Below, piece by piece: positions 1 through 64,000 of a stretch of 64,000 nt of DNA (positions are counted from its first letter, which is position 1; each line of letters begins with the position of its first letter). Origin of the DNA: Quadrisphaera setariae (GTDB lineage: Bacteria > Actinomycetota > Actinomycetes > Actinomycetales > Quadrisphaeraceae); the NCBI RefSeq assembly GCF_008041935.1, contig NZ_VKAC01000002.1, positions 310,001-374,000 of the forward strand, in the 5' to 3' direction. Position numbers and translations under genes: made by a program. The notes below the pieces were generated by a model that saw only the letters and a list, made by a program, of their open reading frames with translations, was not told where the DNA came from and did not search any database.

Positions 1-317
1 GGTGCGCAGCGCCTTGAGGTCGTCCAGCTCGAGCCCGAAACCGCCCAGGTACAGCTGGATGTACTGCGTCAGCGCGGAGTGGCCCGCGGACAGGACGAAG
101 CGGTCGCGGCCGTCCCAGGTGGTGTCGGCCGGGTCGTGCGTGAGCAGCTTCTGGTAGAGCAGGTACGCCAGCGGCGCGAGGCTGATGGCGGTGCCGGGGT
201 GGCCGTTGCCGACCTTCTGCACGGCGTCGGCGGCGAGCGCGCGGACGGTGTCCACGGCGCGCTGGTCGACCTCGTCCCACTCGAGCTTGCTCGGGGCGCT
301 GGTCTGCGTCTGGGTCA
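1..317 (-). CDS. tkt: Transketolase, N-terminal part (cut by window edge)
   Basis: Reading leftward from a GTG at 317, the translation begins VTQTQTSAPSKLEWDEVDQR and runs off the window after about 105 codons. It contains GNGHPGTAISLAP and RFVLSAGHSALTQY, the N-terminal thiamine-diphosphate-binding region of transketolase. The enzyme moves two-carbon units between sugar phosphates in the pentose phosphate pathway. It is divergent from ctaB, an arrangement often seen in actinobacteria, where tkt-tal-zwf follow. Only the first sixth of the protein is visible, but the family assignment is firm. Confidence 0.93.
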
Positions 318-369
318 CGGTGTGCTGTCCCTTTCCTCCGCGCGGCGCGGAGGCGGCCGCCGCGCGCAT

Positions 370-435
370 GTGTCGTCCAGTGGTGCGGCTCTGTCGCTGT
401 GGTGTCGTCCCGTGGTGCGGCTCGCTGTCGCTGTG
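370..435. repeat. Head-to-tail duplication in the tkt-ctaB intergenic region
   Basis: Positions 370-401 (32 bp) and 402-435 (34 bp) are near-identical direct copies starting GTGTCGTCC and ending CTGTCGCTGTG. They differ by one substitution and a 2-bp insertion. They lie in the 272-bp space between the divergent tkt and ctaB genes, so the duplication may carry a regulatory site. No function is established. Confidence 0.6.
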
Positions 436-589
436 AGCCTACTCACCGCCCGGGGTTCACCCGCGCGGCGGCATGGCACCCGGACGGCCCGCGGGCCGTA
501 CAGTGGCCCCGTCCGTGCCCTGAGGACCGCCGCGCCCCGTCTGGGGGCACGTCCCCAGGCCCCTGCTCCAGCGAGGACCGCGACCGCCC

Positions 590-1534
590 GTGACCGCCGT
601 CGAGGACGCCCGTGGCGCCCGCTCCCGCTGGACCCGGCGCCAGCGGGTGGCCGGTTTCGTCGCACTCACCAAGCCCCGCATCATCGAGCTGCTCCTCATG
701 ACGACGGTGCCGACGATGATGCTCGCGCAGCGCGGCCTGCCGCCGCTGTGGCTGCTGGGGGCGACCCTCGTCGGCGGCACCCTGGCCGCGGGCAGCGCCA
801 ACGCCCTGAACTGCTACATCGACCGCGACATCGACATGCGGATGCACCGCACGGGCAAGCGCCCGCTGGTCACCGGCGTGGTGGCGCCGCGCGAGGCGCT
901 GGTCTTCGGGTTCGTGCTGGGGCTGCTGTCGGTGGTGTGGCTCGGGCTGGTCGTGAACCCGCTCTCCGCGCTGCTGGCGGCCCTCGCGATCGCCTTCTAC
1001 GTGGTCGTCTACACCCTCGGCCTCAAGCGCCGGACCAGCCAGAACATCGTCTGGGGCGGCGCCGCCGGGTGCATGCCGGTGCTCATCGGCTGGTCGGCCG
1101 TCACCGGCAGCCTCTCCTGGGCGCCGTGGGTGCTCTTCGCGGTGATCTTCCTGTGGACCCCGCCGCACTACTGGCCGCTGTCCATCAAGTACCGCGCCGA
1201 CTACGCCGAGGTCGGCGTGCCGATGCTGCCGGTGGTCGCCTCCCCCCTGACCGTCGGGCGCCAGGTGGTCGGCTACGCCTGGGCGATGGTCGCCGCCACG
1301 CTGGTGCTCGTGCCGGTCGCACCGACCGGTCCGGTCTACGCCGTGGCCGCCGTCCTGCTGGGCGCCTGGTTCCTCGCGGAGTCCCACGGCCTGCTCCGCC
1401 GCGCCAAGCGCGTGACCTCCGCTGACGAGGTCGGCGCCATGCGCCTGTTCCACACCTCGATCAGCTACCTGACGCTGCTGTTCCTGGCGCTCGCCGTCGA
1501 CGCGGTCGTGCCGCTGCAGCCGCTGTTCTCCTGA
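590..1534 (+). CDS. ctaB: Protohaem IX farnesyltransferase (haem O synthase)
   Basis: A 314-residue polytopic membrane protein of the UbiA prenyltransferase superfamily. It adds a farnesyl group to haem B to make haem O for the terminal oxidase. The first Asp-rich motif reads [12 protein letters not shown] (residues 71-82), and a second conserved motif, [10 protein letters not shown], sits near residue 204. Length is normal for the family. GTG at 590 is taken as start because the next residues lead directly into the cytosolic arm and TKPRIIEL. ctaA lies convergent downstream, so both steps of haem A synthesis are here. A strong hairpin follows the gene. Confidence 0.95.
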
Positions 1535-1554
1535 CCCGCTGACGCGCTGCCCCT

Positions 1555-1595
1555 GACGGGCGCAGCCGGCCCCGCCCGGGCCGGCTGCGCCCGTC
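1555..1595 (+). terminator. Hairpin terminator after ctaB
   Basis: Perfect 16-bp inverted repeat, arms 1555-1570 and 1580-1595 with a 9-nt loop, 20 bp after the ctaB stop. It has no T-tract, as is usual for actinobacterial terminators. Confidence 0.7.
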
Positions 1596-1627
1596 GTCGT
1601 CCTCACCCCTGCGCCTGCCCGTCTGGT

Positions 1628-1682
1628 CTGGCACGGGGTGGCCCTGTGCTCGTGGGGCTGGCACAGGGCCACCCCGTGCCAG
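1628..1682. terminator. 22-bp perfect palindrome between ctaB and ctaA
   Basis: Arms 1628-1649 and 1661-1682 are perfect reverse complements over 22 bp, with an 11-nt loop. It lies between convergent ctaB and ctaA and could stop transcription from either side. Its length and perfection also fit a dispersed intergenic palindrome. The rest of the gap (1683-1926) shows nothing I can support. Confidence 0.55.
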
Positions 1683-1926
1683 CAGAGGAGTGGCGCGGAG
1701 CACCCCACGGCCGTCCGAGCGGCCCACCAGGACGACGACGGCGACGTCCACGGGAGCAGGTGTCGCCGCGCTGGCGGAGTCCAGGGCCAGGAACTGCCCC
1801 GGCGTGACCCCGGACCCCGCCAGCGCGCTGCCAGCCCTCGCGAGCGGTGCGACCGGTCGGCGCGGTCCGGCACGGGCCCCGCAGCGCCCCGTGCTCGAGG
1901 CCGCCCGAGACGTCCCAGAGGCGGCG

Positions 1927-2907
1927 TCAGGCGCGGCGGGCGGGGGCGGCGCCGGTGCGCTCGCGCAGCGACGTCCACTGCGCCGTCACGGCCACCACGA
2001 GCAGGCAGGCGCCGAGCATGTGCAGCGCGACCAGCGGCACGGGCAGCGCGGTGGCGTACTGGACGTAGCCGATGAGGCCCTGCAGCAGGACCACGCCGAG
2101 CACCCACCAGCCGCGGCGCTTCGCCACCGCCGGGGCGGGGGAGACGTGCAGGGCGACGAGCAGGCCGATGAGCAGGCCCACGAGCAGCAGCACGAGGTCG
2201 GCGTGGAGCCAGCTGACGGTGCGCGGGTCGAGGGCGTACCGGGCGGGCTCCTCGGCGTCCCCGGAGTGGGGGCCGGCGCCGGTGACCACGGTGCCGACGG
2301 CGAGCACCAGCGCCGTGACGGCGGCGAGGCCCACGGCGAGCAGCCTCACGGCGGGGTGCACGAGCAGCCGCGGGGGACCGTCCCCCTCGAGCGCCCGCAG
2401 CAGGAGCAGCGTGGATGCGGCGACGAGCACCATGGACACGAGGAAGTGGACGGACACCGTGAACGGTGACAGGCGGGTCAGCACGGTGATCCCGCCGATG
2501 ACGGCCTGCAGCAGCACCCCCACGACGGGGACGACGGCGAGCGCGCGCAGCCGGCGTCGCGGTGCCCCGTCAGGGCCCCGCAGCCGCCACACGGCCACGA
2601 GCGCGGCCACGGCGAGCACGAGCACGAGGAAGGTGAGCGTGCGGTTGCCGAACTCGATGTACTTGTGGAAACCCTCGGCCTGGTGGACGGTCGGCACGTA
2701 CGAGCCGGGCGCGCACTGGGGCCACGTCGGGCACCCGAGCCCCGAGCCGGTGAGGCGCACGAGGCCACCGGTGACCACGATGCCGACCTCGGCGACGAGG
2801 TTGGCGAGGAGCACGGCGCGGGTGCCGCGGCCGAGGCGGCCAGCGGCCGGGGTCGGGTCCTGCGGCGAGGGGGTCGCGGGACCGTAGCGGGCGGTCGTGC
2901 TGGTCAC
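1927..2907 (-). CDS. ctaA: Haem A synthase, COX15/CtaA family
   Basis: About 326 residues and eight membrane segments. It converts haem O to haem A by oxidising a methyl group. Visible features are a Cys pair in GLGCPTWPQC (C59, C65), histidines H75 and H81 in VPTVHQAEGFHKY, and later transmembrane His residues in VSVHFLVSM and ALHMLGA. GTG at 2907 is chosen because a TACCCT hexamer (2914-2919 on this strand) ends 6 nt before it, a leaderless pattern repeated across the window. An upstream reading frame stays open by G+C bias only. It works with ctaB across the hairpins at 1555-1682. Confidence 0.93.
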   Translation of the reverse strand: MTSTTARYGPATPSPQDPTPAAGRLGRGTRAVLLANLVAEVGIVVTGGLVRLTGSGLGCPTWPQCAPGSYVPTVHQAEGFHKYIEFGNRTLTFLVLVLAVAALVAVWRLRGPDGAPRRRLRALAVVPVVGVLLQAVIGGITVLTRLSPFTVSVHFLVSMVLVAASTLLLLRALEGDGPPRLLVHPAVRLLAVGLAAVTALVLAVGTVVTGAGPHSGDAEEPARYALDPRTVSWLHADLVLLLVGLLIGLLVALHVSPAPAVAKRRGWWVLGVVLLQGLIGYVQYATALPVPLVALHMLGACLLVVAVTAQWTSLRERTGAAPARRA

Positions 2908-3010
2908 CCCAGCAGGGTAGGTGGGCCGGAGGGGGAGTCCTGCACGTCGGGCGTGCCGCGGCCTGTCGGGTGCGCCACAGCGCCCCGTGAGCGGGCCTGC
3001 GCTCCCCGGG

Positions 3011-3823
3011 TCAGCTCCAGCGGAAGGTGCGCACCACGAGCGCCCCGGCCGCGGCGGCCCACGCCAGCAGCACCGCGCACGGACCGAGCGCGAGCACGCC
3101 GTCGAGCGAGGCCGCGCGCACCGCGTCGCCGAGGGCCGCCGACGGCAGCGCCGCCAGCAGCGGCCCGGCCGCCCCGGCCGCCTCCCGCGGCACGAGCAGG
3201 CCCGCGCCGGCGAGCAGCACCCAGGCGAGGTTGGCCACGGCCAGCACCGCCTCGGCGCGCAGGGACCCCGCCAGCAGGAGCGCCAGCGCGGCGAAGGCCG
3301 CGGTGCCGAGCAGCAGCGCCAGCAGCAGGAGCGGGAGCGCCGCAGGGCCGGCCGCCAGCGGCTGCCACCCCAGTGCCAGCGCCAGCCCGCCGAGCACCAC
3401 CACCTGCAGCGCCTCGACCGCCAGCACCGCCAGGCCCCGTCCCAGCAGCAGCCCCGACCGGCCCAGCGGGGTGGTGGCCAGCAGCCGCAGCACCCCGTAG
3501 CGGCGGTCGAAGCCGAGGGCGATCGCCTGACCGGTGAAGGCCGTGGACAGGACCGCCAGGCCGAGCACCCCCGGCGCGACGACGTCGATGCGCGCGACCC
3601 CGGCCAGCGACGCCGGCACGACGACGGCCCCGACGGGCGTCCGCGCGAGCACGAGCAGCGCCAGCGCGGGCAGGACGAGGCTGACCAGCAGCTGCTCGCC
3701 GTTGCGCAGGAGCACGCCCACCTCGAAGCGGGCCTGGGCCAGCACCCGCGCCGCGGCCGGGGCCGCGCCACCGCCCGGGGCGAGGACGAGCCCGTCCGTC
3801 GGCGTCCTGCCCCGGTCGTTCAC
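3011..3823 (-). CDS. ABC exporter permease (ABC-2 type)
   Basis: About 270 residues, hydrophobic throughout, with five to six predicted membrane segments. A conserved-looking stretch, GFDRRYGVLRLLATTPLGR, sits near residue 100 and is typical of ABC-2 permeases of two-component exporters. GTG at 3823 overlaps the stop of the upstream ATPase by 4 bp (GTGA), so the two genes are translationally coupled. The substrate cannot be inferred. It lies directly upstream of ctaA on the same strand; in actinobacteria such exporters often accompany the cytochrome oxidase assembly genes, so a link to respiration is possible but unproven. Confidence 0.85.
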   Translation of the reverse strand: MNDRGRTPTDGLVLAPGGGAAPAAARVLAQARFEVGVLLRNGEQLLVSLVLPALALLVLARTPVGAVVVPASLAGVARIDVVAPGVLGLAVLSTAFTGQAIALGFDRRYGVLRLLATTPLGRSGLLLGRGLAVLAVEALQVVVLGGLALALGWQPLAAGPAALPLLLLALLLGTAAFAALALLLAGSLRAEAVLAVANLAWVLLAGAGLLVPREAAGAAGPLLAALPSAALGDAVRAASLDGVLALGPCAVLLAWAAAAGALVVRTFRWS

Positions 3824-4776
3824 GCCGCCCACCGCGAGGGACCTCCTGTGAGCTCCAGCACCACGTCCTCCAGCGAGCGCCGCCCCACCGCCAGGCCCTG
3901 CGGCAGCACGCCCTGCGCGGCGCACCAGGACGCCGCGGTCGCGACGACCTGCGGGTCGACGGCGCCCGGCCGCAGCGCCGTCACCTCGTAGCGGCCCGGC
4001 TCCGCCTCGTCGGTGGCCACCGAGGTGGGCAGTGCCGCGCGCAGCGCGTCCAGGGGCAGGCCGGCGGGCGCACCGAAGCGCAGCACCTCCGGCCCGGAGG
4101 AGGTCAGCTCCTCCACCGTGCCGCTCGCCACGGCCCGGCCGTCGCGGACGACGACGACGGCGTCGGCCAGGCGCTCGGCCTCGGCCATGGAGTGCGTGGT
4201 CAGCAGGACGGCCGTGCCGGCGGCCCGCAGCTGCTCCAGCAGGTCCCACACGACGGCGCGGGCGTGCGGGTCCAGCCCGGTGCTGGGCTCGTCGAGGAAG
4301 GCGAGCTCCGGCCGGCCGACCACGGCGCACGCCAGCGCCAGGCGCTGCTTCTGGCCGCCGGACAGGCGGCGGACGTTCGTCCGCCCGAACCCGTCGACGC
4401 CGAGCAGGCGGGCGAGCTCGGGGACGTCCATGGGGTCGGAGTGCTGGGCGGCGACCAGGCGCAGCACGGCCTCGGCGGGTGCGCCGCCGGGCAGGCCGCC
4501 GTCCTGCAGGAGCACGCCGGTGCGCGCCGCCAGGGGTCGGCCGTCGGCGCGCGGGTCGAGCCCGAGCACCGACAGCGAGCCGCCGTCGGGACGGCGCAGC
4601 CCCGTGCAGCACTCGACGAGCGTGGTCTTGCCGGCCCCGTTGGGACCGAGCACCGCGGTGACCTCGCCGCGCCGCGCCTCCAGGTCGAGGCCGTCGAGCG
4701 CCGTGCGCCGCCCGTACCGCTTGACCAGGCCGCGCACCACCAGGGCGGCGGCGGCGTCGCCGCGGGGTGGGAGCAC
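3820..4776 (-). CDS. ABC exporter ATP-binding protein
   Basis: 318 residues. Walker A GPNGAGKTT near residue 43, signature LSGGQKQRLAL near 138, Walker B LAFLDEPSTGLD near 158 and H-loop TTHSM near 193 are all intact. A C-terminal tail of about 90 residues follows the core, as in DrrA/CcmA-like exporters. GTG at 4776 lies 6 nt after a TAGACT hexamer (4783-4788), suggesting a leaderless message. It is coupled to the permease at 3011-3823. It faces away from sufR, leaving about 135 bp of shared promoter space. Confidence 0.9.
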   Translation of the reverse strand: MLPPRGDAAAALVVRGLVKRYGRRTALDGLDLEARRGEVTAVLGPNGAGKTTLVECCTGLRRPDGGSLSVLGLDPRADGRPLAARTGVLLQDGGLPGGAPAEAVLRLVAAQHSDPMDVPELARLLGVDGFGRTNVRRLSGGQKQRLALACAVVGRPELAFLDEPSTGLDPHARAVVWDLLEQLRAAGTAVLLTTHSMAEAERLADAVVVVRDGRAVASGTVEELTSSGPEVLRFGAPAGLPLDALRAALPTSVATDEAEPGRYEVTALRPGAVDPQVVATAASWCAAQGVLPQGLAVGRRSLEDVVLELTGGPSRWAA

Positions 4777-4911
4777 GTCGGGAGTCTAGGTCGGCCCGCT
4801 CCGGCCTCCGGCGGCGTGCGGTGGGGGGTCTCGCGCGGCGTGACGCTCCTCACGGGCGATCAGCCGCTCGGCGGGGGAAGGGGATTAGGGCACCATGGTG
4901 TTGTGCAAAGC

Positions 4912-5736
4912 ATGGCCACCTCCGAGACCCCGGGCGACGCGCACGCCTCGGCGGCGCCGGAGCTGTCCGCAGCGGGCACCCGGGAGCGCGTCTCGCGCAC
5001 CGTGCTGGCGCGCGGACCGGTGACGGCGGCCCAGCTCGCGAGCGACCTGGGCGTCACCCCCGCCGCCGTGCGCCGCCACCTGGACGCGCTCGCCGCCGAC
5101 GGCCTCGTGCGCCAGGCCCCCCTCGTCGCCGGGAACCGCGGCCCCGGCCGTCCGGCCCGCGGGTGGGTGGCCACCGAGGCCGGGCACGCCGCCGCTCCCG
5201 GCGCCTACGACGACCTCGCTGCCGCCGCCCTGAGCGCCCTCGAGCGCGAGGCGGGCCACGAGGCGCTCGAGCGGTTCGCCCGCCAGCGCGCCGACGAGCT
5301 GGTGGCGCGCCACCGCGACAGCGTCGACGCCGCCGGCGCCGCGCCCGCGGCCAGGGCCGGTGCGCTGGCCGAGGCCCTCACGGCTGACGGCTACGCTGCC
5401 CGCACCGCCGTCCTCGGCACCCCGCGCAGCACTGCAGCGCCGTCGGGACAGGGGCAGCCGGCGGTGCCGACCTCGGTCCAGCTGGTGCAGGGCCACTGCC
5501 CCGTGCAGGCCGTCGCCGGCCGCCACCCCGAGCTGTGCGAGGCGGAGACCGCCGCCTTCGCCCGGCTCATCGGCGCGCCGGTCCGCCGGCTGGCCACCCT
5601 GGCGGCCGGACACCACGCGTGCACCACGCACGTGACCACGACCAGCACGCCCGCCAGCCCGACCGACCGCCAGCCCACCAGCCCGACCCCGCAGACCCCC
5701 AAGACGTCGCACCCCACCCAGGGACGGAGCGCATGA
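4912..5736 (+). CDS. sufR: SufR-type iron-sulfur-sensing repressor
   Basis: 274 residues. An N-terminal winged helix-turn-helix (about 25-85) is followed by a C-terminal part with three cysteines: C196 and C209 in [19 protein letters not shown], and C237 in HHACTTH. These are the positions expected to hold the Fe-S cluster in actinobacterial SufR. A low-complexity Thr/Pro tail follows. It is first in the suf operon, and its stop overlaps the sufB start (ATGA). By family knowledge it represses the operon when clusters are plentiful. ATG at 4912 is chosen; an in-frame GTG lies 9 nt upstream. A CACCATGGTG palindrome (4891-4900) just upstream is a candidate operator. Confidence 0.9.
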
Positions 5737-7175
5737 GCACAGACACCAGCCCCGAGCTCAACGACATCGAGGCTCGCAACCCCGAGCTCGCCGGTCTCGG
5801 CACCTACCAGTACGGGTGGGCCGACTCCGACTCCGCCGGCGAGACCGCGCGTCGCGGGCTGTCCGAGGACGTCGTCCGCGACATCTCGGCCCGCAAGGAC
5901 GAGCCGGAGTGGATGCTCCGCACCCGCCTGAAGGCGCTGAAGATGTTCGGCCGCAAGCCGATGCCCGACTGGGGCAGCGACCTGTCCGAGATCGACTTCG
6001 AGAACATCAAGTACTTCGTGAAGTCGACCGAGAAGCAGGCGACCAGCTGGGACGACCTGCCCGCCGACATCAAGAACACGTACGATCGGCTCGGCATCCC
6101 CGAGGCGGAGAAGCAGCGCCTGGTCGCCGGCGTCGCCGCGCAGTACGAGTCCGAGGTGGTCTACCACCAGATCAACGAGGAGCTCGAGCGCCAGGGCGTC
6201 ATCTTCCTGGACACCGACTCCGGCATGCGCGAGCACCCGGAGCTGTTCCAGGAGTACTTCGGCTCCGTCATCCCCCCGGGCGACAACAAGTTCGCCGCGC
6301 TCAACACGGCCGTGTGGTCGGGCGGGTCCTTCATCTACGTGCCGCCGGGCGTGCACGTGGAGATCCCGCTGCAGGCCTACTTCCGGATCAACACCGAGAA
6401 CATGGGCCAGTTCGAGCGCACGCTGATCATCGCCGACGAGGGCTCGTACGTGCACTACGTCGAGGGCTGCACCGCGCCGATCTACAAGTCCGACTCGCTG
6501 CACTCCGCGGTGGTCGAGATCGTGGTGAAGAAGAACGCCCGCGTGCGCTACACGACCATCCAGAACTGGTCGAACAACGTCTACAACCTCGTCACCAAGC
6601 GGGCGACCGCCGCCGAGGGCGCCACCATGGAGTGGATCGACGGCAACATCGGCTCCAAGGTGACGATGAAGTACCCGGCGATCTTCCTGATGGGCGAGCA
6701 CGCCAAGGGCGAGACGCTGTCGATCGCCTTCGCGGGCGAGGGCCAGCACCAGGACGCGGGCGCCAAGATGGTGCACGCCGCGCCCAACACCTCCAGCTCG
6801 ATCATCTCCAAGTCCGTGGCGCGCGGCGGTGGCCGCTCGTCCTACCGCGGGCTGGTCCAGGTGCTCGAGGGCGCCGGTGGCTCGGCGTCGACGGTGCGCT
6901 GCGACGCGCTGCTGGTCGACTCGATCAGCCGCTCCGACACCTACCCCTACGTCGACGTCCGCGAGGACGACGTGTCGATGGGGCACGAGGCGACCGTCTC
7001 GAAGGTCTCCGAGGACCAGCTCTTCTACCTCATGAGCCGCGGCATGGCCGAGGACGAGGCGATGGCGATGATCGTGCGCGGCTTCATCGAGCCGATCGCC
7101 CGTGAGCTGCCCATGGAGTACGCCCTCGAGCTCAACCGGCTCATCGAGCTGCAGATGGAAGGAGCGGTCGGCTGA
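5733..7175 (+). CDS. sufB: Fe-S cluster assembly scaffold SufB
   Basis: 480 residues, the usual length. It forms the SufBC2D complex that builds clusters on SufB. Conserved blocks visible are [28 protein letters not shown], and the C-terminal [17 protein letters not shown] followed by [19 protein letters not shown] overlaps the sufR stop by 4 bp and sufD begins 3 nt after its stop, so the genes are one operon. The GC-rich sequence is continuous with its neighbours and there is no sign of transfer. Confidence 0.97.
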
Positions 7176-7177
7176 GC

Positions 7178-8632
7178 ATGGCTGACACGTCCAACAGCCC
7201 CACCACGTCAGCGGTCCAGGGCGGCGTCGGCACCGACGCCGCCCTCGGGCTCGACGACCTCGACGCCGGCCGTGAGGACCTGGCGCTCGACCTGCCCGGC
7301 GGGGCCCCGGCCGCGCTGAGCACCGAGGTCCCCGCCACCGCCGTCCCCGACGGGGGCGACGCGGTCGCCTCGGCGCCTGCGCAGCACGGCCTGAACGCGC
7401 ACAGCCACGGTGCGGGGGTCCCCGCGACCAACCGCGCCGAGCGACGCACGTCGTTCGACGCCGCCGACTTCCCCGTGCCCAGCGGGCGCGAGGAGGAGTG
7501 GCGCTTCACGCCCCTCGACCGCGCCCGGGCCCTGTTCGAGCCCGCGGGCTCGCCCACCGGCCTGCAGGTGGAGGTCGGCTCCACGGACGGCGTGACGCAC
7601 CGCCGCTCCGCCAGCGGCTCGTCGGACGGCGCCGGGAAGGGCTACGTGCCCGGTGACCGAGCGGCCGCCGTGGCCTGGGGCGACGCGACCGCCGCGGGCG
7701 CCGTCGACGTCGTCGCCGTGGCGGCCGAGGCCGAGCTGGCGGAGCCGGTGCTGGTGAGGGTCTCCACCCCCGCCGGGGCCGAGCGCGCTGCCGGGCACCT
7801 CGTGGTGCAGGCCGGTCCCCACAGCCGGTCCACCGTGGTCCTGGACCACTCCGGTGGCGGCCTGGTCGCCAGCGGCGTCGAGGTCGTGGCGGCCGAGGGC
7901 GCGCACCTCGTCGTCGTCAGCGTCCACCAGTGGGACGACGACGCCGTCCACCTCGCCCAGCACGACCTGCAGGTCGGGCGCGACGCCACCGTCAAGCACG
8001 TCGTGGTGACCCTCGGCGGGTCGCTCGTCCGCGTGGGCTCGACGGTCCGCTACGCCGGCCCCGGCGGTGACGCGACCCTGCTCGGCGTGTACTTCTCCGA
8101 CGCCGGCCAGCACCTGGAGCACCGCTCCTTCGTCGACCACGAGGCGGCCAACTGCCGGTCCAACGTGGTCTACAAGGGCGCGCTGCAGGGCGAGACCGCC
8201 CGCGCCGTGTGGGTCGGTGACGTGCTCATCCGCGCCAGTGCGCTGGGCACCGACACCTACGAGCTGAACCGCAACCTCGTGCTCACCGACGGCGCCCGCG
8301 CCGACTCGGTGCCGAACCTCGAGATCGAGACCGGCGAGATCGTCGGGGCCGGCCACGCCAGCGCCACCGGCCGCTTCGACGACGAGCAGCTCTTCTACCT
8401 GCAGAGCCGCGGCATCCCGGAGGACCAGGCCCGCCGCATGGTGGTCCGCGCGTTCTTCGCCGACGTCATCCAGCAGATCGGCGTCGCCTCGGTCTCCGAG
8501 CAGCTGATGGCCGCGATCGACGCCGAGCTCGAGCTCGCCGCCGAGGTCGGCGCGACGGGTGCGGCCTCCAGCGCCGACGTCCCGGCGGTGGCCGACGGCG
8601 TCGAGGCGGAGCTCCTCGGCGCTCGCGCGTGA
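7178..8632 (+). CDS. sufD: Fe-S cluster assembly protein SufD
   Basis: 484 residues. It is the SufB paralogue that partners it in the SufBC2D complex. The C-terminal signature GRFDDEQLFYLQSRGIPEDQ followed by ARRMVVRAFF is clear, as is CRSNVVYKGALQGETARAVW in the beta-helix core. The first 80 or so residues are Ala/Gly/Asp-rich and look disordered; the family-like sequence begins near FDAADFPVPSGREEEWRFTP. A C-terminal Ala/Glu tail also exceeds the core. Either extension may be lineage-specific. Confidence 0.95.
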   Translation: MADTSNSPTTSAVQGGVGTDAALGLDDLDAGREDLALDLPGGAPAALSTEVPATAVPDGGDAVASAPAQHGLNAHSHGAGVPATNRAERRTSFDAADFPVPSGREEEWRFTPLDRARALFEPAGSPTGLQVEVGSTDGVTHRRSASGSSDGAGKGYVPGDRAAAVAWGDATAAGAVDVVAVAAEAELAEPVLVRVSTPAGAERAAGHLVVQAGPHSRSTVVLDHSGGGLVASGVEVVAAEGAHLVVVSVHQWDDDAVHLAQHDLQVGRDATVKHVVVTLGGSLVRVGSTVRYAGPGGDATLLGVYFSDAGQHLEHRSFVDHEAANCRSNVVYKGALQGETARAVWVGDVLIRASALGTDTYELNRNLVLTDGARADSVPNLEIETGEIVGAGHASATGRFDDEQLFYLQSRGIPEDQARRMVVRAFFADVIQQIGVASVSEQLMAAIDAELELAAEVGATGAASSADVPAVADGVEAELLGARA

Positions 8633-8651
8633 GCCGCCGGGCGGGTCGGCG

Positions 8652-9023
8652 ATGAGCAGCGGTGCGGTGCGGGTGTGCTCCGCCGCGGACGTCCCGGAGC
8701 TCGGCGCCCTGCGCGTCGAGGCCCCGGGGCCCCGCGGCGACCTCGTGCCCGTCGCGGTGGTCCGTGACTCCGACGGACAGCTCCACGCCATCTCCGACAC
8801 CTGCAGCCACCAGGCGGTCTCCCTGTCCGAGGGTGACGTCGAGGACTGCAGGATCGAGTGCTGGCTGCACGGGTCGGCCTTCGACCTGCGCACCGGCCGG
8901 CCGAGCGCCCTGCCCGCGGTGCACCCCGTGCCCGTGTACGCCCTCACCCTCGACGGCGACGACGTCCTCGTCGACGCCACCACCGACGTCGGCGCCCGCG
9001 CCGAGTCGCAGCCACAGTCCTGA
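8652..9023 (+). CDS. Rieske-type non-haem ferredoxin in the suf operon
   Basis: 123 residues with the Rieske [2Fe-2S] ligand pattern CSH (in DTCSHQAVSL) and CWLH (in ECWLHGSAF), 16 residues apart. It is a stand-alone soluble electron carrier. The gene sits between sufD and sufC, where many actinobacteria carry the same gene, so it probably supplies electrons to, or is matured by, the Suf machinery. That role is inference from position. Spacing to sufD is 19 bp and to sufC 30 bp. Confidence 0.9.
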   Translation: MSSGAVRVCSAADVPELGALRVEAPGPRGDLVPVAVVRDSDGQLHAISDTCSHQAVSLSEGDVEDCRIECWLHGSAFDLRTGRPSALPAVHPVPVYALTLDGDDVLVDATTDVGARAESQPQS

Positions 9024-9053
9024 AGCACCCTCGACCGAGGAGAACACCCGAGC

Positions 9054-9827
9054 ATGGCCACCCTGGAGATCCGCGACCTGCACGTCAGCGTCAAGACCCC
9101 CGACGCCGGTGACAAGCAGATCCTGCGCGGCGTCGACCTGACCGTCCGCGCCGGCGAGACCCACGCGATCATGGGCCCGAACGGGTCCGGCAAGTCGACG
9201 CTGGCGTACTCCATCGCCGGCCACCCCCGCTACGAGGTCACCAGCGGCTCGGTGACCCTCGACGGCGAGGACGTCCTCGCGATGAGCGTCGACGAGCGCG
9301 CCCGCGCCGGGCTCTTCCTCGCGATGCAGTACCCCGTCGAGGTGCCGGGCGTGACGGTGTCGAACTTCCTGCGCACCGCCAAGACCGCCGTCTCCGGTGA
9401 GGCCCCGTCGCTGCGCCACTGGACCAAGGACGTGCGCACGGCCATGGACCAGCTGCGCATGGACCCGGCGTTCGCCGAGCGCAACGTCAACGAGGGCTTC
9501 TCCGGCGGTGAGAAGAAGCGCCACGAGATCCTGCAGATGGAGCTCCTGAAGCCGAAGATCGCCGTCCTGGACGAGACCGACTCCGGCCTCGACGTCGACG
9601 CCCTGCGCGTCGTGTCCGAGGGCGTCAACCGCGTCGGCGCCACCGGCGAGACCGGCCTGCTGCTCATCACGCACTACACGCGCATCCTGCGCTACGTGAA
9701 GCCCGACTTCGTCCACGTCTTCGTGGCCGGCCGCGTGGCCGAGGAGGGTGGCCCCGAGCTCGCCGACGACCTCGAGGAGAACGGCTACGACCGCTTCCTC
9801 GACAGCTCGGCGCCGGTGAGCGCCTGA
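9054..9827 (+). CDS. sufC: Fe-S assembly ATPase SufC
   Basis: 257 residues, the normal size. Walker A GPNGSGKST (41-49), the SufC-specific signature FSGGEKKRHEI (near 149), Walker B IAVLDETDSGLD (near 166) and LLITHYTRIL are present. It powers the SufBC2D scaffold. The stop overlaps the sufT start (TGATG). In most actinobacterial operons sufS and sufU follow sufC; here they do not. Confidence 0.97.
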   Translation: MATLEIRDLHVSVKTPDAGDKQILRGVDLTVRAGETHAIMGPNGSGKSTLAYSIAGHPRYEVTSGSVTLDGEDVLAMSVDERARAGLFLAMQYPVEVPGVTVSNFLRTAKTAVSGEAPSLRHWTKDVRTAMDQLRMDPAFAERNVNEGFSGGEKKRHEILQMELLKPKIAVLDETDSGLDVDALRVVSEGVNRVGATGETGLLLITHYTRILRYVKPDFVHVFVAGRVAEEGGPELADDLEENGYDRFLDSSAPVSA

Positions 9828-10141
9828 TGTCCGACGTCGACGTCGCCGACGTCGAGGAGGCCCTCAAGGACGTCGTCGACCCCGAGCTCGGCATCAACGT
9901 GGTGGACCTCGGCCTCGTCTACGGCCTGACCGTGGAGGAGCCGCGCACCGCCGTCATCGACATGACCCTCACGTCGGCGGCGTGCCCGCTGACCGAGGAG
10001 ATCGAGGCGCAGGTGGCCGACGTCCTCTCGGGCGTCGTCGACGACCACCGCATCAACTGGGTGTGGATGCCGCCGTGGGACATGCAGAAGATCACCCCGG
10101 ACGGCCGCGACCAGCTGCGGGCGCTCGGATTCAACGTCTGA
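9827..10141 (+). CDS. sufT: SufT / MIP18-family metal-sulfur assembly factor
   Basis: 104 residues, DUF59 family. Key motifs are DPELGINVVDLGLVYGL (near 22-38) and LTSAACPLTE (near 57), the latter holding the conserved Cys, with WMPPWDMQKITPDGRDQLR at the end. It aids Fe-S protein maturation. It is the last gene of the operon, overlapping sufC, and is followed by a hairpin at 10160-10208. Confidence 0.92.
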   Translation: MSDVDVADVEEALKDVVDPELGINVVDLGLVYGLTVEEPRTAVIDMTLTSAACPLTEEIEAQVADVLSGVVDDHRINWVWMPPWDMQKITPDGRDQLRALGFNV

Positions 10142-10159
10142 GCCGGTGACCGCCGACGT

Positions 10160-10208
10160 GCAGAGCCCCGCCAGGGGGTCCGTCCAGGGCCTCCCGGCGG
10201 GGTTCTGC
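10160..10208 (+). terminator. Hairpin terminator closing the suf operon
   Basis: Arms 10160-10172 and 10196-10208 pair over 13 bp with one G-T wobble, 18 bp after the sufT stop. It marks the operon end and confirms that sufS/sufU are not simply displaced downstream. Confidence 0.7.
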
Positions 10209-10237
10209 GCGTCCGGCGTCACGGGGGAGGGCCGCCG

Positions 10238-10999
10238 GTGACCAGCCGGCTGGTCGAGGTGGCCCCGGAGCGCCTCGCCGGCTGGGTCGCGCGCTTCACC
10301 GCCTCCCACGGTCCCGTGCGTCATGAGCTGGCGACGCCGGAGCACCTGCTGCTGCGGGCCGCCGACGGCGAGGTGGCCGACCTCGAGGTGCCCTGGCCGC
10401 CCCTGCCTGTGCCCCTGGCGCTCCCGACGTGCTCCGCGGAAGCTCCTGAGGACGACGACGTCGGCGAGCGCGTCGCAGCGCTGGCCGCTCATGCCGCGCT
10501 CGAGCGGACGGCGCTGCTGGTGCTCGCGCGGCGGGGCGGGTGGGCCGTGGGCCTGGCGCGCGGCGGTGAGCTGCTCGACGGCACCCATGGCACGCGCTAC
10601 GTGCAGTCCCGCACCGCCGCCGGGGGCTGGAGCCAGCAGCGGTACGCCCGCCGGCGCGCCAACCAGGCCGACGGCCTCGTCGCGGCGGCGCGCGACGGCC
10701 TGGGCGGCGTGCTCGGCCGCGCGACGGCCGGAGCAGGGGGCCTCGCGCCGGAGGTGCTGGTGCTCGGCGGGGACCGCCAGCTCGTCGCGGCCGTGGTCGA
10801 TAGCGTTCCCGACCCCGGGGCGCCACGTCTGCACGCCCTGCCGCGGGGCCCGCTGCTGGACGTCCCGGACCCGCGGCGCGCCGTCCTCGTCGAGGTCGCG
10901 CGACGGGCCCGCTGCGTCCGGGTCCGCGTCGGCGCCGAGCCGGCACCCGCAGGGGCGCTTCGTCCGGGACCCAGCGGGCCCGGGCGCGTGCGACCCTAG
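10238..10999 (+). CDS. acVLRF1-family ribosome-rescue peptidyl-tRNA hydrolase
   Basis: 253 residues. The segment GGWSQQRYARRRANQ (near 129-143) matches the Gln-containing catalytic loop of the actinobacterial VLRF1 proteins, which are eRF1-like and related to eukaryotic Vms1. By family knowledge these release nascent chains from stalled ribosomes. The surrounding eRF1/RNase E-like fold (LLVLARRGGWAVGLARGGEL before the loop; VLVLGGDRQLVAAVVD after) is present. GTG at 10238 has a strong GGGGGAGGG ribosome-binding site 7 nt upstream. Its 3' end runs up to the lipoprotein gene. The C-terminal 30 residues are low complexity. Confidence 0.8.
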   Translation: MTSRLVEVAPERLAGWVARFTASHGPVRHELATPEHLLLRAADGEVADLEVPWPPLPVPLALPTCSAEAPEDDDVGERVAALAAHAALERTALLVLARRGGWAVGLARGGELLDGTHGTRYVQSRTAAGGWSQQRYARRRANQADGLVAAARDGLGGVLGRATAGAGGLAPEVLVLGGDRQLVAAVVDSVPDPGAPRLHALPRGPLLDVPDPRRAVLVEVARRARCVRVRVGAEPAPAGALRPGPSGPGRVRP

Positions 11000-11003
11000 T
11001 CCC

Positions 11004-11375
11004 GTGATCACCACACGACGCAGCGTGATGACCGTCGTCGCCGGAGCGGGCGCAGCGCTCGCCCTGGCCGGGTGCGCGGCGGCCGGCGACATCGCCTCCG
11101 CGGCGGGGGAGGGCGCCAGCTCCGCGGCGGTCGGGGCCGCCCGCGCCGCGGCGCTGCAGCAGGTGTGCGGCGCCGTGGAGGACGGGCAGCTCAGCGAGCA
11201 GGACCTGGCGCAGCTGCGCGCGGCGGTCCGGGCGGCGGAGGCGGCGGGTGTGGACGGCGACGTCGTCGCCCAGGCCGACCAGCTGCTGGGGGACGGCGGC
11301 CCAGACGAGGGGCAGGTGGCCCAGCTGCAGGCGGCGTGCGCCCAGGCGGGTCAGGGCGGGCCGAGCAGTTCCTGA
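11004..11375 (+). CDS. Small Ala-rich lipoprotein, unknown function
   Basis: About 123 residues from GTG at 11004. An Arg-containing N-terminus (ITTRRSVMT), hydrophobic stretch and lipobox ALAGC (Cys near residue 23) mark a lipoprotein signal peptide. The mature part is helical, rich in Ala, Gln and Asp, with two further cysteines (QQVCGAV and QAACAQA) that could form a disulfide. No family recognised. An in-frame ATG eight codons in is an alternative start. A strong hairpin follows at 11426-11468. Confidence 0.7.
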   Translation: MITTRRSVMTVVAGAGAALALAGCAAAGDIASAAGEGASSAAVGAARAAALQQVCGAVEDGQLSEQDLAQLRAAVRAAEAAGVDGDVVAQADQLLGDGGPDEGQVAQLQAACAQAGQGGPSSS

Positions 11376-11425
11376 CGACGGGCCCGGTGCGGCCTGACCA
11401 CTGCGACCACCACCTGCTCGATGAT

Positions 11426-11468
11426 GCAGGAGACCCGCCCCCGGAGGTCTCGGGTGCGGGTCTCCTGC
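11426..11468. terminator. Bidirectional hairpin terminator
   Basis: Perfect 13-bp stem, arms 11426-11438 and 11456-11468, 17-nt loop, placed between the convergent lipoprotein and bioY genes and so able to serve both. Confidence 0.75.
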
Positions 11469-11484
11469 ACGATCACGAGAGCGG

Positions 11485-12099
11485 TCAGCGGGCGCGGCGG
11501 CTGAGCTTCCAGGCGCCGGGCAGGGCCACACCGGCGATGACGGCCTTGACGAGCCCACCGAGCAGGAACGGCGTGAAGCCGGCGGCCACGGCCTGGCCGG
11601 CGCTCATGCCCGTCGCCAGCGCCAGCCACGGCACGCCGACGGCGAAGACGACCAGCTGGCCGGCGGCGAACAGGGGCACCGCGCGCCACCAGCGGCGGTC
11701 GGCGCCGTGGCGGGCGGCCAGCCCGATGAGGAAGGCGGCGGGCAGGAACCCGACGATGTAGCCGCCGGTGGCGCCGGCCACGACGTGCCAGCCGCCGGAC
11801 GCCTCGGAGTAGAAGGGCAGCCCGACGGCGCCCAGGACGGCGTACAGACCCATCGACGACAGACCCCGCACCGGTCCGAGCGAGGCGGCGACGAGGACGA
11901 GCGCCAGGGTCTGGCCGGTGATCGGCACCGGGGTGCCGGGCAGCGGCACGACCACCTGGGCGAGCAGGGCCGTGAACAGGGCGCCCCCGGTCACGAGCAG
12001 CGCGTCGCGCACCCGGGTGGACGCGCCGACGGCGGGGACGAGGTCGGCGAGGACGGCGCGCCGGGGCAGCCGTCCGGGCAGGTCAGCGGTGATGGCCAC
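11485..12099 (-). CDS. bioY: Biotin transporter substrate-binding component BioY
   Basis: About 204 residues and six membrane segments. The BioY signature is clear: PLPGTPVPITGQTLALVLVA, then GLPFYSEASGGWHVVAGATG and GYIVGFLPAAFLIG. It is the S-component of an ECF transporter that binds biotin in the membrane. No bioM/bioN energising genes are adjacent, so it probably uses a shared ECF module or works alone. GTG at 12099 (VAITADLPG) is chosen; upstream codons lack family-like sequence. Confidence 0.92.
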   Translation of the reverse strand: MAITADLPGRLPRRAVLADLVPAVGASTRVRDALLVTGGALFTALLAQVVVPLPGTPVPITGQTLALVLVAASLGPVRGLSSMGLYAVLGAVGLPFYSEASGGWHVVAGATGGYIVGFLPAAFLIGLAARHGADRRWWRAVPLFAAGQLVVFAVGVPWLALATGMSAGQAVAAGFTPFLLGGLVKAVIAGVALPGAWKLSRRAR

Positions 12100-12169
12100 G
12101 GGGACACCCTGGCAGAAGCGGGCCGAGGCGCCCAAGGGGGAGCCCGGCGGCGCCTAGAATGGGCAGGAC

Positions 12170-13768
<1,599 letters not shown>

Positions 13769-14040
13769 CATCCCCCGGCACCTCGCCGGTGCGTCGGCTG
13801 GACGCCTCCGGGGCGGTCGCTGGGGGACGGCTGGGGGCCGTCCGGGCGAAGCTGGTGGCGCCGCGGCGCGGGGGGTTCGCGCAGGCGCCTCGGCGCGAGA
13901 AGATCGATGCCGGTGGCACCAGGTGTGACGAGGTCGCACCATGGAGGGCACCATGGTCGTTCCGGACACCGCCGAAGCACTGCGGTGGACGGGCGCGGCC
14001 AGCAGGGGACTGGTCGAGCACCACTCAGGAGGGCAACACA

Positions 14041-14265
14041 GTGAGCGACAACCCAGTGATCAAGAAGGGCGCACGCATCACCGGAGGGGAGCGCACCACG
14101 CTCGCCGACGACCTCAAGGCGAAGTACGCCCAGGGCGCCAGCATCCGTGCTCTGGCTGCGGAGACGGGCCGCTCGTACGGCTTCGTGCACCGCATCCTCA
14201 CCGAGAGCGACGTCTCACTCCGCAGTCGCGGTGGGGCGACGCGAGGTGCGCGCAAGGCGAGCTGA
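14041..14265 (+). CDS. Small conserved helix-turn-helix protein
   Basis: 74 residues from a GTG with a good AGGAGGG site 8 nt upstream. The core KGARITGGERTTLADDLKAK is followed by GASIRALAAETGRSYGFVHR, a single helix-turn-helix of the Hin/resolvase-like type, and by a basic Gly/Arg tail (LRSRGGATRGARK). Proteins with this layout are widespread in actinobacteria and appear to be small DNA-binding factors, but I know of no settled function. The 272 bp before it (13769-14040) hold two CACCATGG repeats (near 13940 and 13951) and otherwise nothing I can support. Confidence 0.85.
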   Translation: MSDNPVIKKGARITGGERTTLADDLKAKYAQGASIRALAAETGRSYGFVHRILTESDVSLRSRGGATRGARKAS

Positions 14266-14371
14266 GCCGACTCCGGAGGCGGGTCCGCTCGAACAGCGTG
14301 GCGGCCCGCGTCCGGGAGACGCAGGGGGCGGACGGGAAGCACCGGCGCTCCCGGCCTGTTGACCCCCTGCG

Positions 14372-16300
14372 ATGAGCAGCACCAGCGGCTGGGCCGCCAT
14401 GCGGTCCTTCAGCCGCGACGGGTCGGTGCGCGAGCACCGCCTCGCGCCCGGGACCCTCCGCCGCGTCGCGGGCCTGGCGAGGCCCCACCGCAGGCCGCTG
14501 GCGGTCTTCACCGCGCTCGTCGTGCTGGACGGCGCTCTCGTCGCCGTGCCGCCCCTGCTGCTGCGCCACCTCATCGACGACGGCGTGCGCACCGGCGACC
14601 GCTCCGTCGTCGTCGTCCTGGCCCTGCTCGTGGCCGCCGTGGCCCTGGCCGAGGCCGGCCTGTCCCTGGTGCAGCGGTGGCTGTCGGCCCGCATCGGCGA
14701 GGGCCTCATCTACGAGCTGCGCAGCGCGGTCTTCGAGCACGTCCAGCGTCAGTCCGTCGGCTTCTTCACCCGCAGCCAGACGGGTGCGCTGGTCTCGCGC
14801 CTCAACAGCGACGTCGTCGGCGCGCAGCAGGCCTTCACCTCCACGGCGGCGGGGGTCCTGTCCAACGCGGTGACGCTCGTGGCCGTGCTGGCCGCGATGC
14901 TCGTGCTCAGCTGGCAGATCACGCTGCTGGCGCTGGTGGTGGTGCCGGCGTTCCTCCTGCCTGCGCGCAGGGTGGGCCGCCGGCTGGCGGCGCTGCGCCG
15001 CGAGGCCATGCAGCGCAACGCCGACCTGGGCGAGCGCATGACGGAGCGCTTCGGCGTGGCCGGGGCGCTGCTCGTGAAGACCTACGGCGACGACGACGAC
15101 GAGTCCGCCCAGTTCCGCGCCAAGGCCGCCGCCGTCCGCGACGTGGGCGTGCGCACCGCGCTCAGCAGCCGCGTCTTCTTCGCGGGCCTGACCGCGCTCG
15201 CCGCGCTGGCGACGGCGATGGTCTACGGCGTGGGCGGGTGGCTCGCCATCAGCGGATCGGTCACCACGGGCTCGCTCGTCGCGCTGGCGGCGCTGCTGGC
15301 GCGCCTGTACGGCCCCATCACCGGCCTGGCGAACGTGCAGGTGGACGTCATGACCGCGCTGGTCTCCTTCGAGCGGGTCTTCGAGGTGCTCGACCTCGCG
15401 CCCGCCGTGCGCGACCCCGAGCGCCCGCGGCACCTGCCGGAGGGCCCGCTCGACGTGGAGCTGTGCGACGTCGTCTTCACCTACCCCGCCGTCTCGACGC
15501 TGGCGTCGCTGCAGGCTCCCAGTGCTCCCGGTGCTCCCGGTGCTGCCGGTGGCGCGGACGGTGGTGGCGGAGACGGTGCTGGCCCTGCCGCTGCGGACCC
15601 GGAGGAGCCCGTGGTGCGCGGCGTGAGCATCACGGCGGCCGCCGGGCAGGTCGTGGCGCTGGTGGGCCGCAGCGGCGCGGGGAAGACGACGCTGGCCTCC
15701 TTGGTGGCGCGCCTGCACGACGTCGACTCCGGCAGCGTGCGGGTCGGCGGCGTCGACGTGCGGGAGACCACCCAGGCCGAGCTGCGCCGCCGCGTGGGCG
15801 TGGTCAGCCAGGACGCCCACCTCTTCCACGACACCGTCCGCGCCAACCTCCTCTACGCCCGCGCCGACGCCGCCGAGGCGGACCTGTGGGACGCCCTGGC
15901 CGCGGCCCGCGCCGACGGCGTGGTGCGCGCGCTGCCGCAGGGGCTGGACACCGTGGTCGGCGAGCGGGGCCACCGCCTCTCCGGCGGCGAGAAGCAGCGC
16001 GTGGCGCTGGCGCGGCTGCTGCTGCGGGCGCCCAGCGTCGTCGTCCTCGACGAGGCCACCGCGCACCTCGACAGCTCCTCCGAGCGCGCGGTGCAGGAGG
16101 CGCTCGACGCGGCGCTGGTCGGCCGCACGAGCATCGTCATCGCCCACCGCCTGTCCACGGTCCGCAGCGCCGACCTCATCTGCGTGGTCGACGAGGGCCG
16201 CGTCGTGGAGCGCGGGCGCCACGCCGAGCTGGTCGCCCGCGGGGGCCTGTACGCCGAGCTGCACCGCACGCAGTTCAGCGACGGTCCTCTGGCTGCGTGA
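14372..16300 (+). CDS. ABC exporter, fused membrane and ATPase domains
   Basis: 642 residues. Six membrane segments (about 40-340) are followed by an ATPase domain with Walker A GRSGAGKTTL (near 431), signature LSGGEKQRVAL (near 536), Walker B VVVLDEATAHLD and H-loop IAHRLST. It is a homodimeric-type exporter; substrate unknown. A Pro/Gly/Ala-rich insert (about residues 380-410) separates the first two strands of the ATPase domain. Related actinobacterial exporters also have an insert there, but the Gly-rich content is specific. The 3' end overlaps the convergent SURF1 gene by 26 bp. Confidence 0.93.
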   Translation: MSSTSGWAAMRSFSRDGSVREHRLAPGTLRRVAGLARPHRRPLAVFTALVVLDGALVAVPPLLLRHLIDDGVRTGDRSVVVVLALLVAAVALAEAGLSLVQRWLSARIGEGLIYELRSAVFEHVQRQSVGFFTRSQTGALVSRLNSDVVGAQQAFTSTAAGVLSNAVTLVAVLAAMLVLSWQITLLALVVVPAFLLPARRVGRRLAALRREAMQRNADLGERMTERFGVAGALLVKTYGDDDDESAQFRAKAAAVRDVGVRTALSSRVFFAGLTALAALATAMVYGVGGWLAISGSVTTGSLVALAALLARLYGPITGLANVQVDVMTALVSFERVFEVLDLAPAVRDPERPRHLPEGPLDVELCDVVFTYPAVSTLASLQAPSAPGAPGAAGGADGGGGDGAGPAAADPEEPVVRGVSITAAAGQVVALVGRSGAGKTTLASLVARLHDVDSGSVRVGGVDVRETTQAELRRRVGVVSQDAHLFHDTVRANLLYARADAAEADLWDALAAARADGVVRALPQGLDTVVGERGHRLSGGEKQRVALARLLLRAPSVVVLDEATAHLDSSSERAVQEALDAALVGRTSIVIAHRLSTVRSADLICVVDEGRVVERGRHAELVARGGLYAELHRTQFSDGPLAA

Positions 16301-17234
16301 CGGACCGCCTGACGCTCTCGGAGACACCCAGCTGCCGCTCGCTGGCGGCGCGCGCGTGGGCGAGCATCGCCTCCACGGCGGCGTCCTCGACCTCCTCGTC
16401 GGTCGGCGGCCGGTTCGGGTCGCGCACCACCAGCTCCGCACGGCGCTCGCGGCGACCCGCGGCGACGTCGGCCTCGTAGGCGGCGCGACGCATGTGGACG
16501 ACCAGGAAGACCCACGCGCCGACGGCGAACAGCAGCCACTGCACGGTGTACCCGAGGTGGGGGCCCTCGTCGAGGCTGGGCTCGTCGGGCGCTGCCGGCG
16601 GGGTTGCCGAGGGGGCCGGCTGCTCGCTGCGCGCCTCGAGCTCGCCGTAGGAGGCGGTGACGAGCTGCGCAGCCGTGCCGTTCCCCGCGGACGCGCGGAC
16701 CCCGGCGGCGACGGTGCCGGGCAGGTCCACGGCCTGCACCTGTCCGGGCGGCGCACTGCGCCCGTCGACCGGCTCCGAGGGCCGCAGGCGCACCACCGCG
16801 CTCACCCGGCCCGCCGGAGGGGCCGGGACGGCGGAGGGGGCGTCGGCCGTGGCCGGGTCGGGCGGCAGCCACCCCCGGTCGACGACGAGCACGCGGCCGT
16901 CGTCGAGCTGCAGGGGGACGAGGACCTCGTAGCCGTACCCGCTGTCGGCGTGCTGGCGGTGCCGCACGAGGAGGGTGGAGCCGGGGAGGTAGGTGCCGCT
17001 GACGGCCACCGGGGTCCAGGTGCTCCCCGCGGGCAGGGCGTTCGCGCCAGGAGGCACGACGGCGGACAGGGCCACCGGAGGGCGGTGGTAGTTGGCCTGC
17101 ACCAGCTCGATGGCCGCCAGGCGCTCGACGCGCCGGTCCCACTGCCACCGCGCCAGCGCCAGGCACGCGAGGGTGAACAGCAGGGCGAGGGCGATCGCCC
17201 TCAGCCATCGCCGCTGCAGCAGCAGCCGGTGCAC
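16275..17234 (-). CDS. SURF1-family cytochrome oxidase assembly protein
   Basis: About 319 residues. An N-terminal membrane segment (AIALALLFTLACLALARWQW) and a second near residue 235 (YTVQWLLFAVGAWVFLVV) flank a large extracytoplasmic domain with YEVLVPLQLDDGRVLVVDRG and WLPPD, the SURF1 layout. The family helps assemble haem-copper oxidase, which fits ctaA/ctaB nearby. GTG at 17234 is preceded by a GGAGGG site 2-8 nt upstream. The C-terminal tail is acidic and Arg-rich, and includes RDPNRPPTDEEVEDAAVEA. Confidence 0.88.
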   Translation of the reverse strand: MHRLLLQRRWLRAIALALLFTLACLALARWQWDRRVERLAAIELVQANYHRPPVALSAVVPPGANALPAGSTWTPVAVSGTYLPGSTLLVRHRQHADSGYGYEVLVPLQLDDGRVLVVDRGWLPPDPATADAPSAVPAPPAGRVSAVVRLRPSEPVDGRSAPPGQVQAVDLPGTVAAGVRASAGNGTAAQLVTASYGELEARSEQPAPSATPPAAPDEPSLDEGPHLGYTVQWLLFAVGAWVFLVVHMRRAAYEADVAAGRRERRAELVVRDPNRPPTDEEVEDAAVEAMLAHARAASERQLGVSESVRRSVTQPEDRR

Positions 17235-17296
17235 CCCTCCACGGTACGGCGCCCGGCTGGGTGGACCCTGCGCGTGCAGGACCCTCCCCGGTGGGG

Positions 17297-17542
17297 TCAG
17301 GCCGTGCGCGACCCGGCGAGCGGGGCGGGGGCCGAGACGGCCTCCACCTCGCGCAGGAAGCCGCGGACCTGCAGGTGCGCGGACAGGTGGTCGAGGTGCT
17401 CGGCGCAGGCGAGCCAGGTCTTGCGCCGCTCGGGGGTGTGCAGCCGCGGGTTGTTCCACAGGAGGGCGTGGGCCGCGACGGCCCGACACCCCCGTGCGCT
17501 GCAGACCAGGTCGGGCGCGGGCTCGTGCAGCTCGAAGGCCAT
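17297..17542 (-). CDS. Small conserved Cys-containing actinobacterial protein
   Basis: 81 residues from ATG at 17542 (MAFELHEPAPDLVC). It has a CxxxxC pair (VCSARGC) and a later CAEH, so a zinc-binding site is possible. The block ALLWNNPRLHTPERRKTWLA is conserved in my memory of similar small actinobacterial proteins near SURF1 and DUF3099 genes, some carrying a dubious acetone carboxylase label in annotations. I see no support for that label. The open frame upstream of 17542 is low-complexity and probably not coding. Confidence 0.8.
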   Translation of the reverse strand: MAFELHEPAPDLVCSARGCRAVAAHALLWNNPRLHTPERRKTWLACAEHLDHLSAHLQVRGFLREVEAVSAPAPLAGSRTA

Positions 17543-17906
17543 GGCCCCATGGTCGCACCCGCCGGGGCCCCCGGGGAACCCCGGACGTCCTGCGGGTTGC
17601 CTGGGGATGAACGGCTCCCGGCTGCTCTCCGGGGGGCGCGAGCGTCGCGAGAGGGAGCACTGGGGGACCCGGGGGTGGTCGGGCGGGCGCCGGGCGGTGG
17701 GGGGCCGCCCGGCGCCAGCGCGAGCCGACGGGGGGACGTCTCGCGCCGAGAGGATCGTGCACGACAGATCTGCTGTGGCGGTGCAGGACCGGCGCGGTGT
17801 CACCCTCTTGGTGGACCCGGGGTGACGGCGCCTCGCTGGTCGGAGCAGTGCCGTCGCTCTGCGTGGTCCGCCCCGGGCAGCTCGGCCGGCCGGGTCAGTG
17901 AGCCCG
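17543..17906. other. Intergenic stretch with one strong hairpin
   Basis: No convincing gene. A perfect 12-bp stem (17686-17697 with 17705-17716) is the main structure. It lies downstream of the DUF3099 gene (ends 17907) on the minus strand and may terminate it. Confidence 0.5.
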
Positions 17907-18413
17907 TCAGCTGGCGCGGGCCTGCGGCGGGTCGTCGTCGGTGGCGGTCCCCGGCGTGGGGGGCTCGGCGCCCGCCCGCTGCGCAGGAGCCGCTGCGCCA
18001 GCGCCCGGAGCGTCCCCGGCCGCGCCCTCGCGGGCGCCGTCCACCGTCTCGCCGCGCACCACCTGCACCGGACGCAGCGCCGAGGGCTCGGCCACCGGCT
18101 GATCGCGGTGCGGGGACGGAACGTCGCGCAGGGACCTGCCCGAGCCCCAGCTCACCGGCAGGCGCTCGCGCCCGGCGTTGGCGATGAGCACCGCGACGTA
18201 GGGGAGGAAGATCGCGCCGACCGCCGCCACCCACCGCCAGGGGCTCGGGAGCACGAAGATGAGCCCGAAGCACAGCACCCGGATGCCCATCGTGATGCTG
18301 TACTTGAGCATCCGGGAGTTGATGTCCTGCTGGTGGGAGCGCCCGACGGACGTGATCGACGGGGTGGTGGAGGTGCTCCGCCGGTCCGACCTCGGGGTCT
18401 GCGTGCGAGCCAC
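17907..18413 (-). CDS. DUF3099 membrane protein
   Basis: 168 residues. Two adjacent membrane segments (about 38-80: YSITMGIRVLCFGLIFVL and VAAVGAIFLPYVAVLIAN) follow a short polar N-terminus with ITSVGRSHQQDINSRML, the DUF3099 pattern. A long Pro/Ala/Gly tail (about 100-168) looks disordered. Function unknown. GTG at 18413 lies 6 nt after a TACGGT hexamer (18420-18425), a leaderless arrangement. Confidence 0.85.
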   Translation of the reverse strand: MARTQTPRSDRRSTSTTPSITSVGRSHQQDINSRMLKYSITMGIRVLCFGLIFVLPSPWRWVAAVGAIFLPYVAVLIANAGRERLPVSWGSGRSLRDVPSPHRDQPVAEPSALRPVQVVRGETVDGAREGAAGDAPGAGAAAPAQRAGAEPPTPGTATDDDPPQARAS

Positions 18414-18550
18414 GGGTCAACCGTACGTCCGGCGTGCCGGTAGCGTGCGCCGGCGAGAGCCGGACGTCGCGCTGCTCACACCGAGCCAGCGCCGCACCGG
18501 TCGACGGGACTCGACGAGGGCCGCACGGGCCCAGGAGCAGGGGGTGGCGC

Positions 18551-19270
18551 GTGCCGGACGGCCGCAGCGTGCTGGTGACGGGGGCTGACCGGGGGATCGG
18601 CCGCGCGATCGCGGCCGCGTTCGTCGCCCAGGGGGACCGCGTGGTGGGCACGTACCGCACCGGGCGCCCCGAGGACGTCGCCGAGGGTGCGCTCGCCGTG
18701 CAGGCGGATGTGACCGACACCACGTCCGTCGACGCCGCCTTCTCCCGCGCCGAGGAGGCCCACGGGCCCGTCGAGGTGCTGGTCGCCAACGCCGGCGTCA
18801 CCCGCGACGCCCTCCTCATGCGCGCCACCGACGACGACTTCGCCGCCGTCCTCGACACCAACCTCGGTGGCGCCCACCGGTGCGCGCGGCGCGCCGCCAA
18901 GGGCATGGTCCGCCTCAAGCGCGGCCGCATCGTGCTCATCGGCAGCGTGGTCGGCCTGTACGGCTCGCCCGGCCAGGCCAGCTACGCGGCCAGCAAGGCC
19001 GCGCTCGTGGGCCTGGCGCGCTCGCTGACGCGCGAGCTCGGCGGGCGCGGCATCACGGCGAACGTCGTGGCGCCGGGCTACATCAGCACGGCCATGACCG
19101 ACGCGCTGCCCGAGGCGCAGCAGCAGGCCTACCAGAAGGCGATCCCGGCCGGCCGCTTCGGCGCGGCCGACGAGGTCGCCGGCGTCGTGGCCTTCCTGGC
19201 CTCCGACGCGGCGGGGTACATCAGCGGGGCGGTCGTCCCCGTCGACGGAGGATTGGGGATGGGTCACTGA
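18551..19270 (+). CDS. fabG: 3-oxoacyl-[ACP] reductase (FabG/MabA type)
   Basis: 239 residues, short-chain dehydrogenase. NADPH motif VTGADRGIGRAIA (near 10), NAGVTRDALLMRAT, catalytic Ser (IGSVVG), and the Tyr/Lys pair in SYAASKAALVG (near 143-147) are intact. It reduces 3-oxoacyl-ACP in fatty-acid elongation. GTG at 18551 is preceded by an AGGGGG site. Its stop overlaps the inhA start (TGATG), the same order as mabA-inhA in mycobacteria. Confidence 0.94.
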   Translation: MPDGRSVLVTGADRGIGRAIAAAFVAQGDRVVGTYRTGRPEDVAEGALAVQADVTDTTSVDAAFSRAEEAHGPVEVLVANAGVTRDALLMRATDDDFAAVLDTNLGGAHRCARRAAKGMVRLKRGRIVLIGSVVGLYGSPGQASYAASKAALVGLARSLTRELGGRGITANVVAPGYISTAMTDALPEAQQQAYQKAIPAGRFGAADEVAGVVAFLASDAAGYISGAVVPVDGGLGMGH

Positions 19271-20049
19271 TGGCTGGACTTCTCGAGGGCAAGCGCCTGC
19301 TCGTCACGGGGGTCCTCACGGACACCTCGATGGCCTTCCACGTCGCGCGCCTCGCGCAGGAGCAGGGCGCCACCGTGGTGCTCAGCAGCTTCGGGCGCCA
19401 GATGCGCATCACCGAGGTCATCGCGCGCCGCCTGCCGCAGCCCGCGCCGGTGGTGCAGCTGGACGTCTCCAGCGCCGACGACCTGGCCGCGCTGGCCGGT
19501 CGCACCACCGAGCACCTCGGCGAGGGCGCGAAGCTGGACGGGGTCGTGCACTCCATCGGCTTCGCCCCCCAGGCCGTCATGGGCGACGGGTTCCTGTCCG
19601 CCGAGTGGAACGACGTCTCCACCGCGCTGCAGGTCTCAGCGTTCAGCCTGCAGTCGCTCGTGGTGGCCTGCCGCCCGCTGCTGGCCCCCGGCGCCGGCGT
19701 GGTCGGCCTGACCTTCGACGCCTCGCTGGCGTGGCCGGTGTACGGCTGGATGGGCGTGGCCAAGGCCGCCTTCGAGTCCGTCAGCCGCTACCTGGCCCGT
19801 GAGCTGGGCGGCGAGGGCGTGCGCTGCAACCTCGTGGCCGCCGGCCCGGTCCGCACCACCGCCGCCAAGGCGATCCCCGGCTTCGAGGCGTTCGAGAGCG
19901 TCTGGAGCGAGCGCGCGCCGCTGGCGTGGGACGTCAAGGACCCGGTGCCCCCGGCGCAGGCCTGCGTGGCGCTGCTGTCGGACTGGTTCCCCAAGACCAC
20001 CGGCGAGATCGTCCACGTGGACGGCGGCGTGCACGCCGTCGGCGCCTGA
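19270..20049 (+). CDS. inhA: Enoyl-[ACP] reductase, InhA/FabI family
   Basis: 259 residues. The sequence tracks mycobacterial InhA closely: GLLEGKRLLVTG at the N-terminus, LDGVVHSIGFAPQ near 90, and F149, Y158 and K165 at the same numbers as the InhA active-site residues (TFDASLAWPVYGWMGVAK). It performs the last reduction of each fatty-acid elongation round using NADH. The overlap with fabG gives coupled expression. Whether long-chain mycolates are made here cannot be told; FabI-like duty in ordinary lipid synthesis is more likely. Confidence 0.95.
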   Translation: MAGLLEGKRLLVTGVLTDTSMAFHVARLAQEQGATVVLSSFGRQMRITEVIARRLPQPAPVVQLDVSSADDLAALAGRTTEHLGEGAKLDGVVHSIGFAPQAVMGDGFLSAEWNDVSTALQVSAFSLQSLVVACRPLLAPGAGVVGLTFDASLAWPVYGWMGVAKAAFESVSRYLARELGGEGVRCNLVAAGPVRTTAAKAIPGFEAFESVWSERAPLAWDVKDPVPPAQACVALLSDWFPKTTGEIVHVDGGVHAVGA

Positions 20050-20068
20050 CGGCTCCGAGCGGTCTGGC

Positions 20069-20614
20069 GTGAGCGGGCTGGGAGCACGTCCGACCGAGCC
20101 GGACGTCCCGCTGCACCGGCTGGTGCTCGTGCGGCACGGCAAGGCCGTCGTCGACGCCCCTGACGGCACTGACCACTCCCGGGCCCTCGCACCGCGAGGC
20201 GCCAGCCAGGCGGCCTCCACGGCCGCCTGGCTGGCCGAGCACGGGCTGGGCTCTCCCGACCTCGTGCTCGTCTCCTCCGCCCAGCGCACCGCGCAGACGT
20301 GGGAGGCGATGGCGCCGGCGCTGCACCCGGGGACGGTCCGCGAGGAGCCGGACCTGTACGACACCTCGTCCCGGGCGCTGGTCCACCTCGTGGCCGCCAC
20401 GCCCGAGGAGGTGGGTGTGCTGGTCCTCGTCGGGCACGAGCCCGTGGTCTCGGGCGCTGCCTCCGCGCTGGCCGGCGAGGGCTCCGACGGCCGGCTGGTC
20501 GCACAGGTGCGGGCCGGGGTGAGCACCGGCTCCGCCGTCGTCCTCGAGGTGGACCACGAGTGGGCCGACCTGCAGCAGGGGTCCGCGCGCCTGGTGGCGC
20601 TCCACACCCCTTGA
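20069..20614 (+). CDS. SixA-type histidine phosphatase
   Basis: 181 residues, histidine phosphatase superfamily. The catalytic RHG is at 22-24 (LVLVRHGKA), followed by SSAQRTAQTW and the second His in VLVGHEP (near 120). SixA-like proteins remove phosphate from phosphohistidine, but substrates in actinobacteria are unclear. It starts 19 bp after inhA and may be cotranscribed. Confidence 0.85.
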   Translation: MSGLGARPTEPDVPLHRLVLVRHGKAVVDAPDGTDHSRALAPRGASQAASTAAWLAEHGLGSPDLVLVSSAQRTAQTWEAMAPALHPGTVREEPDLYDTSSRALVHLVAATPEEVGVLVLVGHEPVVSGAASALAGEGSDGRLVAQVRAGVSTGSAVVLEVDHEWADLQQGSARLVALHTP

Positions 20615-20649
20615 CGACCCCCTGGCGCGGCGGCCGCGGACGCGGTCGC

Positions 20650-21021
20650 TCAGCCGTCGCGCAGGTGCGCCCAGACCACCTTGCCGCCGGGCACCCGCTC
20701 CACGTGCCAGCGCACGGCGAGGGTGGCCACCACGAGCATGCCCCGGCCGCCGCCGTCGTAGGGGTCGACCAGCTCGGGGTCCACGGGGGAGGTGTCACGC
20801 ACCCCCACGGACGCCGACGTCGCGTCGGCCTCCAGCAGCAGCTCCAGCGGACCGGGCGCGTGCCGCACCGCGTTGGTGACCAGCTCGGAGACGACCAGCA
20901 CCACGGACTCGGTCAGCGCGGGCCCGGTCCCCGCCCGTGCGAGGTGCTCCACGGCGGCGAAGCGCCCGAGCCGCGCCGACGCCGGTTCGGGCGCCAGCAC
21001 GAGGGTGCGGCGCAGCCCCAC
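20650..21021 (-). CDS. RsbW-like ATP-binding anti-sigma kinase
   Basis: 123 residues with the GHKL ATPase motifs: VVSELVTNAVRHAPG (N-box), VRDTSP (G1) and GGGRGMLVVATL (G2). Such stand-alone kinases bind sigma factors or anti-sigma antagonists in partner-switching systems. It starts 1 nt after the stop of the upstream hydroquinone-reductase-like gene, so the two are cotranscribed. Two PP2C phosphatases of the kind that oppose these kinases are encoded at 49457-51184 and 54240-56753. Confidence 0.87.
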   Translation of the reverse strand: MGLRRTLVLAPEPASARLGRFAAVEHLARAGTGPALTESVVLVVSELVTNAVRHAPGPLELLLEADATSASVGVRDTSPVDPELVDPYDGGGRGMLVVATLAVRWHVERVPGGKVVWAHLRDG

Positions 21022-21022
21022 G

Positions 21023-22132
21023 TCAGCCCAGCGGCGTCGCCGAGGACGGCACGCGCTCGGCGGGGCGCACCGGCGGCGGGGGCGTCCCGTCGCCGAAGGG
21101 CCGCCCGCCCAGCTGCTCGCGGTGGTGCGGCTCGAGCCAGCCGGACAGGTCGGGGCCCTTCGGCACGATGCCCGAGGGGTTGATGTCGCGGTGCACCCGG
21201 TAGTAGTGCGCCTTGATCTGCTCGAAGTCGGTGGTGTCCCCGAAGCCGGGGGTGGTGAACAGGTCCCGCGCGTAGGCCCACAGCGCCGGCAGCTCCGAGA
21301 GCTTGTTCCGGTTGCACTTGAAGTGGCCGTGGTAGACGGCGTCGAAGCGGGCCAGCGTGGTGAACAGGCGCACGTCGGCCTCGGTGATGGTGTCGCCGAC
21401 GAGGTAGCGCTGGGTGGTCAGGCGCTCCTCCAGGGTGTCCAGGGCCGCGAAGAGCCGGTCGTGCGCGGCGTCGTAGGCGTCCTGCGAGCCCGCGAAGCCC
21501 GCGCGGTACACGCCGTTGTTGACCTCCGTGTAGACGTGGCGCATGACGGAGTCCAGCTCGTCGCGCAGGTGCTCGGGGTAGAGGTCCGGCGCGCCGTCGC
21601 GGTGGTGCTCGGTCCACTCGGTCGACAGGTCGAGCGTCATCTGCGCGAAGTCGTTGGTGACGACCGCCCTGGTGGGCACGTCGACCAGCGCCGGCACCGT
21701 GATGCCGCGCGGGTAGTCCGGGAAGCGCGCGAAGTAGGCCTCCTGGAGGCGCTCGTACCCGAGCACCGGGTCCCGCCCGCCCTCGTCGAGGTCGAAGGTC
21801 CAGCTGCGCTCGTCGTGGGTGGGGCCGCACAGCCCCAGGGAGATCGCGTCCTCCAGGCCGAGCAGGCGGCGCACGATGATGGCGCGGTTGGCCCACGGGC
21901 AGGCGCGTGCCGCCACGAGCCGGTAGCGGCCCGCCTCCACGGGCCACAGCTGCGCCCCCGCGCGACCCTCCACGGGGTCCGACCCCGCGCCGCCGGTGTC
22001 GCGCACCACCCGGTCGGTGATGTAGCGGGTGTCGCGCGTGAACCCCTGGCCGGGCTTCGAGTAGACCCCTGGCGTCGAGTGCTCGGAGTGCTCGGAGTTC
22101 TCGGCGCTGTCGTCGGCGGGGCTGCTGCTCAC
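21023..22132 (-). CDS. Glutathionyl-hydroquinone-reductase-like protein (Xi-class GST)
   Basis: 369 residues. The active-site block VAARACPWANRAIIVRR places the catalytic Cys at 78 in the Xi-class CPWA motif; LGLCGPTHDERSWTF follows, and the C-terminal GST helical domain includes YLVGDTITEADVRLF. The family reduces thiol-conjugated hydroquinones. Actinobacteria usually make mycothiol rather than glutathione, so mycothiol conjugates are the likelier substrate (inference). GTG at 22132 lies 6 nt after TAGGGT (22139-22144), a leaderless promoter. Confidence 0.9.
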   Translation of the reverse strand: MSSSPADDSAENSEHSEHSTPGVYSKPGQGFTRDTRYITDRVVRDTGGAGSDPVEGRAGAQLWPVEAGRYRLVAARACPWANRAIIVRRLLGLEDAISLGLCGPTHDERSWTFDLDEGGRDPVLGYERLQEAYFARFPDYPRGITVPALVDVPTRAVVTNDFAQMTLDLSTEWTEHHRDGAPDLYPEHLRDELDSVMRHVYTEVNNGVYRAGFAGSQDAYDAAHDRLFAALDTLEERLTTQRYLVGDTITEADVRLFTTLARFDAVYHGHFKCNRNKLSELPALWAYARDLFTTPGFGDTTDFEQIKAHYYRVHRDINPSGIVPKGPDLSGWLEPHHREQLGGRPFGDGTPPPPVRPAERVPSSATPLG

Positions 22133-22270
22133 GGCCAGACCCTAGGCGGGGCGCCGGCGGTGCGCCTCCAGGGAGTCGCCCGCTCGGACTGCCGCCGGCC
22201 CCCGCGCGGGTGCACCATGGACGAGCACGTCAGACGAGCAAGCCCCAGACCTCGAGCGCGGAGGTGGCCC

Positions 22271-23029
22271 GTGAGCACGGGTTCGCTGCCAGGTCCCGCG
22301 CCGCACGCCGCGGCGCCCGACGTCCTGCCGGTCCTGTCGGCGGGGCGGCACCGCAGCCCGAGGGGCGGTGCCTGCTTCATGGAGATGGCCTCGTTCCTGG
22401 CGGGGGAGCGGTGGAGCGACCACCCCTCCTGCACCGACCCCCTGCTCGCGACGGCCGCGCGCTGCATCAACGACCGCACCAGCGACGCCGCCCGGCCCCG
22501 CCTGGGCGCGCTGGTCCCCGACGTCGTCGGCCTGACCAGCGCCGACCCGCACCTGCCGCCGCGGCTCGTGCGCGTCGCCGCGGCCCACGCGCTGCCGGTG
22601 GCCGCTGAGCCTCGCCAGCGGGTGCTCGCCGTGGCCGTGCTGACCTGCGACGGCGTGCTAGCCCAGCTCGACGGTCGCGACGAGGGGCGCCTGGACCCGG
22701 CCACCGAGGCAGCGCTGCGCCGCGCCCCCGGCGCCGAGAGCTGGGCACGCCGCTTCGTGGAGGAGAACCGCCCGCGCCGCCGGGGGCGCCCCGGGGCCCG
22801 GTCGCGCGAGTTCGCCCGGCGCACGGCGCCGCAGCTGCTGGCGCTCGCGGTGGGGGCGCTGGCGGACACCCGCCGCGCCGACGTCGACGACCGCCTCCAC
22901 GCGATGCTCGTCGACCTGGTGGCCGTGGCCCGCCAGCACGCCGACGGCGTGGACGGCGGCGGCCGGCTGGCCGGGCCCGAGGCGGCGCAGCGCTGGGCAG
23001 CGGCCCTGGCGCTCACGGGGGTCCGCTGA
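22271..23029 (+). CDS. Conserved actinobacterial protein of unknown function
   Basis: About 252 residues from GTG at 22271, chosen for the GGAGG site 6 nt upstream; an in-frame ATG at 22217 is the alternative. A recognisable block, GGACFMEMASFLAGERWSDH with PSCTDPLLATAARCIND after it, has conserved Cys and His and recurs in actinobacterial hypotheticals. The rest is helical and Arg/Ala-rich. There is no signal peptide and no catalytic motif I can name. Confidence 0.72.
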   Translation: MSTGSLPGPAPHAAAPDVLPVLSAGRHRSPRGGACFMEMASFLAGERWSDHPSCTDPLLATAARCINDRTSDAARPRLGALVPDVVGLTSADPHLPPRLVRVAAAHALPVAAEPRQRVLAVAVLTCDGVLAQLDGRDEGRLDPATEAALRRAPGAESWARRFVEENRPRRRGRPGARSREFARRTAPQLLALAVGALADTRRADVDDRLHAMLVDLVAVARQHADGVDGGGRLAGPEAAQRWAAALALTGVR

Positions 23030-23091
23030 CGCGGGCGGGCCGGCGGGTCGGCGGGCCGGCGGGGGACCGCCACCCCGGTGATCAGCACGGA

Positions 23092-23108
23092 ATGAGAACC
23101 GTTACTGT
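23092..23108 (+). promoter_or_regulatory. Zur-like box over the -10 of the ABC importer operon
   Basis: ATGAGAACCGT (23092-23102) is followed by TACTGT (23103-23108), a -10-like hexamer ending exactly 6 nt before the GTG at 23115. The first eleven bases differ by one from those at 29593-29603 at the MFS exporter start. The half-site AAC-C-GTT is symmetric, but the full 15-mer matches the actinobacterial Zur consensus only partly, so the regulator assignment is tentative. Confidence 0.45.
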
Positions 23109-23114
23109 TTCCCT

Positions 23115-23927
23115 GTGGAGGTGCTGCGGGTCCGTGGACTGACGGCCTCTTCCGACGGTCGCGCGCTGCTGCGCGGCGTCGACCTGGACGTGCTCGCAGC
23201 GGGCTCGCCGGGTGCCCGCACCGCGGTGGTCGGCGCGTCCGGATCCGGCAAGTCCCTCACCGCGTCCGCCGTGCTGGGGAGGGTCCCCCGAGGCGTGCGC
23301 GTCCGCGGGTCGGTGCGGGTCTGCGGACAGGAGGTCCTCGCCGTCCCGCCCCAGCGCCGCGACGGCGGGAGCCGACCGAGCAGCGTCGGACAGGACCCCT
23401 CGCGCGCCCTGCACCCGCTGGTCGCCGTGGGAGCCCAGGTCGCCGCGCCCCTGCGGGCGCTGGGGCGCGGTCGACGCGCCGCCCACCGCGAGGCCCTCGA
23501 GCTGCTCGCCGCCGTGGGCCTGCCCGGAGCCCGCACCGCCGCCGCCCGGCCCGCTGAGCTCTCCGGCGGCCAGCGCCAGCGGGTCTGCCTCGCCGTGGCG
23601 CTCGCCCGCCCCGGGCCGCTGCTCGTGGCGGACGAGCCCACCACCGCCCTCGACGTCGTCACGCAGACCGGTGTGGTGGAGCTCCTGCGCGAGCGCACGG
23701 GCGGCCCGGGGCAGCCCGCGCTCCTCTTCATCACCCACGACCTCGCCGTCGCCGCCGCGCTGTGCGACCGCGTGGTGGTGCTCCAGGACGGACGCGCTGC
23801 CGAGACCACCGGGGCCGCGCAGCTGCTCTCCGGAGCCAGCAGCGCTGCGGGACGAGGCCTGGTGGCCGCGGCGCGGCGCGCGGAGCGGGCGCTGCCGCCG
23901 CTCGCGCTGGCGGGCGGCTCCCGATGA
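23115..23927 (+). CDS. ABC importer ATPase 1 (nickel/opine/peptide type)
   Basis: 270 residues. Walker A GASGSGKSLTAS (41-52), Q-loop region, signature LSGGQRQRVCLA (near 152), Walker B LLVADEPTTALD (near 172) and H-loop FITHDLAVAA are present. The LTAS after Walker A is typical of DppD/NikD/CntD proteins. It energises import with the next three genes, all overlapping or closely spaced. The GTG start sits 6 nt after a TACTGT -10 overlapped by a Zur-like box. Confidence 0.88.
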   Translation: MEVLRVRGLTASSDGRALLRGVDLDVLAAGSPGARTAVVGASGSGKSLTASAVLGRVPRGVRVRGSVRVCGQEVLAVPPQRRDGGSRPSSVGQDPSRALHPLVAVGAQVAAPLRALGRGRRAAHREALELLAAVGLPGARTAAARPAELSGGQRQRVCLAVALARPGPLLVADEPTTALDVVTQTGVVELLRERTGGPGQPALLFITHDLAVAAALCDRVVVLQDGRAAETTGAAQLLSGASSAAGRGLVAAARRAERALPPLALAGGSR

Positions 23928-24865
23928 CCGGTGCGATGACTGGGACGGAGGCCGGGCCCACGAACGGCCGGGTGCCTGGTCTCGTGCTCAGCGCGCGCGG
24001 GCTGGTGCACCGGTACCGCACCCCTGCCGGCCTGCGGACCGTGCTGGACGGGGTCGACCTGGACGTCCGGGAGGGGGAGTCGCTCGCGCTCCTCGGGCGC
24101 TCCGGTGCGGGCAAGTCGACCCTCCTGCGGGTGCTGCTCGCACTGGAGGCCCCCGACGCCGGCACCGTCAGCGCGCTCAGCCCCGACGGCGCCGTCGACC
24201 CGGTGCACGACGCGGTGGAGGGTGCGGCGCTGAGGCCGGTCAGGCCCCACTGGCGCAGCGGCGCCCTGCGCTGGTACCGGCGGCTGGTCCAGCACGTCCC
24301 GCAGGACAGCGCCGCCAGCCTCGACCCCCGGCTGACCGCGCTGCAGGCCGTCGAGCAGCCGCTGGTGAGGCTGGGCCTGCACCGGGCTGGCAGCTCAGCG
24401 GCCCGTGAGCGCGCCGCGGAGTGCCTCGAGGACGTCGGAGTGGGCGCCGTGCTCCACGGCCACCGGCCCCGCCAGCTCTCCGGGGGCCAGGCCCAGCGCG
24501 TCGCGATCGCCCGGGCCCTGGCCCCCCGGCCCGCGCTCGTCCTGGCCGATGAACCCGTCAGCGGACTCGACGCCCCCCTGCGGGCGCACGTCCTCGACGC
24601 GCTCGCGCGGGCCCGGCGCACCACCACCCTCGTGGTGGTCAGCCACGACCTCGCCGCCGTCGCGGCCCTGTGCGAGCGCACCGCCGTCGTCCACGCCGGT
24701 CGCCTCGTGGAGGACCGCCTCACGCGCGACGTCCTCACCGACCCGCGCCACGAGGCCGCTCGCGAGCTCGTCGACGCGCTGCCGCGCCTGCCGTCGTCGT
24801 CCGCGCCGCTCCCGTCGTCCGCGCCGCTCCCGTCGTCCCGCGAGGACAGCCCGCACCTCACCTGA
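23924..24865 (+). CDS. ABC importer ATPase 2 (nickel/opine/peptide type)
   Basis: 313 residues. Walker A GRSGAGKSTL (59-68), signature LSGGQAQRVAIA (near 186), Walker B LVLADEPVSGLD (near 206) and VVSHDLAAVAAL are intact; it is a DppF/NikE/CntF-type subunit. ATG overlaps the first ATPase stop (ATGA). The C-terminus carries a Ser/Pro triplet-like repeat (SSAPLPSS, twice), which looks like slippage-prone low complexity. Confidence 0.88.
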   Translation: MTGAMTGTEAGPTNGRVPGLVLSARGLVHRYRTPAGLRTVLDGVDLDVREGESLALLGRSGAGKSTLLRVLLALEAPDAGTVSALSPDGAVDPVHDAVEGAALRPVRPHWRSGALRWYRRLVQHVPQDSAASLDPRLTALQAVEQPLVRLGLHRAGSSAARERAAECLEDVGVGAVLHGHRPRQLSGGQAQRVAIARALAPRPALVLADEPVSGLDAPLRAHVLDALARARRTTTLVVVSHDLAAVAALCERTAVVHAGRLVEDRLTRDVLTDPRHEAARELVDALPRLPSSSAPLPSSAPLPSSREDSPHLT

Positions 24866-24922
24866 GCCCGGCGCTCCCGCCGCCGGTGCCGCCGACCAGC
24901 ACCACCCACCCTGGAGGACCCC

Positions 24923-26548
24923 GTGCCACGCTCCCCCCTGCCCTCTCGCGCCCCCTCCGAGCTGCCCGGACACCGGCGCCCGCTGCGCGCCCCGCGCCGG
25001 CTGGCCCTGCGCCTGGCCGTCCCCGCGGCCGGGGTGCTGCTGCTCACGGGGTGCTTCGCCGGCTCGGCCGGCAGCTCCGACGACGGGGCGGGCGCCGCGG
25101 GCAGCACCGCGGCCCCCGGCGACGCCCGCATCCGCATCGCCCACCTGCAGCCGCCCCGCTCCGGCTTCTCCACGATCACCGACGACGCCTTCAAGATGGC
25201 GCGCTGGTCGAACGTCGAGACGCTGGTCACCCTCGACGAGGACGGCGACGCGCAGCCCCTGCTCGCCACCGCCTGGCAGCAGGTGGACGACACCACCTGG
25301 CGCTTCACCGTCCGCCAGGGCGTGCAGTTCCACGACGGGCAGGCGCTCACCGCCGCCGCCGTCGTCGGTTCCCTGACCGCGGCGGCCTCCGCGTCCCCTC
25401 CCCCGCGCATCCTCGACGGCGTGGGGCTGACCGCCGAGGTGGACCCGGCCGCCCCCGACGAGGCCGTGCTCGTGCGGACCACCGGTGCCGACCCGCTCCT
25501 GCCGCAGCGCCTCTCCAGCCCCCAGCTGGCGATCATGTCCCCGGCCGCCTACTCCACCGACGGCTCCGGGACCACGGTGGTCGACCCGGTCCGCCACGCC
25601 ACCGGGCCGTTCGTGCTGACCGCCGTCAACGGCACCTCGAGCGCCACCCTGGACCGCTTCGACGGCTACTGGGGCCAGAAGGCGGCCGCCGCGGGCATCG
25701 ACGCGGCGTTCGTGCCGGACGGCACCGCGCGCGCCGCCGCGCTGCGCACGGGCACCGCGGACCTCGTCGAGGCCGTCCCCGCGGGCCAGGCCTCCCTGCT
25801 CGACCCGGCCCTGCTGCACGAGGTGAAGATGCCCCGCACCAACACCCTGTACCTGAACACCTCCCGCGGCGCCTTCGCCGACCCGGCGGTGCGCGCCGCG
25901 GCGCGCGCGGCGATCGACCCGCAGAAGATCGTCGACACCGTCTACGAGGGCCGCGCCGACGCCGCGCAGGGCCTGCTCGGCCCGGCGCTGCCGTGGACGG
26001 CGGACCGCCCGCAGCGCACCCCCGTGGCCGCGCCGGCCGGCGCCGCGACCGGGAGGACCATCACCATCGGCACCTTCACCGACCGCGCCGAGCTCCCCGA
26101 GGTGGCGGTGCAGCTGCAGGCCCAGCTCGAGGCCGCCGGGTTCACGGTGCGGCAGGACGTGCGCGAGTACGCCCAGATCGAGGCCGACGCCCTGGCGGGG
26201 ACGTTCGACGCCTTCATCCTGTCGCGGGCCACGGTGCTCGACTCCGGTGACCCGGTGGCCTACCTGGCCAGCGACTTCAGCTGCGAGGGCTCCTTCAACA
26301 TCTCGCAGTTCTGCGACCCCGGCGTCGACGCCGCCATCGCCGAGGCCTCGGCCACGCCCGCCGGCCCCGAGCGCCGCGCGGCCGTGCTGGCCGCCGAGAA
26401 GCTCATCCTCGACGCCGACGCCGCGGTGCCGATGCTCCACGAGCGCGTGCTCCAGGGCGAGCAGCCGGGGGTGGCGGACGCCGCGCGCGACCCGCGCGAG
26501 CGCGCCCTGGTCACCACCCGCACGACGGTCGGGGCCACCGCGTCGTGA
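24923..26548 (+). CDS. Substrate-binding lipoprotein, SBP_bac_5 family
   Basis: 541 residues. A long N-terminus leads to lipobox LLLTGC (Cys 44). The mature protein has the peptide/nickel/opine-binding fold: DDTTWRFTVRQGVQFHDGQ, FDGYWGQKA, TNTLYLNTSRGAFADPAVR and a C-terminal domain-closing segment. It captures the ligand outside the membrane and hands it to the fused permease. The ligand could be a peptide, nickel chelate or opine metallophore; the Zur-like box and neighbouring exporter favour a metal complex (inference). GTG at 24923 has a GGAGG site upstream. Confidence 0.88.
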   Translation: MPRSPLPSRAPSELPGHRRPLRAPRRLALRLAVPAAGVLLLTGCFAGSAGSSDDGAGAAGSTAAPGDARIRIAHLQPPRSGFSTITDDAFKMARWSNVETLVTLDEDGDAQPLLATAWQQVDDTTWRFTVRQGVQFHDGQALTAAAVVGSLTAAASASPPPRILDGVGLTAEVDPAAPDEAVLVRTTGADPLLPQRLSSPQLAIMSPAAYSTDGSGTTVVDPVRHATGPFVLTAVNGTSSATLDRFDGYWGQKAAAAGIDAAFVPDGTARAAALRTGTADLVEAVPAGQASLLDPALLHEVKMPRTNTLYLNTSRGAFADPAVRAAARAAIDPQKIVDTVYEGRADAAQGLLGPALPWTADRPQRTPVAAPAGAATGRTITIGTFTDRAELPEVAVQLQAQLEAAGFTVRQDVREYAQIEADALAGTFDAFILSRATVLDSGDPVAYLASDFSCEGSFNISQFCDPGVDAAIAEASATPAGPERRAAVLAAEKLILDADAAVPMLHERVLQGEQPGVADAARDPRERALVTTRTTVGATAS

Positions 26549-28494
26549 GGCGTGTCCAGGGCGCTCTGTCCTCCGGCGCGCTGGCCTCCGGTGCGCTGGT
26601 CGGCGTCTCGCGCCTGGGGGCGCTGGCGGCGGCGCTCGTCGTCGTCGGCGCCCTCCCGTGGCTGTCGGGGCGCGACCCCGCGCTGACCGTGCTGCGGGCC
26701 CGGTCCGAGGAGCAGGTGGCCACTCCCGAGGCGCTCGCGTCCGTGCGGGAGGACCTCGGCCTGGCCCCCACCGCCGGGGGCCAGCTCCTGCGGTGGGCGT
26801 CCGGGGTGGCCCGCGGAGACCTGGGTGACTCCTGGGTCAGCGGCCGGCCCGTGCTGCCCGACGTGATCAGCGGGCTCGCGGTGTCCCTGACGCTCATGGG
26901 CTTCGCGATCGCGGTGGCCGCGGTGGTCGCTGCCGCCCTGGTGGCCCCGGCGCTGCGGGCAGCCGTGCGCGGGGACTCGCGCCGCAGCGGCGGTGCTGCT
27001 GCCGCGCTGCTGACCTCCCTGCCGGAGTTCCTGCTGGCCACGGCCCTGCTGGTGGTGCTCGCCGTGCAGCTGCGCTGGCTGCCGCCCTACGGCTGGGAGG
27101 GACCCCAGCACGCGGTGCTGCCGGCGCTGGCCCTCGGCCTGCCCGCGGGCGGCCTGCTCGGCCGCCTCCTCTCCGACGCCGTCAGCTCCGCCGCCGCCGA
27201 GCCCTGGGCGGCGACGTGGGCGACCGCGGGCACCACCCGGGCCCGCCTGGCGGGCGGCCTCCTGCTGCGCGCCGTGCCGGGCGTCGCCCCGCAGGTCGGC
27301 ATGGTGCTCGTGGGACTGGCCGGTGGCGCCGTGGCCGTCGAGCGGATCTTCGCCGTCCCCGGCATCGGCCGCACCAGCCTGGGGGCCGCCGGCGCGCAGG
27401 ACGCGCCGCTGCTGCAGGGGTGCGTCCTGGCGCTGCTCGTGGTGGGTGTCGCCTGCGGCGCCGGCGCGGCACTGCTGCGCCGCCTGGTGCTGGGACGGGC
27501 GCTGCGGACCGCGGGGCTGTCCGTGGCCGAGCCCGAGGCCGCACACGGCTGGGGCGCCCGCACGGTCCCCGTGGTCTGCGCCGTGCTGCTCGTCGGCACC
27601 ACGGTGGCCGGGCTGCTGCGCGACCCCTACGCCCCCGAGCACTCCCGGCTGGCACCGCCGAGCCTCGCGCTGCCGCTGGGCGCTGACGCCTCCGGGAGGG
27701 ACCTCCTGGCCCGCGTCGGGCACGGAGCCGCCTCGACCATCGGCACCGCGGTGCTCGTCTGCGCGCTCGCCGCGGCCGTCGGCATCGCCGCCGGGCTGCT
27801 GCCACGCCTGTCCACCGGCCCCGTCGAGGTGGCCAACGCCGCCCCGCCGGTGCTCGCCGGTCTCGTCACCGCCGCGGTCCTCGGGCCGAGCTCGCTCGGG
27901 GCGGCGGTCGCCGTGCTGGCCGTCTCCTGGGCCCCGCTGGCAGCGCACACCGCCGCGCTGGTCACCGAGGCCCGCGCCCAGCCGCACGTGCGCGTGATGC
28001 CGCTGCTGGGGGTGGGTCGGGCCCGCCTCCTCCTCGTCCACGTGCTGCCGGACGTGCTGCCCCCCGTGCTGCGCCACGCGGCGCTGCGCCTGCCGGGCGT
28101 CGCGCTGGCGCTGGCGTCGCTGGGGTTCCTGGGCCTCGGGCCGCAGCCGCCGGCCCCCGGCTGGGGCCTCGTGCTGGCGGAGGGGATGCCCTACGTGGAG
28201 CGGGCGCCCTGGGCCGTGCTCGCCCCGGCCGCCTCCCTCGTCGCGCTGTCCGTCCTGGCCGTGACCCTGTCGTCCCTGGGCGGCTCGTCGACGGGCGGCG
28301 CCTCGGCGGGCTCGCTCCGCAGGTGGCGTCGCACGCCCGCCACGAGCCCGGCGCTGAGCAGCGGGAACGACGCCAGCAGCAGCCAGGGGAGCGCTCTGGC
28401 CGGGCCGGTCGGGTCGGAGGCGTCCACCACGGAGCCCACCAGCCAGCTGCCCAGCAGCACGGCCACGCCGCCGCAGGTCGAGACCAGGCCGTAG
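26545..28494 (+). CDS. Fused DppB-DppC type ABC permease
   Basis: 649 residues carrying two permeases in one chain. Residues 1-320 are DppB-like (VSLTLMGFAIAVAAVV, LTSLPEFLLATALLVV, FAVPGIGRTSLGAA). Residues 330-575 are DppC-like (PLGADASGRDLLARVGHGA, RVMPLLGVGRARLLLVHVLP, GLGPQPPAPGWG). These are separate genes in most systems. Normal family sequence ends near residue 577. The last 70 residues are low complexity and read over the end of the convergent MFS gene, giving a 304-nt coding overlap. GTG overlaps the lipoprotein stop (GTGA). Confidence 0.87.
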   Translation: MRRVQGALSSGALASGALVGVSRLGALAAALVVVGALPWLSGRDPALTVLRARSEEQVATPEALASVREDLGLAPTAGGQLLRWASGVARGDLGDSWVSGRPVLPDVISGLAVSLTLMGFAIAVAAVVAAALVAPALRAAVRGDSRRSGGAAAALLTSLPEFLLATALLVVLAVQLRWLPPYGWEGPQHAVLPALALGLPAGGLLGRLLSDAVSSAAAEPWAATWATAGTTRARLAGGLLLRAVPGVAPQVGMVLVGLAGGAVAVERIFAVPGIGRTSLGAAGAQDAPLLQGCVLALLVVGVACGAGAALLRRLVLGRALRTAGLSVAEPEAAHGWGARTVPVVCAVLLVGTTVAGLLRDPYAPEHSRLAPPSLALPLGADASGRDLLARVGHGAASTIGTAVLVCALAAAVGIAAGLLPRLSTGPVEVANAAPPVLAGLVTAAVLGPSSLGAAVAVLAVSWAPLAAHTAALVTEARAQPHVRVMPLLGVGRARLLLVHVLPDVLPPVLRHAALRLPGVALALASLGFLGLGPQPPAPGWGLVLAEGMPYVERAPWAVLAPAASLVALSVLAVTLSSLGGSSTGGASAGSLRRWRRTPATSPALSSGNDASSSQGSALAGPVGSEASTTEPTSQLPSSTATPPQVETRP

Positions 28495-29594
28495 CGCGCG
28501 CCGAGGTCGCGGGCGGGGGAGAGCGCCGCGACCACGTCCCGGCCGACCGGCATGAGCAGCACCTGCCCGGCCGTCACGAGCACCACCAGGGCGGCGGCTC
28601 CGGCCAGCGCCGCGGTGGCCCCGCCCACCTGGCGGGAGGCGGCACCCGCCAGGACCGCGGCCACCAGCAGGCCGTGGCCGACCAGTAGTGCGGTCGGTGC
28701 TGTCCAGCGGTGGGAGGTCCACCGCAGCACGGGCATCTGCCCGACCACGACGAGCGCCGCGGAGGCCGCGAAGAGCACGCCGACGGCCACGTCGGCGGTG
28801 TCCCGCGGCACGCCCGCGCGGTCCAGCTCCAGCGGCAGCGTGAGGTAGAGCTGGTTGTAGACCACGAGGTAGCCGGCCTGCGCCAGCGCCACGGCGAGGA
28901 AGACCGGCTCGCGCAGCGCCGCTGCCACCCCCGCCACCAGCGGCGGACGCTGCTCGTCGTCGGCCCCGCCGGCCCCGCCGGCCCTGCCGGTCCCTCTGTC
29001 GGAAGCTCCGGCGCGGCGGGGCAGCAGCCGCCAGTGACCCACCAGGACGACGACGAACACCGCGGCCGCGACGAGGCAGGTGACCCGGAAGCCGACGAGG
29101 AGCAGAGCCGACCCGAGCACCGGCCCGGCCAGCGCGCCGACCTGGCCGGCCACCGAGAACAGGCCGAACGCCTCGCGCCGGTCGAGGCCCGCCCCGGGCG
29201 TCCCGGCGGCGCGCGCCAGCTCGGACTCGACGGCGGGGGAGAACATCGCCGCGGCGACGCCGGTGAGCAGGGCACCGGCGATGACGCCGGTGGCGCTCGT
29301 CGTCGTCCCCAGGAGCACGAAGCCGACCACGCGCACGGCGCAGCCGGTGAGCACGAGGGGACGGGGGCCGAACCTGTCCGCCAGGACCCCGCCCACCACG
29401 AACAGCCCCTGCTGGCTGGCGGTCCGCAGCCCCAGCACGAGGGCCACCGTGCCGGCGGCGAGGGCCAGGTCGCTCGCGAGGTGCACGGCGAGGAAGGGGA
29501 GCACGAGGTAGAAGCCGGTGTTGAAGGCGAGCTGGCTGAGCACCAGCAGGCGCACCAGCGGGCTGGCGCGGCGCAGCAGCTGGACGCTCGACAT
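28191..29594 (-). CDS. MFS transporter, probable exporter
   Basis: About 467 residues and twelve membrane segments. The MFS loop motif GGVLADRFGPRPLV sits near residue 75. A polar Asp/Gly-rich loop divides the two halves. It is convergent with the ABC importer. By analogy with staphylopine/pseudopaline systems (CntE/CntI), it could export the metallophore the importer recovers, but this is inference and no biosynthetic genes are adjacent. ATG at 29594 abuts a Zur-like box; an ATG at 29609 is the alternative. Its last 33 codons and the permease tail overlap. Confidence 0.82.
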   Translation of the reverse strand: MSSVQLLRRASPLVRLLVLSQLAFNTGFYLVLPFLAVHLASDLALAAGTVALVLGLRTASQQGLFVVGGVLADRFGPRPLVLTGCAVRVVGFVLLGTTTSATGVIAGALLTGVAAAMFSPAVESELARAAGTPGAGLDRREAFGLFSVAGQVGALAGPVLGSALLLVGFRVTCLVAAAVFVVVLVGHWRLLPRRAGASDRGTGRAGGAGGADDEQRPPLVAGVAAALREPVFLAVALAQAGYLVVYNQLYLTLPLELDRAGVPRDTADVAVGVLFAASAALVVVGQMPVLRWTSHRWTAPTALLVGHGLLVAAVLAGAASRQVGGATAALAGAAALVVLVTAGQVLLMPVGRDVVAALSPARDLGARYGLVSTCGGVAVLLGSWLVGSVVDASDPTGPARALPWLLLASFPLLSAGLVAGVRRHLRSEPAEAPPVDEPPRDDRVTARTDSATREAAGASTAQGARST

Positions 29595-29608
29595 GAGAAC
29601 CATCCTCA
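29593..29608 (-). promoter_or_regulatory. Zur-like palindrome at the MFS start codon
   Basis: On the plus strand, 29594-29608 reads TGAGAACCATCCTCA, a 7-1-7 imperfect palindrome (5 of 7 pairs) matching 10 of 15 positions of the actinobacterial Zur consensus as I recall it. It touches the ATG at 29594. Its left half is shared with the box at 23092. A repressor bound here would block transcription or translation start. Confidence 0.5.
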
Positions 29609-29628
29609 CCTACGAGCGAGGGTGAGGA
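29605..29628 (-). terminator. Short hairpin between reductase and MFS genes
   Basis: CCTCACC/GGTGAGG arms (about 29605-29610 and 29623-29628) fold within the 43-bp gap after the FAD reductase stop, next to the Zur-like box. It may attenuate read-through into the MFS gene. Support is structural only. Confidence 0.35.
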
Positions 29629-29637
29629 GGGGGCGGG

Positions 29638-30447
29638 TCAGGAGGGGCCGAAGCGCTCCACGCGGATGGACTCCGCGGGCACGCCGACCTCCACCAGCAG
29701 CTGCTCGGCCGCCGTCGTGAAGGGCGTGGACCCGCACAGGAACACGTCGGCACCCGGGCCACCACTGGCGCGCAGCGCACCGAGGCGGTCGGCGGCCGGC
29801 AGCAGGTCGTCGGCGCGCAGGCGGCCGGCGGGGCGACCGCTGGCGTCGTCGTCCTCGCGGGACAGCACCGCGGTGGTGAGGTCGGCGAAGGCGCCGGTGA
29901 GCTCGCCGGAGTAGAAGAGCTCCTCGCGCGTGCGCGCCGCAGCGACCAGGTGCACGGGCGCGCTGTCGCGACCTGCGACCAGGCGAGCCGCGCGAGACCG
30001 CAGCACGCACACCAGCGGAACCAGACCCGAGCCGCCACCCACGAGCAGCGCCGGTCGGTCACCGCGCCACACGAACCAGCCGCCGAACGGTCCGCGGACC
30101 TCCAGCGGATCACCGACCGCGACGTGCTCGTGCAGGTAGCCCGACACCTCGCCGTCCGGGAGCCTGTCGACCGTCAGCTCCACCACGCCCGGGTCCTCCG
30201 GGGGGCTCGCGACGCTGTACGAGCGCTGCGCGCGGTAGCCGTCGGGCGCGGTGAGGCGCACGAGGTAGTTCTGCCCGGGCAGGTGGGGCTGCCACTGCTC
30301 CAGCTGCACGCGGAACGTCTTCGCGTGCGGCGTCTCCTGGCGGACCTCGGTGACGGTGCCGGTCTGCCACGGGCGCTTGGCGCCGGTCGGGGGCACGCGG
30401 CGCCGCGGGGAGTCGAGCTGCGGCAGCTCGGGGAGCGCATCAGTCAC
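29638..30447 (-). CDS. FAD/NAD(P)H oxidoreductase (ferredoxin-reductase type)
   Basis: 269 residues. FAD motif RSYSVASPP (near 75), NAD(P) motif LLVGGGSGLVPL (near 134) and VFLCGSTPF near the C-terminus define the FNR fold. There is no C-terminal [2Fe-2S] domain. Its ATG overlaps the sulfite-oxidase-like gene stop by 8 bp, so it is the probable electron partner of that molybdoenzyme. The pair is frequent in actinobacteria. Confidence 0.9.
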   Translation of the reverse strand: MTDALPELPQLDSPRRRVPPTGAKRPWQTGTVTEVRQETPHAKTFRVQLEQWQPHLPGQNYLVRLTAPDGYRAQRSYSVASPPEDPGVVELTVDRLPDGEVSGYLHEHVAVGDPLEVRGPFGGWFVWRGDRPALLVGGGSGLVPLVCVLRSRAARLVAGRDSAPVHLVAAARTREELFYSGELTGAFADLTTAVLSREDDDASGRPAGRLRADDLLPAADRLGALRASGGPGADVFLCGSTPFTTAAEQLLVEVGVPAESIRVERFGPS

Positions 30448-31045
30448 CGGCGTACCGCTGCTCGGCCCACGGCTCGCCGCGGTCGTGGTACCCGTTGCGC
30501 TCCCAGAAGCCCGGCTCGTCGTGGTCGAGCAGGCGCAGCCCGGCGACCCACTTGGTGGACTTCCAGAAGTACAGGTGCGGCACGAGCATCCGCACCGGTC
30601 CGCCGTGCTCGGCGGTCAGCGGCGCCCCCTCGTGCTCCCACACGAGCCACGCCTTCCCGCCGGTCACGTCCGCCAGGGGCAGGTTGGTGGTGTAGCCGCT
30701 GCTGCTCCACGCCAGCACGTGCGTGGCGCTGGGCAGCACCTCGACCTGGTCCAGCAGCGCGTCGAGGCTGACCCCGGTGAAGCTGGTCCCCAGCTTGCTC
30801 CAGGTGGTGACGCAGTGGATGTCGCCCTCGTAGGACGACGACGGCAGCGCGTGCACGTCGTCCCAGGTCCACGTGCGGGGTGCGGTGACCTCGCCGTCCA
30901 CCCGGAAGGTCCACGTGCCGGTGCTGACGTTCGGCGTCGCCTCGGCGGTCAGCACCGGCCAGGAGCTGCCCACGTCGTACTGGCCGGGAGGCAGCCGGGG
31001 GTCGCGGCCGCGCCGCCCGGTGAAGCCTGTGCTGGAGGTGCTCAC
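30440..31045 (-). CDS. Sulfite-oxidase-like molybdopterin oxidoreductase
   Basis: About 201 residues, a stand-alone Moco domain of the sulfite oxidase family. The Mo-ligating Cys is C78 in DIHCVTTWSKLG, followed by FTGVSLDALLDQV and GGPVRMLVPHLYFWKSTKWV, both classic for the family. There is no twin-Arg signal, so it is likely cytoplasmic. The substrate is unknown; methionine sulfoxide or sulfite-like compounds are possible. GTG at 31045 overlaps the serB-fusion stop (GTGA). Confidence 0.9.
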   Translation of the reverse strand: MSTSSTGFTGRRGRDPRLPPGQYDVGSSWPVLTAEATPNVSTGTWTFRVDGEVTAPRTWTWDDVHALPSSSYEGDIHCVTTWSKLGTSFTGVSLDALLDQVEVLPSATHVLAWSSSGYTTNLPLADVTGGKAWLVWEHEGAPLTAEHGGPVRMLVPHLYFWKSTKWVAGLRLLDHDEPGFWERNGYHDRGEPWAEQRYAGD

Positions 31046-32925
31046 GCGCCCATCCCAGCAGCCCCTGAGCGGCACGTCGAGGCGGAGGTGGCCGTCGAGC
31101 CGTCGCCGACCCGGGCCAGCCGGTAGACCACGTGGTCGCGCGGGTCGAGGGGGTTGTCAGGAGTCATCTCACCTGCGGCGGCCCGCTCGAAGCCGGCCTT
31201 CTCCAGCGCCCGCCAGGAGGCGCGGTTGCCCAGCGGCACGGAGACCAGGACCTCGGGCGCGTCGGGGTGGCGCACGAGGCCCTCCGCCGCGGCCGCCGCG
31301 ATGACGGCGACGCCCAGGCCCCGTCCCTGCAGGTCGGGCTCGCCGATGAGGTAGTCGATCCCCAGCGCCCCGGCCGGCACGGGCAGCAGGGCCTCCAGCG
31401 CCGCGCGGCTGGCGGGCTCGTCGTCGTAGCGGTAGGTCTGCACGAAGCCGAACGCGCGGCCCCCGGCCGTCAGCGCCAGCGCCAGGGAGATGGGGTCGGT
31501 GCCGTCGATGCCGGGCCCGTAGTCGCGCTCGAGGGCCTCGGGCGTGTGCTCGTCCGGCCACCACCGGGCGACGCGCGGCTCGTCGAGCCAGCGGCCCAGC
31601 AGGGGGAGGTCCTCCCGGCGCAGCGGGCGCAGCGCCACCGCGCCCTGCAGGTCAGCAGCGTGCTCGCCGGCCCCCGCGCCGCCGCTGACGGGACGCCGCA
31701 CCTCGTCGGCCTCCTCGCGGCTGATGCCCAGCAGGTGCAGCACGCTGTCGAGGTAGGGGTTGTTGAGCGACGCGTCCGCCTGCTCGCGCACGAGCGGCTT
31801 GGCGTTGAACGCCACGCCCAGCCCCGCGGCGGCGATCATGTCGAGGTCGTTGGCGCCGTCGCCGACGGCCACCGTGCGGTCCAGGTCGAGCCCCTCGGCG
31901 CGGGCGAACTCGCGGAGCGCCGTCGCCTTGCCGGCCCGGTCGACCACGTCACCCAGGACCCGGCCCGTGAGCCGGCCGTCGACGACCTCCAGGCGGTTGG
32001 CGCGCACCCGGGCGATGCCCAGGCTCGCCGCCAGCGGCTCCACCACCTCGGCGAACCCGCCCGAGACCAGCGCCATGACGAACCCGAGCCGCTGCAGCAC
32101 CGAGCACAGCACCTCCGCGCCCGGCGTCAGCCGCACCGCGGCGCGCACCTCGGCGAGGATGCGGGCGTCGAGCCCCGCGAGGGCCTTGACGCGCTCGTGC
32201 AGCGACTCCGCGAAGTCGAGCTCGCCGCGCATCGCCCGCTCGGTGACCTCCGCCACCGCGCGCTGCGCCTCCGGGCCGGCGTGCGCCGCGATGAGCTCGA
32301 TCACCTCGTCCTGGATGAGCGTCGAGTCGACGTCGAGCACCACCAGCCGCCGCCCGTGCCGCACCAGCCCCGCCGGTGAGACGGCCACGTCCACCCCGGC
32401 GCTCGCGGCGACGGCGGCGAGGTCGCGGCGCAGCGCGGCCGGCTCGGCGCCCCGCACGTCGAGCTCCAGGCAGGTGACGGGGTGGTCGGGGGTGGCGGTG
32501 GCGAGGCTGCGGACGGCGTCGATCGACGCGCCCGCGTCGGCGACGGTGCCGGCCACCAGCGCCAGCTGCTCGGGTCGCAGGGGCGCAGCCAGCACCGTGA
32601 CGTGCGAGCGGGGACCGCTCGGGACGACGACGCCGGCGGCCGGGTCGTCGCTGCTGCCGCCGGGGGTGGTGGTGACCTCGAGGTCGAAGGGGGCGGCGGC
32701 GGCGCGCAGCGCCCGCTCCAGCTCGGCCGCGCGGTCGTCGTCACCGGTGCTGGACGGTCCGCGCGTGGTGAGCAGCGCGAGCGTGAGGTGGCCGCGGACC
32801 ACGTGCTGCTCGACGTCGAGCACCTCCAGGCCGCGGCCGGCCAGCGCCCCCAGCACCGCAGCGGTGACGCCGGGCCTGTCGGTGCCGGTGAGGGTCGCGA
32901 GCAGGGTGCTGGGGCTCTTCGGCAC
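31042..32925 (-). CDS. serB: Phosphoserine phosphatase fused to a GNAT acetyltransferase
   Basis: 627 residues in one frame. Two ACT-like domains (8-90 and 107-185) precede a HAD phosphatase with LDVDSTLIQDEV (197-208), MALVSGGFAEV, and GDGANDLDMIAAAGLGVAFNAKP, the standard actinobacterial SerB, which ends near residue 405. A Gly/Ala linker then leads to a GNAT domain (about 430-610): VALRPLRREDLPLLGRW, GIDYLIGEPDLQGRGLGV and NRASWRALEKAGFERA, resembling AAC(6')/IucB-like acetyltransferases. SerB makes serine; the GNAT substrate is unknown. GTG at 32925 is 6 nt after TAGCGT (32932-32937). Confidence 0.9.
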   Translation of the reverse strand: MPKSPSTLLATLTGTDRPGVTAAVLGALAGRGLEVLDVEQHVVRGHLTLALLTTRGPSSTGDDDRAAELERALRAAAAPFDLEVTTTPGGSSDDPAAGVVVPSGPRSHVTVLAAPLRPEQLALVAGTVADAGASIDAVRSLATATPDHPVTCLELDVRGAEPAALRRDLAAVAASAGVDVAVSPAGLVRHGRRLVVLDVDSTLIQDEVIELIAAHAGPEAQRAVAEVTERAMRGELDFAESLHERVKALAGLDARILAEVRAAVRLTPGAEVLCSVLQRLGFVMALVSGGFAEVVEPLAASLGIARVRANRLEVVDGRLTGRVLGDVVDRAGKATALREFARAEGLDLDRTVAVGDGANDLDMIAAAGLGVAFNAKPLVREQADASLNNPYLDSVLHLLGISREEADEVRRPVSGGAGAGEHAADLQGAVALRPLRREDLPLLGRWLDEPRVARWWPDEHTPEALERDYGPGIDGTDPISLALALTAGGRAFGFVQTYRYDDEPASRAALEALLPVPAGALGIDYLIGEPDLQGRGLGVAVIAAAAAEGLVRHPDAPEVLVSVPLGNRASWRALEKAGFERAAAGEMTPDNPLDPRDHVVYRLARVGDGSTATSASTCRSGAAGMGA

Positions 32926-32947
32926 GGCTGAACGCTACCGACCCACC

Positions 32948-33002
32948 GTGGTCATGGGCGATCGGCCACCTCGCTGGTCAGCGGCCGACTGCCCATGATC
33001 AC
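32948..33002. terminator. Long hairpin between the LLM gene and serB
   Basis: Arms 32948-32967 and 32983-33002 match in 17 of 20 positions, with a 15-nt loop. It lies 14 bp after the LLM oxidoreductase stop and is its probable terminator. Confidence 0.65.
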
Positions 33003-33015
33003 GGACGGGGGAGGC

Positions 33016-33870
33016 TCAGGCGTTCTTCTCGTCGCGCCAGGCGAGCCAGTCGCGCAGGCGGCCGAAGTCGTAGTCGGGTCCGCCGGCGCCGATGGTGAAC
33101 AGCGTGGCCCCGCGGCCCAGCAGGTCCTCGCCGGCCTCGGCCGGGTCGGAGGTGCCCTCCACGCCGATGCTGCGCTCGACGGCCACCGGCTCGCGGCCGG
33201 CCTCGCGTGCCCACCTGTCGAGGATCCCGCTCTTGCGGGTGAACGTCTCGGCGTCGCCGAAGGAGTGCCACGCGTCGGCGTGCTTGCCGACCATGCGCAG
33301 CGTCTTCTTCTCGCCGCCACCGCCGATGAGCACGGGGATGTGGCGGGTGGGCGCCGGGTTGAGCTTGCTCAGACGGCTCTCGATGCGGGGGAGCGCCTCA
33401 CCGAGCTGGTCCAGGCGGCCGCCGGCGGTGCCGAACTCGTAGCCGTACTCGTCGTAGTCCTTCTCGAACCAGCCGGAGCCGATGCCGAGGATGAGGCGGC
33501 CCTCGCCGCCCTTGGCGGAGATGTGGTCGACCGTGCGGGCCATGTCGGCCAGGAGCTCGGGGTTGCGATAGCTGTTGCAGGTCACCAGCGCGCCGATCTC
33601 GACCCGCTCGGTGGCCTCCGCCCAGGCGGCGAGCAGGCTCCAGCACTCGAAGTGCAGGCCGTCGGGCTCGCCGTACAGCGGGTAGAAGTGGTCCCAGTTG
33701 AACGCGACGTCCACGCCGAGCTCCTCGACGGCGGCCACGGTGCGGCGGATGCCGGCGTAGTCGGAGTGCTGCGGCTGGACCTGGACGCCGATGCGGACGG
33801 GGTAGCGCTCGCGCAGAGCGCTGACGACCTCGGTGTCGACGGGGGTGGGCTCGGGAGTCTGCTCGCTCAC
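33016..33870 (-). CDS. LLM-class F420-dependent oxidoreductase
   Basis: About 284 residues of the luciferase-like monooxygenase fold. Family segments are VDVAFNWDHFYPLYGEPDG, ALVTCNSYRNPELLADMART, GRLILGIGSGWFEKDYDEYG and IPVLIGGGGEKKTLRMVGKH. Such enzymes use deazaflavin F420 in actinobacteria; the substrate is unknown. GTG at 33870 is preferred: a TAGGGT hexamer (33878-33883) ends 7 nt before it, and the GTG at 33888 would lie upstream of that promoter. Confidence 0.9.
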   Translation of the reverse strand: MSEQTPEPTPVDTEVVSALRERYPVRIGVQVQPQHSDYAGIRRTVAAVEELGVDVAFNWDHFYPLYGEPDGLHFECWSLLAAWAEATERVEIGALVTCNSYRNPELLADMARTVDHISAKGGEGRLILGIGSGWFEKDYDEYGYEFGTAGGRLDQLGEALPRIESRLSKLNPAPTRHIPVLIGGGGEKKTLRMVGKHADAWHSFGDAETFTRKSGILDRWAREAGREPVAVERSIGVEGTSDPAEAGEDLLGRGATLFTIGAGGPDYDFGRLRDWLAWRDEKNA

Positions 33871-33917
33871 ACCCGTGACCCTAGGCACGAGTCCCGCGCG
33901 GCGCAGCCCCCGGAGGT

Positions 33918-33980
33918 CCCCTCCGGAACTGCGGCCGGGCGGCCGGTTGCGGTTCCGGAGGGTCCAGGAACCGCAACCGG
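33918..33980 (-). terminator. Two mutually exclusive hairpins after metQ
   Basis: Stem A pairs 33918-33928 with 33952-33962 (11 bp, perfect). Stem B pairs 33943-33956 with 33967-33980 (14 bp, perfect). They share 33952-33956, so only one can form at a time. They lie in the metQ-LLM gap and may simply terminate the met operon, but the alternative folding resembles an attenuator. Confidence 0.6.
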
Positions 33981-34006
33981 GCGCCCGGCTGGGAGGAGGG
34001 AAGGGG

Positions 34007-34924
34007 TCAGCTGGCGTCCAGCGGCAGCAGCACGCCCTTCACGGACGGGTCGTTCGCGAGGAACTCCTGCACCTTCGGGTCCTGGAAGGTCGCGACGAGC
34101 TTCTTGATGTTGTCGGAGTCCTTCCAGGTGGAGCCGATGGTCAGCTGCCCCGCGAACTCGTCCGGCGGGGTCGGCGCGAAGATCTGCTGCTCCAGCGGGA
34201 TCTTGGCGGCGAGGTAGTACTCGGTGTAGCCGACGGCGGCGTCGAGGTCGGGCAGGGCCCTGCTCTGCGCGCCGAAGTCGAGCAGCGTGAACTTCAGGTC
34301 CTTCGGGTTGGACGCGATGTCGTCCACGGTCGCGGAGCCGACGTCCACGCCGTCCTTGAGGGTGATGAGCCCGGCCTGCTGCAGCACATACAGGCCCTGC
34401 GCCTCGTTGGCGGGGTCGGAGTACAGCGACACCGTGCCGCCCTGGGGGATCTCCTGGGGCGTCTTGTACTTGTCCGACCACAGCCCGAAGCCCCACCGGA
34501 AGACCGGGGTGGCCGCCTCCTCCTTGAAGTCGGGGTTGGCCTGCAGCACCTGCCCCAGCCACAGCTTGTGCTGGTAGACGGTGCCGGCCACCTCGCCGTC
34601 GCTGACGGCGCGGTTGATGGTGTTCGAGTCCGCCAGGGCCTTGAACGCGATCGTGATGCCGTGCTCCGGGGCGACGTCCTTCGCGATGTACTCGATGAGC
34701 GCCTGCTCGCGGGCGTTGCCCTCGGCGGTGGCCACGTAGAGCGTGGCGCCGGGGGTGGTGTTGGCGGTCTCGGTGCCGCCGAGGCGGGGGACCACCACGG
34801 CGGCCGCGACGGCCAGCACGGCCACCGCCCCACCGGCGACCCACGGCCACCGCTTGCGCTGCTTGACCTCGAAGCCGTGGCTCTCGGTGCCGCCGGTGGA
34901 GGGACGGGTCTCAGTGGTGGACAT
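34007..34924 (-). CDS. metQ: Methionine ABC transporter binding protein (MetQ/NlpA)
   Basis: 305 residues. A membrane segment (about 27-47, WPWVAGGAVAVLAVAAAVVV) replaces the usual lipobox: there is no Cys, so the protein is probably anchored by an uncleaved segment. The MetQ core is clear (TLYVATAEGNAREQAL, GTVYQHKLWLGQVLQANPDF, PNDPANEAQGL-like SDPANEAQGLYVLQQAGLI, TLLDFGAQSRAL). Its start overlaps the metI end by 14 bp. It delivers methionine or a related compound to MetNI, in line with the SAM riboswitch upstream. Confidence 0.92.
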   Translation of the reverse strand: MSTTETRPSTGGTESHGFEVKQRKRWPWVAGGAVAVLAVAAAVVVPRLGGTETANTTPGATLYVATAEGNAREQALIEYIAKDVAPEHGITIAFKALADSNTINRAVSDGEVAGTVYQHKLWLGQVLQANPDFKEEAATPVFRWGFGLWSDKYKTPQEIPQGGTVSLYSDPANEAQGLYVLQQAGLITLKDGVDVGSATVDDIASNPKDLKFTLLDFGAQSRALPDLDAAVGYTEYYLAAKIPLEQQIFAPTPPDEFAGQLTIGSTWKDSDNIKKLVATFQDPKVQEFLANDPSVKGVLLPLDAS

Positions 34925-35738
34925 CGGTGAGCTCCTTCGGAGAAGCGCTGGCGCTGGTCTGGGCGGTGGAGGACGACGACGAGGACGTCGCGCCGGACGT
35001 GCCGGCGCGGCGCTGGCGCGGGAGGCGGCGGCGCGAGTGGGGGGTGGTGGCGCGCACGGCGGCGTCGCCGAGCGCCTGGACGGCGGCGACGAGGGCGACC
35101 AGCACGACGATCGTGGTGATCATCACGTTGTGGTCGAAGCGCTGGTACCCGTAGGTGACGGCCACGTAGCCGATGCCGCCGGCGCCGATGGTGCCTGCGA
35201 TGGCCGAGTACTCGATCATCGCGATGGTGTTGATGGTCAGGCCGCCGAGGATCGACGGGACGGCCTCGGCCAGCTTGACGCTGGTGAGCACCTGCAGCGG
35301 TGAGGCGCCGGAGGCGCGGGCCACCCGGACCAGTGACGGCGGCACCGACCGCAGGGAGTTCTCCACGATGCGGCTGAAGAACGCCGTGCCGGCCAGGGCC
35401 ATCGGCACCACCGCGGCGGGGATGCCGATGTTGGTGCCGGTGACGAACCGCGTGAACGGCACGAGCGCGGCCATGAGGATGAGGAACGGCAGCGACCGGC
35501 CCACGCTCACCACGGCGGAGAGCACCCGGTGCAGCACGGGCCGCGGCGTCAGGCCGCCGGGGCCGAGGGCGTCCAGGGCCACGCCCAGGGGCACACCGAG
35601 GACGACGACGACCGCCATCGTCACCCCGACCATGACGAGGGTGTCGCCGAGGGCCGGCAGCACGAGGGCGGGGATCTCCGCCCAGGTCAGGTCGGTGCTG
35701 GTGGCGGCCAGCACCGGGGAGAGCAGGACGGTGCTCAT
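34911..35738 (-). CDS. metI: Methionine ABC transporter permease MetI
   Basis: About 275 residues and five membrane segments. Conserved blocks are VNIGR-like SVGRSLPFLILMAALVPFTR, GIPAAVVPMALAGTAFFSR, ENSLRSVPPSLVRVARASGA and GAGGIGYVAVTYGYQRF. ATG at 35738 overlaps the metN stop (ATGA). The C-terminal 30 residues are Ser/Arg-rich and cross into the metQ start. Confidence 0.94.
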   Translation of the reverse strand: MSTVLLSPVLAATSTDLTWAEIPALVLPALGDTLVMVGVTMAVVVVLGVPLGVALDALGPGGLTPRPVLHRVLSAVVSVGRSLPFLILMAALVPFTRFVTGTNIGIPAAVVPMALAGTAFFSRIVENSLRSVPPSLVRVARASGASPLQVLTSVKLAEAVPSILGGLTINTIAMIEYSAIAGTIGAGGIGYVAVTYGYQRFDHNVMITTIVVLVALVAAVQALGDAAVRATTPHSRRRLPRQRRAGTSGATSSSSSSTAQTSASASPKELTDVHH

Positions 35739-36778
35739 GCCACGACCTCCAGGGTCTGCGCGGCGACGCGCTGCTCTGCGGCGTCGGACTCCTCGCGCTG
35801 CGCGTGCAGCCCGAGGCCGATGAGGGCGGCCTCGACGTCGTCGTCGTCCAGGTGCGCTGGTGCCCCGACGACGGCGTGGCCCACGGCCACCCCGGCGACG
35901 GTGCTCAGCGACGCGCCCAGCAGCTCGAGGTCGGTGCCCAGCGTGCGGGAGGCGCGGACCAGCCAGTCGGCGGGGACGCGGTTGCCGGCGTGGCTGACCA
36001 CCCACACCGACCGCTGTTCGCCCTGCTCGGTGGTGCCGGCGTGGGCGCGGCGCGGCAGCAGCGCCCGGCCGAGCGGGGACGCCGGGGTGTGCAGCAGGTC
36101 GACGAGGGCGCCGTGCTCGACGATGCGGCCGTGGTCGAGCCGGGCGACGGTGTCGGCCACCGCCACGACGGTGTCCATCTCGTGCGTGATGAACAGGACG
36201 GCCAGCTGCAGGTCGTCGCGGAGCTCCTTGAGCAGCGCCACGATGCTCGCGGTGGCCTGCGGGTCCAGGCCCGAGGTCGCCTCGTCCGACAGCAGCACGC
36301 CCGGCCGCAGCGCGAGGGCGCGGGCGATGCCCACGCGCTGGCGCTGCCCGCCGGAGAGCTCGTGCGGGTAGCGGTGGGCCTTGTCCGCCAGGCCCACGCG
36401 CTCGAGCAGCTCGGCGACGCGCGCCCTGCGCTGCGCGGGGACCACGCCGAGGTGCTTGAGCGGCAGCTCGACGTTCTGCGCGGCGGTGCGGCGGGTGAGC
36501 AGGCCGTCGGCCTGGAACACGGTGCCGATGCCGCGGCGCGCCTCGCGCAGGTCCTTCTCGGACAGCGCGGTGAGGTCGCGGCCGCCCACGACGACCGCGC
36601 CCGACGTCGGGCGCTCCAGCAGGGTGGTGCAGGCGGCGAGCGTCGACTTGCCGGCGCCGGACGGACCGACGACGGCGGTGATCTCGCCGGGGGAGACCGT
36701 GAGGTCGAGGGAGTCCAGCACGGTGGTGGCGTGCTGGCCCTCGCCGTAGGTCTTCGTGAGCGACCTGAGCTCGATCAC
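35735..36778 (-). CDS. metN: Methionine ABC transporter ATPase MetN
   Basis: 347 residues. Walker A GPSGAGKSTLA (38-48), signature LSGGQRQRVGIA (near 142), Walker B VLLSDEATSGLDPQ and FITHEMDTV are intact, followed by a C-terminal NIL domain (about 265-345) that binds methionine and gives feedback inhibition. It is the first gene of metNIQ. A long leader with a SAM-IV riboswitch lies upstream. Confidence 0.95.
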   Translation of the reverse strand: MIELRSLTKTYGEGQHATTVLDSLDLTVSPGEITAVVGPSGAGKSTLAACTTLLERPTSGAVVVGGRDLTALSEKDLREARRGIGTVFQADGLLTRRTAAQNVELPLKHLGVVPAQRRARVAELLERVGLADKAHRYPHELSGGQRQRVGIARALALRPGVLLSDEATSGLDPQATASIVALLKELRDDLQLAVLFITHEMDTVVAVADTVARLDHGRIVEHGALVDLLHTPASPLGRALLPRRAHAGTTEQGEQRSVWVVSHAGNRVPADWLVRASRTLGTDLELLGASLSTVAGVAVGHAVVGAPAHLDDDDVEAALIGLGLHAQREESDAAEQRVAAQTLEVVA

Positions 36779-37006
36779 GGCTCGATCACCGTGGCCTCCG
36801 GGGTGGTGGGGGGATGGTCAGGGCAGGGGGCATCGCCCACTGGCGGTCACTCACAGTGACGGCGAGCGGGAGCAGGGATGTGCCGCGGGTGCGGCGCGCG
36901 GAGGTGCGACGCGCGGGTGCAGGGGCCCCGCACTCACGCCCGGCGTCGGGGCGAGCGGGGGCCGCGGGTGCTGCTGCCGGAGGACCCGGCGGTCAGCGAC
37001 CTGCGG
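36779..37006 (-). other. metN leader between riboswitch/uORF and start codon
   Basis: 228 nt, very G+C-rich, with several possible hairpins (for example around the GCGCGC and GGGGCCCC runs near 36893-36926). No gene is supported. It probably contains the expression platform that answers the SAM-IV aptamer. Confidence 0.45.
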
Positions 37007-37069
37007 TCAGGCGCGCCGCCAGCGACAGTCGTCGCTGGTCAGACACATCAGTCGGGCGTGCGTGTGCAC
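37007..37069 (-). CDS. Possible 20-codon leader ORF downstream of SAM-IV
   Basis: GTG at 37069 is preceded by GAGGAG with 5-nt spacing and encodes VHTHARLMCLTSDDCRWRRA before TGA. It contains two cysteines. It lies between the aptamer and metN. Cys-containing leader peptides precede sulfur genes in many actinobacteria, so an attenuation role is conceivable, but this peptide does not match a consensus I know well. It may be chance. Confidence 0.3.
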   Translation of the reverse strand: MHTHARLMCLTSDDCRWRRA

Positions 37070-37093
37070 GTCGGCTCCTCGAAGTCGTCGTCC

Positions 37094-37198
37094 TTGCGCG
37101 TGCCGGTGGGCACGCGCCTGGTCTTCACCCGGAGCACCCCATGACGAGCAGGGTTGCCGGCCAGCGAGCCGGGGCTTGGCGCTGGCGCTCATGACCTG
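37094..37198 (-). ncRNA. SAM-IV riboswitch upstream of metNIQ
   Basis: On the minus strand the segment starts GGTCATGAGCGCCAGCG at 37196 and continues with CAAGCCCCGGCTCGCTGGCC, GGCAACCCTGC and GGGGTGCTCCGGGTGA, closing with GACCAGG. This follows the SAM-IV aptamer consensus in order and nearly base for base, including the GGTC/GACC P1 stem. A perfect 9-bp hairpin (37096-37104 with 37109-37117, GGTG loop) follows. SAM binding should lower metNIQ expression when SAM is abundant. Confidence 0.92.
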
Positions 37199-37204
37199 GG
37201 CAGG

Positions 37205-37234
37205 ACCGTAGCGGATCGATCGCTCACGAGTCAA
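37205..37234 (-). promoter_or_regulatory. Sigma-70-type promoter of the metNIQ operon
   Basis: On the minus strand TTGACT (37229-37234) and TACGGT (37205-37210) are separated by 18 bp. Transcription would begin about 37198, right at the 5' edge of the SAM-IV aptamer. Confidence 0.75.
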
Positions 37235-37325
37235 CGCTCTGTCACGAGCAGCGTGGCGGGATCTCCACGTCCGCTGGCAGGGCAGGGCCTGCCGCGGGCG
37301 CCGCTGCGGCCGCTAGCGTCCGCGC

Positions 37326-38075
37326 GTGGAGATGACGCGCGCCGCGGCCCTGGTCGAGCGGGAGGCCGGGCGGCTCGCCGCAGCCCTCCGGCCGGAGGCC
37401 CTCGCCGTCGTCGTCCCCGGCTGTCCGGGGTGGACGGTGGCCGACCTGGCCCGCCACACCGGCGGGGTGCACCGGTGGGCGCGGGCGGCGCTGGCCACCG
37501 CCCCGGACGGCGCCCCCGGTGAGGAGCTCCCGGGGCCGCAGGACGACGACGCCGTTCCCGCGTGGTTCGCCGAGGGCGCCGACGAGCTCGTGGTGGCGCT
37601 GGCCTCGACGTCGCCGGCGGCGCCCTGCTGGACGTTCGCCGCCGCGGAGGCGCCCGCGACCGCGGCCTTCTGGGCGCGGCGCCAGGTGCACGAGACCGCG
37701 CTGCACCGCTGGGACGCCGAGTCGGCGCTCTCGGCCGCTGGCCTGAGCGCTGCGCCCGACCCGGCCGCGTGGGTGGAGGACGACGTCGCCGCGGACGGCG
37801 TGGCGGAGGTCGCCGACGTCATGCTCCCGCGGCAGGTGCGGCTCGGGCGCACCCCGGCGCTCCCGGGGGCGCTCGCGCTGGAGAGCGCCTCGGGGTGCTC
37901 GGTGATCGGCAGGGGAGCCGAGCCGGTGGCGGAGCTGACCGGATCCGCGCCCACGCTGCTGCTCCTGCTGTGGGGGCGCACCACCCTCGACGCCGAGCTG
38001 GCGTCCGGCCGGCTGGCGCTGGCGGGCAGCCGCGAGGCGGCTGACCACCTGCTCTCCGGCGCCCTCACCCCCTGA
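37326..38075 (+). CDS. Mycothiol-dependent maleylpyruvate isomerase-family protein
   Basis: 249 residues. The DinB/MDMPI fold is seen in VVPGCPGWTVADLARHTGG (His near 41), RQVHETALHRWDAE (His near 123 and 127) and a C-terminal domain ending SREAADHLLSGALTP. The three His positions are the usual metal site. Members use mycothiol or are uncharacterised; the substrate is unknown. GTG at 37326 is 6 nt after TAGCGT (37314-37319), a leaderless promoter divergent from metNIQ. Confidence 0.85.
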   Translation: MEMTRAAALVEREAGRLAAALRPEALAVVVPGCPGWTVADLARHTGGVHRWARAALATAPDGAPGEELPGPQDDDAVPAWFAEGADELVVALASTSPAAPCWTFAAAEAPATAAFWARRQVHETALHRWDAESALSAAGLSAAPDPAAWVEDDVAADGVAEVADVMLPRQVRLGRTPALPGALALESASGCSVIGRGAEPVAELTGSAPTLLLLLWGRTTLDAELASGRLALAGSREAADHLLSGALTP

Positions 38076-38089
38076 GCGCCCCACATGTC

Positions 38090-38203
38090 GACCGGCACTG
38101 GCGCGGGGGAGTGCCAGTGGTGGGGCCGTCAGACCGGCACTGGCGCGGGAGAGTGCCGGTGGTGGGGCTGCCTGACCGGCACTGCGGCGGGAGAGTGCCG
38201 GTG
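38090..38203. repeat. Three-copy, 42-bp-period hairpin array
   Basis: ACCGGCACT begins at 38091, 38133 and 38175, exactly 42 bp apart, and each copy is closed by AGTGCC(A/G)GT (38110-38118, 38152-38160, 38194-38202). Each unit is a 9-bp-stem hairpin with a G-rich loop; the separators (GTGGTGGGG...) are also alike. It fills the gap between two convergent genes and probably acts as a tandem terminator. Confidence 0.8.
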
Positions 38204-38214
38204 GTGAGAGGAGG

Positions 38215-38886
38215 TCAGAGGGTGAGCAGGCCCACGTGAGCGGCCAGCGACGGGGCCAGGGCCACCAGCTGCACCGCGTCGACGGTGCACCCGCGCAGCC
38301 CGTCGGCCCCGCGCAGGTCCTCCAGCGTCGCGCCGCGCAGGTCGACGTCGTCGCAGCGCGCTCCCGCCAGGTCGGCATCGGTGAGGTCGCTGCCCGCGAA
38401 CGAGACGCGCCGCAGCTGGGCACCCGTGAGGTCCGCGCCGCGCAGGTCGCACCCGTCGAGCAGCACGTCGGTGAGCTGTGCATCGCGCAGCACCGCTCCG
38501 TCGAGCCGGCAGCGCCGCAGCACCACCCGGTCCAGCCGCGCCCCCACCAGCCGCAGCGCCGACAGCCGAGCGTCGGTCACCTCCACATCGGCCCACTGGG
38601 TGCGCGCGGCGTCGGCCGCGACCGCCGACACGCGCTCCCACCCGCTGCCCGTGACCCGCGCCCCGGCGAGCAGCGCCCCGTCGAGCACGGCGTCCTCCAC
38701 GGACGACTCCAGCACGACCAGCCCCTCCAGCCGCGCCTGCGCCAGCTCCGCGCCGTCGACCAGGGCGCAGTCCCACCGGCCCGACAGCAGCACGGAGCGG
38801 TCGGCGACGTCGAGGTCGGGCAGGACGACGTCGGGCGCGCGCGGCGGCGTCGGCCCCGCGCGGCGCCGAGGTGGCCTACTGGCCAT
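38215..38886 (-). CDS. Pentapeptide-repeat protein
   Basis: About 223 residues from ATG at 38886. The middle and C-terminal parts are A(D/N)LxG-type pentapeptide repeats (LDGCDLRGADLTGAQLRRVS, FAGSDLTDADLAGARCDDVD), predicted to form a right-handed quadrilateral beta-helix. Some relatives mimic DNA and protect gyrase, but most have no known role. It overlaps the end of the FAD oxidoreductase gene by 11 bp and is last in that operon. Confidence 0.85.
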   Translation of the reverse strand: MASRPPRRRAGPTPPRAPDVVLPDLDVADRSVLLSGRWDCALVDGAELAQARLEGLVVLESSVEDAVLDGALLAGARVTGSGWERVSAVAADAARTQWADVEVTDARLSALRLVGARLDRVVLRRCRLDGAVLRDAQLTDVLLDGCDLRGADLTGAQLRRVSFAGSDLTDADLAGARCDDVDLRGATLEDLRGADGLRGCTVDAVQLVALAPSLAAHVGLLTL

Positions 38887-40171
38887 GCTCACCGACTGCG
38901 CCGGAGGTGCTGGCGGGGGAGGTGAAGCAGGGCGGCGGCTCATCGCCGTCAAGGAGCAGCCGCACGGCGGCGCGCCCCGCGACGGCGCCCACGAGGTTGC
39001 CCGTGCCGCAGTAGCCGCCGACCGCGGCCACCTGACCGGCAGCACCGTCGTCGACGAGTCCGCACAGCGCCCGCCCCTGGGCCTCCGGCGCGGTGTACCC
39101 GACGGACGCGCCCCAGCGGTGCGCCACCTCCCTCTCGTGCAGACGCCGGCCCAGCAGCCGCTCGGCGACCCGCTCGACGTGCGCCTGCACGGCCGGCGTC
39201 GGCTCGGTGGAGGTGGTCCACTCCGCTTCCCGGTCGGCGTCGCGGCCGCCACCGACGAGCAGGCGGAGCCCGGCCGGGCCGTCGTCGAGCTGGGCGTAGT
39301 CGTACCCCCACCGCTCGTACACGCCGCAGGGGACGCGCTCGCGGACCCGCGCTGCGTCGTCGCCGTCCAGCGGCGTGGTCGCGAGCATCTGCAGCCGCGC
39401 CGTGCGCACGCGGGGCACGTCGCCGCCCAGCTGGGGGAGGACGACGTCGAGCCGCCCGTCCACGGCCACCAGGACCACGCCAGCGCTCACCGCGCCGTCG
39501 TCGGTCTCGACACGGCCGGGCACGACCAGCCGCACGTGCGTGCGCTCGTGCAGCTGGAGCGGGGTCCCCTGCTCGCCGGCTGCGCGCTGCACGTGCGCGA
39601 GCACCCCGAGGTGGCGGACCACGGGGTTCGCCTGGGCGTCATCAGGCAGGAACAGGCCCTGGCCGTACGGCCCCGAGACCTCCTCGACGGCGATCCTGTG
39701 CTCGCGCAGGGCAGCGGCCTGCGCGGCGCAGTCGGCGAGTTCGCGGGCGCGTTCGCCGTCGTCGACGTGCACCCCGCCGGCCAGCCGCAGCGAGCCGGCG
39801 CGGCGGACCACGCCGTCGGGCAGCACATCGAGGAGGTGGTCGAGCTCGGCGAGGGTCTGGTGGTACAGCCAGGCCGCCGGCTCGGAGCCCCAGTCGCGGA
39901 CGGCGTCGTGGAAGGACGGGGCGGTGCCGCCCAGCAGCAGCCCGCCGTTGCGGCCCGCGGCACCGGCGGCCACGCGGCCGGCGTCGACGCCCACCACGCT
40001 GAGGCCGCGCTCGACGAGCTCCTCGACGGCCGCCAGCCCGGAGCCGCCGAGCCCGACCACGCAGGCGTCGGCGACCGCGTCACCGTCGAGCGGCGGCAGC
40101 CCCGGCCAGGACGCGACGCGGGGGTCGGCGTCCCAGCCGGGGACCGTGAGAGCTGCGGTCAGCTGGCTCAG
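38876..40171 (-). CDS. FAD-dependent (D-amino-acid-oxidase-like) oxidoreductase
   Basis: About 431 residues. The dinucleotide motif [20 protein letters not shown] (near 37) and [13 protein letters not shown] mark the DAO fold; [20 protein letters not shown] near the C-terminus closes the FAD site. The substrate is an amine or amino acid, not specified. The start is uncertain: no ATG, GTG or TTG lies between the glgC stop and the FAD motif. A CTG at 40171 overlapping the glgC stop (CTGA), with GGTGGAG just upstream, is my best guess; a second CTG lies three codons on. Confidence 0.8.
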
Positions 40172-41406
40172 GGCTCCACCGTCTGGTGCTTGCCGACGAT
40201 GGTGATGCCCGACTCGGTCACCGTGAAGCCGCGGGCGCGGTCGCGCTCGGGGTCCACACCGACGGTGGCGCCCTCGGGCACCTCGACGTTCTTGTCGAGG
40301 ATGGCCCGGCGGACCACCGCGTGGCGGCCGACCTTCGCGCCGTCCATGAGCACCGACCTGTCGACCGACGCCCACGAGTGCACGTTCACCCCGGCGGCCA
40401 GCACCGAGTCCTCCACGAGCGCACCGGAGACCACCGATCCCGGACCCACCACCGAGTTGATGGCGTGCCCGATGCGGCCCTGCCAGCCGTGGACGAACTT
40501 GGCCGGCGGCAGCGGCGGCTGCTGGCTGTAGATCGGCCACTCGTAGTTGTAGAGGTTGAACACCGGGTGCACCGAGATGAGGTCCATGTGGGCCTCGTAG
40601 TAGCTGTCCAGCGTCCCCACGTCGCGCCAGTAGTCCTTGTCGCGCGGGGTGGAGCCGGGGACGTCGTTGTCCTTGAAGTCGTACACGCCGGCGCGGCCCT
40701 GCTCCACGAACCACGGGACGATGTCGCCGCCCATGTCGTGGCGCGAGCCCTCGCGGGTGGCGTCCTTCGTGACGGCCTCGGTGAGCGCCTTCGCGTCGAA
40801 GACGTAGTTGCCCATCGACGCGAGCACCTCGCCGGGGGAGTCCGGCAGGCCCTGCGGGTCCTTCGGCTTCTCCAGGAACGCTCGGATCTTGCGCCGGTCG
40901 GACGGGTCGACGTCGATGACGCCGAACTGGTCGGCCAGGGCGATGGGCTGGCGGATGGCCGCGACCGTGGCGGCCGCCCCGGAGGCGATGTGGCTCTCGA
41001 CCATGGCCGAGAAGTCCATCCGGTAGATGTTGTCGGCGCCGACCACCACGACGATGTCGGGACGCTCGTCGTTGATGAGGTTGAGGTTCTGGTAGATCGC
41101 GTCGGCGCTGCCGAGGTACCAGTGCGGACCGCGGCGCTGCTGCGCGGGCACCGGCGTCACGTAGTTGCCGAGCATCGTCGACATGCGCCACGTCATGGTG
41201 ATGTGGCGGTCGAGGCTGTGGCTCTTGTACTGCGTGAGCACCACCGACTTGAGGTAGCGCGAGTTCACGAGGTTGGACAGGGCGAAGTCCACCAGCCGGT
41301 ACGTCCCGCCGAAGGGGACGGCCGGCTTCGCGCGGTCTGCGGTCAGCGGCATGAGCCGCTTCCCCTCGCCGCCGGCCAGGACGATGGCCATCACCTTCGT
41401 TGCCAT
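40168..41406 (-). CDS. glgC: Glucose-1-phosphate adenylyltransferase
   Basis: 412 residues. The nucleotide site [17 protein letters not shown] (12-28), substrate loop [19 protein letters not shown] and the C-terminal left-handed beta-helix ([20 protein letters not shown]) are complete. It makes ADP-glucose for glycogen and maltose-1-phosphate synthesis. ATG at 41406 is 7 nt after TAGGGT. It is divergent from glgA and followed by the FAD oxidoreductase with a CTGA overlap. Confidence 0.97.
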
Positions 41407-41571
41407 GCGGCAGACCCTAGTGCGCTGGTCACGGCGCGGGCACCCCGGTGTGCGCGATGGCGCGCCGCGTCGTGCGGGGTCCCCCGGACGGCCGTCCGCG
41501 CGAGGGGGGCGGGACGCCTGCGGGACACCTGCCGCGTGCCCCGGGAGGTCGCCAGGGTCTAGGTTCCGCCC

Positions 41572-42831
41572 ATGCGCGTCGACGTCCTCACCCGCGAGTA
41601 CCCGCCGGACATCTACGGCGGCGCGGGGGTGCACGTCGCCGAGCTGGTGCGCGTGCTCCGCCAGCTGCACCCCGACGGCCCCGGGGGTGCGCCGCTCGAC
41701 GTGCGCGTGCGCGCCTGGGGCACCGCCGCGGACCGCCACGAGGCGGGGACGACGAGCCACCCCGAGCTGGCCGAGCTGGACGGCGCCAACGCGGCCCTGC
41801 GGGTGCTGGGCGTGGACCTGTCGATGGCGGCGGCCGTGACCGCCGACGCGGGTGGTGCGGACAGCGCCGGCGGCACCGACCTGGTGCACTCGCACACCTG
41901 GTACGCCAACCTCGCCGGCCACGTCTCCGGCCTGCTGGCCGGGGTCCCCCACGTGGTGACCGCCCACTCCCTCGAGCCGCTGCGCCCCTGGAAGGCCGAG
42001 CAGCTCGGAGGCGGGTACGCGCTGAGCAGCTGGGCGGAGAAGACCGCCTACGAGGGCGCCGCCGCCGTCATCGCCGTCTCCGCCGGGATGCGCGCCGACA
42101 TCCTGCGCTGCTACCCCACCCTCGACCCCGCGCGCGTGCACGTGGTGCACAACGGCATCGACGCCGACGCCTGGAGCCGCGACGACTCGCCCGAGGCCCA
42201 CGACGCCGTGCGCGCCCTCGGGGTCGACCCCGACCAGCCGAGCGTGGTCTTCGTCGGGCGCACCACGCGCCAGAAGGGGCTGCCGCACCTGCTGCGCGCC
42301 GCCGCCCAGCTGCCGCCCGAGGTGCAGCTCGTGCTCGCCGCCGGCGCCCCCGACACCCCCGAGATCGCCGCCGAGGTCGCCGGCCTCGTCGCCGACCTCA
42401 AGGCCACCCGCTCCGGCGTCGTCCTCATCGACAGGATGCTGCCGCGCACCGACGTCGTCCGACTGCTCTCGGCGGCCACGGTGTTCGTGTGCCCGTCCGT
42501 CTACGAGCCGCTCGGCATCGTCAACCTCGAGGCGATGGCCTGCGGCGCGGCCGTGGTCGCCAGCGCCACCGGCGGCATCCCGGAGGTCGTCGCCGACGGC
42601 GAGACCGGCTGGCTCGTGCCCATCGAGCAGGTGCAGGACGGCACCGGCCGACCCATCGACCCGGCGAAGTACGAGGCCGACCTCGCCGCCGCGCTCACGG
42701 CTGCCACCTCCGACCCCGCCGAGGCCCGCCGCCGCGGCGAGGCGGGGCGCCGCCGCGCCGTGGCCGAGTTCGGCTGGGACGCCATCGGCGAGCGCACGCT
42801 CGCCGTCTACCGCGCCGCCCTCGCGGGCTGA
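41572..42831 (+). CDS. glgA: Glycogen / alpha-maltose-1-phosphate synthase (GT4)
   Basis: 419 residues, GT4 family, actinobacterial GlgA/GlgM type. [20 protein letters not shown] (10-29), [31 protein letters not shown] and [18 protein letters not shown] mark donor and acceptor sites. In mycobacteria this enzyme uses ADP-glucose from GlgC to form maltose-1-phosphate. TAGGTT (41560-41565) lies 6 nt before the ATG, a leaderless promoter divergent from glgC. Confidence 0.95.
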
Positions 42832-42841
42832 CGGCTCCGGT

Positions 42842-42873
42842 CCACCGGCACCGGGCGGTCCCGGTGCCGGTGG
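42842..42873. terminator. Hairpin between glgA and the convergent gene
   Basis: Perfect 14-bp stem, arms 42842-42855 and 42860-42873, tetraloop CGGT, 10 bp after glgA. The arms share the CACCGGCAC core with the array at 38090. Confidence 0.75.
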
Positions 42874-42884
42874 TCGGGCTGGTG

Positions 42885-43748
42885 CTACGGGCGGGGGGCC
42901 GTCCCCGAGAGCTCGGCGGCGGCCGCGTTGACGGCGACGGCGAGCGCCCGGCGGGCCACGCCGTCGACCTCGCGCAGCGAGCGCGCCCGCGCGAGGGCCT
43001 CGCTGCTGGAGACGGCGGCGCCGTCGTCCTCGGTGGCCAGCTCCACGATGGCGCGCACGCGCGCCGCCGAGGCGACCACGCGCACGGCCCGGTCGGGGCA
43101 GCCCGGCGGCAGCTCCGACGTGGCCAGCGCCCCCTCCCGGACGGCGGTGATCCTGTCGGCGGCGTCGTCGCGCCAGCGGGCCACGTCGAGCCCGGCGAGC
43201 ACCCGCGTGGCCTCGGTCAGGCCCGCGCGCAGCGACCTGTCGGCGTCGGCGAGGGTGGTGCCGTCGGGCGCCTTCGGCGACCACGTGGGGAAGACCCGCC
43301 AGGTGACGTCGGCGCCCGGCTCCCACGCGGACCCGAACCAGCTCACCTCCGGCACCAGCCCGACGCGCCCGACGCCGTCGACCAGGAGCAGCTCGTCGTC
43401 GACGAGCACCGCCTCGCCGGCCTCGACGGCCTCGGCGGAGAACCCGGCCGGGCCGGGCAGCCCCGCTGGGTCCCCCGGGGCCGGCAGCGCCACGCGCAGG
43501 CTGCGGGCGCCGGCGGTCGCGAGCCCCGCGAACAGCTGCGCCAGGGCCACGGCCCCGACGTCACCGGGGGCGCTCCCCGAGCTGGTCCGGCCGGCGTCCC
43601 CCCATCCCGGCAGCGGGTCGCCCCCGGTGACGTCGTGGGGCTCGTCGGAGCCGGTGACCGCCGCGATGCCGGTGCCCGGCGCGGCCCGGCCGTTGAGGAC
43701 GGCGGTGCCCCAGGCAGCGAGGCGCGCCGAGCGAGGGAGGTGCAGCAC
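42885..43748 (-). CDS. Conserved actinobacterial protein of unknown function
   Basis: About 287 residues from GTG at 43748, which is 6 nt after TACGGT (43755-43760). The sequence opens [20 protein letters not shown] and has [10 protein letters not shown] and [22 protein letters not shown]-terminal helical region follows. No catalytic motif or membrane segment seen. It is divergent from the ABC ATPase with a 34-bp gap shared by both promoters; conserved pairing with that gene would suggest linked function. Confidence 0.75.
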
Positions 43749-43782
43749 CGAGACACCGTAGGCGCCGACTAGGGTCGTCGCC

Positions 43783-44568
<786 letters not shown>

Positions 44569-44673
44569 CGGCGGGACGCGGACGAGCCCGGTCGGGCGAC
44601 CCCCGCCGCTCCCAGGTCCCTCACGGGTGACGCCCCCTCGCCGGGTGTCACCCCCTCCGCCTAGGGTCGGTCC

Positions 44674-45171
44674 ATGGCGGCGCTGTGGTGGGTGATCGGG
44701 GCCTTCGTCCTGGCCGGCCTCGAGGTGTTCGCGCTCAACCTCGTCTTCGGCACCCTCGTGGTCGGTGCTCTCGCCGGTGCGCTCGCGGCTCTGCTCGGCG
44801 GTGACTTCACCGTGCAGGCCATCACCGCCAGCGTCGTCTCGCTCGTCGGCCTCGCCGTGGTGCGGCCGGTGCTCGTCAAGCGCTTCAAGGTGGAGGGCCG
44901 CTTCACTGCCACCGGCACCGCGGCGAACGTGGGCCGCGCCGCCCGCGTCGTCGCAGAGGTGACCGAGCTGGGCGGCCGCGTGAAGCTGGCCGGCGAGGAG
45001 TGGTCGGCGCGCACCGACGTCCCCGGCGCCAGCTTCCCCGCGGGGACCACCGTCCGCGTCGTCGCCATCGACGGCGCCACCGCTGTCGTGGCGGCCGCCT
45101 CCGCGTCCCAGACACCCAGCGACCCCGCCGCCGGCTCCGCGCCGTCGGCACCCCGCACCCCGGAGGGCTGA
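44674..45171 (+). CDS. NfeD-family membrane protein
   Basis: 165 residues: three membrane segments (about 1-75) then a C-terminal OB-fold (VEGRFTATGTAANVGRAARV, RVKLAGEEWSAR, GTTVRVVAIDGATAVV). NfeD proteins partner SPFH proteins, and the next gene, 3 nt downstream, is one. TAGGGT lies 6 nt before the ATG (44662-44667). Confidence 0.9.
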   Translation: MAALWWVIGAFVLAGLEVFALNLVFGTLVVGALAGALAALLGGDFTVQAITASVVSLVGLAVVRPVLVKRFKVEGRFTATGTAANVGRAARVVAEVTELGGRVKLAGEEWSARTDVPGASFPAGTTVRVVAIDGATAVVAAASASQTPSDPAAGSAPSAPRTPEG

Positions 45172-45174
45172 CCC

Positions 45175-46335
45175 GTGGACCCCACAGGCTTCCTGCTGAC
45201 CGTCGTCCTCGTCCTGCTGCTGGTCTTCGTGGTCATCACGGTGGTCAGGGCGGTGAGGATCGTGCCCCAGGCGTCCTCGCTCATCGTGGAGCGCCTGGGT
45301 CGGTACTCGCGCACGCTCGAGGCGGGCCTGCACGTGCTGGTCCCCTTCATCGACAGGGTGCGCGCCCGCGTCGACCTGCGCGAGCAGGTGGTGACGTTCC
45401 CGCCGCAGCCGGTGATCACCTCCGACAACCTCGTGGTGAACATCGACACCGTCATCTACTTCCAGCCCACCGACCCGCGGGCGGCGGTCTACGAGATCGC
45501 CAACTACATCCAGGGCATCGAGCAGCTCACCGTCACCACGCTGCGCAACGTCATCGGCTCGCTCGACCTCGAGCAGACGCTCACCAGCCGCGACCAGATC
45601 AACGGCCAGCTGCGCGGCGTGCTCGACGAAGCCACCGGCCGCTGGGGCATCCGCGTCAACCGCGTCGAGCTCAAGGCGATCGACCCGCCGGCGTCCGTGC
45701 AGGACTCCATGGAGCAGCAGATGCGCGCCGAGCGGAACCGCCGCGCGGCCATCCTCACCGCAGAGGGCTCCAAGCAGAGCCAGATCCTCACCGCCGAGGG
45801 CGAGAAGCAGTCCGCCGTGCTGCGTGCCGAGGGCGCGGCCCAGGCCGCGATCCTCAAGGCGCAGGGCGAGGCCCGCGCCATCCAGCAGGTCTTCGACGCG
45901 ATCCACCGCGGCGAGCCCGACCCGGGCCTGCTCGCCTACATGTACCTGCAGACGCTGCCCAAGCTGGCCGAGGGCCAGGGCAACACCACCTGGGTCATCC
46001 CCGCCGAGCTCACCGAGGCGCTGCGCGGCATCGGGTCGGCGCTCGGCGGCCGTGACGGCGCCCCCGACGCCGGATGGGCCGCCCAGGTCCGCCCGAAGCG
46101 CGAGCGTCCTGCCGCCGAGCCGGCAGCTGACGTGTTCGGCGACACCCAGCTCGAGGACCCCACCATCGCGCTGCGCGCCGCCCGCCAGGAGGCTGAGGGG
46201 GCCACGCGCGAGGCCGAGCGCAGCACCCCGGAGACCCGCGGCACCGCTGCGCCGCGCACCGCCCACCAGGCTCCCCAGCCGCCGGCCGCCCCTGAGGCGC
46301 CTTCGCCGCCGGCGCCTCCGAGCGGCGAGCACTGA
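45175..46335 (+). CDS. SPFH/stomatin-like membrane protein (QmcA type)
   Basis: 386 residues. An N-terminal membrane segment (FLLTVVLVLLLVFVVITVV) is followed by the SPFH domain (VPQASSLIVERLGRYSRTLE, ISDNLVVNIDTVIYFQPTDP-like sequence) and a coiled-coil (EQQMRAERNRRAAILTAEGS). The C-terminus is a Pro/Ala/Glu-rich tail (about 290-386). These form membrane microdomain rings, usually with NfeD. A hairpin at 46357-46394 ends the unit. Confidence 0.93.
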   Translation: MDPTGFLLTVVLVLLLVFVVITVVRAVRIVPQASSLIVERLGRYSRTLEAGLHVLVPFIDRVRARVDLREQVVTFPPQPVITSDNLVVNIDTVIYFQPTDPRAAVYEIANYIQGIEQLTVTTLRNVIGSLDLEQTLTSRDQINGQLRGVLDEATGRWGIRVNRVELKAIDPPASVQDSMEQQMRAERNRRAAILTAEGSKQSQILTAEGEKQSAVLRAEGAAQAAILKAQGEARAIQQVFDAIHRGEPDPGLLAYMYLQTLPKLAEGQGNTTWVIPAELTEALRGIGSALGGRDGAPDAGWAAQVRPKRERPAAEPAADVFGDTQLEDPTIALRAARQEAEGATREAERSTPETRGTAAPRTAHQAPQPPAAPEAPSPPAPPSGEH

Positions 46336-46356
46336 CCGGAGGACACGCCGGTCCCA

Positions 46357-46394
46357 GGGCCGAGCGGGCGACCTCGTGGTCACCCGCTCGGCCC
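46357..46394 (+). terminator. Hairpin terminator after the SPFH gene
   Basis: Perfect 12-bp outer stem (46357-46368 with 46383-46394) plus a 4-bp inner stem (GACC/GGTC), 21 bp after the SPFH stop. Confidence 0.75.
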
Positions 46395-46476
46395 CGCACG
46401 TCTTGCGCCAGCCGCTCGTCGTCGGCTCCCTGGTGGACGGGCCGCCTTCCCCTCGGTCCTCCGCCTCCTCGACGGG

Positions 46477-46701
46477 ATGGTCGACGTGAACCCCCTGGTC
46501 TCCCTGGTGCTCCTCGTGACCGGTCTGCGCGCCGGGCGCTCCGCCGCAGCCGCCGCGACCGGTGGCGCGGACCAGCAGGTGCCCGCCCTCGCTTCCGGAG
46601 CCCTCGCTGCGGGCCTGGTGGGCGCCGCGGCGTTCGCGGCCCTGCTGGGCGTCGTCGTCGCCTGCTGCGCGCTCGGGCTGGCGGCGGTCCTGTTCCTCTG
46701 A
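46477..46701 (+). CDS. Small two-segment membrane protein
   Basis: 74 residues from ATG at 46477. It has two hydrophobic stretches (NPLVSLVLLVTGLRAGRSAA and a C-terminal GAAAFAALLGVVVACCALGL) with a polar loop. It has no homology I recognise. It lies 6 nt upstream of the photolyase and could be cotranscribed. G+C-rich DNA gives many open frames, so I am only moderately sure. Confidence 0.5.
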   Translation: MVDVNPLVSLVLLVTGLRAGRSAAAAATGGADQQVPALASGALAAGLVGAAAFAALLGVVVACCALGLAAVLFL

Positions 46702-46707
46702 TCGGCT

Positions 46708-48312
46708 GTGGGGGTGTCGGAGGACCGCGCCCCCCAGACCGTCCGGTGGCTCTTCGCCGACCAGCTCGGCCCGCACTTCCTCGACGACCCGCACCAGCGG
46801 GCCGTCCTCGTGGAGTCGACGCGGGTCTTCGCGCGCCGCACCGTCCACCGCCGCAAGGCGCACCTGGTGCTGTCCGCGATGCGCCACCGCGCCGCCGAGC
46901 TCGGGGAGCAGGCGGTGCACGTGCGTGCGGCCACCTACCGCCAGGGCCTGGCGCAGGCCGCCGAGCAGCTCACCGATGAGGAGCGCGCTGCCGGCCTCTC
47001 GGTGAGCGACCCGACGTCGTACGCCGCGCGCCGCTTCGTGCGGTCGCTGTCCGGTCGCCACGACGACGACGTCGAGCGCGCTGGGAGCTCCGACCTGCTG
47101 CCCCTGCGGGTGCTCCCGGCCCGGGGGTGGGCCGTGACCCAGGGCGAGTTCGCCCACTGGGCGGGACGGCGCGGCGAGCCCGGCCAGAAGCGCCTGCTCA
47201 TGGAGGACTTCTACCGCGAGGTCAGGCGCTACCACCACCTGCTGCTCGAGGGCGACGGGGAGCCGCTGGGCGGCCAGTGGAACTACGACCACGACAACCG
47301 CGAGCCGGCCCCGCGGACGGGCACCCTGCGCGAGGTGGCCGGGGTCCCCGAGCCGTGGTGGCCGCGCGAGGACGACGTCGACGCGCAGGTCCGCGAGGAC
47401 CTGGACCGGATGGCGCGCGACGAGGGCGTGCGGTTCGTCGGCGAGGACGGCCCTCGCCGCTTCGCGGTGACGCAGCGGGAGGCGCTGCACGTGCTGCGCG
47501 ACTTCCTCGAGCACCGGCTGGAGGCGTTCGGCACCTACGAGGACGCGATGCTGGCCGACGACCGGTGGATGGCGCACTCCTTCCTGTCCGTGCCGCTCAA
47601 CCTGGGCCTGGTGCACCCCGTGGAGGTGGTCCAGCGCGCGGAGGCGCACCACCGCGAGCATGGGACGCGCCTGGCGAGCACGGAGGGCTTCGTGCGCCAG
47701 GTGGTGGGCTGGCGCGAGTACGTGTGGCACCTGTACTGGCACCTCGGCGAGGACTACGGGCAGCGCAACGAGCTCGGCGCCACCGAGCCGCTGCCGGAGT
47801 GGTTCGCCGACCTGGACGCGAGGGGCGAGGTGCGCGCCGCGTGCCTGTCCGACGTGCTCGGCACCGTGCGCGAGGAGGGCTGGGCGCACCACATCCCGCG
47901 CCTCATGGTGCTCGGCGGGTACGCCCTGGCCCGCGGGTGGAGCCCGCAGGAGATGACCGACTGGTTCCAGACGCGGTTCGTGGACGGCTACGCGTGGGTG
48001 ATGGCCGCCAACGTGGTGGGCATGAGCCAGCACGCCGACGGCGGGGTGATGGCCACCAAGCCGTACTGGTCGGGCGGCGCGTACATCGACAAGATGTCGG
48101 ACTACTGCGGTCGGTGCCCCTACGACCCGAAGAAGCGGCTCGGCGAGGACGCCTGCCCCTTCACCGGCGGGTACTGGGCGTTCACCGCTCGCCACGAGGG
48201 GGTGCTGGCGAAGAACCCCCGCACGTCGCGAGCGGTGAGCGGCCTGCACCGGCTCAAGGACGCCGACGCCGTGGTGGCCCAGGAGGCCGACCGCGGGTCC
48301 CACGCCCCGTAG
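46708..48312 (+). CDS. Iron-sulfur bacterial cryptochrome/photolyase (PhrB/CryB family)
   Basis: 534 residues. It starts VRWLFADQLGPHFLDDPHQR, typical of the family. Four cysteines at 379, 467, 470 and 483 have spacings of 88, 3 and 13, the same spacing as the [4Fe-4S] ligands of Agrobacterium PhrB. FAD-pocket sequences (GWREYVWHLYWHLGEDYGQR, MTDWFQTRFVDGYAWVMAAN) are present. PhrB repairs (6-4) UV photoproducts in blue light; repair or signalling is likely here too. Confidence 0.93.
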   Translation: MGVSEDRAPQTVRWLFADQLGPHFLDDPHQRAVLVESTRVFARRTVHRRKAHLVLSAMRHRAAELGEQAVHVRAATYRQGLAQAAEQLTDEERAAGLSVSDPTSYAARRFVRSLSGRHDDDVERAGSSDLLPLRVLPARGWAVTQGEFAHWAGRRGEPGQKRLLMEDFYREVRRYHHLLLEGDGEPLGGQWNYDHDNREPAPRTGTLREVAGVPEPWWPREDDVDAQVREDLDRMARDEGVRFVGEDGPRRFAVTQREALHVLRDFLEHRLEAFGTYEDAMLADDRWMAHSFLSVPLNLGLVHPVEVVQRAEAHHREHGTRLASTEGFVRQVVGWREYVWHLYWHLGEDYGQRNELGATEPLPEWFADLDARGEVRAACLSDVLGTVREEGWAHHIPRLMVLGGYALARGWSPQEMTDWFQTRFVDGYAWVMAANVVGMSQHADGGVMATKPYWSGGAYIDKMSDYCGRCPYDPKKRLGEDACPFTGGYWAFTARHEGVLAKNPRTSRAVSGLHRLKDADAVVAQEADRGSHAP

Positions 48313-48322
48313 CGCGCGGCGG

Positions 48323-48622
48323 TCAGGAGACGAGGCGCTCGCCGTCGTCGTCTTGGGTGGTCTGGGCGGGGTGTGCGGGGTGGTCGCACAGCTGCGCCCA
48401 CAGCGCGTCGAGGGAGAGTCCCAGGACACCGGCGACCGCGGCGACGGTGGGGAAGGCCGGGGTGGCGATGCGCCCCGTCTCGATCTTGCGCAGCGTCTCG
48501 GGGGAGATGCCGGCGTCGAGGGCGGTGGTGAGCACCGTGCGGTCACCGCGGGCCTCGCGCAGCAGCGCGCCCAGGCGCTGGCCGCGCTCCAGCTCGTCAG
48601 GAGTGAGGGGCACCCGGACCAT
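48323..48622 (-). CDS. XRE-family helix-turn-helix regulator
   Basis: 99 residues. The HTH is RLGALLREARGDRTVLTTAL with AGISPETLRKIETGR, followed by a short dimerisation helix and an acidic tail. It is divergent from the methionine aminopeptidase gene and separated by an AT-rich palindrome (48634-48643) that is its probable operator. It likely represses itself and perhaps the aminopeptidase. Confidence 0.88.
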   Translation of the reverse strand: MVRVPLTPDELERGQRLGALLREARGDRTVLTTALDAGISPETLRKIETGRIATPAFPTVAAVAGVLGLSLDALWAQLCDHPAHPAQTTQDDDGERLVS

Positions 48623-48633
48623 GCGTGAATGCT

Positions 48634-48643
48634 ATACCGGTAT
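48634..48643. promoter_or_regulatory. Palindromic operator between XRE regulator and MetAP
   Basis: ATACCGGTAT is a perfect 10-bp palindrome inside an AT-rich patch that stands out from the surrounding G+C-rich DNA. It overlaps the start of the rightward promoter: TAGTAT at 48644-48649 is a good -10. Confidence 0.6.
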
Positions 48644-48656
48644 TAGTATCCCGTTC

Positions 48657-48677
48657 GTGATGAGCGTGAACCGGTGA
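48657..48677 (+). CDS. Possible 6-codon leaderless uORF before MetAP
   Basis: GTG at 48657 is 7 nt after TAGTAT (48644-48649). It encodes VMSVNR and stops at a TGA that overlaps the aminopeptidase GTG (GTGA at 48674). If transcription starts at 48657, ribosomes would translate this peptide first and reinitiate. Structural evidence only. Confidence 0.3.
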   Translation: MMSVNR

Positions 48678-49447
48678 TCGAGGTCATGGACGCCACCCAG
48701 GTGCCGCACGCGCGGGCCGCCGGGGCGCTGGTCGGGAGGATCCTCGCGGAGCTGCGCGCCCGCACCCGCGCCGGCACCAACCTCCTCGAGCTGGACGCCT
48801 GGACCCGTGAGATGCAGCGCGAGGCCGGCGCGGTCTCCTGCTACGTCGACTACGCCCCCTCCTTCGGCCGCGGGCCGTTCGGCCACCACCTGTGCACCTC
48901 CGTCAACGACGCCGTGCTGCACGGCCTCCCGCACGACCGCGCCCTCGTCGACGGCGACCTGGTCTCCCTCGACCTCGCGCTCTCGCTGCGCGGCGTGGTG
49001 GCCGACGCCGCCATCAGCTTCGTGGTGGGGGAGCGGCCCACCCCCGAGGACACCGCCCTCATCGACGCCACCCAGCGGGCGCTCGCGGCCGCCGTCGAGG
49101 CCGCACGACCGGGTGCTCGCGTCGGGGACGTCTCCCACGCCATCGGCACCGTCCTCACCGCGGCGGGCTACCCGGTGAACCTCGACTTCGGCGGCCACGG
49201 CGTCGGCTCGACCATGCACCAGGACCCGCACGTCGCCAACCACGGTGAGCCCGGGCGGGGCTACAAGCTCCGGCCGGGGCTGCTGCTGGCGCTGGAGCCG
49301 TGGGCCATGGTCGACACCGCCGAGCTGGTCACCGACGACGACGGCTGGACGCTGCGCAGCGCCACCGGCTGCCGCACAGCGCACAGCGAGCACACCGTCC
49401 TCATCACGCCCGGTGGCGCAGAGGTGCTCACGACGCCCCCCGCCTGA
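48674..49447 (+). CDS. map: Type I methionine aminopeptidase
   Basis: 257 residues with the five metal ligands: two Asp in LVSLDLALSLRGVVADAAIS (about 96 and 107), His in FGGHGVGSTMHQDPHVANHG, Glu in LLLALEPWAMV and Glu in TAHSEHTVLIT. It removes N-terminal Met from nascent proteins. It is unlikely to be the sole copy, since the housekeeping map gene usually sits in the ribosomal region; here it is paired with an XRE regulator. Confidence 0.92.
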   Translation: MIEVMDATQVPHARAAGALVGRILAELRARTRAGTNLLELDAWTREMQREAGAVSCYVDYAPSFGRGPFGHHLCTSVNDAVLHGLPHDRALVDGDLVSLDLALSLRGVVADAAISFVVGERPTPEDTALIDATQRALAAAVEAARPGARVGDVSHAIGTVLTAAGYPVNLDFGGHGVGSTMHQDPHVANHGEPGRGYKLRPGLLLALEPWAMVDTAELVTDDDGWTLRSATGCRTAHSEHTVLITPGGAEVLTTPPA

Positions 49448-49456
49448 GCCGCCCGC

Positions 49457-51184
49457 TCACGCGGGGCGCAGCCGGACGGCGAGCAGCGCGACGTCGTCCT
49501 CGGGGTGGGCCGGCAGCAGCCGGCGCACCACGGCGTCGCACAGCTGCTGGAGCGGGAGGTCGCGGAAGGCCTCCAGCGCAGCGCGCAGCTGCTCCAGCCC
49601 GGCGTCCAGAGCGGTGCCGCGGCGCTCCACGAGGCCGTCGGTGCACAGGAGCACCGTCGACCCCGGAGCCAGCTCGGCCACGTGCTCGTTGCGCACCGAC
49701 CCGCCGGTGAGCTGCTCCATGCCCAGCAGCAGCCCTGACCGGCCGGGCAGCACCCGCGCCGGCCCCCCGGGCTCCACCGCCAGGGGCGGCAGGTGCCCGG
49801 CGCTGCACCAGCGCAGGACGGCTCCGCCGGTGGTCAGGTGCTGTGCCTCGCGCTCGAGCCGGGCCACGACCGCCGTCGCCGTGGTCTCCACGCCCAGGCT
49901 GGCCATGGCGGTGTCGACGCGGGCCAGCAGCTCCGCGGGCGGGGTGTCGTCGGCCACGCCGAGGCCCCGCAGGATGCCGCGGACCTGCCCCATGTCGGCG
50001 GCCGCGCGGCTGTCGTGACCCACGACGTCGCCGACGACGAGCACGGGGCCGGCGGGCTGGGCGAAGGCGTCGTACCAGTCGCCACCCACGTGCGCGCTGT
50101 GCGCGGCCGGCACGTACCGCACCGCCACCTCGCAGCCCGGCAGCAGCGGGGGAGCGGTGAGCAGGGAGCGCTGCAGCGCCTCTCCGAGGCGCTGCTGCTC
50201 GTCGCGCAGCCGGGCCGACTCCACGGCCAGCCCGCCGCGGCGGGCGAGGTCGGTGATGAGCGCGACGTCCTCGGCGTCCGGGGCTGGACGGCCCTGGTCG
50301 GTGTAGCACGAGAGCAGCCCGACGAGCCCGTACCGGCCGCGCAGCGGCACGACGACCAGCGACGAGGGGTCGAGCTGGGCGATGGCGGCGCGCGCGCCGG
50401 GGTCGGTGACCGCGGCGGCCATGACGTCGGCGGCTCCCCGGGTGAGCACCACCGGGCGGCCCTGCAGCAGCGGCTGGAACACCTCGCGCGCGGCGGCCTG
50501 CGCGCCGTCAGGGGTGCTGGCCCGGGGCTGGTCGACGACCGCAGACGTCTCCAGGGCCAGCCGGGCCACCAGCGGGAGCCGGCGGGAGTCGCGGTGCCAC
50601 CAGCCGGCGGTGCGGACCGCGCCCCGCAGCAGCTGGTCGTCTCCCTCGACCTCGCTGACGACGCACCAGTCGGCCAGCGCCGGCACGACGAGGTGCGCGA
50701 GGCGCTCACTGGCCTCCCGCACGCCCACGGCGCCCCCGAGCTCCGCGCCGGACCGGGTCAGCAGGCCGTTGCGGCGCGAGCTGCGCTCGGCGGCCTCGCG
50801 GTCGAGGTGGCGCGCGGTGACGTCGGTGGTGCTCGTGGCCAGCCCGTCGCCGTCGGGCCAGGCCCTCACCTCCAGCCACAGGGGAGGGTCGACCGACGCG
50901 TGGACCTCGACCACCGTCTCGCGCTGCTGGGCCATCGCCGTGCGCCAGGCGCCCTCGACGGCGGACCCGCGCGACCCCGGCAGCACGTCCCACACGACGG
51001 ACCCGACCATCGCCTCGCGGGTCGAGCCGGCCAGCCGCGCCGACGCGGCGTTGACCCAGGTGAAGCGCCAGTCGGCGTCGAGCAGGGCGAACCCGTTCGG
51101 CAGGGCCTCGAGCAGCGCTTCAGCGCGCTCGGGGGAGAGCAGCCCGGGCGCAGCAGCGACGTCCTCGACGCGGTCCCCCACCAC
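49457..51184 (-). CDS. PAS-GAF-PP2C (SpoIIE-type) phosphatase
   Basis: About 575 residues. A PAS domain (LPNGFALLDADWRFTWVNAA) is followed by a GAF domain (ELGGAVGVREASERLAHLVV region) and a C-terminal PP2C domain with VGGDWYDAFAQPAGPVLVVG, DVVGHDSRAAADMGQ and VLLCTDGLVERRG. Such proteins dephosphorylate anti-sigma antagonists in response to signals. GTG starts at 51190, 51184 and 51181 are all possible; I take 51184. Divergent from the TauE gene. Confidence 0.88.
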   Translation of the reverse strand: MVGDRVEDVAAAPGLLSPERAEALLEALPNGFALLDADWRFTWVNAASARLAGSTREAMVGSVVWDVLPGSRGSAVEGAWRTAMAQQRETVVEVHASVDPPLWLEVRAWPDGDGLATSTTDVTARHLDREAAERSSRRNGLLTRSGAELGGAVGVREASERLAHLVVPALADWCVVSEVEGDDQLLRGAVRTAGWWHRDSRRLPLVARLALETSAVVDQPRASTPDGAQAAAREVFQPLLQGRPVVLTRGAADVMAAAVTDPGARAAIAQLDPSSLVVVPLRGRYGLVGLLSCYTDQGRPAPDAEDVALITDLARRGGLAVESARLRDEQQRLGEALQRSLLTAPPLLPGCEVAVRYVPAAHSAHVGGDWYDAFAQPAGPVLVVGDVVGHDSRAAADMGQVRGILRGLGVADDTPPAELLARVDTAMASLGVETTATAVVARLEREAQHLTTGGAVLRWCSAGHLPPLAVEPGGPARVLPGRSGLLLGMEQLTGGSVRNEHVAELAPGSTVLLCTDGLVERRGTALDAGLEQLRAALEAFRDLPLQQLCDAVVRRLLPAHPEDDVALLAVRLRPA

Positions 51185-51248
51185 GCGCACAGTGTGGGGC
51201 CCGGCACCGACGGCCCACCACCTCAGGCGGCACGTAGTGTCGCCGCCC

Positions 51249-52076
51249 GTGACGTGGCTCGAGATCTCCCTGGTGCTGCTCGCCGGGCTGTGGGCGGGGA
51301 CCATCAACGCCGTCGTCGGCTCCGGCACCCTCGTGACGTTCCCCGTGCTCGTGGCGCTGGGGTACTCGCCGCTGGTCGCCACGGTGAGCAACGGCATCGG
51401 CCTCGTGGCCGGGGGCGTCTCCGGGGCGTGGGGCTACCGCCGCGAGCTGCGCGGGCAGGGGCGCCGGCTGGCGCTGCTGCTGCCGGCCTCAGCGGTCGGC
51501 GGAGCGGTCGGCGCGGTGCTGCTGCTCCAGCTGCCGGAGTCGTCCTTCGAGACCGTGGTGCCCGCGCTCATCGTGCTGGCGCTCGTGCTGGTGGTGCTGC
51601 AGCCGCGGCTGCAGGCCCGGCTGCGGCGCCGGACCGAGGCCCGCGCCGCGCAGATCGCCGCGGAGCACGGTCCCGACGCCGGCCCCGTGCGCTCCTCCCG
51701 CTGGCTCGTCGCGGTGACGCTGCTGGCCACGCTCCTCATCGGCGTCTACGGCGGCTACTTCACCGCCGCGCAGGGCGTCATGCTCATCGCGGTGCTCGGC
51801 AGCCTCCTCGACGAGTCCCTGCAGCGCATCAACGGCCTCAAGAACGTGCTCACGCTGGTGGTCAACGTCGTCTCGGCGGCCTTCTACATCATCTTCGGCT
51901 CCGAGACGATCGACTGGCTCGTGGTGGCGCTCATCGCCGCGTCGTCACTGGTGGGAGGGGCCATCGGCGCGCGCTACGGGCGGCGCCTCCCCCCGAACGC
52001 CCTGCGCGGCGCCATCGTGGTGCTCGGGGTGGTGGCGCTGCTGCGCATCCTCGGCACGCAGGTCGGCTGGTGGTGA
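51249..52076 (+). CDS. TauE/SafE-family anion exporter
   Basis: 275 residues and about eight membrane segments. The duplicated motif is visible as GTINAVVGSGTLVTFPVLVA near the N-terminus and YGGYFTAAQGVMLIAVLGSL in the second half. It may export sulfite or organosulfonates. TAGTGT (51235-51240) lies 8 nt before the GTG. Confidence 0.88.
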   Translation: MTWLEISLVLLAGLWAGTINAVVGSGTLVTFPVLVALGYSPLVATVSNGIGLVAGGVSGAWGYRRELRGQGRRLALLLPASAVGGAVGAVLLLQLPESSFETVVPALIVLALVLVVLQPRLQARLRRRTEARAAQIAAEHGPDAGPVRSSRWLVAVTLLATLLIGVYGGYFTAAQGVMLIAVLGSLLDESLQRINGLKNVLTLVVNVVSAAFYIIFGSETIDWLVVALIAASSLVGGAIGARYGRRLPPNALRGAIVVLGVVALLRILGTQVGWW

Positions 52077-52140
52077 CGAGGACGACGACGAGCGCTCGTG
52101 CGCCGAGGACCTCGGCACGACCGGCCGCGAGGATCACGCC

Positions 52141-52569
52141 ATGACTGACGTCGTGGTGCGAGCCGCTCGCACGGACGAGGCCGGGGTCCTGCTGGACTTC
52201 TGGGCGCGTGCGGGAGAGAACGCCGCCCGACCGTCGGACGAGCTGGACGCCGTCGTCCGTCTGGTCGAGCGCGACCCCGAGGCGCTGGTCGTCGCCGAGC
52301 TCGACGGGCGGGTCGTCGGCACCGTCATCGCCGGGTGGGACGGCTGGCGCGCGAACCTGTACCGGTTGGCGGTCGACCCCGACGTCCGCGGACGCGGCAT
52401 CGGGGGCCTGCTCCTGGCCCGAGCGGAGCAGCGCCTGCGCGCCCTGGGAGCTCAGCGCTTCTGCGCCATGGTGCTCGAGGACAACGGAGTGGGACGTGAG
52501 TTCTGGGCCTCCCGGGGCTACGTGCCGCAGGACGAGTGGCGCCGCTGGGTGAAGGCCGCCTCCTCCTGA
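52141..52569 (+). CDS. GNAT N-acetyltransferase
   Basis: 142 residues. The acetyl-CoA motif VDPDVRGRGIGGLLLARAEQ (near 80) and GVGREFWASRGYVPQDEW at the C-terminus fit the RimI-like GNAT fold. Substrate unknown. It follows the TauE gene by 64 bp. Confidence 0.88.
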   Translation: MTDVVVRAARTDEAGVLLDFWARAGENAARPSDELDAVVRLVERDPEALVVAELDGRVVGTVIAGWDGWRANLYRLAVDPDVRGRGIGGLLLARAEQRLRALGAQRFCAMVLEDNGVGREFWASRGYVPQDEWRRWVKAASS

Positions 52570-52813
52570 GGCGCCCGTGCCCGATCCGGGCAGCCCAGCG
52601 CTGCAACGCCCTGTTGAGCGCAGTCGCGAGGAGGTCGAGACCCCCTCGGCGGGTGTCACAGGTCCTCCCTCCAGCGCGCGCCACCTGCCGAGCGCGCTTA
52701 GCGTCAGGAGGCTCCCGAGGGCTGCAGAAGCACCGGCCGGTCCGGGCCGCTCCCTGCGAAAGCGCACCCGTGACCCCTCCAGCTGCGCACTCTCCGGCCC
52801 TGGCCGGCCCGCG
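52570..52813 (+). other. Intergenic leader of the antiporter gene
   Basis: 244 bp with no credible gene. The reading frame of the antiporter stays open through it, but the sequence is low-complexity and not membrane-like until 52814. Confidence 0.5.
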
Positions 52814-54097
52814 GTGACCGCCTTCGTCGTCTTCCTCCTCGCCGGGGCCAGCGCCCTGCTGGCCGCGGTGCTGCCCCGTGTGCTGCAGGGCCGGGCGTTC
52901 AGCCTGCCGATGGCCTTCCTGGGCCTGGGGGTGCTCATCGGGTTCCTGCCCGGGCTGCCGCGGGTCGACCCGGTCGAGCACGAGGCGGTGACCGAGCACC
53001 TCACCGAGGTCGTCGTGATCATCTCGCTGATGGGGGCGGGCCTGGCGATCGACAGACCCGTCGGGTGGCGCCGGTGGCGGACCACGTGGCGGCTCCTGGC
53101 GGTGGCGATGCCGCTGACGATCGTCCTGGTGGCCGTCACCGGCAGCGCTCTGGGCGGGCTGCCCCTGGCAGCCGCCGTCCTGCTGGGGTCGGCGCTGGCG
53201 CCCACCGACCCCGTGCTCGCCGGCGACGTCCAGGTGGCCGAGCCGAGCGAGGACTCCGACGAGGACGAGGTGAGGTTCGCCCTCACCAGCGAGGCCGGCC
53301 TGAACGACGGCGCGGCGTTCCCGGGGGTGTACCTCGCGGTCGCTCTGGCCGCCCACGGCGGCGCGCTGGGCAGCTGGCTCTGGGGCTGGGCGCTCGGTGA
53401 CCTGCTGCTGCGCCTCGCCGTCGGCGTCGCGGTGGGGATCGCCACCGGGTGGGTGCTCGGTCGGGTCTTCTTCCGCTCCCGCGTCGAGGCGCTGCGCCTG
53501 TCCGAGCAGGTGGAGGGCTTCACCGCCCTGGCGGTGACCTTCCTCGCGTACGGGGCGGCGCAGCTGCTGCACGGCTACGGCTTCGTGGCGGTGTTCGTCG
53601 CCGCCGTCACGCTGCGCGCGGCCGAGCGCTCTCACGGGGCGCACCAGGTGGCCCACAGCTTCGTGGAGCAGACCGAGCGGATGCTCACCGCGTGGCTGCT
53701 GCTGCTCCTGGGGGCGGCGATGAGCGACGGCCTCCTGGGTGGTCTGACGTGGCGGCTGGCGCTGGTCGCGGTGCTGCTGGTCGTCGTGGTCCGGCCCCTG
53801 GTGGGGATGGTCTCGACGATCGGCACCGACGGCGGGTGGCGCGAGCGGGCGGTGATCGCGTTCTTCGGCGTGCGCGGCATCGGCTCGCTGTACTACCTGG
53901 CGTACGCCCTGGGCCACGGTGACTTCCCCGGCGAGTCGCTGTGGGCGGTCGTGGCGCTCGCGGTGGCGACGTCGGTGGTGGTTCACGGGGTGCTGGCCAC
54001 GCCGGTGGTCGGACGGCTCGACCGCCGCCGCAGCGAGCACGCCCACCGCACCCACGGACGGGCCGAGGGAGACCCGGCGGTCGACGTGCACCTGTGA
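52814..54097 (+). CDS. CPA1-type Na+/H+ antiporter
   Basis: About 427 residues and 12-13 membrane segments. The ion-binding region is visible as GSALAPTDPVLAGDVQVAEP (near 131) and SEAGLNDGAAFPGVYLAVAL (near 165), with VRGIGSLYYLAYALG near 355. It exchanges Na+ or K+ for H+. GTG at 52814 is chosen because the hydrophobic sequence begins there; 79 further in-frame codons upstream look non-coding. Confidence 0.9.
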   Translation: MTAFVVFLLAGASALLAAVLPRVLQGRAFSLPMAFLGLGVLIGFLPGLPRVDPVEHEAVTEHLTEVVVIISLMGAGLAIDRPVGWRRWRTTWRLLAVAMPLTIVLVAVTGSALGGLPLAAAVLLGSALAPTDPVLAGDVQVAEPSEDSDEDEVRFALTSEAGLNDGAAFPGVYLAVALAAHGGALGSWLWGWALGDLLLRLAVGVAVGIATGWVLGRVFFRSRVEALRLSEQVEGFTALAVTFLAYGAAQLLHGYGFVAVFVAAVTLRAAERSHGAHQVAHSFVEQTERMLTAWLLLLLGAAMSDGLLGGLTWRLALVAVLLVVVVRPLVGMVSTIGTDGGWRERAVIAFFGVRGIGSLYYLAYALGHGDFPGESLWAVVALAVATSVVVHGVLATPVVGRLDRRRSEHAHRTHGRAEGDPAVDVHL

Positions 54098-54239
54098 GGG
54101 GCTGCACGAGCGTGCGGCGGGTGGTCTCCGTCCTCGTCGTCCAGGACGCGGCGGTCGCGCGACGACGCCGGCGGTGACGGCGTCGGCGTCGTGGAAGAGC
54201 ACCTGGTGGAGCTCTCGGACGCGTCTGCGCCCCCTGCCC

Positions 54240-56753
54240 TCAGAGGCGGTCTCTGCGGGCGGCGCGCCGTGCTCGCTCCAACCCGTCGGGGACACGAGCT
54301 GGCCCCGCTGCGCGAGGCCGGGGGGCGTCCTCGCGGTGGGCGCGCAGCGCCAGCAGCGCCACGTCGTCGTCCAGGTGGTCGCCCACGAGCGCCACCAGCG
54401 ACTCGCACAGCTCCTCCGTGGACCCGCCGGCCAGCTCCGCGGCGGCCTGGGCCAACCACGCCATGCCGCGGTCCAGGCTGACCCCGCGGCGCTCGATGAG
54501 CCCGTCGGTGTAGAGCAGCACCGTCATCCCCGGGGCCAGCACCACCTCGTGGTCGTGGCGCTGGGTCATCGGGTCCCAGCCGAGCACGAGGTCCGAGGGC
54601 GGCTCCAGGTAGCGGGTGGTGCCGTCGGCCTCGATGAGCAGCGGTGGCACGTGCCCGGCGTTGGACCAGCGCAGCAGCCGCGTGCCCGCGGCCCGGTGCT
54701 CGGGGCTCTGCTCGACCTGGGCCAGGACGGCGGTGGCCACCGTGTCGATGCCCAGGCCGGCAGCGGCGCGGTCGACGGCGGCCAGCACCCGTGCCGGGGA
54801 GTGGTCCAGCGTGAACGCGATCCCGCGGACCAGGTTGCGCAGCTGGCCCATCACCGCGGCGGCGGCCATGTCGTGGCCGGTGACGTCACCGATGACCAGG
54901 CTGGTCAGACCCTCGGCGGTGACGAAGGCGTCGTACCAGTCCCCGCCGACCTCGGCGTGGTCCGCCGCGGCGGCGTAGCGCACCGCCACCTCGAGGTGGT
55001 CGGGCTCCGGCGGAGGGGTGAGCATCGAGCGCTGCAGCGTCTCGGCGATGCCAGCGGCAGCGGCCAGCGCGGTCTGCTCGGCGGCGTGCGAGGCGATGCG
55101 GGCCAGTGCCTGGCCCGTCATCGCGGCGAAGGCCTCTAGCAGCTCTCGCTCCTGGACGTCCCAGGTGCGGGCTTCGAGGAAGGCCATCGACATCGACCCC
55201 AGGAGCCCGCTCCGGTCGGTGAGCGGCACGCACACCGAGGCCTGGACCCCCGCGGCGGTGTACAGGTCACGCGCGCCGGGGAAGGCGGCCACCGTGGTGG
55301 CGAGGTCCTCCAGGTAGTGGGCGGTACCGGTGGTCGCGGTGTGGACGATCGGCATCGGGAAGTCCGCCGGCACCCGCTGGACGTGGGCGCGCAGGTCGGC
55401 GTCGAAGCTGGCGGTCGCCAGGGTGCGCACGTGCGTGCCCCCGGGCTCGGTCAGGCACAAGCCGGAGCCTGACGCCCCCAGCAGAGCGCTGCCCTGGGCG
55501 TCGAGCACCGCGAGGACGTCCTCGTGCCGCTCGGCGCCGGCCAGTGCCTGGGCGATGGCCACCAGCGATGCCTGGCGCTGGGCGCTGAGCCTCTCGGCGG
55601 CAGCGGCCGCACGGGCCTGCTGCGTCGAGGCCCGCTCGGCCTCGCGGGCGGCGAGGCGCTGCAGGGCCTGGGCGCACTGCCCGGCGTACGTCTCCAGCAG
55701 CTCCAGCTGGTCGGTCCCGAAGTCCTGGGCCTCGCGCCACCCGACGCTGAGCACGCCCAGCAGCTGCCCGCGGGCGAGGAGCGGCAGTGAGGCCCACGCC
55801 TGGCACCCGGTGGTGCGAACCACCTCCTCCATCGCCGAGGAGCAGGCCCTCGCGGTGGCCAGGTCGGGGACGAGCACCCGCGTGGCGGTCCGGGCGGCGC
55901 GGGTGACCGGCAGCTGGACGTCCAGGGGCAGGTGGCTGTACTGCGCGCGGGTGTCCTCACCCAGGCTCGTGGAGATGTAGGACACCAGCGTCCCCGGATC
56001 GCCGGAGGCGGGGACGGCGACCGCGCCGCCGTCAGCTCCCAGGGCCGCCTGGCCCTGCTCGGCCATGATGACCGACAGCTCCTCGACGCTCTCCGCGTCG
56101 CTGAGGGACAGCGCGATGCGGCCCAGGGCGCCCACCGACTCGATGGTGGCGCTGACCTTCGCGAGGGCGGCCAGCTCGGAGTCTCGGGCGGCGGCGGCCT
56201 CGGTGACGGTGCGGCGCAGCACCAGCTCGCTGGACGCGGTGGCGGCGAGGTCGGACAGCACCGCCAGGTCGTGGGCGCTCCACGTGCGCGGGGTGGTGTC
56301 GATGGCGCACAGCGAGCCCACCGCGACCCCGTCCGCGTCGTGCAGGGGGAACCCGGCGTAGGCGATGACGCCGATGTCGGTGATGGCGAGGTTGCCGGAC
56401 AGCCGCTGGTCCTGTCGGGCGTCGCTGACGACGAGCGGGGTGTCGGTGGCCACCACGTGCTGGCAGAAGGAGTGCGACAGGTCGGTGCAGCGCGTCTGCT
56501 GCCAGGGCTCGGGGAGGCCGACGGCGCCCGGGAAGACCTGGCCGGTGGTGCTGACCAGGCTGACCAGGCCCACCGGCACACCGAGCACAGCGGTGACCAG
56601 GCGGGCGTAGCGGTCGAAGACCTCGTCCCCCGCTGTCGGGTCTGGGACCTCGGCGGGCGGAGCCGCCGGCAGCTCCGGGGCGGGTGCTGCACGTTCCTGG
56701 GACGACAGCGGCGGAGCAGCCTGCGCGGTCGCGGACCCAGGGCGAGGTTCCAC
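54240..56753 (-). CDS. Multi-GAF PP2C (SpoIIE-type) phosphatase
   Basis: About 837 residues. Three GAF-like domains (about 30-185, 205-380 and 390-560) precede a PP2C domain with VGGDWYDAFVTAEGLTSLVI, DVTGHDMAAAAVMGQL and VLLYTDGLIERRG. The first GAF has the phytochrome-like FCQHVVATDTPLVVSDARQD. It is a second environmental sensor phosphatase in the window, probably feeding a sigma-factor switch. GTG at 56753 is the last start before family-like sequence; the open frame beyond it is compositional. Confidence 0.87.
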   Translation of the reverse strand: MEPRPGSATAQAAPPLSSQERAAPAPELPAAPPAEVPDPTAGDEVFDRYARLVTAVLGVPVGLVSLVSTTGQVFPGAVGLPEPWQQTRCTDLSHSFCQHVVATDTPLVVSDARQDQRLSGNLAITDIGVIAYAGFPLHDADGVAVGSLCAIDTTPRTWSAHDLAVLSDLAATASSELVLRRTVTEAAAARDSELAALAKVSATIESVGALGRIALSLSDAESVEELSVIMAEQGQAALGADGGAVAVPASGDPGTLVSYISTSLGEDTRAQYSHLPLDVQLPVTRAARTATRVLVPDLATARACSSAMEEVVRTTGCQAWASLPLLARGQLLGVLSVGWREAQDFGTDQLELLETYAGQCAQALQRLAAREAERASTQQARAAAAAERLSAQRQASLVAIAQALAGAERHEDVLAVLDAQGSALLGASGSGLCLTEPGGTHVRTLATASFDADLRAHVQRVPADFPMPIVHTATTGTAHYLEDLATTVAAFPGARDLYTAAGVQASVCVPLTDRSGLLGSMSMAFLEARTWDVQERELLEAFAAMTGQALARIASHAAEQTALAAAAGIAETLQRSMLTPPPEPDHLEVAVRYAAAADHAEVGGDWYDAFVTAEGLTSLVIGDVTGHDMAAAAVMGQLRNLVRGIAFTLDHSPARVLAAVDRAAAGLGIDTVATAVLAQVEQSPEHRAAGTRLLRWSNAGHVPPLLIEADGTTRYLEPPSDLVLGWDPMTQRHDHEVVLAPGMTVLLYTDGLIERRGVSLDRGMAWLAQAAAELAGGSTEELCESLVALVGDHLDDDVALLALRAHREDAPRPRAAGPARVPDGLERARRAARRDRL

Positions 56754-56914
56754 AGCGCTGTCCCTCCTGTCCCGCGCCTCGGCCGAGCGCAGCTCGCGTC
56801 CGCGAGGGCCACGGCCACCACAGCGGCCACCGCGATCTCGCCGAAGGTAGTCGATCGCCGTGCGCCGTGCGGTGATCGCGCCGGCCGGCGGGGGGTCCCC
56901 CGCGGCCACAGCAG

Positions 56915-57919
56915 TCACCGCAGCACGCCCGGGTGCCCGTCGCCCGCGTCGCGTCGTGCGCTCAGCGGCGCCGGCACGTAGAGCCCTTGGCGGTCTGCCC
57001 GCACGGCGGCCAGGGTCCGGCTCGGTGCGTCGAGCTTGTGCAGCACGTGCTCGACGTGCGTGGCGACCGTCCCAGGTGCCAGCACGAGCCGGCGGGCGAT
57101 CTGCGCGTTCGACAGGCCCTCCACCAGCAGCCCGACGACCTCCAGCTCGCGGGCGGTCAGTCCTCGGCAGTCCCCGGTCGCGGGGGAGAGGACCACCGCC
57201 CCGAGCGCCGACGCAGAGGACTGCTGCTCGTCCACCAGGACCGTCACGCGGGAGTGCCCGTCGGGTGCGTGCCGCCCCCCGCACGGCCACAGGAAGGAGC
57301 TGGAGGCGCGGCCGACGGTCAGGAAGGAGCGGGTGACCGGCAGCAGCGGCGAACCGGGGGCGAGGAGCGCGTCAGCCGGCAGGCCCGGGAGGTCGCCGAG
57401 CTGCTCCCCCGGGTAGAGCACTGCCCCGGCCCGAGCGCCGCTGAGGAGGCGGGCCGCTGCGGCGAGCTGGCGCAGGGGGTCGACTCCAGCTGCTGGCACG
57501 GGGACGAGGTGGTGCAGGGCGCGCCGTGCCGCCTCCTCGGGTGGTCGGCGGGAGCTGCGCAGCAGCGCGACGAACCCGGTGTGGCGGTGGTGGTGGTGGT
57601 CGACCAGGGCCACGGCGAGCAGCTCGGCGGCCAGGTGGGGCAGGTCTGACGGGCTCAGGGGCGGCCGGGGACGGTCGGTCTGGGTGAGGTCGACGTCGTG
57701 GGCCGCCGTCGGCCCGGGCAGGGGGGCCGCGGTGCTGCGGTCGTCGTGGGTGCTCGCCTGCGAGACGCACGGCTGCCTGGTGGGGTGCTCGGGGGCGACC
57801 CACGCAGCGTCGTGCGGCACGTGGTGCGCCAGCGCGTCGAGCACGTTCTGCGCGCGCTCCTGCACCGTCGTGGTGGAGGAGCCCGCTTCCGCCAGCTCCG
57901 GGGTGGCCGTCTCGAGCAC
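56915..57919 (-). CDS. LuxR-family transcriptional regulator
   Basis: 334 residues. A C-terminal LuxR HTH (GLTARELEVVGLLVEGLSNA, QIARRLVLAPGTVATHVEHV) is preceded by about 260 residues without a recognised sensor domain but with His-rich VDHHHHRHTGF. There is no receiver domain. It lies 161 bp upstream of the GAF phosphatase on the same strand and may regulate it. Confidence 0.85.
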   Translation of the reverse strand: MLETATPELAEAGSSTTTVQERAQNVLDALAHHVPHDAAWVAPEHPTRQPCVSQASTHDDRSTAAPLPGPTAAHDVDLTQTDRPRPPLSPSDLPHLAAELLAVALVDHHHHRHTGFVALLRSSRRPPEEAARRALHHLVPVPAAGVDPLRQLAAAARLLSGARAGAVLYPGEQLGDLPGLPADALLAPGSPLLPVTRSFLTVGRASSSFLWPCGGRHAPDGHSRVTVLVDEQQSSASALGAVVLSPATGDCRGLTARELEVVGLLVEGLSNAQIARRLVLAPGTVATHVEHVLHKLDAPSRTLAAVRADRQGLYVPAPLSARRDAGDGHPGVLR

Positions 57920-58106
57920 GAGGCTCCTCCGGGCACAGGGCGTGCAGCGCCGGGTCTCCGCCCGTGCTGGACCGGCCGGCGCGTCCCCCGGACGTTCCTA
58001 CCCCTCGGGCGCGTCGTCTGCCAGTCTGACGAGGTGCAGGAGCCAGGGGTGGGTGGTCGGCGAGACGTCCCCGTCGACCACCCACCACTGGCCCCTCAGC
58101 GACGGC
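57920..58106. other. Gap between LuxR promoter and alcohol dehydrogenase end
   Basis: 187 bp containing the LuxR gene promoter region. No gene supported. A weak repeat of CCCACCACTGGCCCC type near 58078 may be the dehydrogenase operon terminator. Confidence 0.4.
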
Positions 58107-59282
58107 TCATGCGTCGAGGCGGAACACCGAGCGCACGCAGCCGTCCTCCTTCTCCTTGAACATCCGGTAGCCGGCCGGCCCCTCCTCCAGGGGCATCACG
58201 TGCGGGGCGAGGTGCTCGGTCCTCACCTCGTCCCGGCTCATCCGCTCCAGGATCTCGGGGATGTAGCGGTGCCCGTGCTGCTGGGCGCCGCGCAGGGTCA
58301 GCGCCTTGTTCATCACCGCCCCCAGGGGGAAGGAGTCCACGAACCCGCCGAAGACGCCGAGGGTGAAGACCGTGCCGCCCTTGCGGCACGCGTAGATCGC
58401 CTCGCGCACGGCCCCGGGACGGTCGGTCTGCAGGCGCAGCTGCTGCTTGACCTGGTCGACCAGGTGCACCACCCCGTTCGCGTGCGCCTCCATGCCCACC
58501 GCCTCGATGCAGACGTCCGGCCCGCGCCCCCCGGTCATCTCGCGCAGCGCTGCGGGCACGTCCACCTGCGAGTAGTCCAGGGTCTCCGCGCCGATGTGGG
58601 TGCGGACCTGCTCGAGGCGGTTGGCGTACCTGTCGACGACGACGACGCGCTCCGCGCCCATCAGCGCCGCCGCGCGCGCCGCCATCTGCCCCACGCCGCC
58701 CGCACCCCACACGGCGACGGTGTCACCGGCCTTGACGCCGGCCTGGTCGGCACCGGTCCACCCGGTCGGTGCCGCGTCCGACGCGAACAGCGCCCGCTCG
58801 TCGGAGACTCCGTCGGGGACCGGGAAGGCCCCCTGGTCGGCGTAGGGCACCCGGATGTAGCGCGCATGGCTGCCGGCGTAGCCGCCCATGGCGTGCGAGT
58901 AGCCGTAGCAGCCGCCGATCGCCTGCCCCCACAGCGCCTCGGTGATGCCCGGGTTCGGGTTGCCGTTGTCGCACAGCGAGAAGAGCCCCTGCTGGCAGTA
59001 CCAGCAGCGACCGCAGCTGGTGAAGGAGACCACCACCACGCGCTTCCCGACCCGGCGCTCGCGGACCCCGGGCCAGACCTCGACGACCGTGCCCATGAAC
59101 TCGTGCCCGAGCACGTCACCAGAGCGCATCGCCGGGATGTACCCACCGAGCAGGTGCAGGTCCGAGCCGCAGGTGGCGCTGAGGGTCACCTCGATGATCG
59201 CGTCGTGGTCGTTGAGGATGGTCGGCTCGGGGACGTCTTCGACCGCCACCTCGTTGACGCCGCGCCACGTGAGGGCCTTCAC
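58107..59282 (-). CDS. Zinc-dependent alcohol dehydrogenase 2
   Basis: 391 residues, MDR family. The catalytic zinc site begins TCGSDLHLLGG (Cys near 38) with GHEFMGTVVEV; the structural zinc cysteines are in SCGRCWYCQQGLFSLC. The NAD site is VWGAGGVGQMAARAAALMGA. It resembles the threonine/formaldehyde dehydrogenase-like branch with long insertions (YGYSHAMGGYAGSHARYIRV). ATG overlaps the small SRPBCC-like gene stop. Confidence 0.9.
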   Translation of the reverse strand: MKALTWRGVNEVAVEDVPEPTILNDHDAIIEVTLSATCGSDLHLLGGYIPAMRSGDVLGHEFMGTVVEVWPGVRERRVGKRVVVVSFTSCGRCWYCQQGLFSLCDNGNPNPGITEALWGQAIGGCYGYSHAMGGYAGSHARYIRVPYADQGAFPVPDGVSDERALFASDAAPTGWTGADQAGVKAGDTVAVWGAGGVGQMAARAAALMGAERVVVVDRYANRLEQVRTHIGAETLDYSQVDVPAALREMTGGRGPDVCIEAVGMEAHANGVVHLVDQVKQQLRLQTDRPGAVREAIYACRKGGTVFTLGVFGGFVDSFPLGAVMNKALTLRGAQQHGHRYIPEILERMSRDEVRTEHLAPHVMPLEEGPAGYRMFKEKEDGCVRSVFRLDA

Positions 59283-59746
59283 CGCACACCCGCCCTGGGA
59301 GCCGCTGTCGTCCAGCGCTCGATGAGCGAGCCCCCGGGTGTGCGGCTGCGCTCGCCGTGCGGGGCGGGGTCGACGGCGAGCACCTCCCCGACCTCGAGGA
59401 GCTGCTTGGTCTCGCGCAGCGCCCGGCGCAGGTCCGCTTCGGCGTCCCTCCCGCCCAGCCGGGCGAGCCTGCTGGCCGGAGGTGCGTCGAGGAGCCGGGC
59501 GGAGAGCTCGGTGCCCCGGCCGTGGCTGGCCGGGCGGACGGAGACCTCGATCCTGCCGCGCAGGGAGGCCAGCGGTGCGGGGAGATGCTCGACGTCGATC
59601 TCACCCGGTGGGCGGAGCACGGTCACGGCCAGCCAGCCGGCGAGCCCCCGTGACCTCCCGCTCGCGCGACCCGTCGACCCGCCGGCGGCTGACCGGACCG
59701 ATCGCACCGCGTGCAGAGAGCGGGTGAGGGGGGCCTGGACCGCCAC
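59279..59746 (-). CDS. Small SRPBCC-like protein between two dehydrogenases
   Basis: About 155 residues. The core GWLAVTVLRPPGEIDVEHLP, RGRIEVSVRPASHGRGTELS and LRRALRETKQLLEVGEVLAV resembles the short polyketide-cyclase/SRPBCC-like proteins often adjacent to alcohol dehydrogenases in actinobacteria. No catalytic residues known. GTG at 59746 starts 1 nt after the upstream dehydrogenase stop, and its stop overlaps the next by 4 bp, so the three genes are one tight operon. Confidence 0.72.
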   Translation of the reverse strand: MAVQAPLTRSLHAVRSVRSAAGGSTGRASGRSRGLAGWLAVTVLRPPGEIDVEHLPAPLASLRGRIEVSVRPASHGRGTELSARLLDAPPASRLARLGGRDAEADLRRALRETKQLLEVGEVLAVDPAPHGERSRTPGGSLIERWTTAAPRAGVR

Positions 59747-59747
59747 G

Positions 59748-60896
59748 TCAGGCCCCCGCCGGCTTGAGGACGACCTTGGTCCAGCCGTCGTCGCGGGCGT
59801 CGAAGTGCCGGTAGGCCTCGGGGGCCTGGTCCAGCGGCAGCTCGTGGCTGACGATGAACGACGGCGAGGCCTTGCCCGCGGCGATGAGGTCGCGCAGCTG
59901 GCGGTTGTACTTCTTGACGGGCGCCTGGCCGCTGCCGATGTGCTGGCCCCGGAACCAGAACTGGCCGTAGTCGAAGGCGATCTGCCCGTTCTTGGCCAGC
60001 TCGTCGGGACCACCGGGGTCCTGCGGGACGAAGACGCCGATCGAGCCGATCTTCCCGGTGAAGCGCACCGAGGCGACCAGCTTGTTCATGGTGTCGTTCG
60101 GGCGCTCCTCACCGGAGGGGTCGTGCGCCTGGTAGCCCACGCACTCGCAGCCGTTGTCGGCCCCCAGGCCCATCGTCTGCTCCAGGACCGCCTGCACCGG
60201 GTCCACCGTCGAGTCGTCGATGGCGATCGCACCGATCGACTCGGCCAGCCGCAGCCGGTCCGGGTGCCGGTCGACGACCATGACCTTGCTCGCGCCGCGG
60301 ACCGTGGCCGAGAGCGCCGCCATCAGCCCGACCGGGCCGGCGCCGTAGATGACCGTCTGGTCGCCCGGGGAGACACCAGCCAGTTCGGTCGCGTGGTACC
60401 CGGTGGGCCAGATGTCGGCGAGCATCACGTAGTCGGAGGCCTTCTCGTCGGCGTCCTCCCCCAGCCGCAGGCAGTTGAAGTCGCCCCAGGGCACCCGCAG
60501 CAGCTCGGCCTGGCCGCCCGCCCAGGGGCCCATGTCAGCGAAGCCGTACGCGGCACCCGCCATGCTCGGCTCCGGCTGGGCGGTCAGGCAGTAGTTGGTC
60601 AGCCCGTGCTCGCAGTTCTTGCAGTGGCCGCAGGCGACGTTGAACGGCAGGACGACGCGGTCACCGACCCTGACCTTGTCGACGCCGGCGCCGACCTCGA
60701 CCACCTCGCCCATGTTCTCGTGCCCGAACCACCGCCCGGTCTCGAAGTCCGTGCGGCCCTCGTACATGTGCAGGTCCGAGCCGCAGATGTTCGTCGTCGT
60801 GATGCGGACCAAGACGTCGGTGGGGCGCTCGATGCGCGCGTCGGGGACCTCCTTCACGCTCACCTGGCGCGGGCCCTCGTAGACGACTGCCTTCAT
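59748..60896 (-). CDS. Zinc alcohol dehydrogenase, glutathione-independent formaldehyde dehydrogenase type
   Basis: About 382 residues. Catalytic zinc ligands are in NICGSDLHMYEGRT and FGHENMGEVVEVG, structural cysteines in ACGHCKNCEHGLTNYC, and the NAD site is IYGAGPVGLMAALSA. VGYQAHDPSGEE and FDYGQFWFRGQHIGSGQAPV are typical of the FdhA (Pseudomonas putida) type. It oxidises formaldehyde or another aldehyde/alcohol. ATG at 60896 (MKAVVYEG) is preferred over an upstream start; GGAGAGGAG precedes it. Confidence 0.9.
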   Translation of the reverse strand: MKAVVYEGPRQVSVKEVPDARIERPTDVLVRITTTNICGSDLHMYEGRTDFETGRWFGHENMGEVVEVGAGVDKVRVGDRVVLPFNVACGHCKNCEHGLTNYCLTAQPEPSMAGAAYGFADMGPWAGGQAELLRVPWGDFNCLRLGEDADEKASDYVMLADIWPTGYHATELAGVSPGDQTVIYGAGPVGLMAALSATVRGASKVMVVDRHPDRLRLAESIGAIAIDDSTVDPVQAVLEQTMGLGADNGCECVGYQAHDPSGEERPNDTMNKLVASVRFTGKIGSIGVFVPQDPGGPDELAKNGQIAFDYGQFWFRGQHIGSGQAPVKKYNRQLRDLIAAGKASPSFIVSHELPLDQAPEAYRHFDARDDGWTKVVLKPAGA

Positions 60897-61077
60897 GGCC
60901 TGGCTCCTCTCCACCTGCTGCGCCGGCGCCCGTGCTCGACGTCGCGCTCCTCCATGTCACGCCCGCAGCGGGGGTGGGCGCATCGGCAGGTCTGCCGATG
61001 TCTGCGGCACCCGCCGGATGCTTCGGTGGGGGAGGCGAGGTCCAGCGCGGCGGCCCCGGTGCGCGCGAGGAGCAGAC

Positions 61078-61719
61078 ATGACGGACTCGGTCCGCGGACA
61101 GCAGGTCCTGTCGTGGCGGCGCCTGGTGACCTGCCTGGGTGCGGGCGCGGTGGTGGGTGGCCTCAGCACGGTCGTCGGAGCACCCGGCCTGGCGTTCCTG
61201 CTCGGGTGGTGCGTCGCCGCAGGGGGCCTGCTGGTGTGGGTGTGGCGCACGTGCTGGCCGCGCGACGCCCGGGGGACCAAGCAGGTGGCCGAGGAGGAGG
61301 GCCGGACACGGTCGACGGACGCCACCGTGCTGTGGGCCACGGTCATCAGCCTCGGGGCCGTCGTCGAGGGGCTCGTGCGGTCGGGCTCCTCCGACGCCGT
61401 CGGGGCCGTCACCGTCGTGCTCAGCGTCGTCGTGGTGGTCCTGTCCTGGGGACTGGTGTGCACGGTGTTCGCCTTCAAGTACGCGCGCTGGTACTACACC
61501 GGTGGTGACGGCGGCATCGACTTCGGCCAGCAGGAGCCGCCGGCGTACAGCGACTTCGCCTATGCGGCGCTCGGCGTCGGCATGAGCTACGCGGTGCCGG
61601 ACGTCCAGATCACCGACACCTCGATGCGCAAGGTGGCCCTGGGCCACGCCCTGCTGTCCTACCTGTTCGGCACCGTCCTGGTGGCCGTCGCGGTCAGCCT
61701 CATCACCGACCTCGGCTGA
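61078..61719 (+). CDS. DUF1345 membrane protein
   Basis: 213 residues and about five membrane segments. Family-like sequence is SDFAYAALGVGMSYAVPDVQ, ITDTSMRKVALGHALLSYLF. The function is unknown. ATG at 61078 has a GAGGAG site 6 nt upstream. It is divergent from the dehydrogenase operon. Confidence 0.88.
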   Translation: MTDSVRGQQVLSWRRLVTCLGAGAVVGGLSTVVGAPGLAFLLGWCVAAGGLLVWVWRTCWPRDARGTKQVAEEEGRTRSTDATVLWATVISLGAVVEGLVRSGSSDAVGAVTVVLSVVVVVLSWGLVCTVFAFKYARWYYTGGDGGIDFGQQEPPAYSDFAYAALGVGMSYAVPDVQITDTSMRKVALGHALLSYLFGTVLVAVAVSLITDLG

Positions 61720-61937
61720 CCCGGACAGGTCCCCAGACATGCCCCGTCGTCCGTCGTGGGCTTCGCCGGGCGCCAGGGCCGGTCGCACCGCCCAGGACGA
61801 GCCGCCGCCCGAGTCAGCACCACCCCGCCTGGAGGGACGTCATGTCTCGCAGACAGACCGCTCAGCGGGCATACCTCCGCGCGGCGTGTCGCCGCATGAG
61901 AGGAGTTCACTGCCAGCCCAGCTCAGATGATGAGGCC

Positions 61938-62324
61938 GTGAAGAGCGGAAGGCCGCGGGGCGCTGACGACACGACTACCGCGCCTGGCCGTGAGAGTCCT
62001 GCTCTCGGTCTGCGGCGCGATCGACGAGCGACAGTCGCGGTCGCTGTTGCTGTCGCCGCGATGACCACGATGCTGACCGCTTGCTCACAGGGCGAGTCTC
62101 AGGCGCCTGCCGCAGCGGCGGTGGAGGCCTGTGAGAACGCCGCGATGCAGCAGTTCGACGTGGACAGCGCCGGCGATGTTGCTGACCCGCGCGCACTGCC
62201 TGTCCAAGACGGTGACTCGTTCGAGGTGACGGGTAGTGCTGAGGGAGTGGATCGGGCTTGTACCTGGCTGCGCACTCAGTCGGCCGGTGGTGTCACGGTC
62301 AAGACCTCGATCGTCGAACGCTGA
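61938..62324 (+). CDS. Small lipoprotein, unknown function
   Basis: About 128 residues from GTG at 61938. A basic N-terminus (GLRRDRRATVAVAVAVAAM) leads to lipobox MLTAC (Cys near 49). The mature part has two more cysteines (VEACENAAM, DRACTWLRT) and is short and polar. No family recognised. Base composition is slightly less G+C-rich than its neighbours and it borders the IS element, so it may lie in a recently changed patch. An earlier in-frame ATG at 61842 is the alternative start. Confidence 0.6.
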   Translation: MKSGRPRGADDTTTAPGRESPALGLRRDRRATVAVAVAVAAMTTMLTACSQGESQAPAAAAVEACENAAMQQFDVDSAGDVADPRALPVQDGDSFEVTGSAEGVDRACTWLRTQSAGGVTVKTSIVER

Positions 62325-62372
62325 GCCGCCGCACTGGCTGACGTCAGCCAGGCCGAGCACGCCCGGATGCCG

Positions 62373-63872
62373 GTCACGTCCCCTGCAGTGGTGCAGATCG
62401 TTCTCACCGTGCGGGGTCAGCCGGTGGGGATCATGCCGTCATAGCGGCTCCGGTGTCGATCCCGCTGACGCTGTCCGTGACGGTGCTGGGGATGGCCGGC
62501 AAGGACGTGACGTTCTCCCCGGTCAACGCCGCCATCGACGCCTCGGACAGGTAGCGCCGCTCACCGGCGGCCCACTCATCGTGGGCCTCCATCAGCACAC
62601 AGCTGGTCAGCCGCAGCAGGGCGGCGTCGTTGGGGAAGACCCCCACCACGTCGGTACGCCGCTTGACCTCCTTGTTCAGCCGCTCCAACGGGTTGGTCGA
62701 CCAGATCTTCTGCCAGTGGCTGGTCGGGAAGCCGGTGAAGGCCAGCACGTCCTCGCGGGCGCCGTCCATGACCGCGGCGACCTTGGGGTGGGTGGCCTGG
62801 AACGTGCTCGCGACGGAGTCCCACTGGCTCATCACGCCCGCAGCGGACGGCTGGGCGAACACCGTGCGGTAGTCCCCCGCAAGCGGGAGGTGCCCCCAGG
62901 CGGTGACGACTTCACCGTCGGCCTTGGCCACATGGGCCAGCAGGTCGCGCGCGAAGTGCACCCGGCACCTTTGCCAGCTCGCGCCGGACATCGACTTCGC
63001 GATCGCCTTCTTCAGCCCCTTGTGGGCGTCACTGATGACCAGCTGCACCCCGCCCGGCCCGCGGCGCTCCAGACCCGTCAGGAACGCCTTCCAGAACGTC
63101 TCGTCCTCACTGTCACCGACATCGACACCGAGGACCTCACGATGACCTGCGGCGGTCACCCCGGTGGCGATAGCCACCGCCCGGGACACCACGCGGTGGT
63201 TCACCCGGGCCTTGCAGTAGGTGGCGTCCAAGAAGACGTACCGGTAGGTCTGCTCGCCCAGGGGCCGGTCCCGGAAGGCGGCGACCTCGGTGTCCAGGTC
63301 GGTTCAAATCCGGGAGACCTCGGACTTGCCGATCCCGGATGCCACGCCCAGCGCCGCGACGAGGTCGTCGACCTTCCTAGTGCTGACGCCGTGCACGTAG
63401 GCCTCGGCCACCACCGCGAACAGCGCGACGTCGATGCGGCGCCGACGCTCGAGCAGGCTCGGGTAGAAGGAGCCGGTGCGCAGCTTGGGGATGCGCAGGT
63501 TCAGGTCCCCGGCGGTCGTGGCCAAGGTCTTGGGGCGGGTGCCGTTGCGGTGGCCCAGGCGGTCCTCGGTGCGCTCGTAGCGGGCGGCGCCGATGGCGTG
63601 AGCGGCCTCGGGGTCCACGAGCTCTTGCAGGGCGTCTTCGGTGATGCGCCAGATCCGGTCGTTCTCGCTCGTGTCGTGCAGTTCCGCGAGCAGGGCAGAG
63701 TGGTCCTCGGTCATCGCGCGCTTGTGTCCTATCCGTGAGTTCCCTAGTCCGGTCTCACTGACCATCGCGCGGTGACCGCTCAACTTGATCGCTACGTCGT
63801 CGTCAACGAAGACGACCACGTGTGGATCACCGGGAGCGGCTCCGGGATCTACACCACTTCACGGGACATGAC
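62373..63872 (-). mobile_element. IS256-family insertion sequence, about 1.5 kb
   Basis: Bounded by 27-bp inverted repeats at 62373-62399 and 63846-63872 that match in 23 of 27 positions (GTCA(C/T)GTCCC... to ...GTGG). Inside is an IS256-type transposase on the minus strand. I see no target duplication in the flanking bases, so the copy may be old or rearranged. It is the only mobile element in the window. Confidence 0.85.
62431..63714 (-). pseudogene. IS256-family transposase, interrupted by in-frame TGA
   Basis: 428 codons from ATG at 63714 (MTEDHSALLAELHDTS). DDE residues are visible: Asp in YVFLDATYCKARVN, Asp in QLVISDAHKGLKKAI, Glu in LERLNKEVKRRTDVVGVFP. Both halves are in the same frame, but codon 137 is TGA (63304-63306) in SEVSRI-stop-TDLDTEV, where relatives as I recall them have Cys. 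So this is a single nonsense change, not a frameshift. The N-terminal fragment lacks the catalytic core, so the copy is probably inactive unless read through. Confidence 0.88.
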
Positions 63873-64000
63873 TTCACCGCTTCACCAAACGTCTCGAGGC
63901 GTCCCACAGCACCGACCGCGGCGTTCCGTCTCGTCTCGGAGCGGAACGGTCACAGGACGCCGCGAAGCTCCTTGCGGGTGCTGATGGCGCGCCGTCACCC
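63873..64000. other. Flank right of the IS element
   Basis: 128 bp to the window end. I see no gene start or domain I can support; it may be the end or the promoter of a gene beyond the edge. Confidence 0.4.

Follow-up and report, generated by a model that had tools for sequence, protein, structure and literature searches.

A NikA-like ABC importer and an MFS transporter behind Zur-like boxes in Quadrisphaera setariae: a candidate zinc-chelate uptake locus

Two facing transcription units in the Quadrisphaera setariae genome, one encoding an ABC importer of the peptide/nickel class and the other an MFS transporter, raise the question of which regulator controls them and which substrate they handle. 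The stretch of DNA that was analysed (the window) is 64 kb long. An initial annotation, made from the sequence of the window, likened the two units to the import and export parts of staphylopine/pseudopaline (Cnt) systems and proposed control by Zur. The gene content that it listed, two ATPases, an SBP_bac_5 lipoprotein, a fused permease and a convergent MFS transporter, was confirmed by open reading frames and domains (Table 1). All parts of a cluster C (PepT-type) ABC importer are present, namely SBP_bac_5, two BPD_transp_1 units and two ABC ATPases. The binding protein matches SBP_bac_5 only (E <= 0.001), which sets it apart from the ZnuA/AztC type and places the locus outside the cluster A-I zinc importers (Znu/Azt). 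In the fused permease, the NikB model spans 27-315, the NikC model 358-574 and the Opp2C model 366-575. The permease and MFS frames overlap each other by 304 bp.

Table 1. Features of the locus, in positions of the window.
Feature	Position	Strand	Remarks
Zur-like box TGAGAACCGTTACTG	23093..23107	.	Overlaps putative -10 of importer operon
Putative -10, TACTGT	23103..23108	+	6 nt before GTG at 23115; predicted start
ATPase 1 (NikD-like)	23115..23927	+	GTG start, probably leaderless; best NCBIfam NikD, 151 bits (cut-off 318.7)
ATPase 2 (NikE-like)	23924..24865	+	Best NCBIfam NikE, 180 bits (cut-off 332.6)
SBP_bac_5 lipoprotein, NikA-like	24923..26548	+	LTGC lipobox by eye; Pfam 191 bits
Fused permease	26545..28494	+	Two BPD_transp_1 stretches; NikB-like half then NikC-like half, one ORF
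MFS transporter, MdtH-like superfamily member	28191..29594	-	ATG at 29594
Zur-like 15-bp palindrome (TGAGGATGGTTCTCA on - strand)	29594..29608	.	Ends on A of MFS start codon

Evidence for a common regulator comes from the sequences that open the two units, which had been described as nearly identical. In the window, ATGAGAACCNT occurs exactly at 23092-23102 and 29593-29603 only, and allowing up to one mismatch yields three matches, a number reached by 0 of 100 shuffles. The palindrome at the MFS start, TGAGAACCATCCTCA at 29594-29608, is a unique exact match both in the window and in the 4.9-Mb genome. The box at 23093 has the full left half plus TT, and its right half is degenerate, with 3 mismatches to TGANAANNNTTNTCA; its overlap with a putative -10 element placed just before the start codon was borne out. 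An independent Zur matrix was trained on 8 boxes of other zinc genes from this genome and its relatives (genes for AztD, type B L31 and S14, above the model cut-offs, and for a COG0523-type GTPase and an AztC-like SBP, under them). This matrix ranks the two boxes first and second in the window, with scores of 21.0 and 20.05 against 13.06 for the third site, where 0.017 such sites per 64 kb are expected by chance (second-order Markov background, 60 simulated windows). In the genome as a whole, TGANAANNNTTNTCR occurs exactly at four places. Three of these lie at zinc genes, and the remaining one falls within a called coding frame. A Fur-family gene adjoins an AztC/ZnuA-like gene with a box; the NCBIfam Zur model gives this Fur-family gene 50 of 167 bits, under cut-off, and Fur models score somewhat higher.

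The boxes recur in related genomes. Relatives of the binding protein were found in 512 stretches of one-genome-per-species contigs, and the best 80 of the 512, which are 60-89% identical, were named; orthologous loci, with binding proteins that are 60-67% identical, are spread across Actinomycetota and are also present in Proteobacteria. The site upstream of ATPase 1 ranks first or second among the matrix sites of all 10 first-tier loci with the 5' end present (scores 11.8 to 26.9); at locus L073 the best site lies elsewhere and the ATPase 1 site is second, and lower-GC loci have modest scores of 11.8 to 15.7. The site before the MFS gene is found in all four Quadrisphaera genomes that cover that position, and, before ATPase 1, TACTGT or TATGGT stands at the identical 6-nt spacing in all six Quadrisphaera genomes in which the importer site is present. 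The gene rpmE2 is a neighbour of the transporter in two relatives, at a distance of 2 to 5 kb. Conservation is patchier at lower identity. Among five mid-tier loci (L208-L212, 47-50%), two have a site some 30 bp ahead of the binding-protein match, with one mismatch in one case and two in the other, and the remaining three have sites only elsewhere. No site was seen at L206 and L207, where the stretches stop short of the operon start. The second tier (35-44% identity) has an operon-start site at one of nine loci only (L076); L081, with weaker sites of 15.8 and 12.7 at 0.3 to 0.7 kb before the binding-protein gene, was excluded from the count. Row L174, which has an internal stop, was left out of the tree.

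Additional evidence came from exchanging motifs between phyla. In 77 of the 80 named loci (39 gammaproteobacterial and 38 actinobacterial), the local Zur motif was scored against dinucleotide shuffles at p <= 0.05; outside this set are L117 and L166, where the 5' end is absent, and the alphaproteobacterial L167 (14 of 18; empirical p 0.000 in the alternative test described below). The E. coli-type motif is present at 37 of 39 gammaproteobacterial loci, and actinobacterial loci have their own motif in 26 of 38 cases, leaving 2 and 12 loci, respectively, that miss the threshold. When the motifs were swapped, these counts fell to 0/39 and 2/38. An alternative test gave 39/39 and 28/38 at the same threshold; the dinucleotide-shuffle test is the stricter one, since the alternative compares with mostly coding windows. 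In enterobacteria, an exact site precedes the operon in 7 of 8 genomes, and other sites precede rpmE2, COG0523, znu-like, AztD-like and folE2-like genes (named by eye). Together, the independent matrix, the conservation in relatives and the motif exchange strongly support the proposal that the locus is under Zur control, with the observed boxes as its predicted binding sites.

The regulation is the only pointer to zinc as the cargo metal. The nearest solved fold is that of Staphylococcus aureus NikA (Z 38.2 and 38.0; PDB entries 3rqt and 4xkr), with lower values for the signal-binding AapF (36.2), dipeptide-binding proteins (34.6) and OppA (32.5); CntA is a more distant match than NikA. By profile, S. 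aureus NikA is the third-nearest solved sequence, at about 20-22% identity, and its entry title names a nickel-histidine type complex. The NikA-type model (Opp5A_NikA) scores 171 bits, compared with 84 for glutathione-binding GsiB, 49 for DppA and 32 for OppA. These data favour, short of proof, the suggestion that the binding protein is of the nickel rather than the oligopeptide type. An importer of peptides that is induced in zinc starvation, scavenging peptides or sources of cysteine or histidine, would fit the many SBP_bac_5 proteins that carry peptides, the good structural matches to AapF and dipeptide-binding proteins and the GsiB score. We consider it rather improbable given the order of the fold and model scores and a regulation that is that of zinc genes. 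An importer of nickel or cobalt that is incidentally Zur-controlled, for instance as a source of a substitute metal when zinc runs short, with an unrelated MFS protein, is unlikely, if slightly less so. The closest solved relatives bind nickel chelates, and the NikD, NikE, NikB and NikA-type models are best or near best. However, the equivalog cut-offs of NikABCDE are unmet (NikD 151/319, NikE 180/333, NikB 137/447, NikC 98/358 and Opp5A_NikA 171/600 bits), the regulation tracks zinc genes in two phyla, and the MFS gene accompanies the importer across several gene orders.

The MFS protein had been read as an exporter that works with the importer. Its pairing with the importer, probably a functional one, is supported by linkage, as an MFS relative lies near the importer in 37 of the 80 named loci, a figure that may be an undercount because the gene caller misses and over-extends genes. 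Export is the more tentative part of that reading. At the other 43 loci, some of them on contigs that stop early, no MFS relative was called, which suggests that the importer is probably able to function in its absence. The protein has an MFS_1 domain, and its best NCBIfam model is MdtH (103 of 469 bits); the 13 NCBIfam models listed for it include no Cnt exporter, and the library may hold none. It is closest to drug pumps, and its cargo could be something other than a chelator.

The Cnt system of S. aureus pairs an importer with an exporter, responds to zinc and has linked synthesis genes, and the parts list and Zur control of the present locus resemble it. In a true opine-metallophore system, synthesis genes would lie elsewhere, the MFS protein would export the opine and the ABC importer would take up its zinc complex. 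Some relatives point this way: second-tier relatives co-occur with nicotianamine synthase in 6 of 9 genomes, compared with 4 of 140 others (by genus, 3/6 versus 3/59, p = 0.008), and a Zur-like box stands directly before the synthase, or before the gene in front of it, at 5 of 10 synthase loci. On the other side, only one of six second-tier loci in synthase-bearing genomes (L076) has an operon-start box. Nicotianamine synthase (PF03059) was matched neither here nor in the 12 first-tier genomes, by a search that does work, as it gave matches in 10 of 149 genomes and in 1 of 14 controls. Of 396 genomes sampled from the phylum, 12 had a relative, 4 the synthase and 1 both. The opine dehydrogenase CntM (PF10100) matched 0 of 149 genomes, a search that is uninformative because all 14 controls were silent too. 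Curated Cnt models lie far under cut-off (CntA 57 of 800, CntC 50 of 440, CntD 119 of 380 and CntF 119 of 385 bits). Membership in the Cnt family is therefore unsupported, and we give this reading little credence. Nor is there a sign that a metallophore is made elsewhere in the genome: beyond the exact boxes at zinc genes and in a coding frame, no synthesis cluster was seen by eye at one-mismatch box places, a survey that a weaker or box-less cluster would escape. Among gene families common to at least 4 of the 80 loci, and thirty neighbours inspected by eye, neither linked synthesis genes nor outer-membrane receptors were recognised, the latter also in Gram-negative carriers. Nicotianamine was also considered as the ligand; promising from the second tier, it became a weak lead with the first-tier genomes and the single shared genome in 396.

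The reading that we favour, with moderate confidence, is that the importer is NikA-like, is repressed by Zur and takes up a small zinc chelate, and that the accompanying MFS protein possibly exports the chelator. When zinc is present, Zn-Zur would occupy both observed boxes over the core promoters; when zinc falls, both units, probably leaderless, would be expressed. The lipoprotein would bind zinc in the form of a small chelate, which the two ATPases and the fused permease, as their family suggests, would bring into the cell. The MFS protein would most likely export the chelator, emptied or newly made, to fetch more zinc. As no linked synthesis genes were recognised, the chelator probably comes from the environment or is a housekeeping metabolite. 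A more speculative reading, which we think doubtful, is a mobile zincophore-uptake module without synthesis genes of its own, whose carriers would share in, or pirate, a public zinc chelate such as one of the nicotianamine kind from plants or other microbes, and which has crossed between Actinomycetota and Proteobacteria with its promoter remade for each host's Zur.

Zur-controlled importers of comparable class are already known in Paracoccus, Corynebacterium and Staphylococcus; a literature search found no published description of the present operon. According to the accessible portions of the published accounts, pden1341-1344 of Paracoccus denitrificans is, like the present locus, a Ni/dipeptide-type (cluster C) ABC operon with no assigned ligand; it is directly regulated by Zur, is strongly induced by zinc limitation and has a promoter Zur motif that is Zur-bound in EMSA (PMC5387054). 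The likeness is one of class: the parts listed there are an SBP, one ATPase and two permeases encoded separately, whereas the present locus has a single fused permease, a second ATPase and an MFS partner. Corynebacterium diphtheriae dip2162-2165 is likewise an actinobacterial NikA/OppA-like ABC operon under Zur, and its authors compared it with CntABCDF; unlike the present locus, it is divergent from the NRPS/PKS genes sidAB, is also controlled by iron (DtxR) and has two permeases and one ATPase, and the accessible text on it does not use the term MFS (PMC6711530). S. aureus CntABCDF plus CntE (staphylopine) likewise combines an SBP_bac_5-type importer with a dedicated exporter and is zinc-responsive (PMC7438024, PMC6711530). 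EDDS and coelibactin are Zur-controlled zinc chelators of actinomycetes (PMC6103462, in part), but these are synthesis clusters, none of which was recognised at the present locus. In the accessible account of a Pectobacterium odoriferum zur mutant, which does not name the operon, genes of ABC-transporter and quorum-sensing pathways are altered (PMC10298282); these changes would fit peptide-type ABC genes.

In two phyla, the operons of the best 80 of 512 relatives are linked with zinc starvation, each phylum through an operator sequence of its own. These findings would put a name to operons whose present annotation is likely to read peptide or nickel transporter, and they make the identity of the zinc chelate taken up a question that is directly testable with one purified protein. 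They would also offer a clean example of an operon that was rewired, after transfer, to the local regulator.

The segment 23092-29609 carries two ABC ATPase genes, a gene for an SBP_bac_5 lipoprotein and a permease gene in the same direction, with an MFS gene opposed to them, and open reading frames and family models bear out the gene set proposed in the initial annotation. The permease is a fusion, with NikB-type models matching its first half (27-315) and NikC-type models its second (358-575). The top-scoring models are NikD and NikE for the ATPases and Opp5A/NikA for the binding protein, all far under their curated cut-offs; for the window's importer proteins, the CntA, CntC, CntD and CntF models score lower than the Nik-type models and far under their own cut-offs. 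The permease and MFS genes overlap at their 3' ends, and each frame is about 50 residues longer than its relatives in other genera. The oxidoreductase and reductase genes lie on the MFS strand, 43 bp upstream of the MFS gene, an order kept in the Quadrisphaera relatives that cover the region.

Coordinates of the importer, the MFS gene, their Zur-like boxes and adjoining features in the window
Feature	Position	Strand
ATP1 box (Zur-like)	23093-23107	
ATPase 1 (ATP1)	23115-23927	+
ATPase 2 (ATP2)	23924-24865	+
SBP_bac_5 lipoprotein	24923-26548	+
Fused permease	26545-28494	+
MFS transporter	28191-29594	-
Permease/MFS overlap (304 bp)	28191-28494	
MFS box (Zur-like palindrome)	29594-29608	
Molybdopterin oxidoreductase (MsrP/SoxC-like) and FAD/NAD reductase	29638-31075	-

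The two near-identical box sequences lie where the initial annotation had placed them, and the palindrome at the MFS gene is unique as an exact copy in the whole genome. A Zur matrix was trained on eight boxes of other zinc genes only, so that the test is not circular: two at the rpsN2/rpmE2/COG0523-type GTPase locus, three at aztD (own genome and two relatives, G003 and G005) and another three at a znuA/aztC-like gene adjoining a Fur-family gene (own genome, G004 and G007). Training genes were checked with family models in the window's own genome and by eye in the others. The training boxes score 17 to 30 when left out in turn; the window's two boxes rank first and second in the 64 kb, at 21.0 and 20.05, followed by a site at 13.06, with a Markov background expectation of 0.017 such sites per 64 kb.

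Absence of the boxes from related genomes had been named as grounds for abandoning this reading, and they recur. In a set of 149 genomes, 12 matches to the binding protein form a first tier; one is the window's own, and the other 11 are 59-89% identical. The matrix site before ATP1 is the best or second-best of its stretch in all ten first-tier loci with a 5' end, with scores from 11.8 to 26.9. The sites that outrank it stand before the MFS gene (locus L065), at rpmE2 (L068) or elsewhere (L073). The MFS box is present in all four Quadrisphaera genomes covering that region, and in six of six Quadrisphaera genomes a TACTGT or TATGGT placed 6 nt ahead of the GTG shares bases with the ATP1 box. 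By contrast, a site of this kind stands at the start of the operon in only one of the nine second-tier loci (35-44% identity). In genome G011, rpmE2 lies about 4.7 kb from the operon with rpsN2 past it (by eye), and in Kineococcus siccus about 1.8 kb past the permease match. One record titled Streptomyces sp. NP160 (L116) shares the upstream genes, and its binding protein is 89% identical to that of the window; the record seems to be a misnamed Quadrisphaera.

Scanning one-genome-per-species contigs with a profile yielded 512 relatives of the binding protein. The best 80 comprise 40 actinobacterial loci (Quadrisphaera, Kineococcus, Rhodococcus, Arthrobacter, Streptomyces, Clavibacter, Modestobacter and others), one alphaproteobacterium and 39 Gammaproteobacteria (Pectobacterium, Dickeya, Brenneria, Rahnella, Hafnia, Serratia, Pantoea, Tatumella, Halomonas/Vreelandella, Kushneria and others). 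In a 43-row tree with a midpoint root, proteobacterial sequences fall into two starred clades within the first-tier group, Enterobacterales in one and Halomonadaceae with Paracoccaceae in the other; Streptomyces and Saccharothrix lie outside (87/98, unstarred). This nesting suggests that transfer between phyla took place, once or twice.

Zinc-type control was also tested by exchanging motifs between the phyla. Each phylum's local Zur motif was scored over 140 bp around the projected lead-gene start against 200 dinucleotide shuffles. With the E. coli motif given in PMC6103462, 37 of 39 gammaproteobacterial loci reached p<=0.05 and 28 p<=0.01; with TGANAANNNTTNTCA, 26 of 38 actinobacterial loci reached p<=0.05 and 14 p<=0.01. 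With the motifs swapped, the counts at p<=0.05 fell to 0/39 and 2/38. Same-genus loci are not independent in these counts, the gammaproteobacterial ones representing 14 named genera (Halomonas and Vreelandella as one) and one unassigned Enterobacterales genome. The enterobacterial form TGTKATRNTATNACA has few sites in eight genomes (the reversed pattern has 0 or 1 on each strand) and precedes this importer operon in seven of them; Tatumella has no exact site there. Among 26 stretches whose frames were named by eye, some sites having no stretch, it also precedes a type-B-L31-like rpmE2 in six genomes, COG0523 and znu-like genes, one AztD-like and one folE2-like gene, and a FecB-like ABC pair. 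The last, an ABC ATPase and FecB-like binding protein behind the same Zur-like sequence in Dickeya and Pectobacterium (L218, L221 and L233; by eye), is a candidate second zinc-chelate importer.

The initial annotation had likened the importer to both nickel and Cnt systems, and in its predicted fold the binding protein lies nearer the former. For an AlphaFold model of the binding protein (24-row alignment; mean pLDDT 80), S. aureus NikA ranks first in both Foldseek and VIA-align. Its Z scores are 38.2 and 38.0, against 36.2 for AapF, 34.6 for dipeptide-binding proteins and 32.5 for OppA; S. aureus CntA stands at rank 43 in Foldseek. The nearest solved proteins by sequence profile are a Bacillus halodurans nickel-binding protein, a Bacillus anthracis family 5 protein and S. 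aureus NikA. The small score differences in the modeled comparison speak for a NikA-like fold but do not identify a ligand. Cysteines C454 and C464, conserved in 90% or more of the alignment's 24 rows, may form a disulphide; a strict pattern for the pair occurs in 31 of the 80 named loci and in 1 of 23 loci that are more distant.

Near full-length relatives of the window's MFS protein, which resembles drug exporters such as MdtH, lie close to the importer in 37 of the 80 named loci (35-48% outside the genus). The gene is convergent in Quadrisphaera, follows the permease in Rhodococcus, separates ATPase 2 from the binding protein in Pectobacterium, Arthrobacter and Clavibacter, and precedes ATPase 1 in an Enterobacter. 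Because linkage persists through so many rearrangements, the MFS protein probably shares the importer's task. Other neighbors include one gene family 3' of the permease in 14 Enterobacterales loci, whose member at L130:12473-13948 scores above the cut-off for AMP nucleosidase, and, in Rahnella (L153:12299 and L158:12295, the latter under the model cut-off), a DMT/EamA-type exporter gene next after the permease, a type of exporter that accompanies opine zincophores elsewhere (PMC7438024).

Zur-controlled cluster C transporters are an already known class. Paracoccus denitrificans pden1341-1344, called “somewhat unusual” by its authors, is bound by Zur and induced roughly 8- to 16-fold when zinc is limiting, its ligand unassigned (PMC5387054); Corynebacterium diphtheriae dip2162-2165 (PMC6711530) and the staphylococcal Cnt system are likewise Zur-controlled. 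A survey of opine zincophores is based on CntM and would miss this module (PMC7438024). No published description of this operon was found in a literature search that reached few subscription journals and no regulon database (RegPrecise, for example), so an earlier prediction is possible.

The suggestion that the chelator is made elsewhere in the genome gained no support: a search of the 149 genomes found no nicotianamine synthase in the window's genome or the other 11 first-tier genomes, and found one in six of the nine second-tier genomes. Separately, five of ten actinobacterial genomes with a nicotianamine-synthase-like gene have a Zur-like box (one mismatch) before it (L196, L198, L204, L205 and L202:7586), which in four of the five, all of one genus, precedes a GNAT-family gene standing before the synthase-like gene; these genes are possibly a zinc-starvation nicotianamine-type pathway. 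Since no linked synthesis genes were recognized at the importer loci, a scavenged chelator or common metabolite is favored over a private opine. No linked receptor was recognized at the gammaproteobacterial loci, so the chelate would enter those cells through porins or via a receptor encoded elsewhere. A module that would import a small zinc chelate and release or export the chelator is consistent with the zinc-type operators of the two phyla, the NikA-like receptor and the MFS companion.
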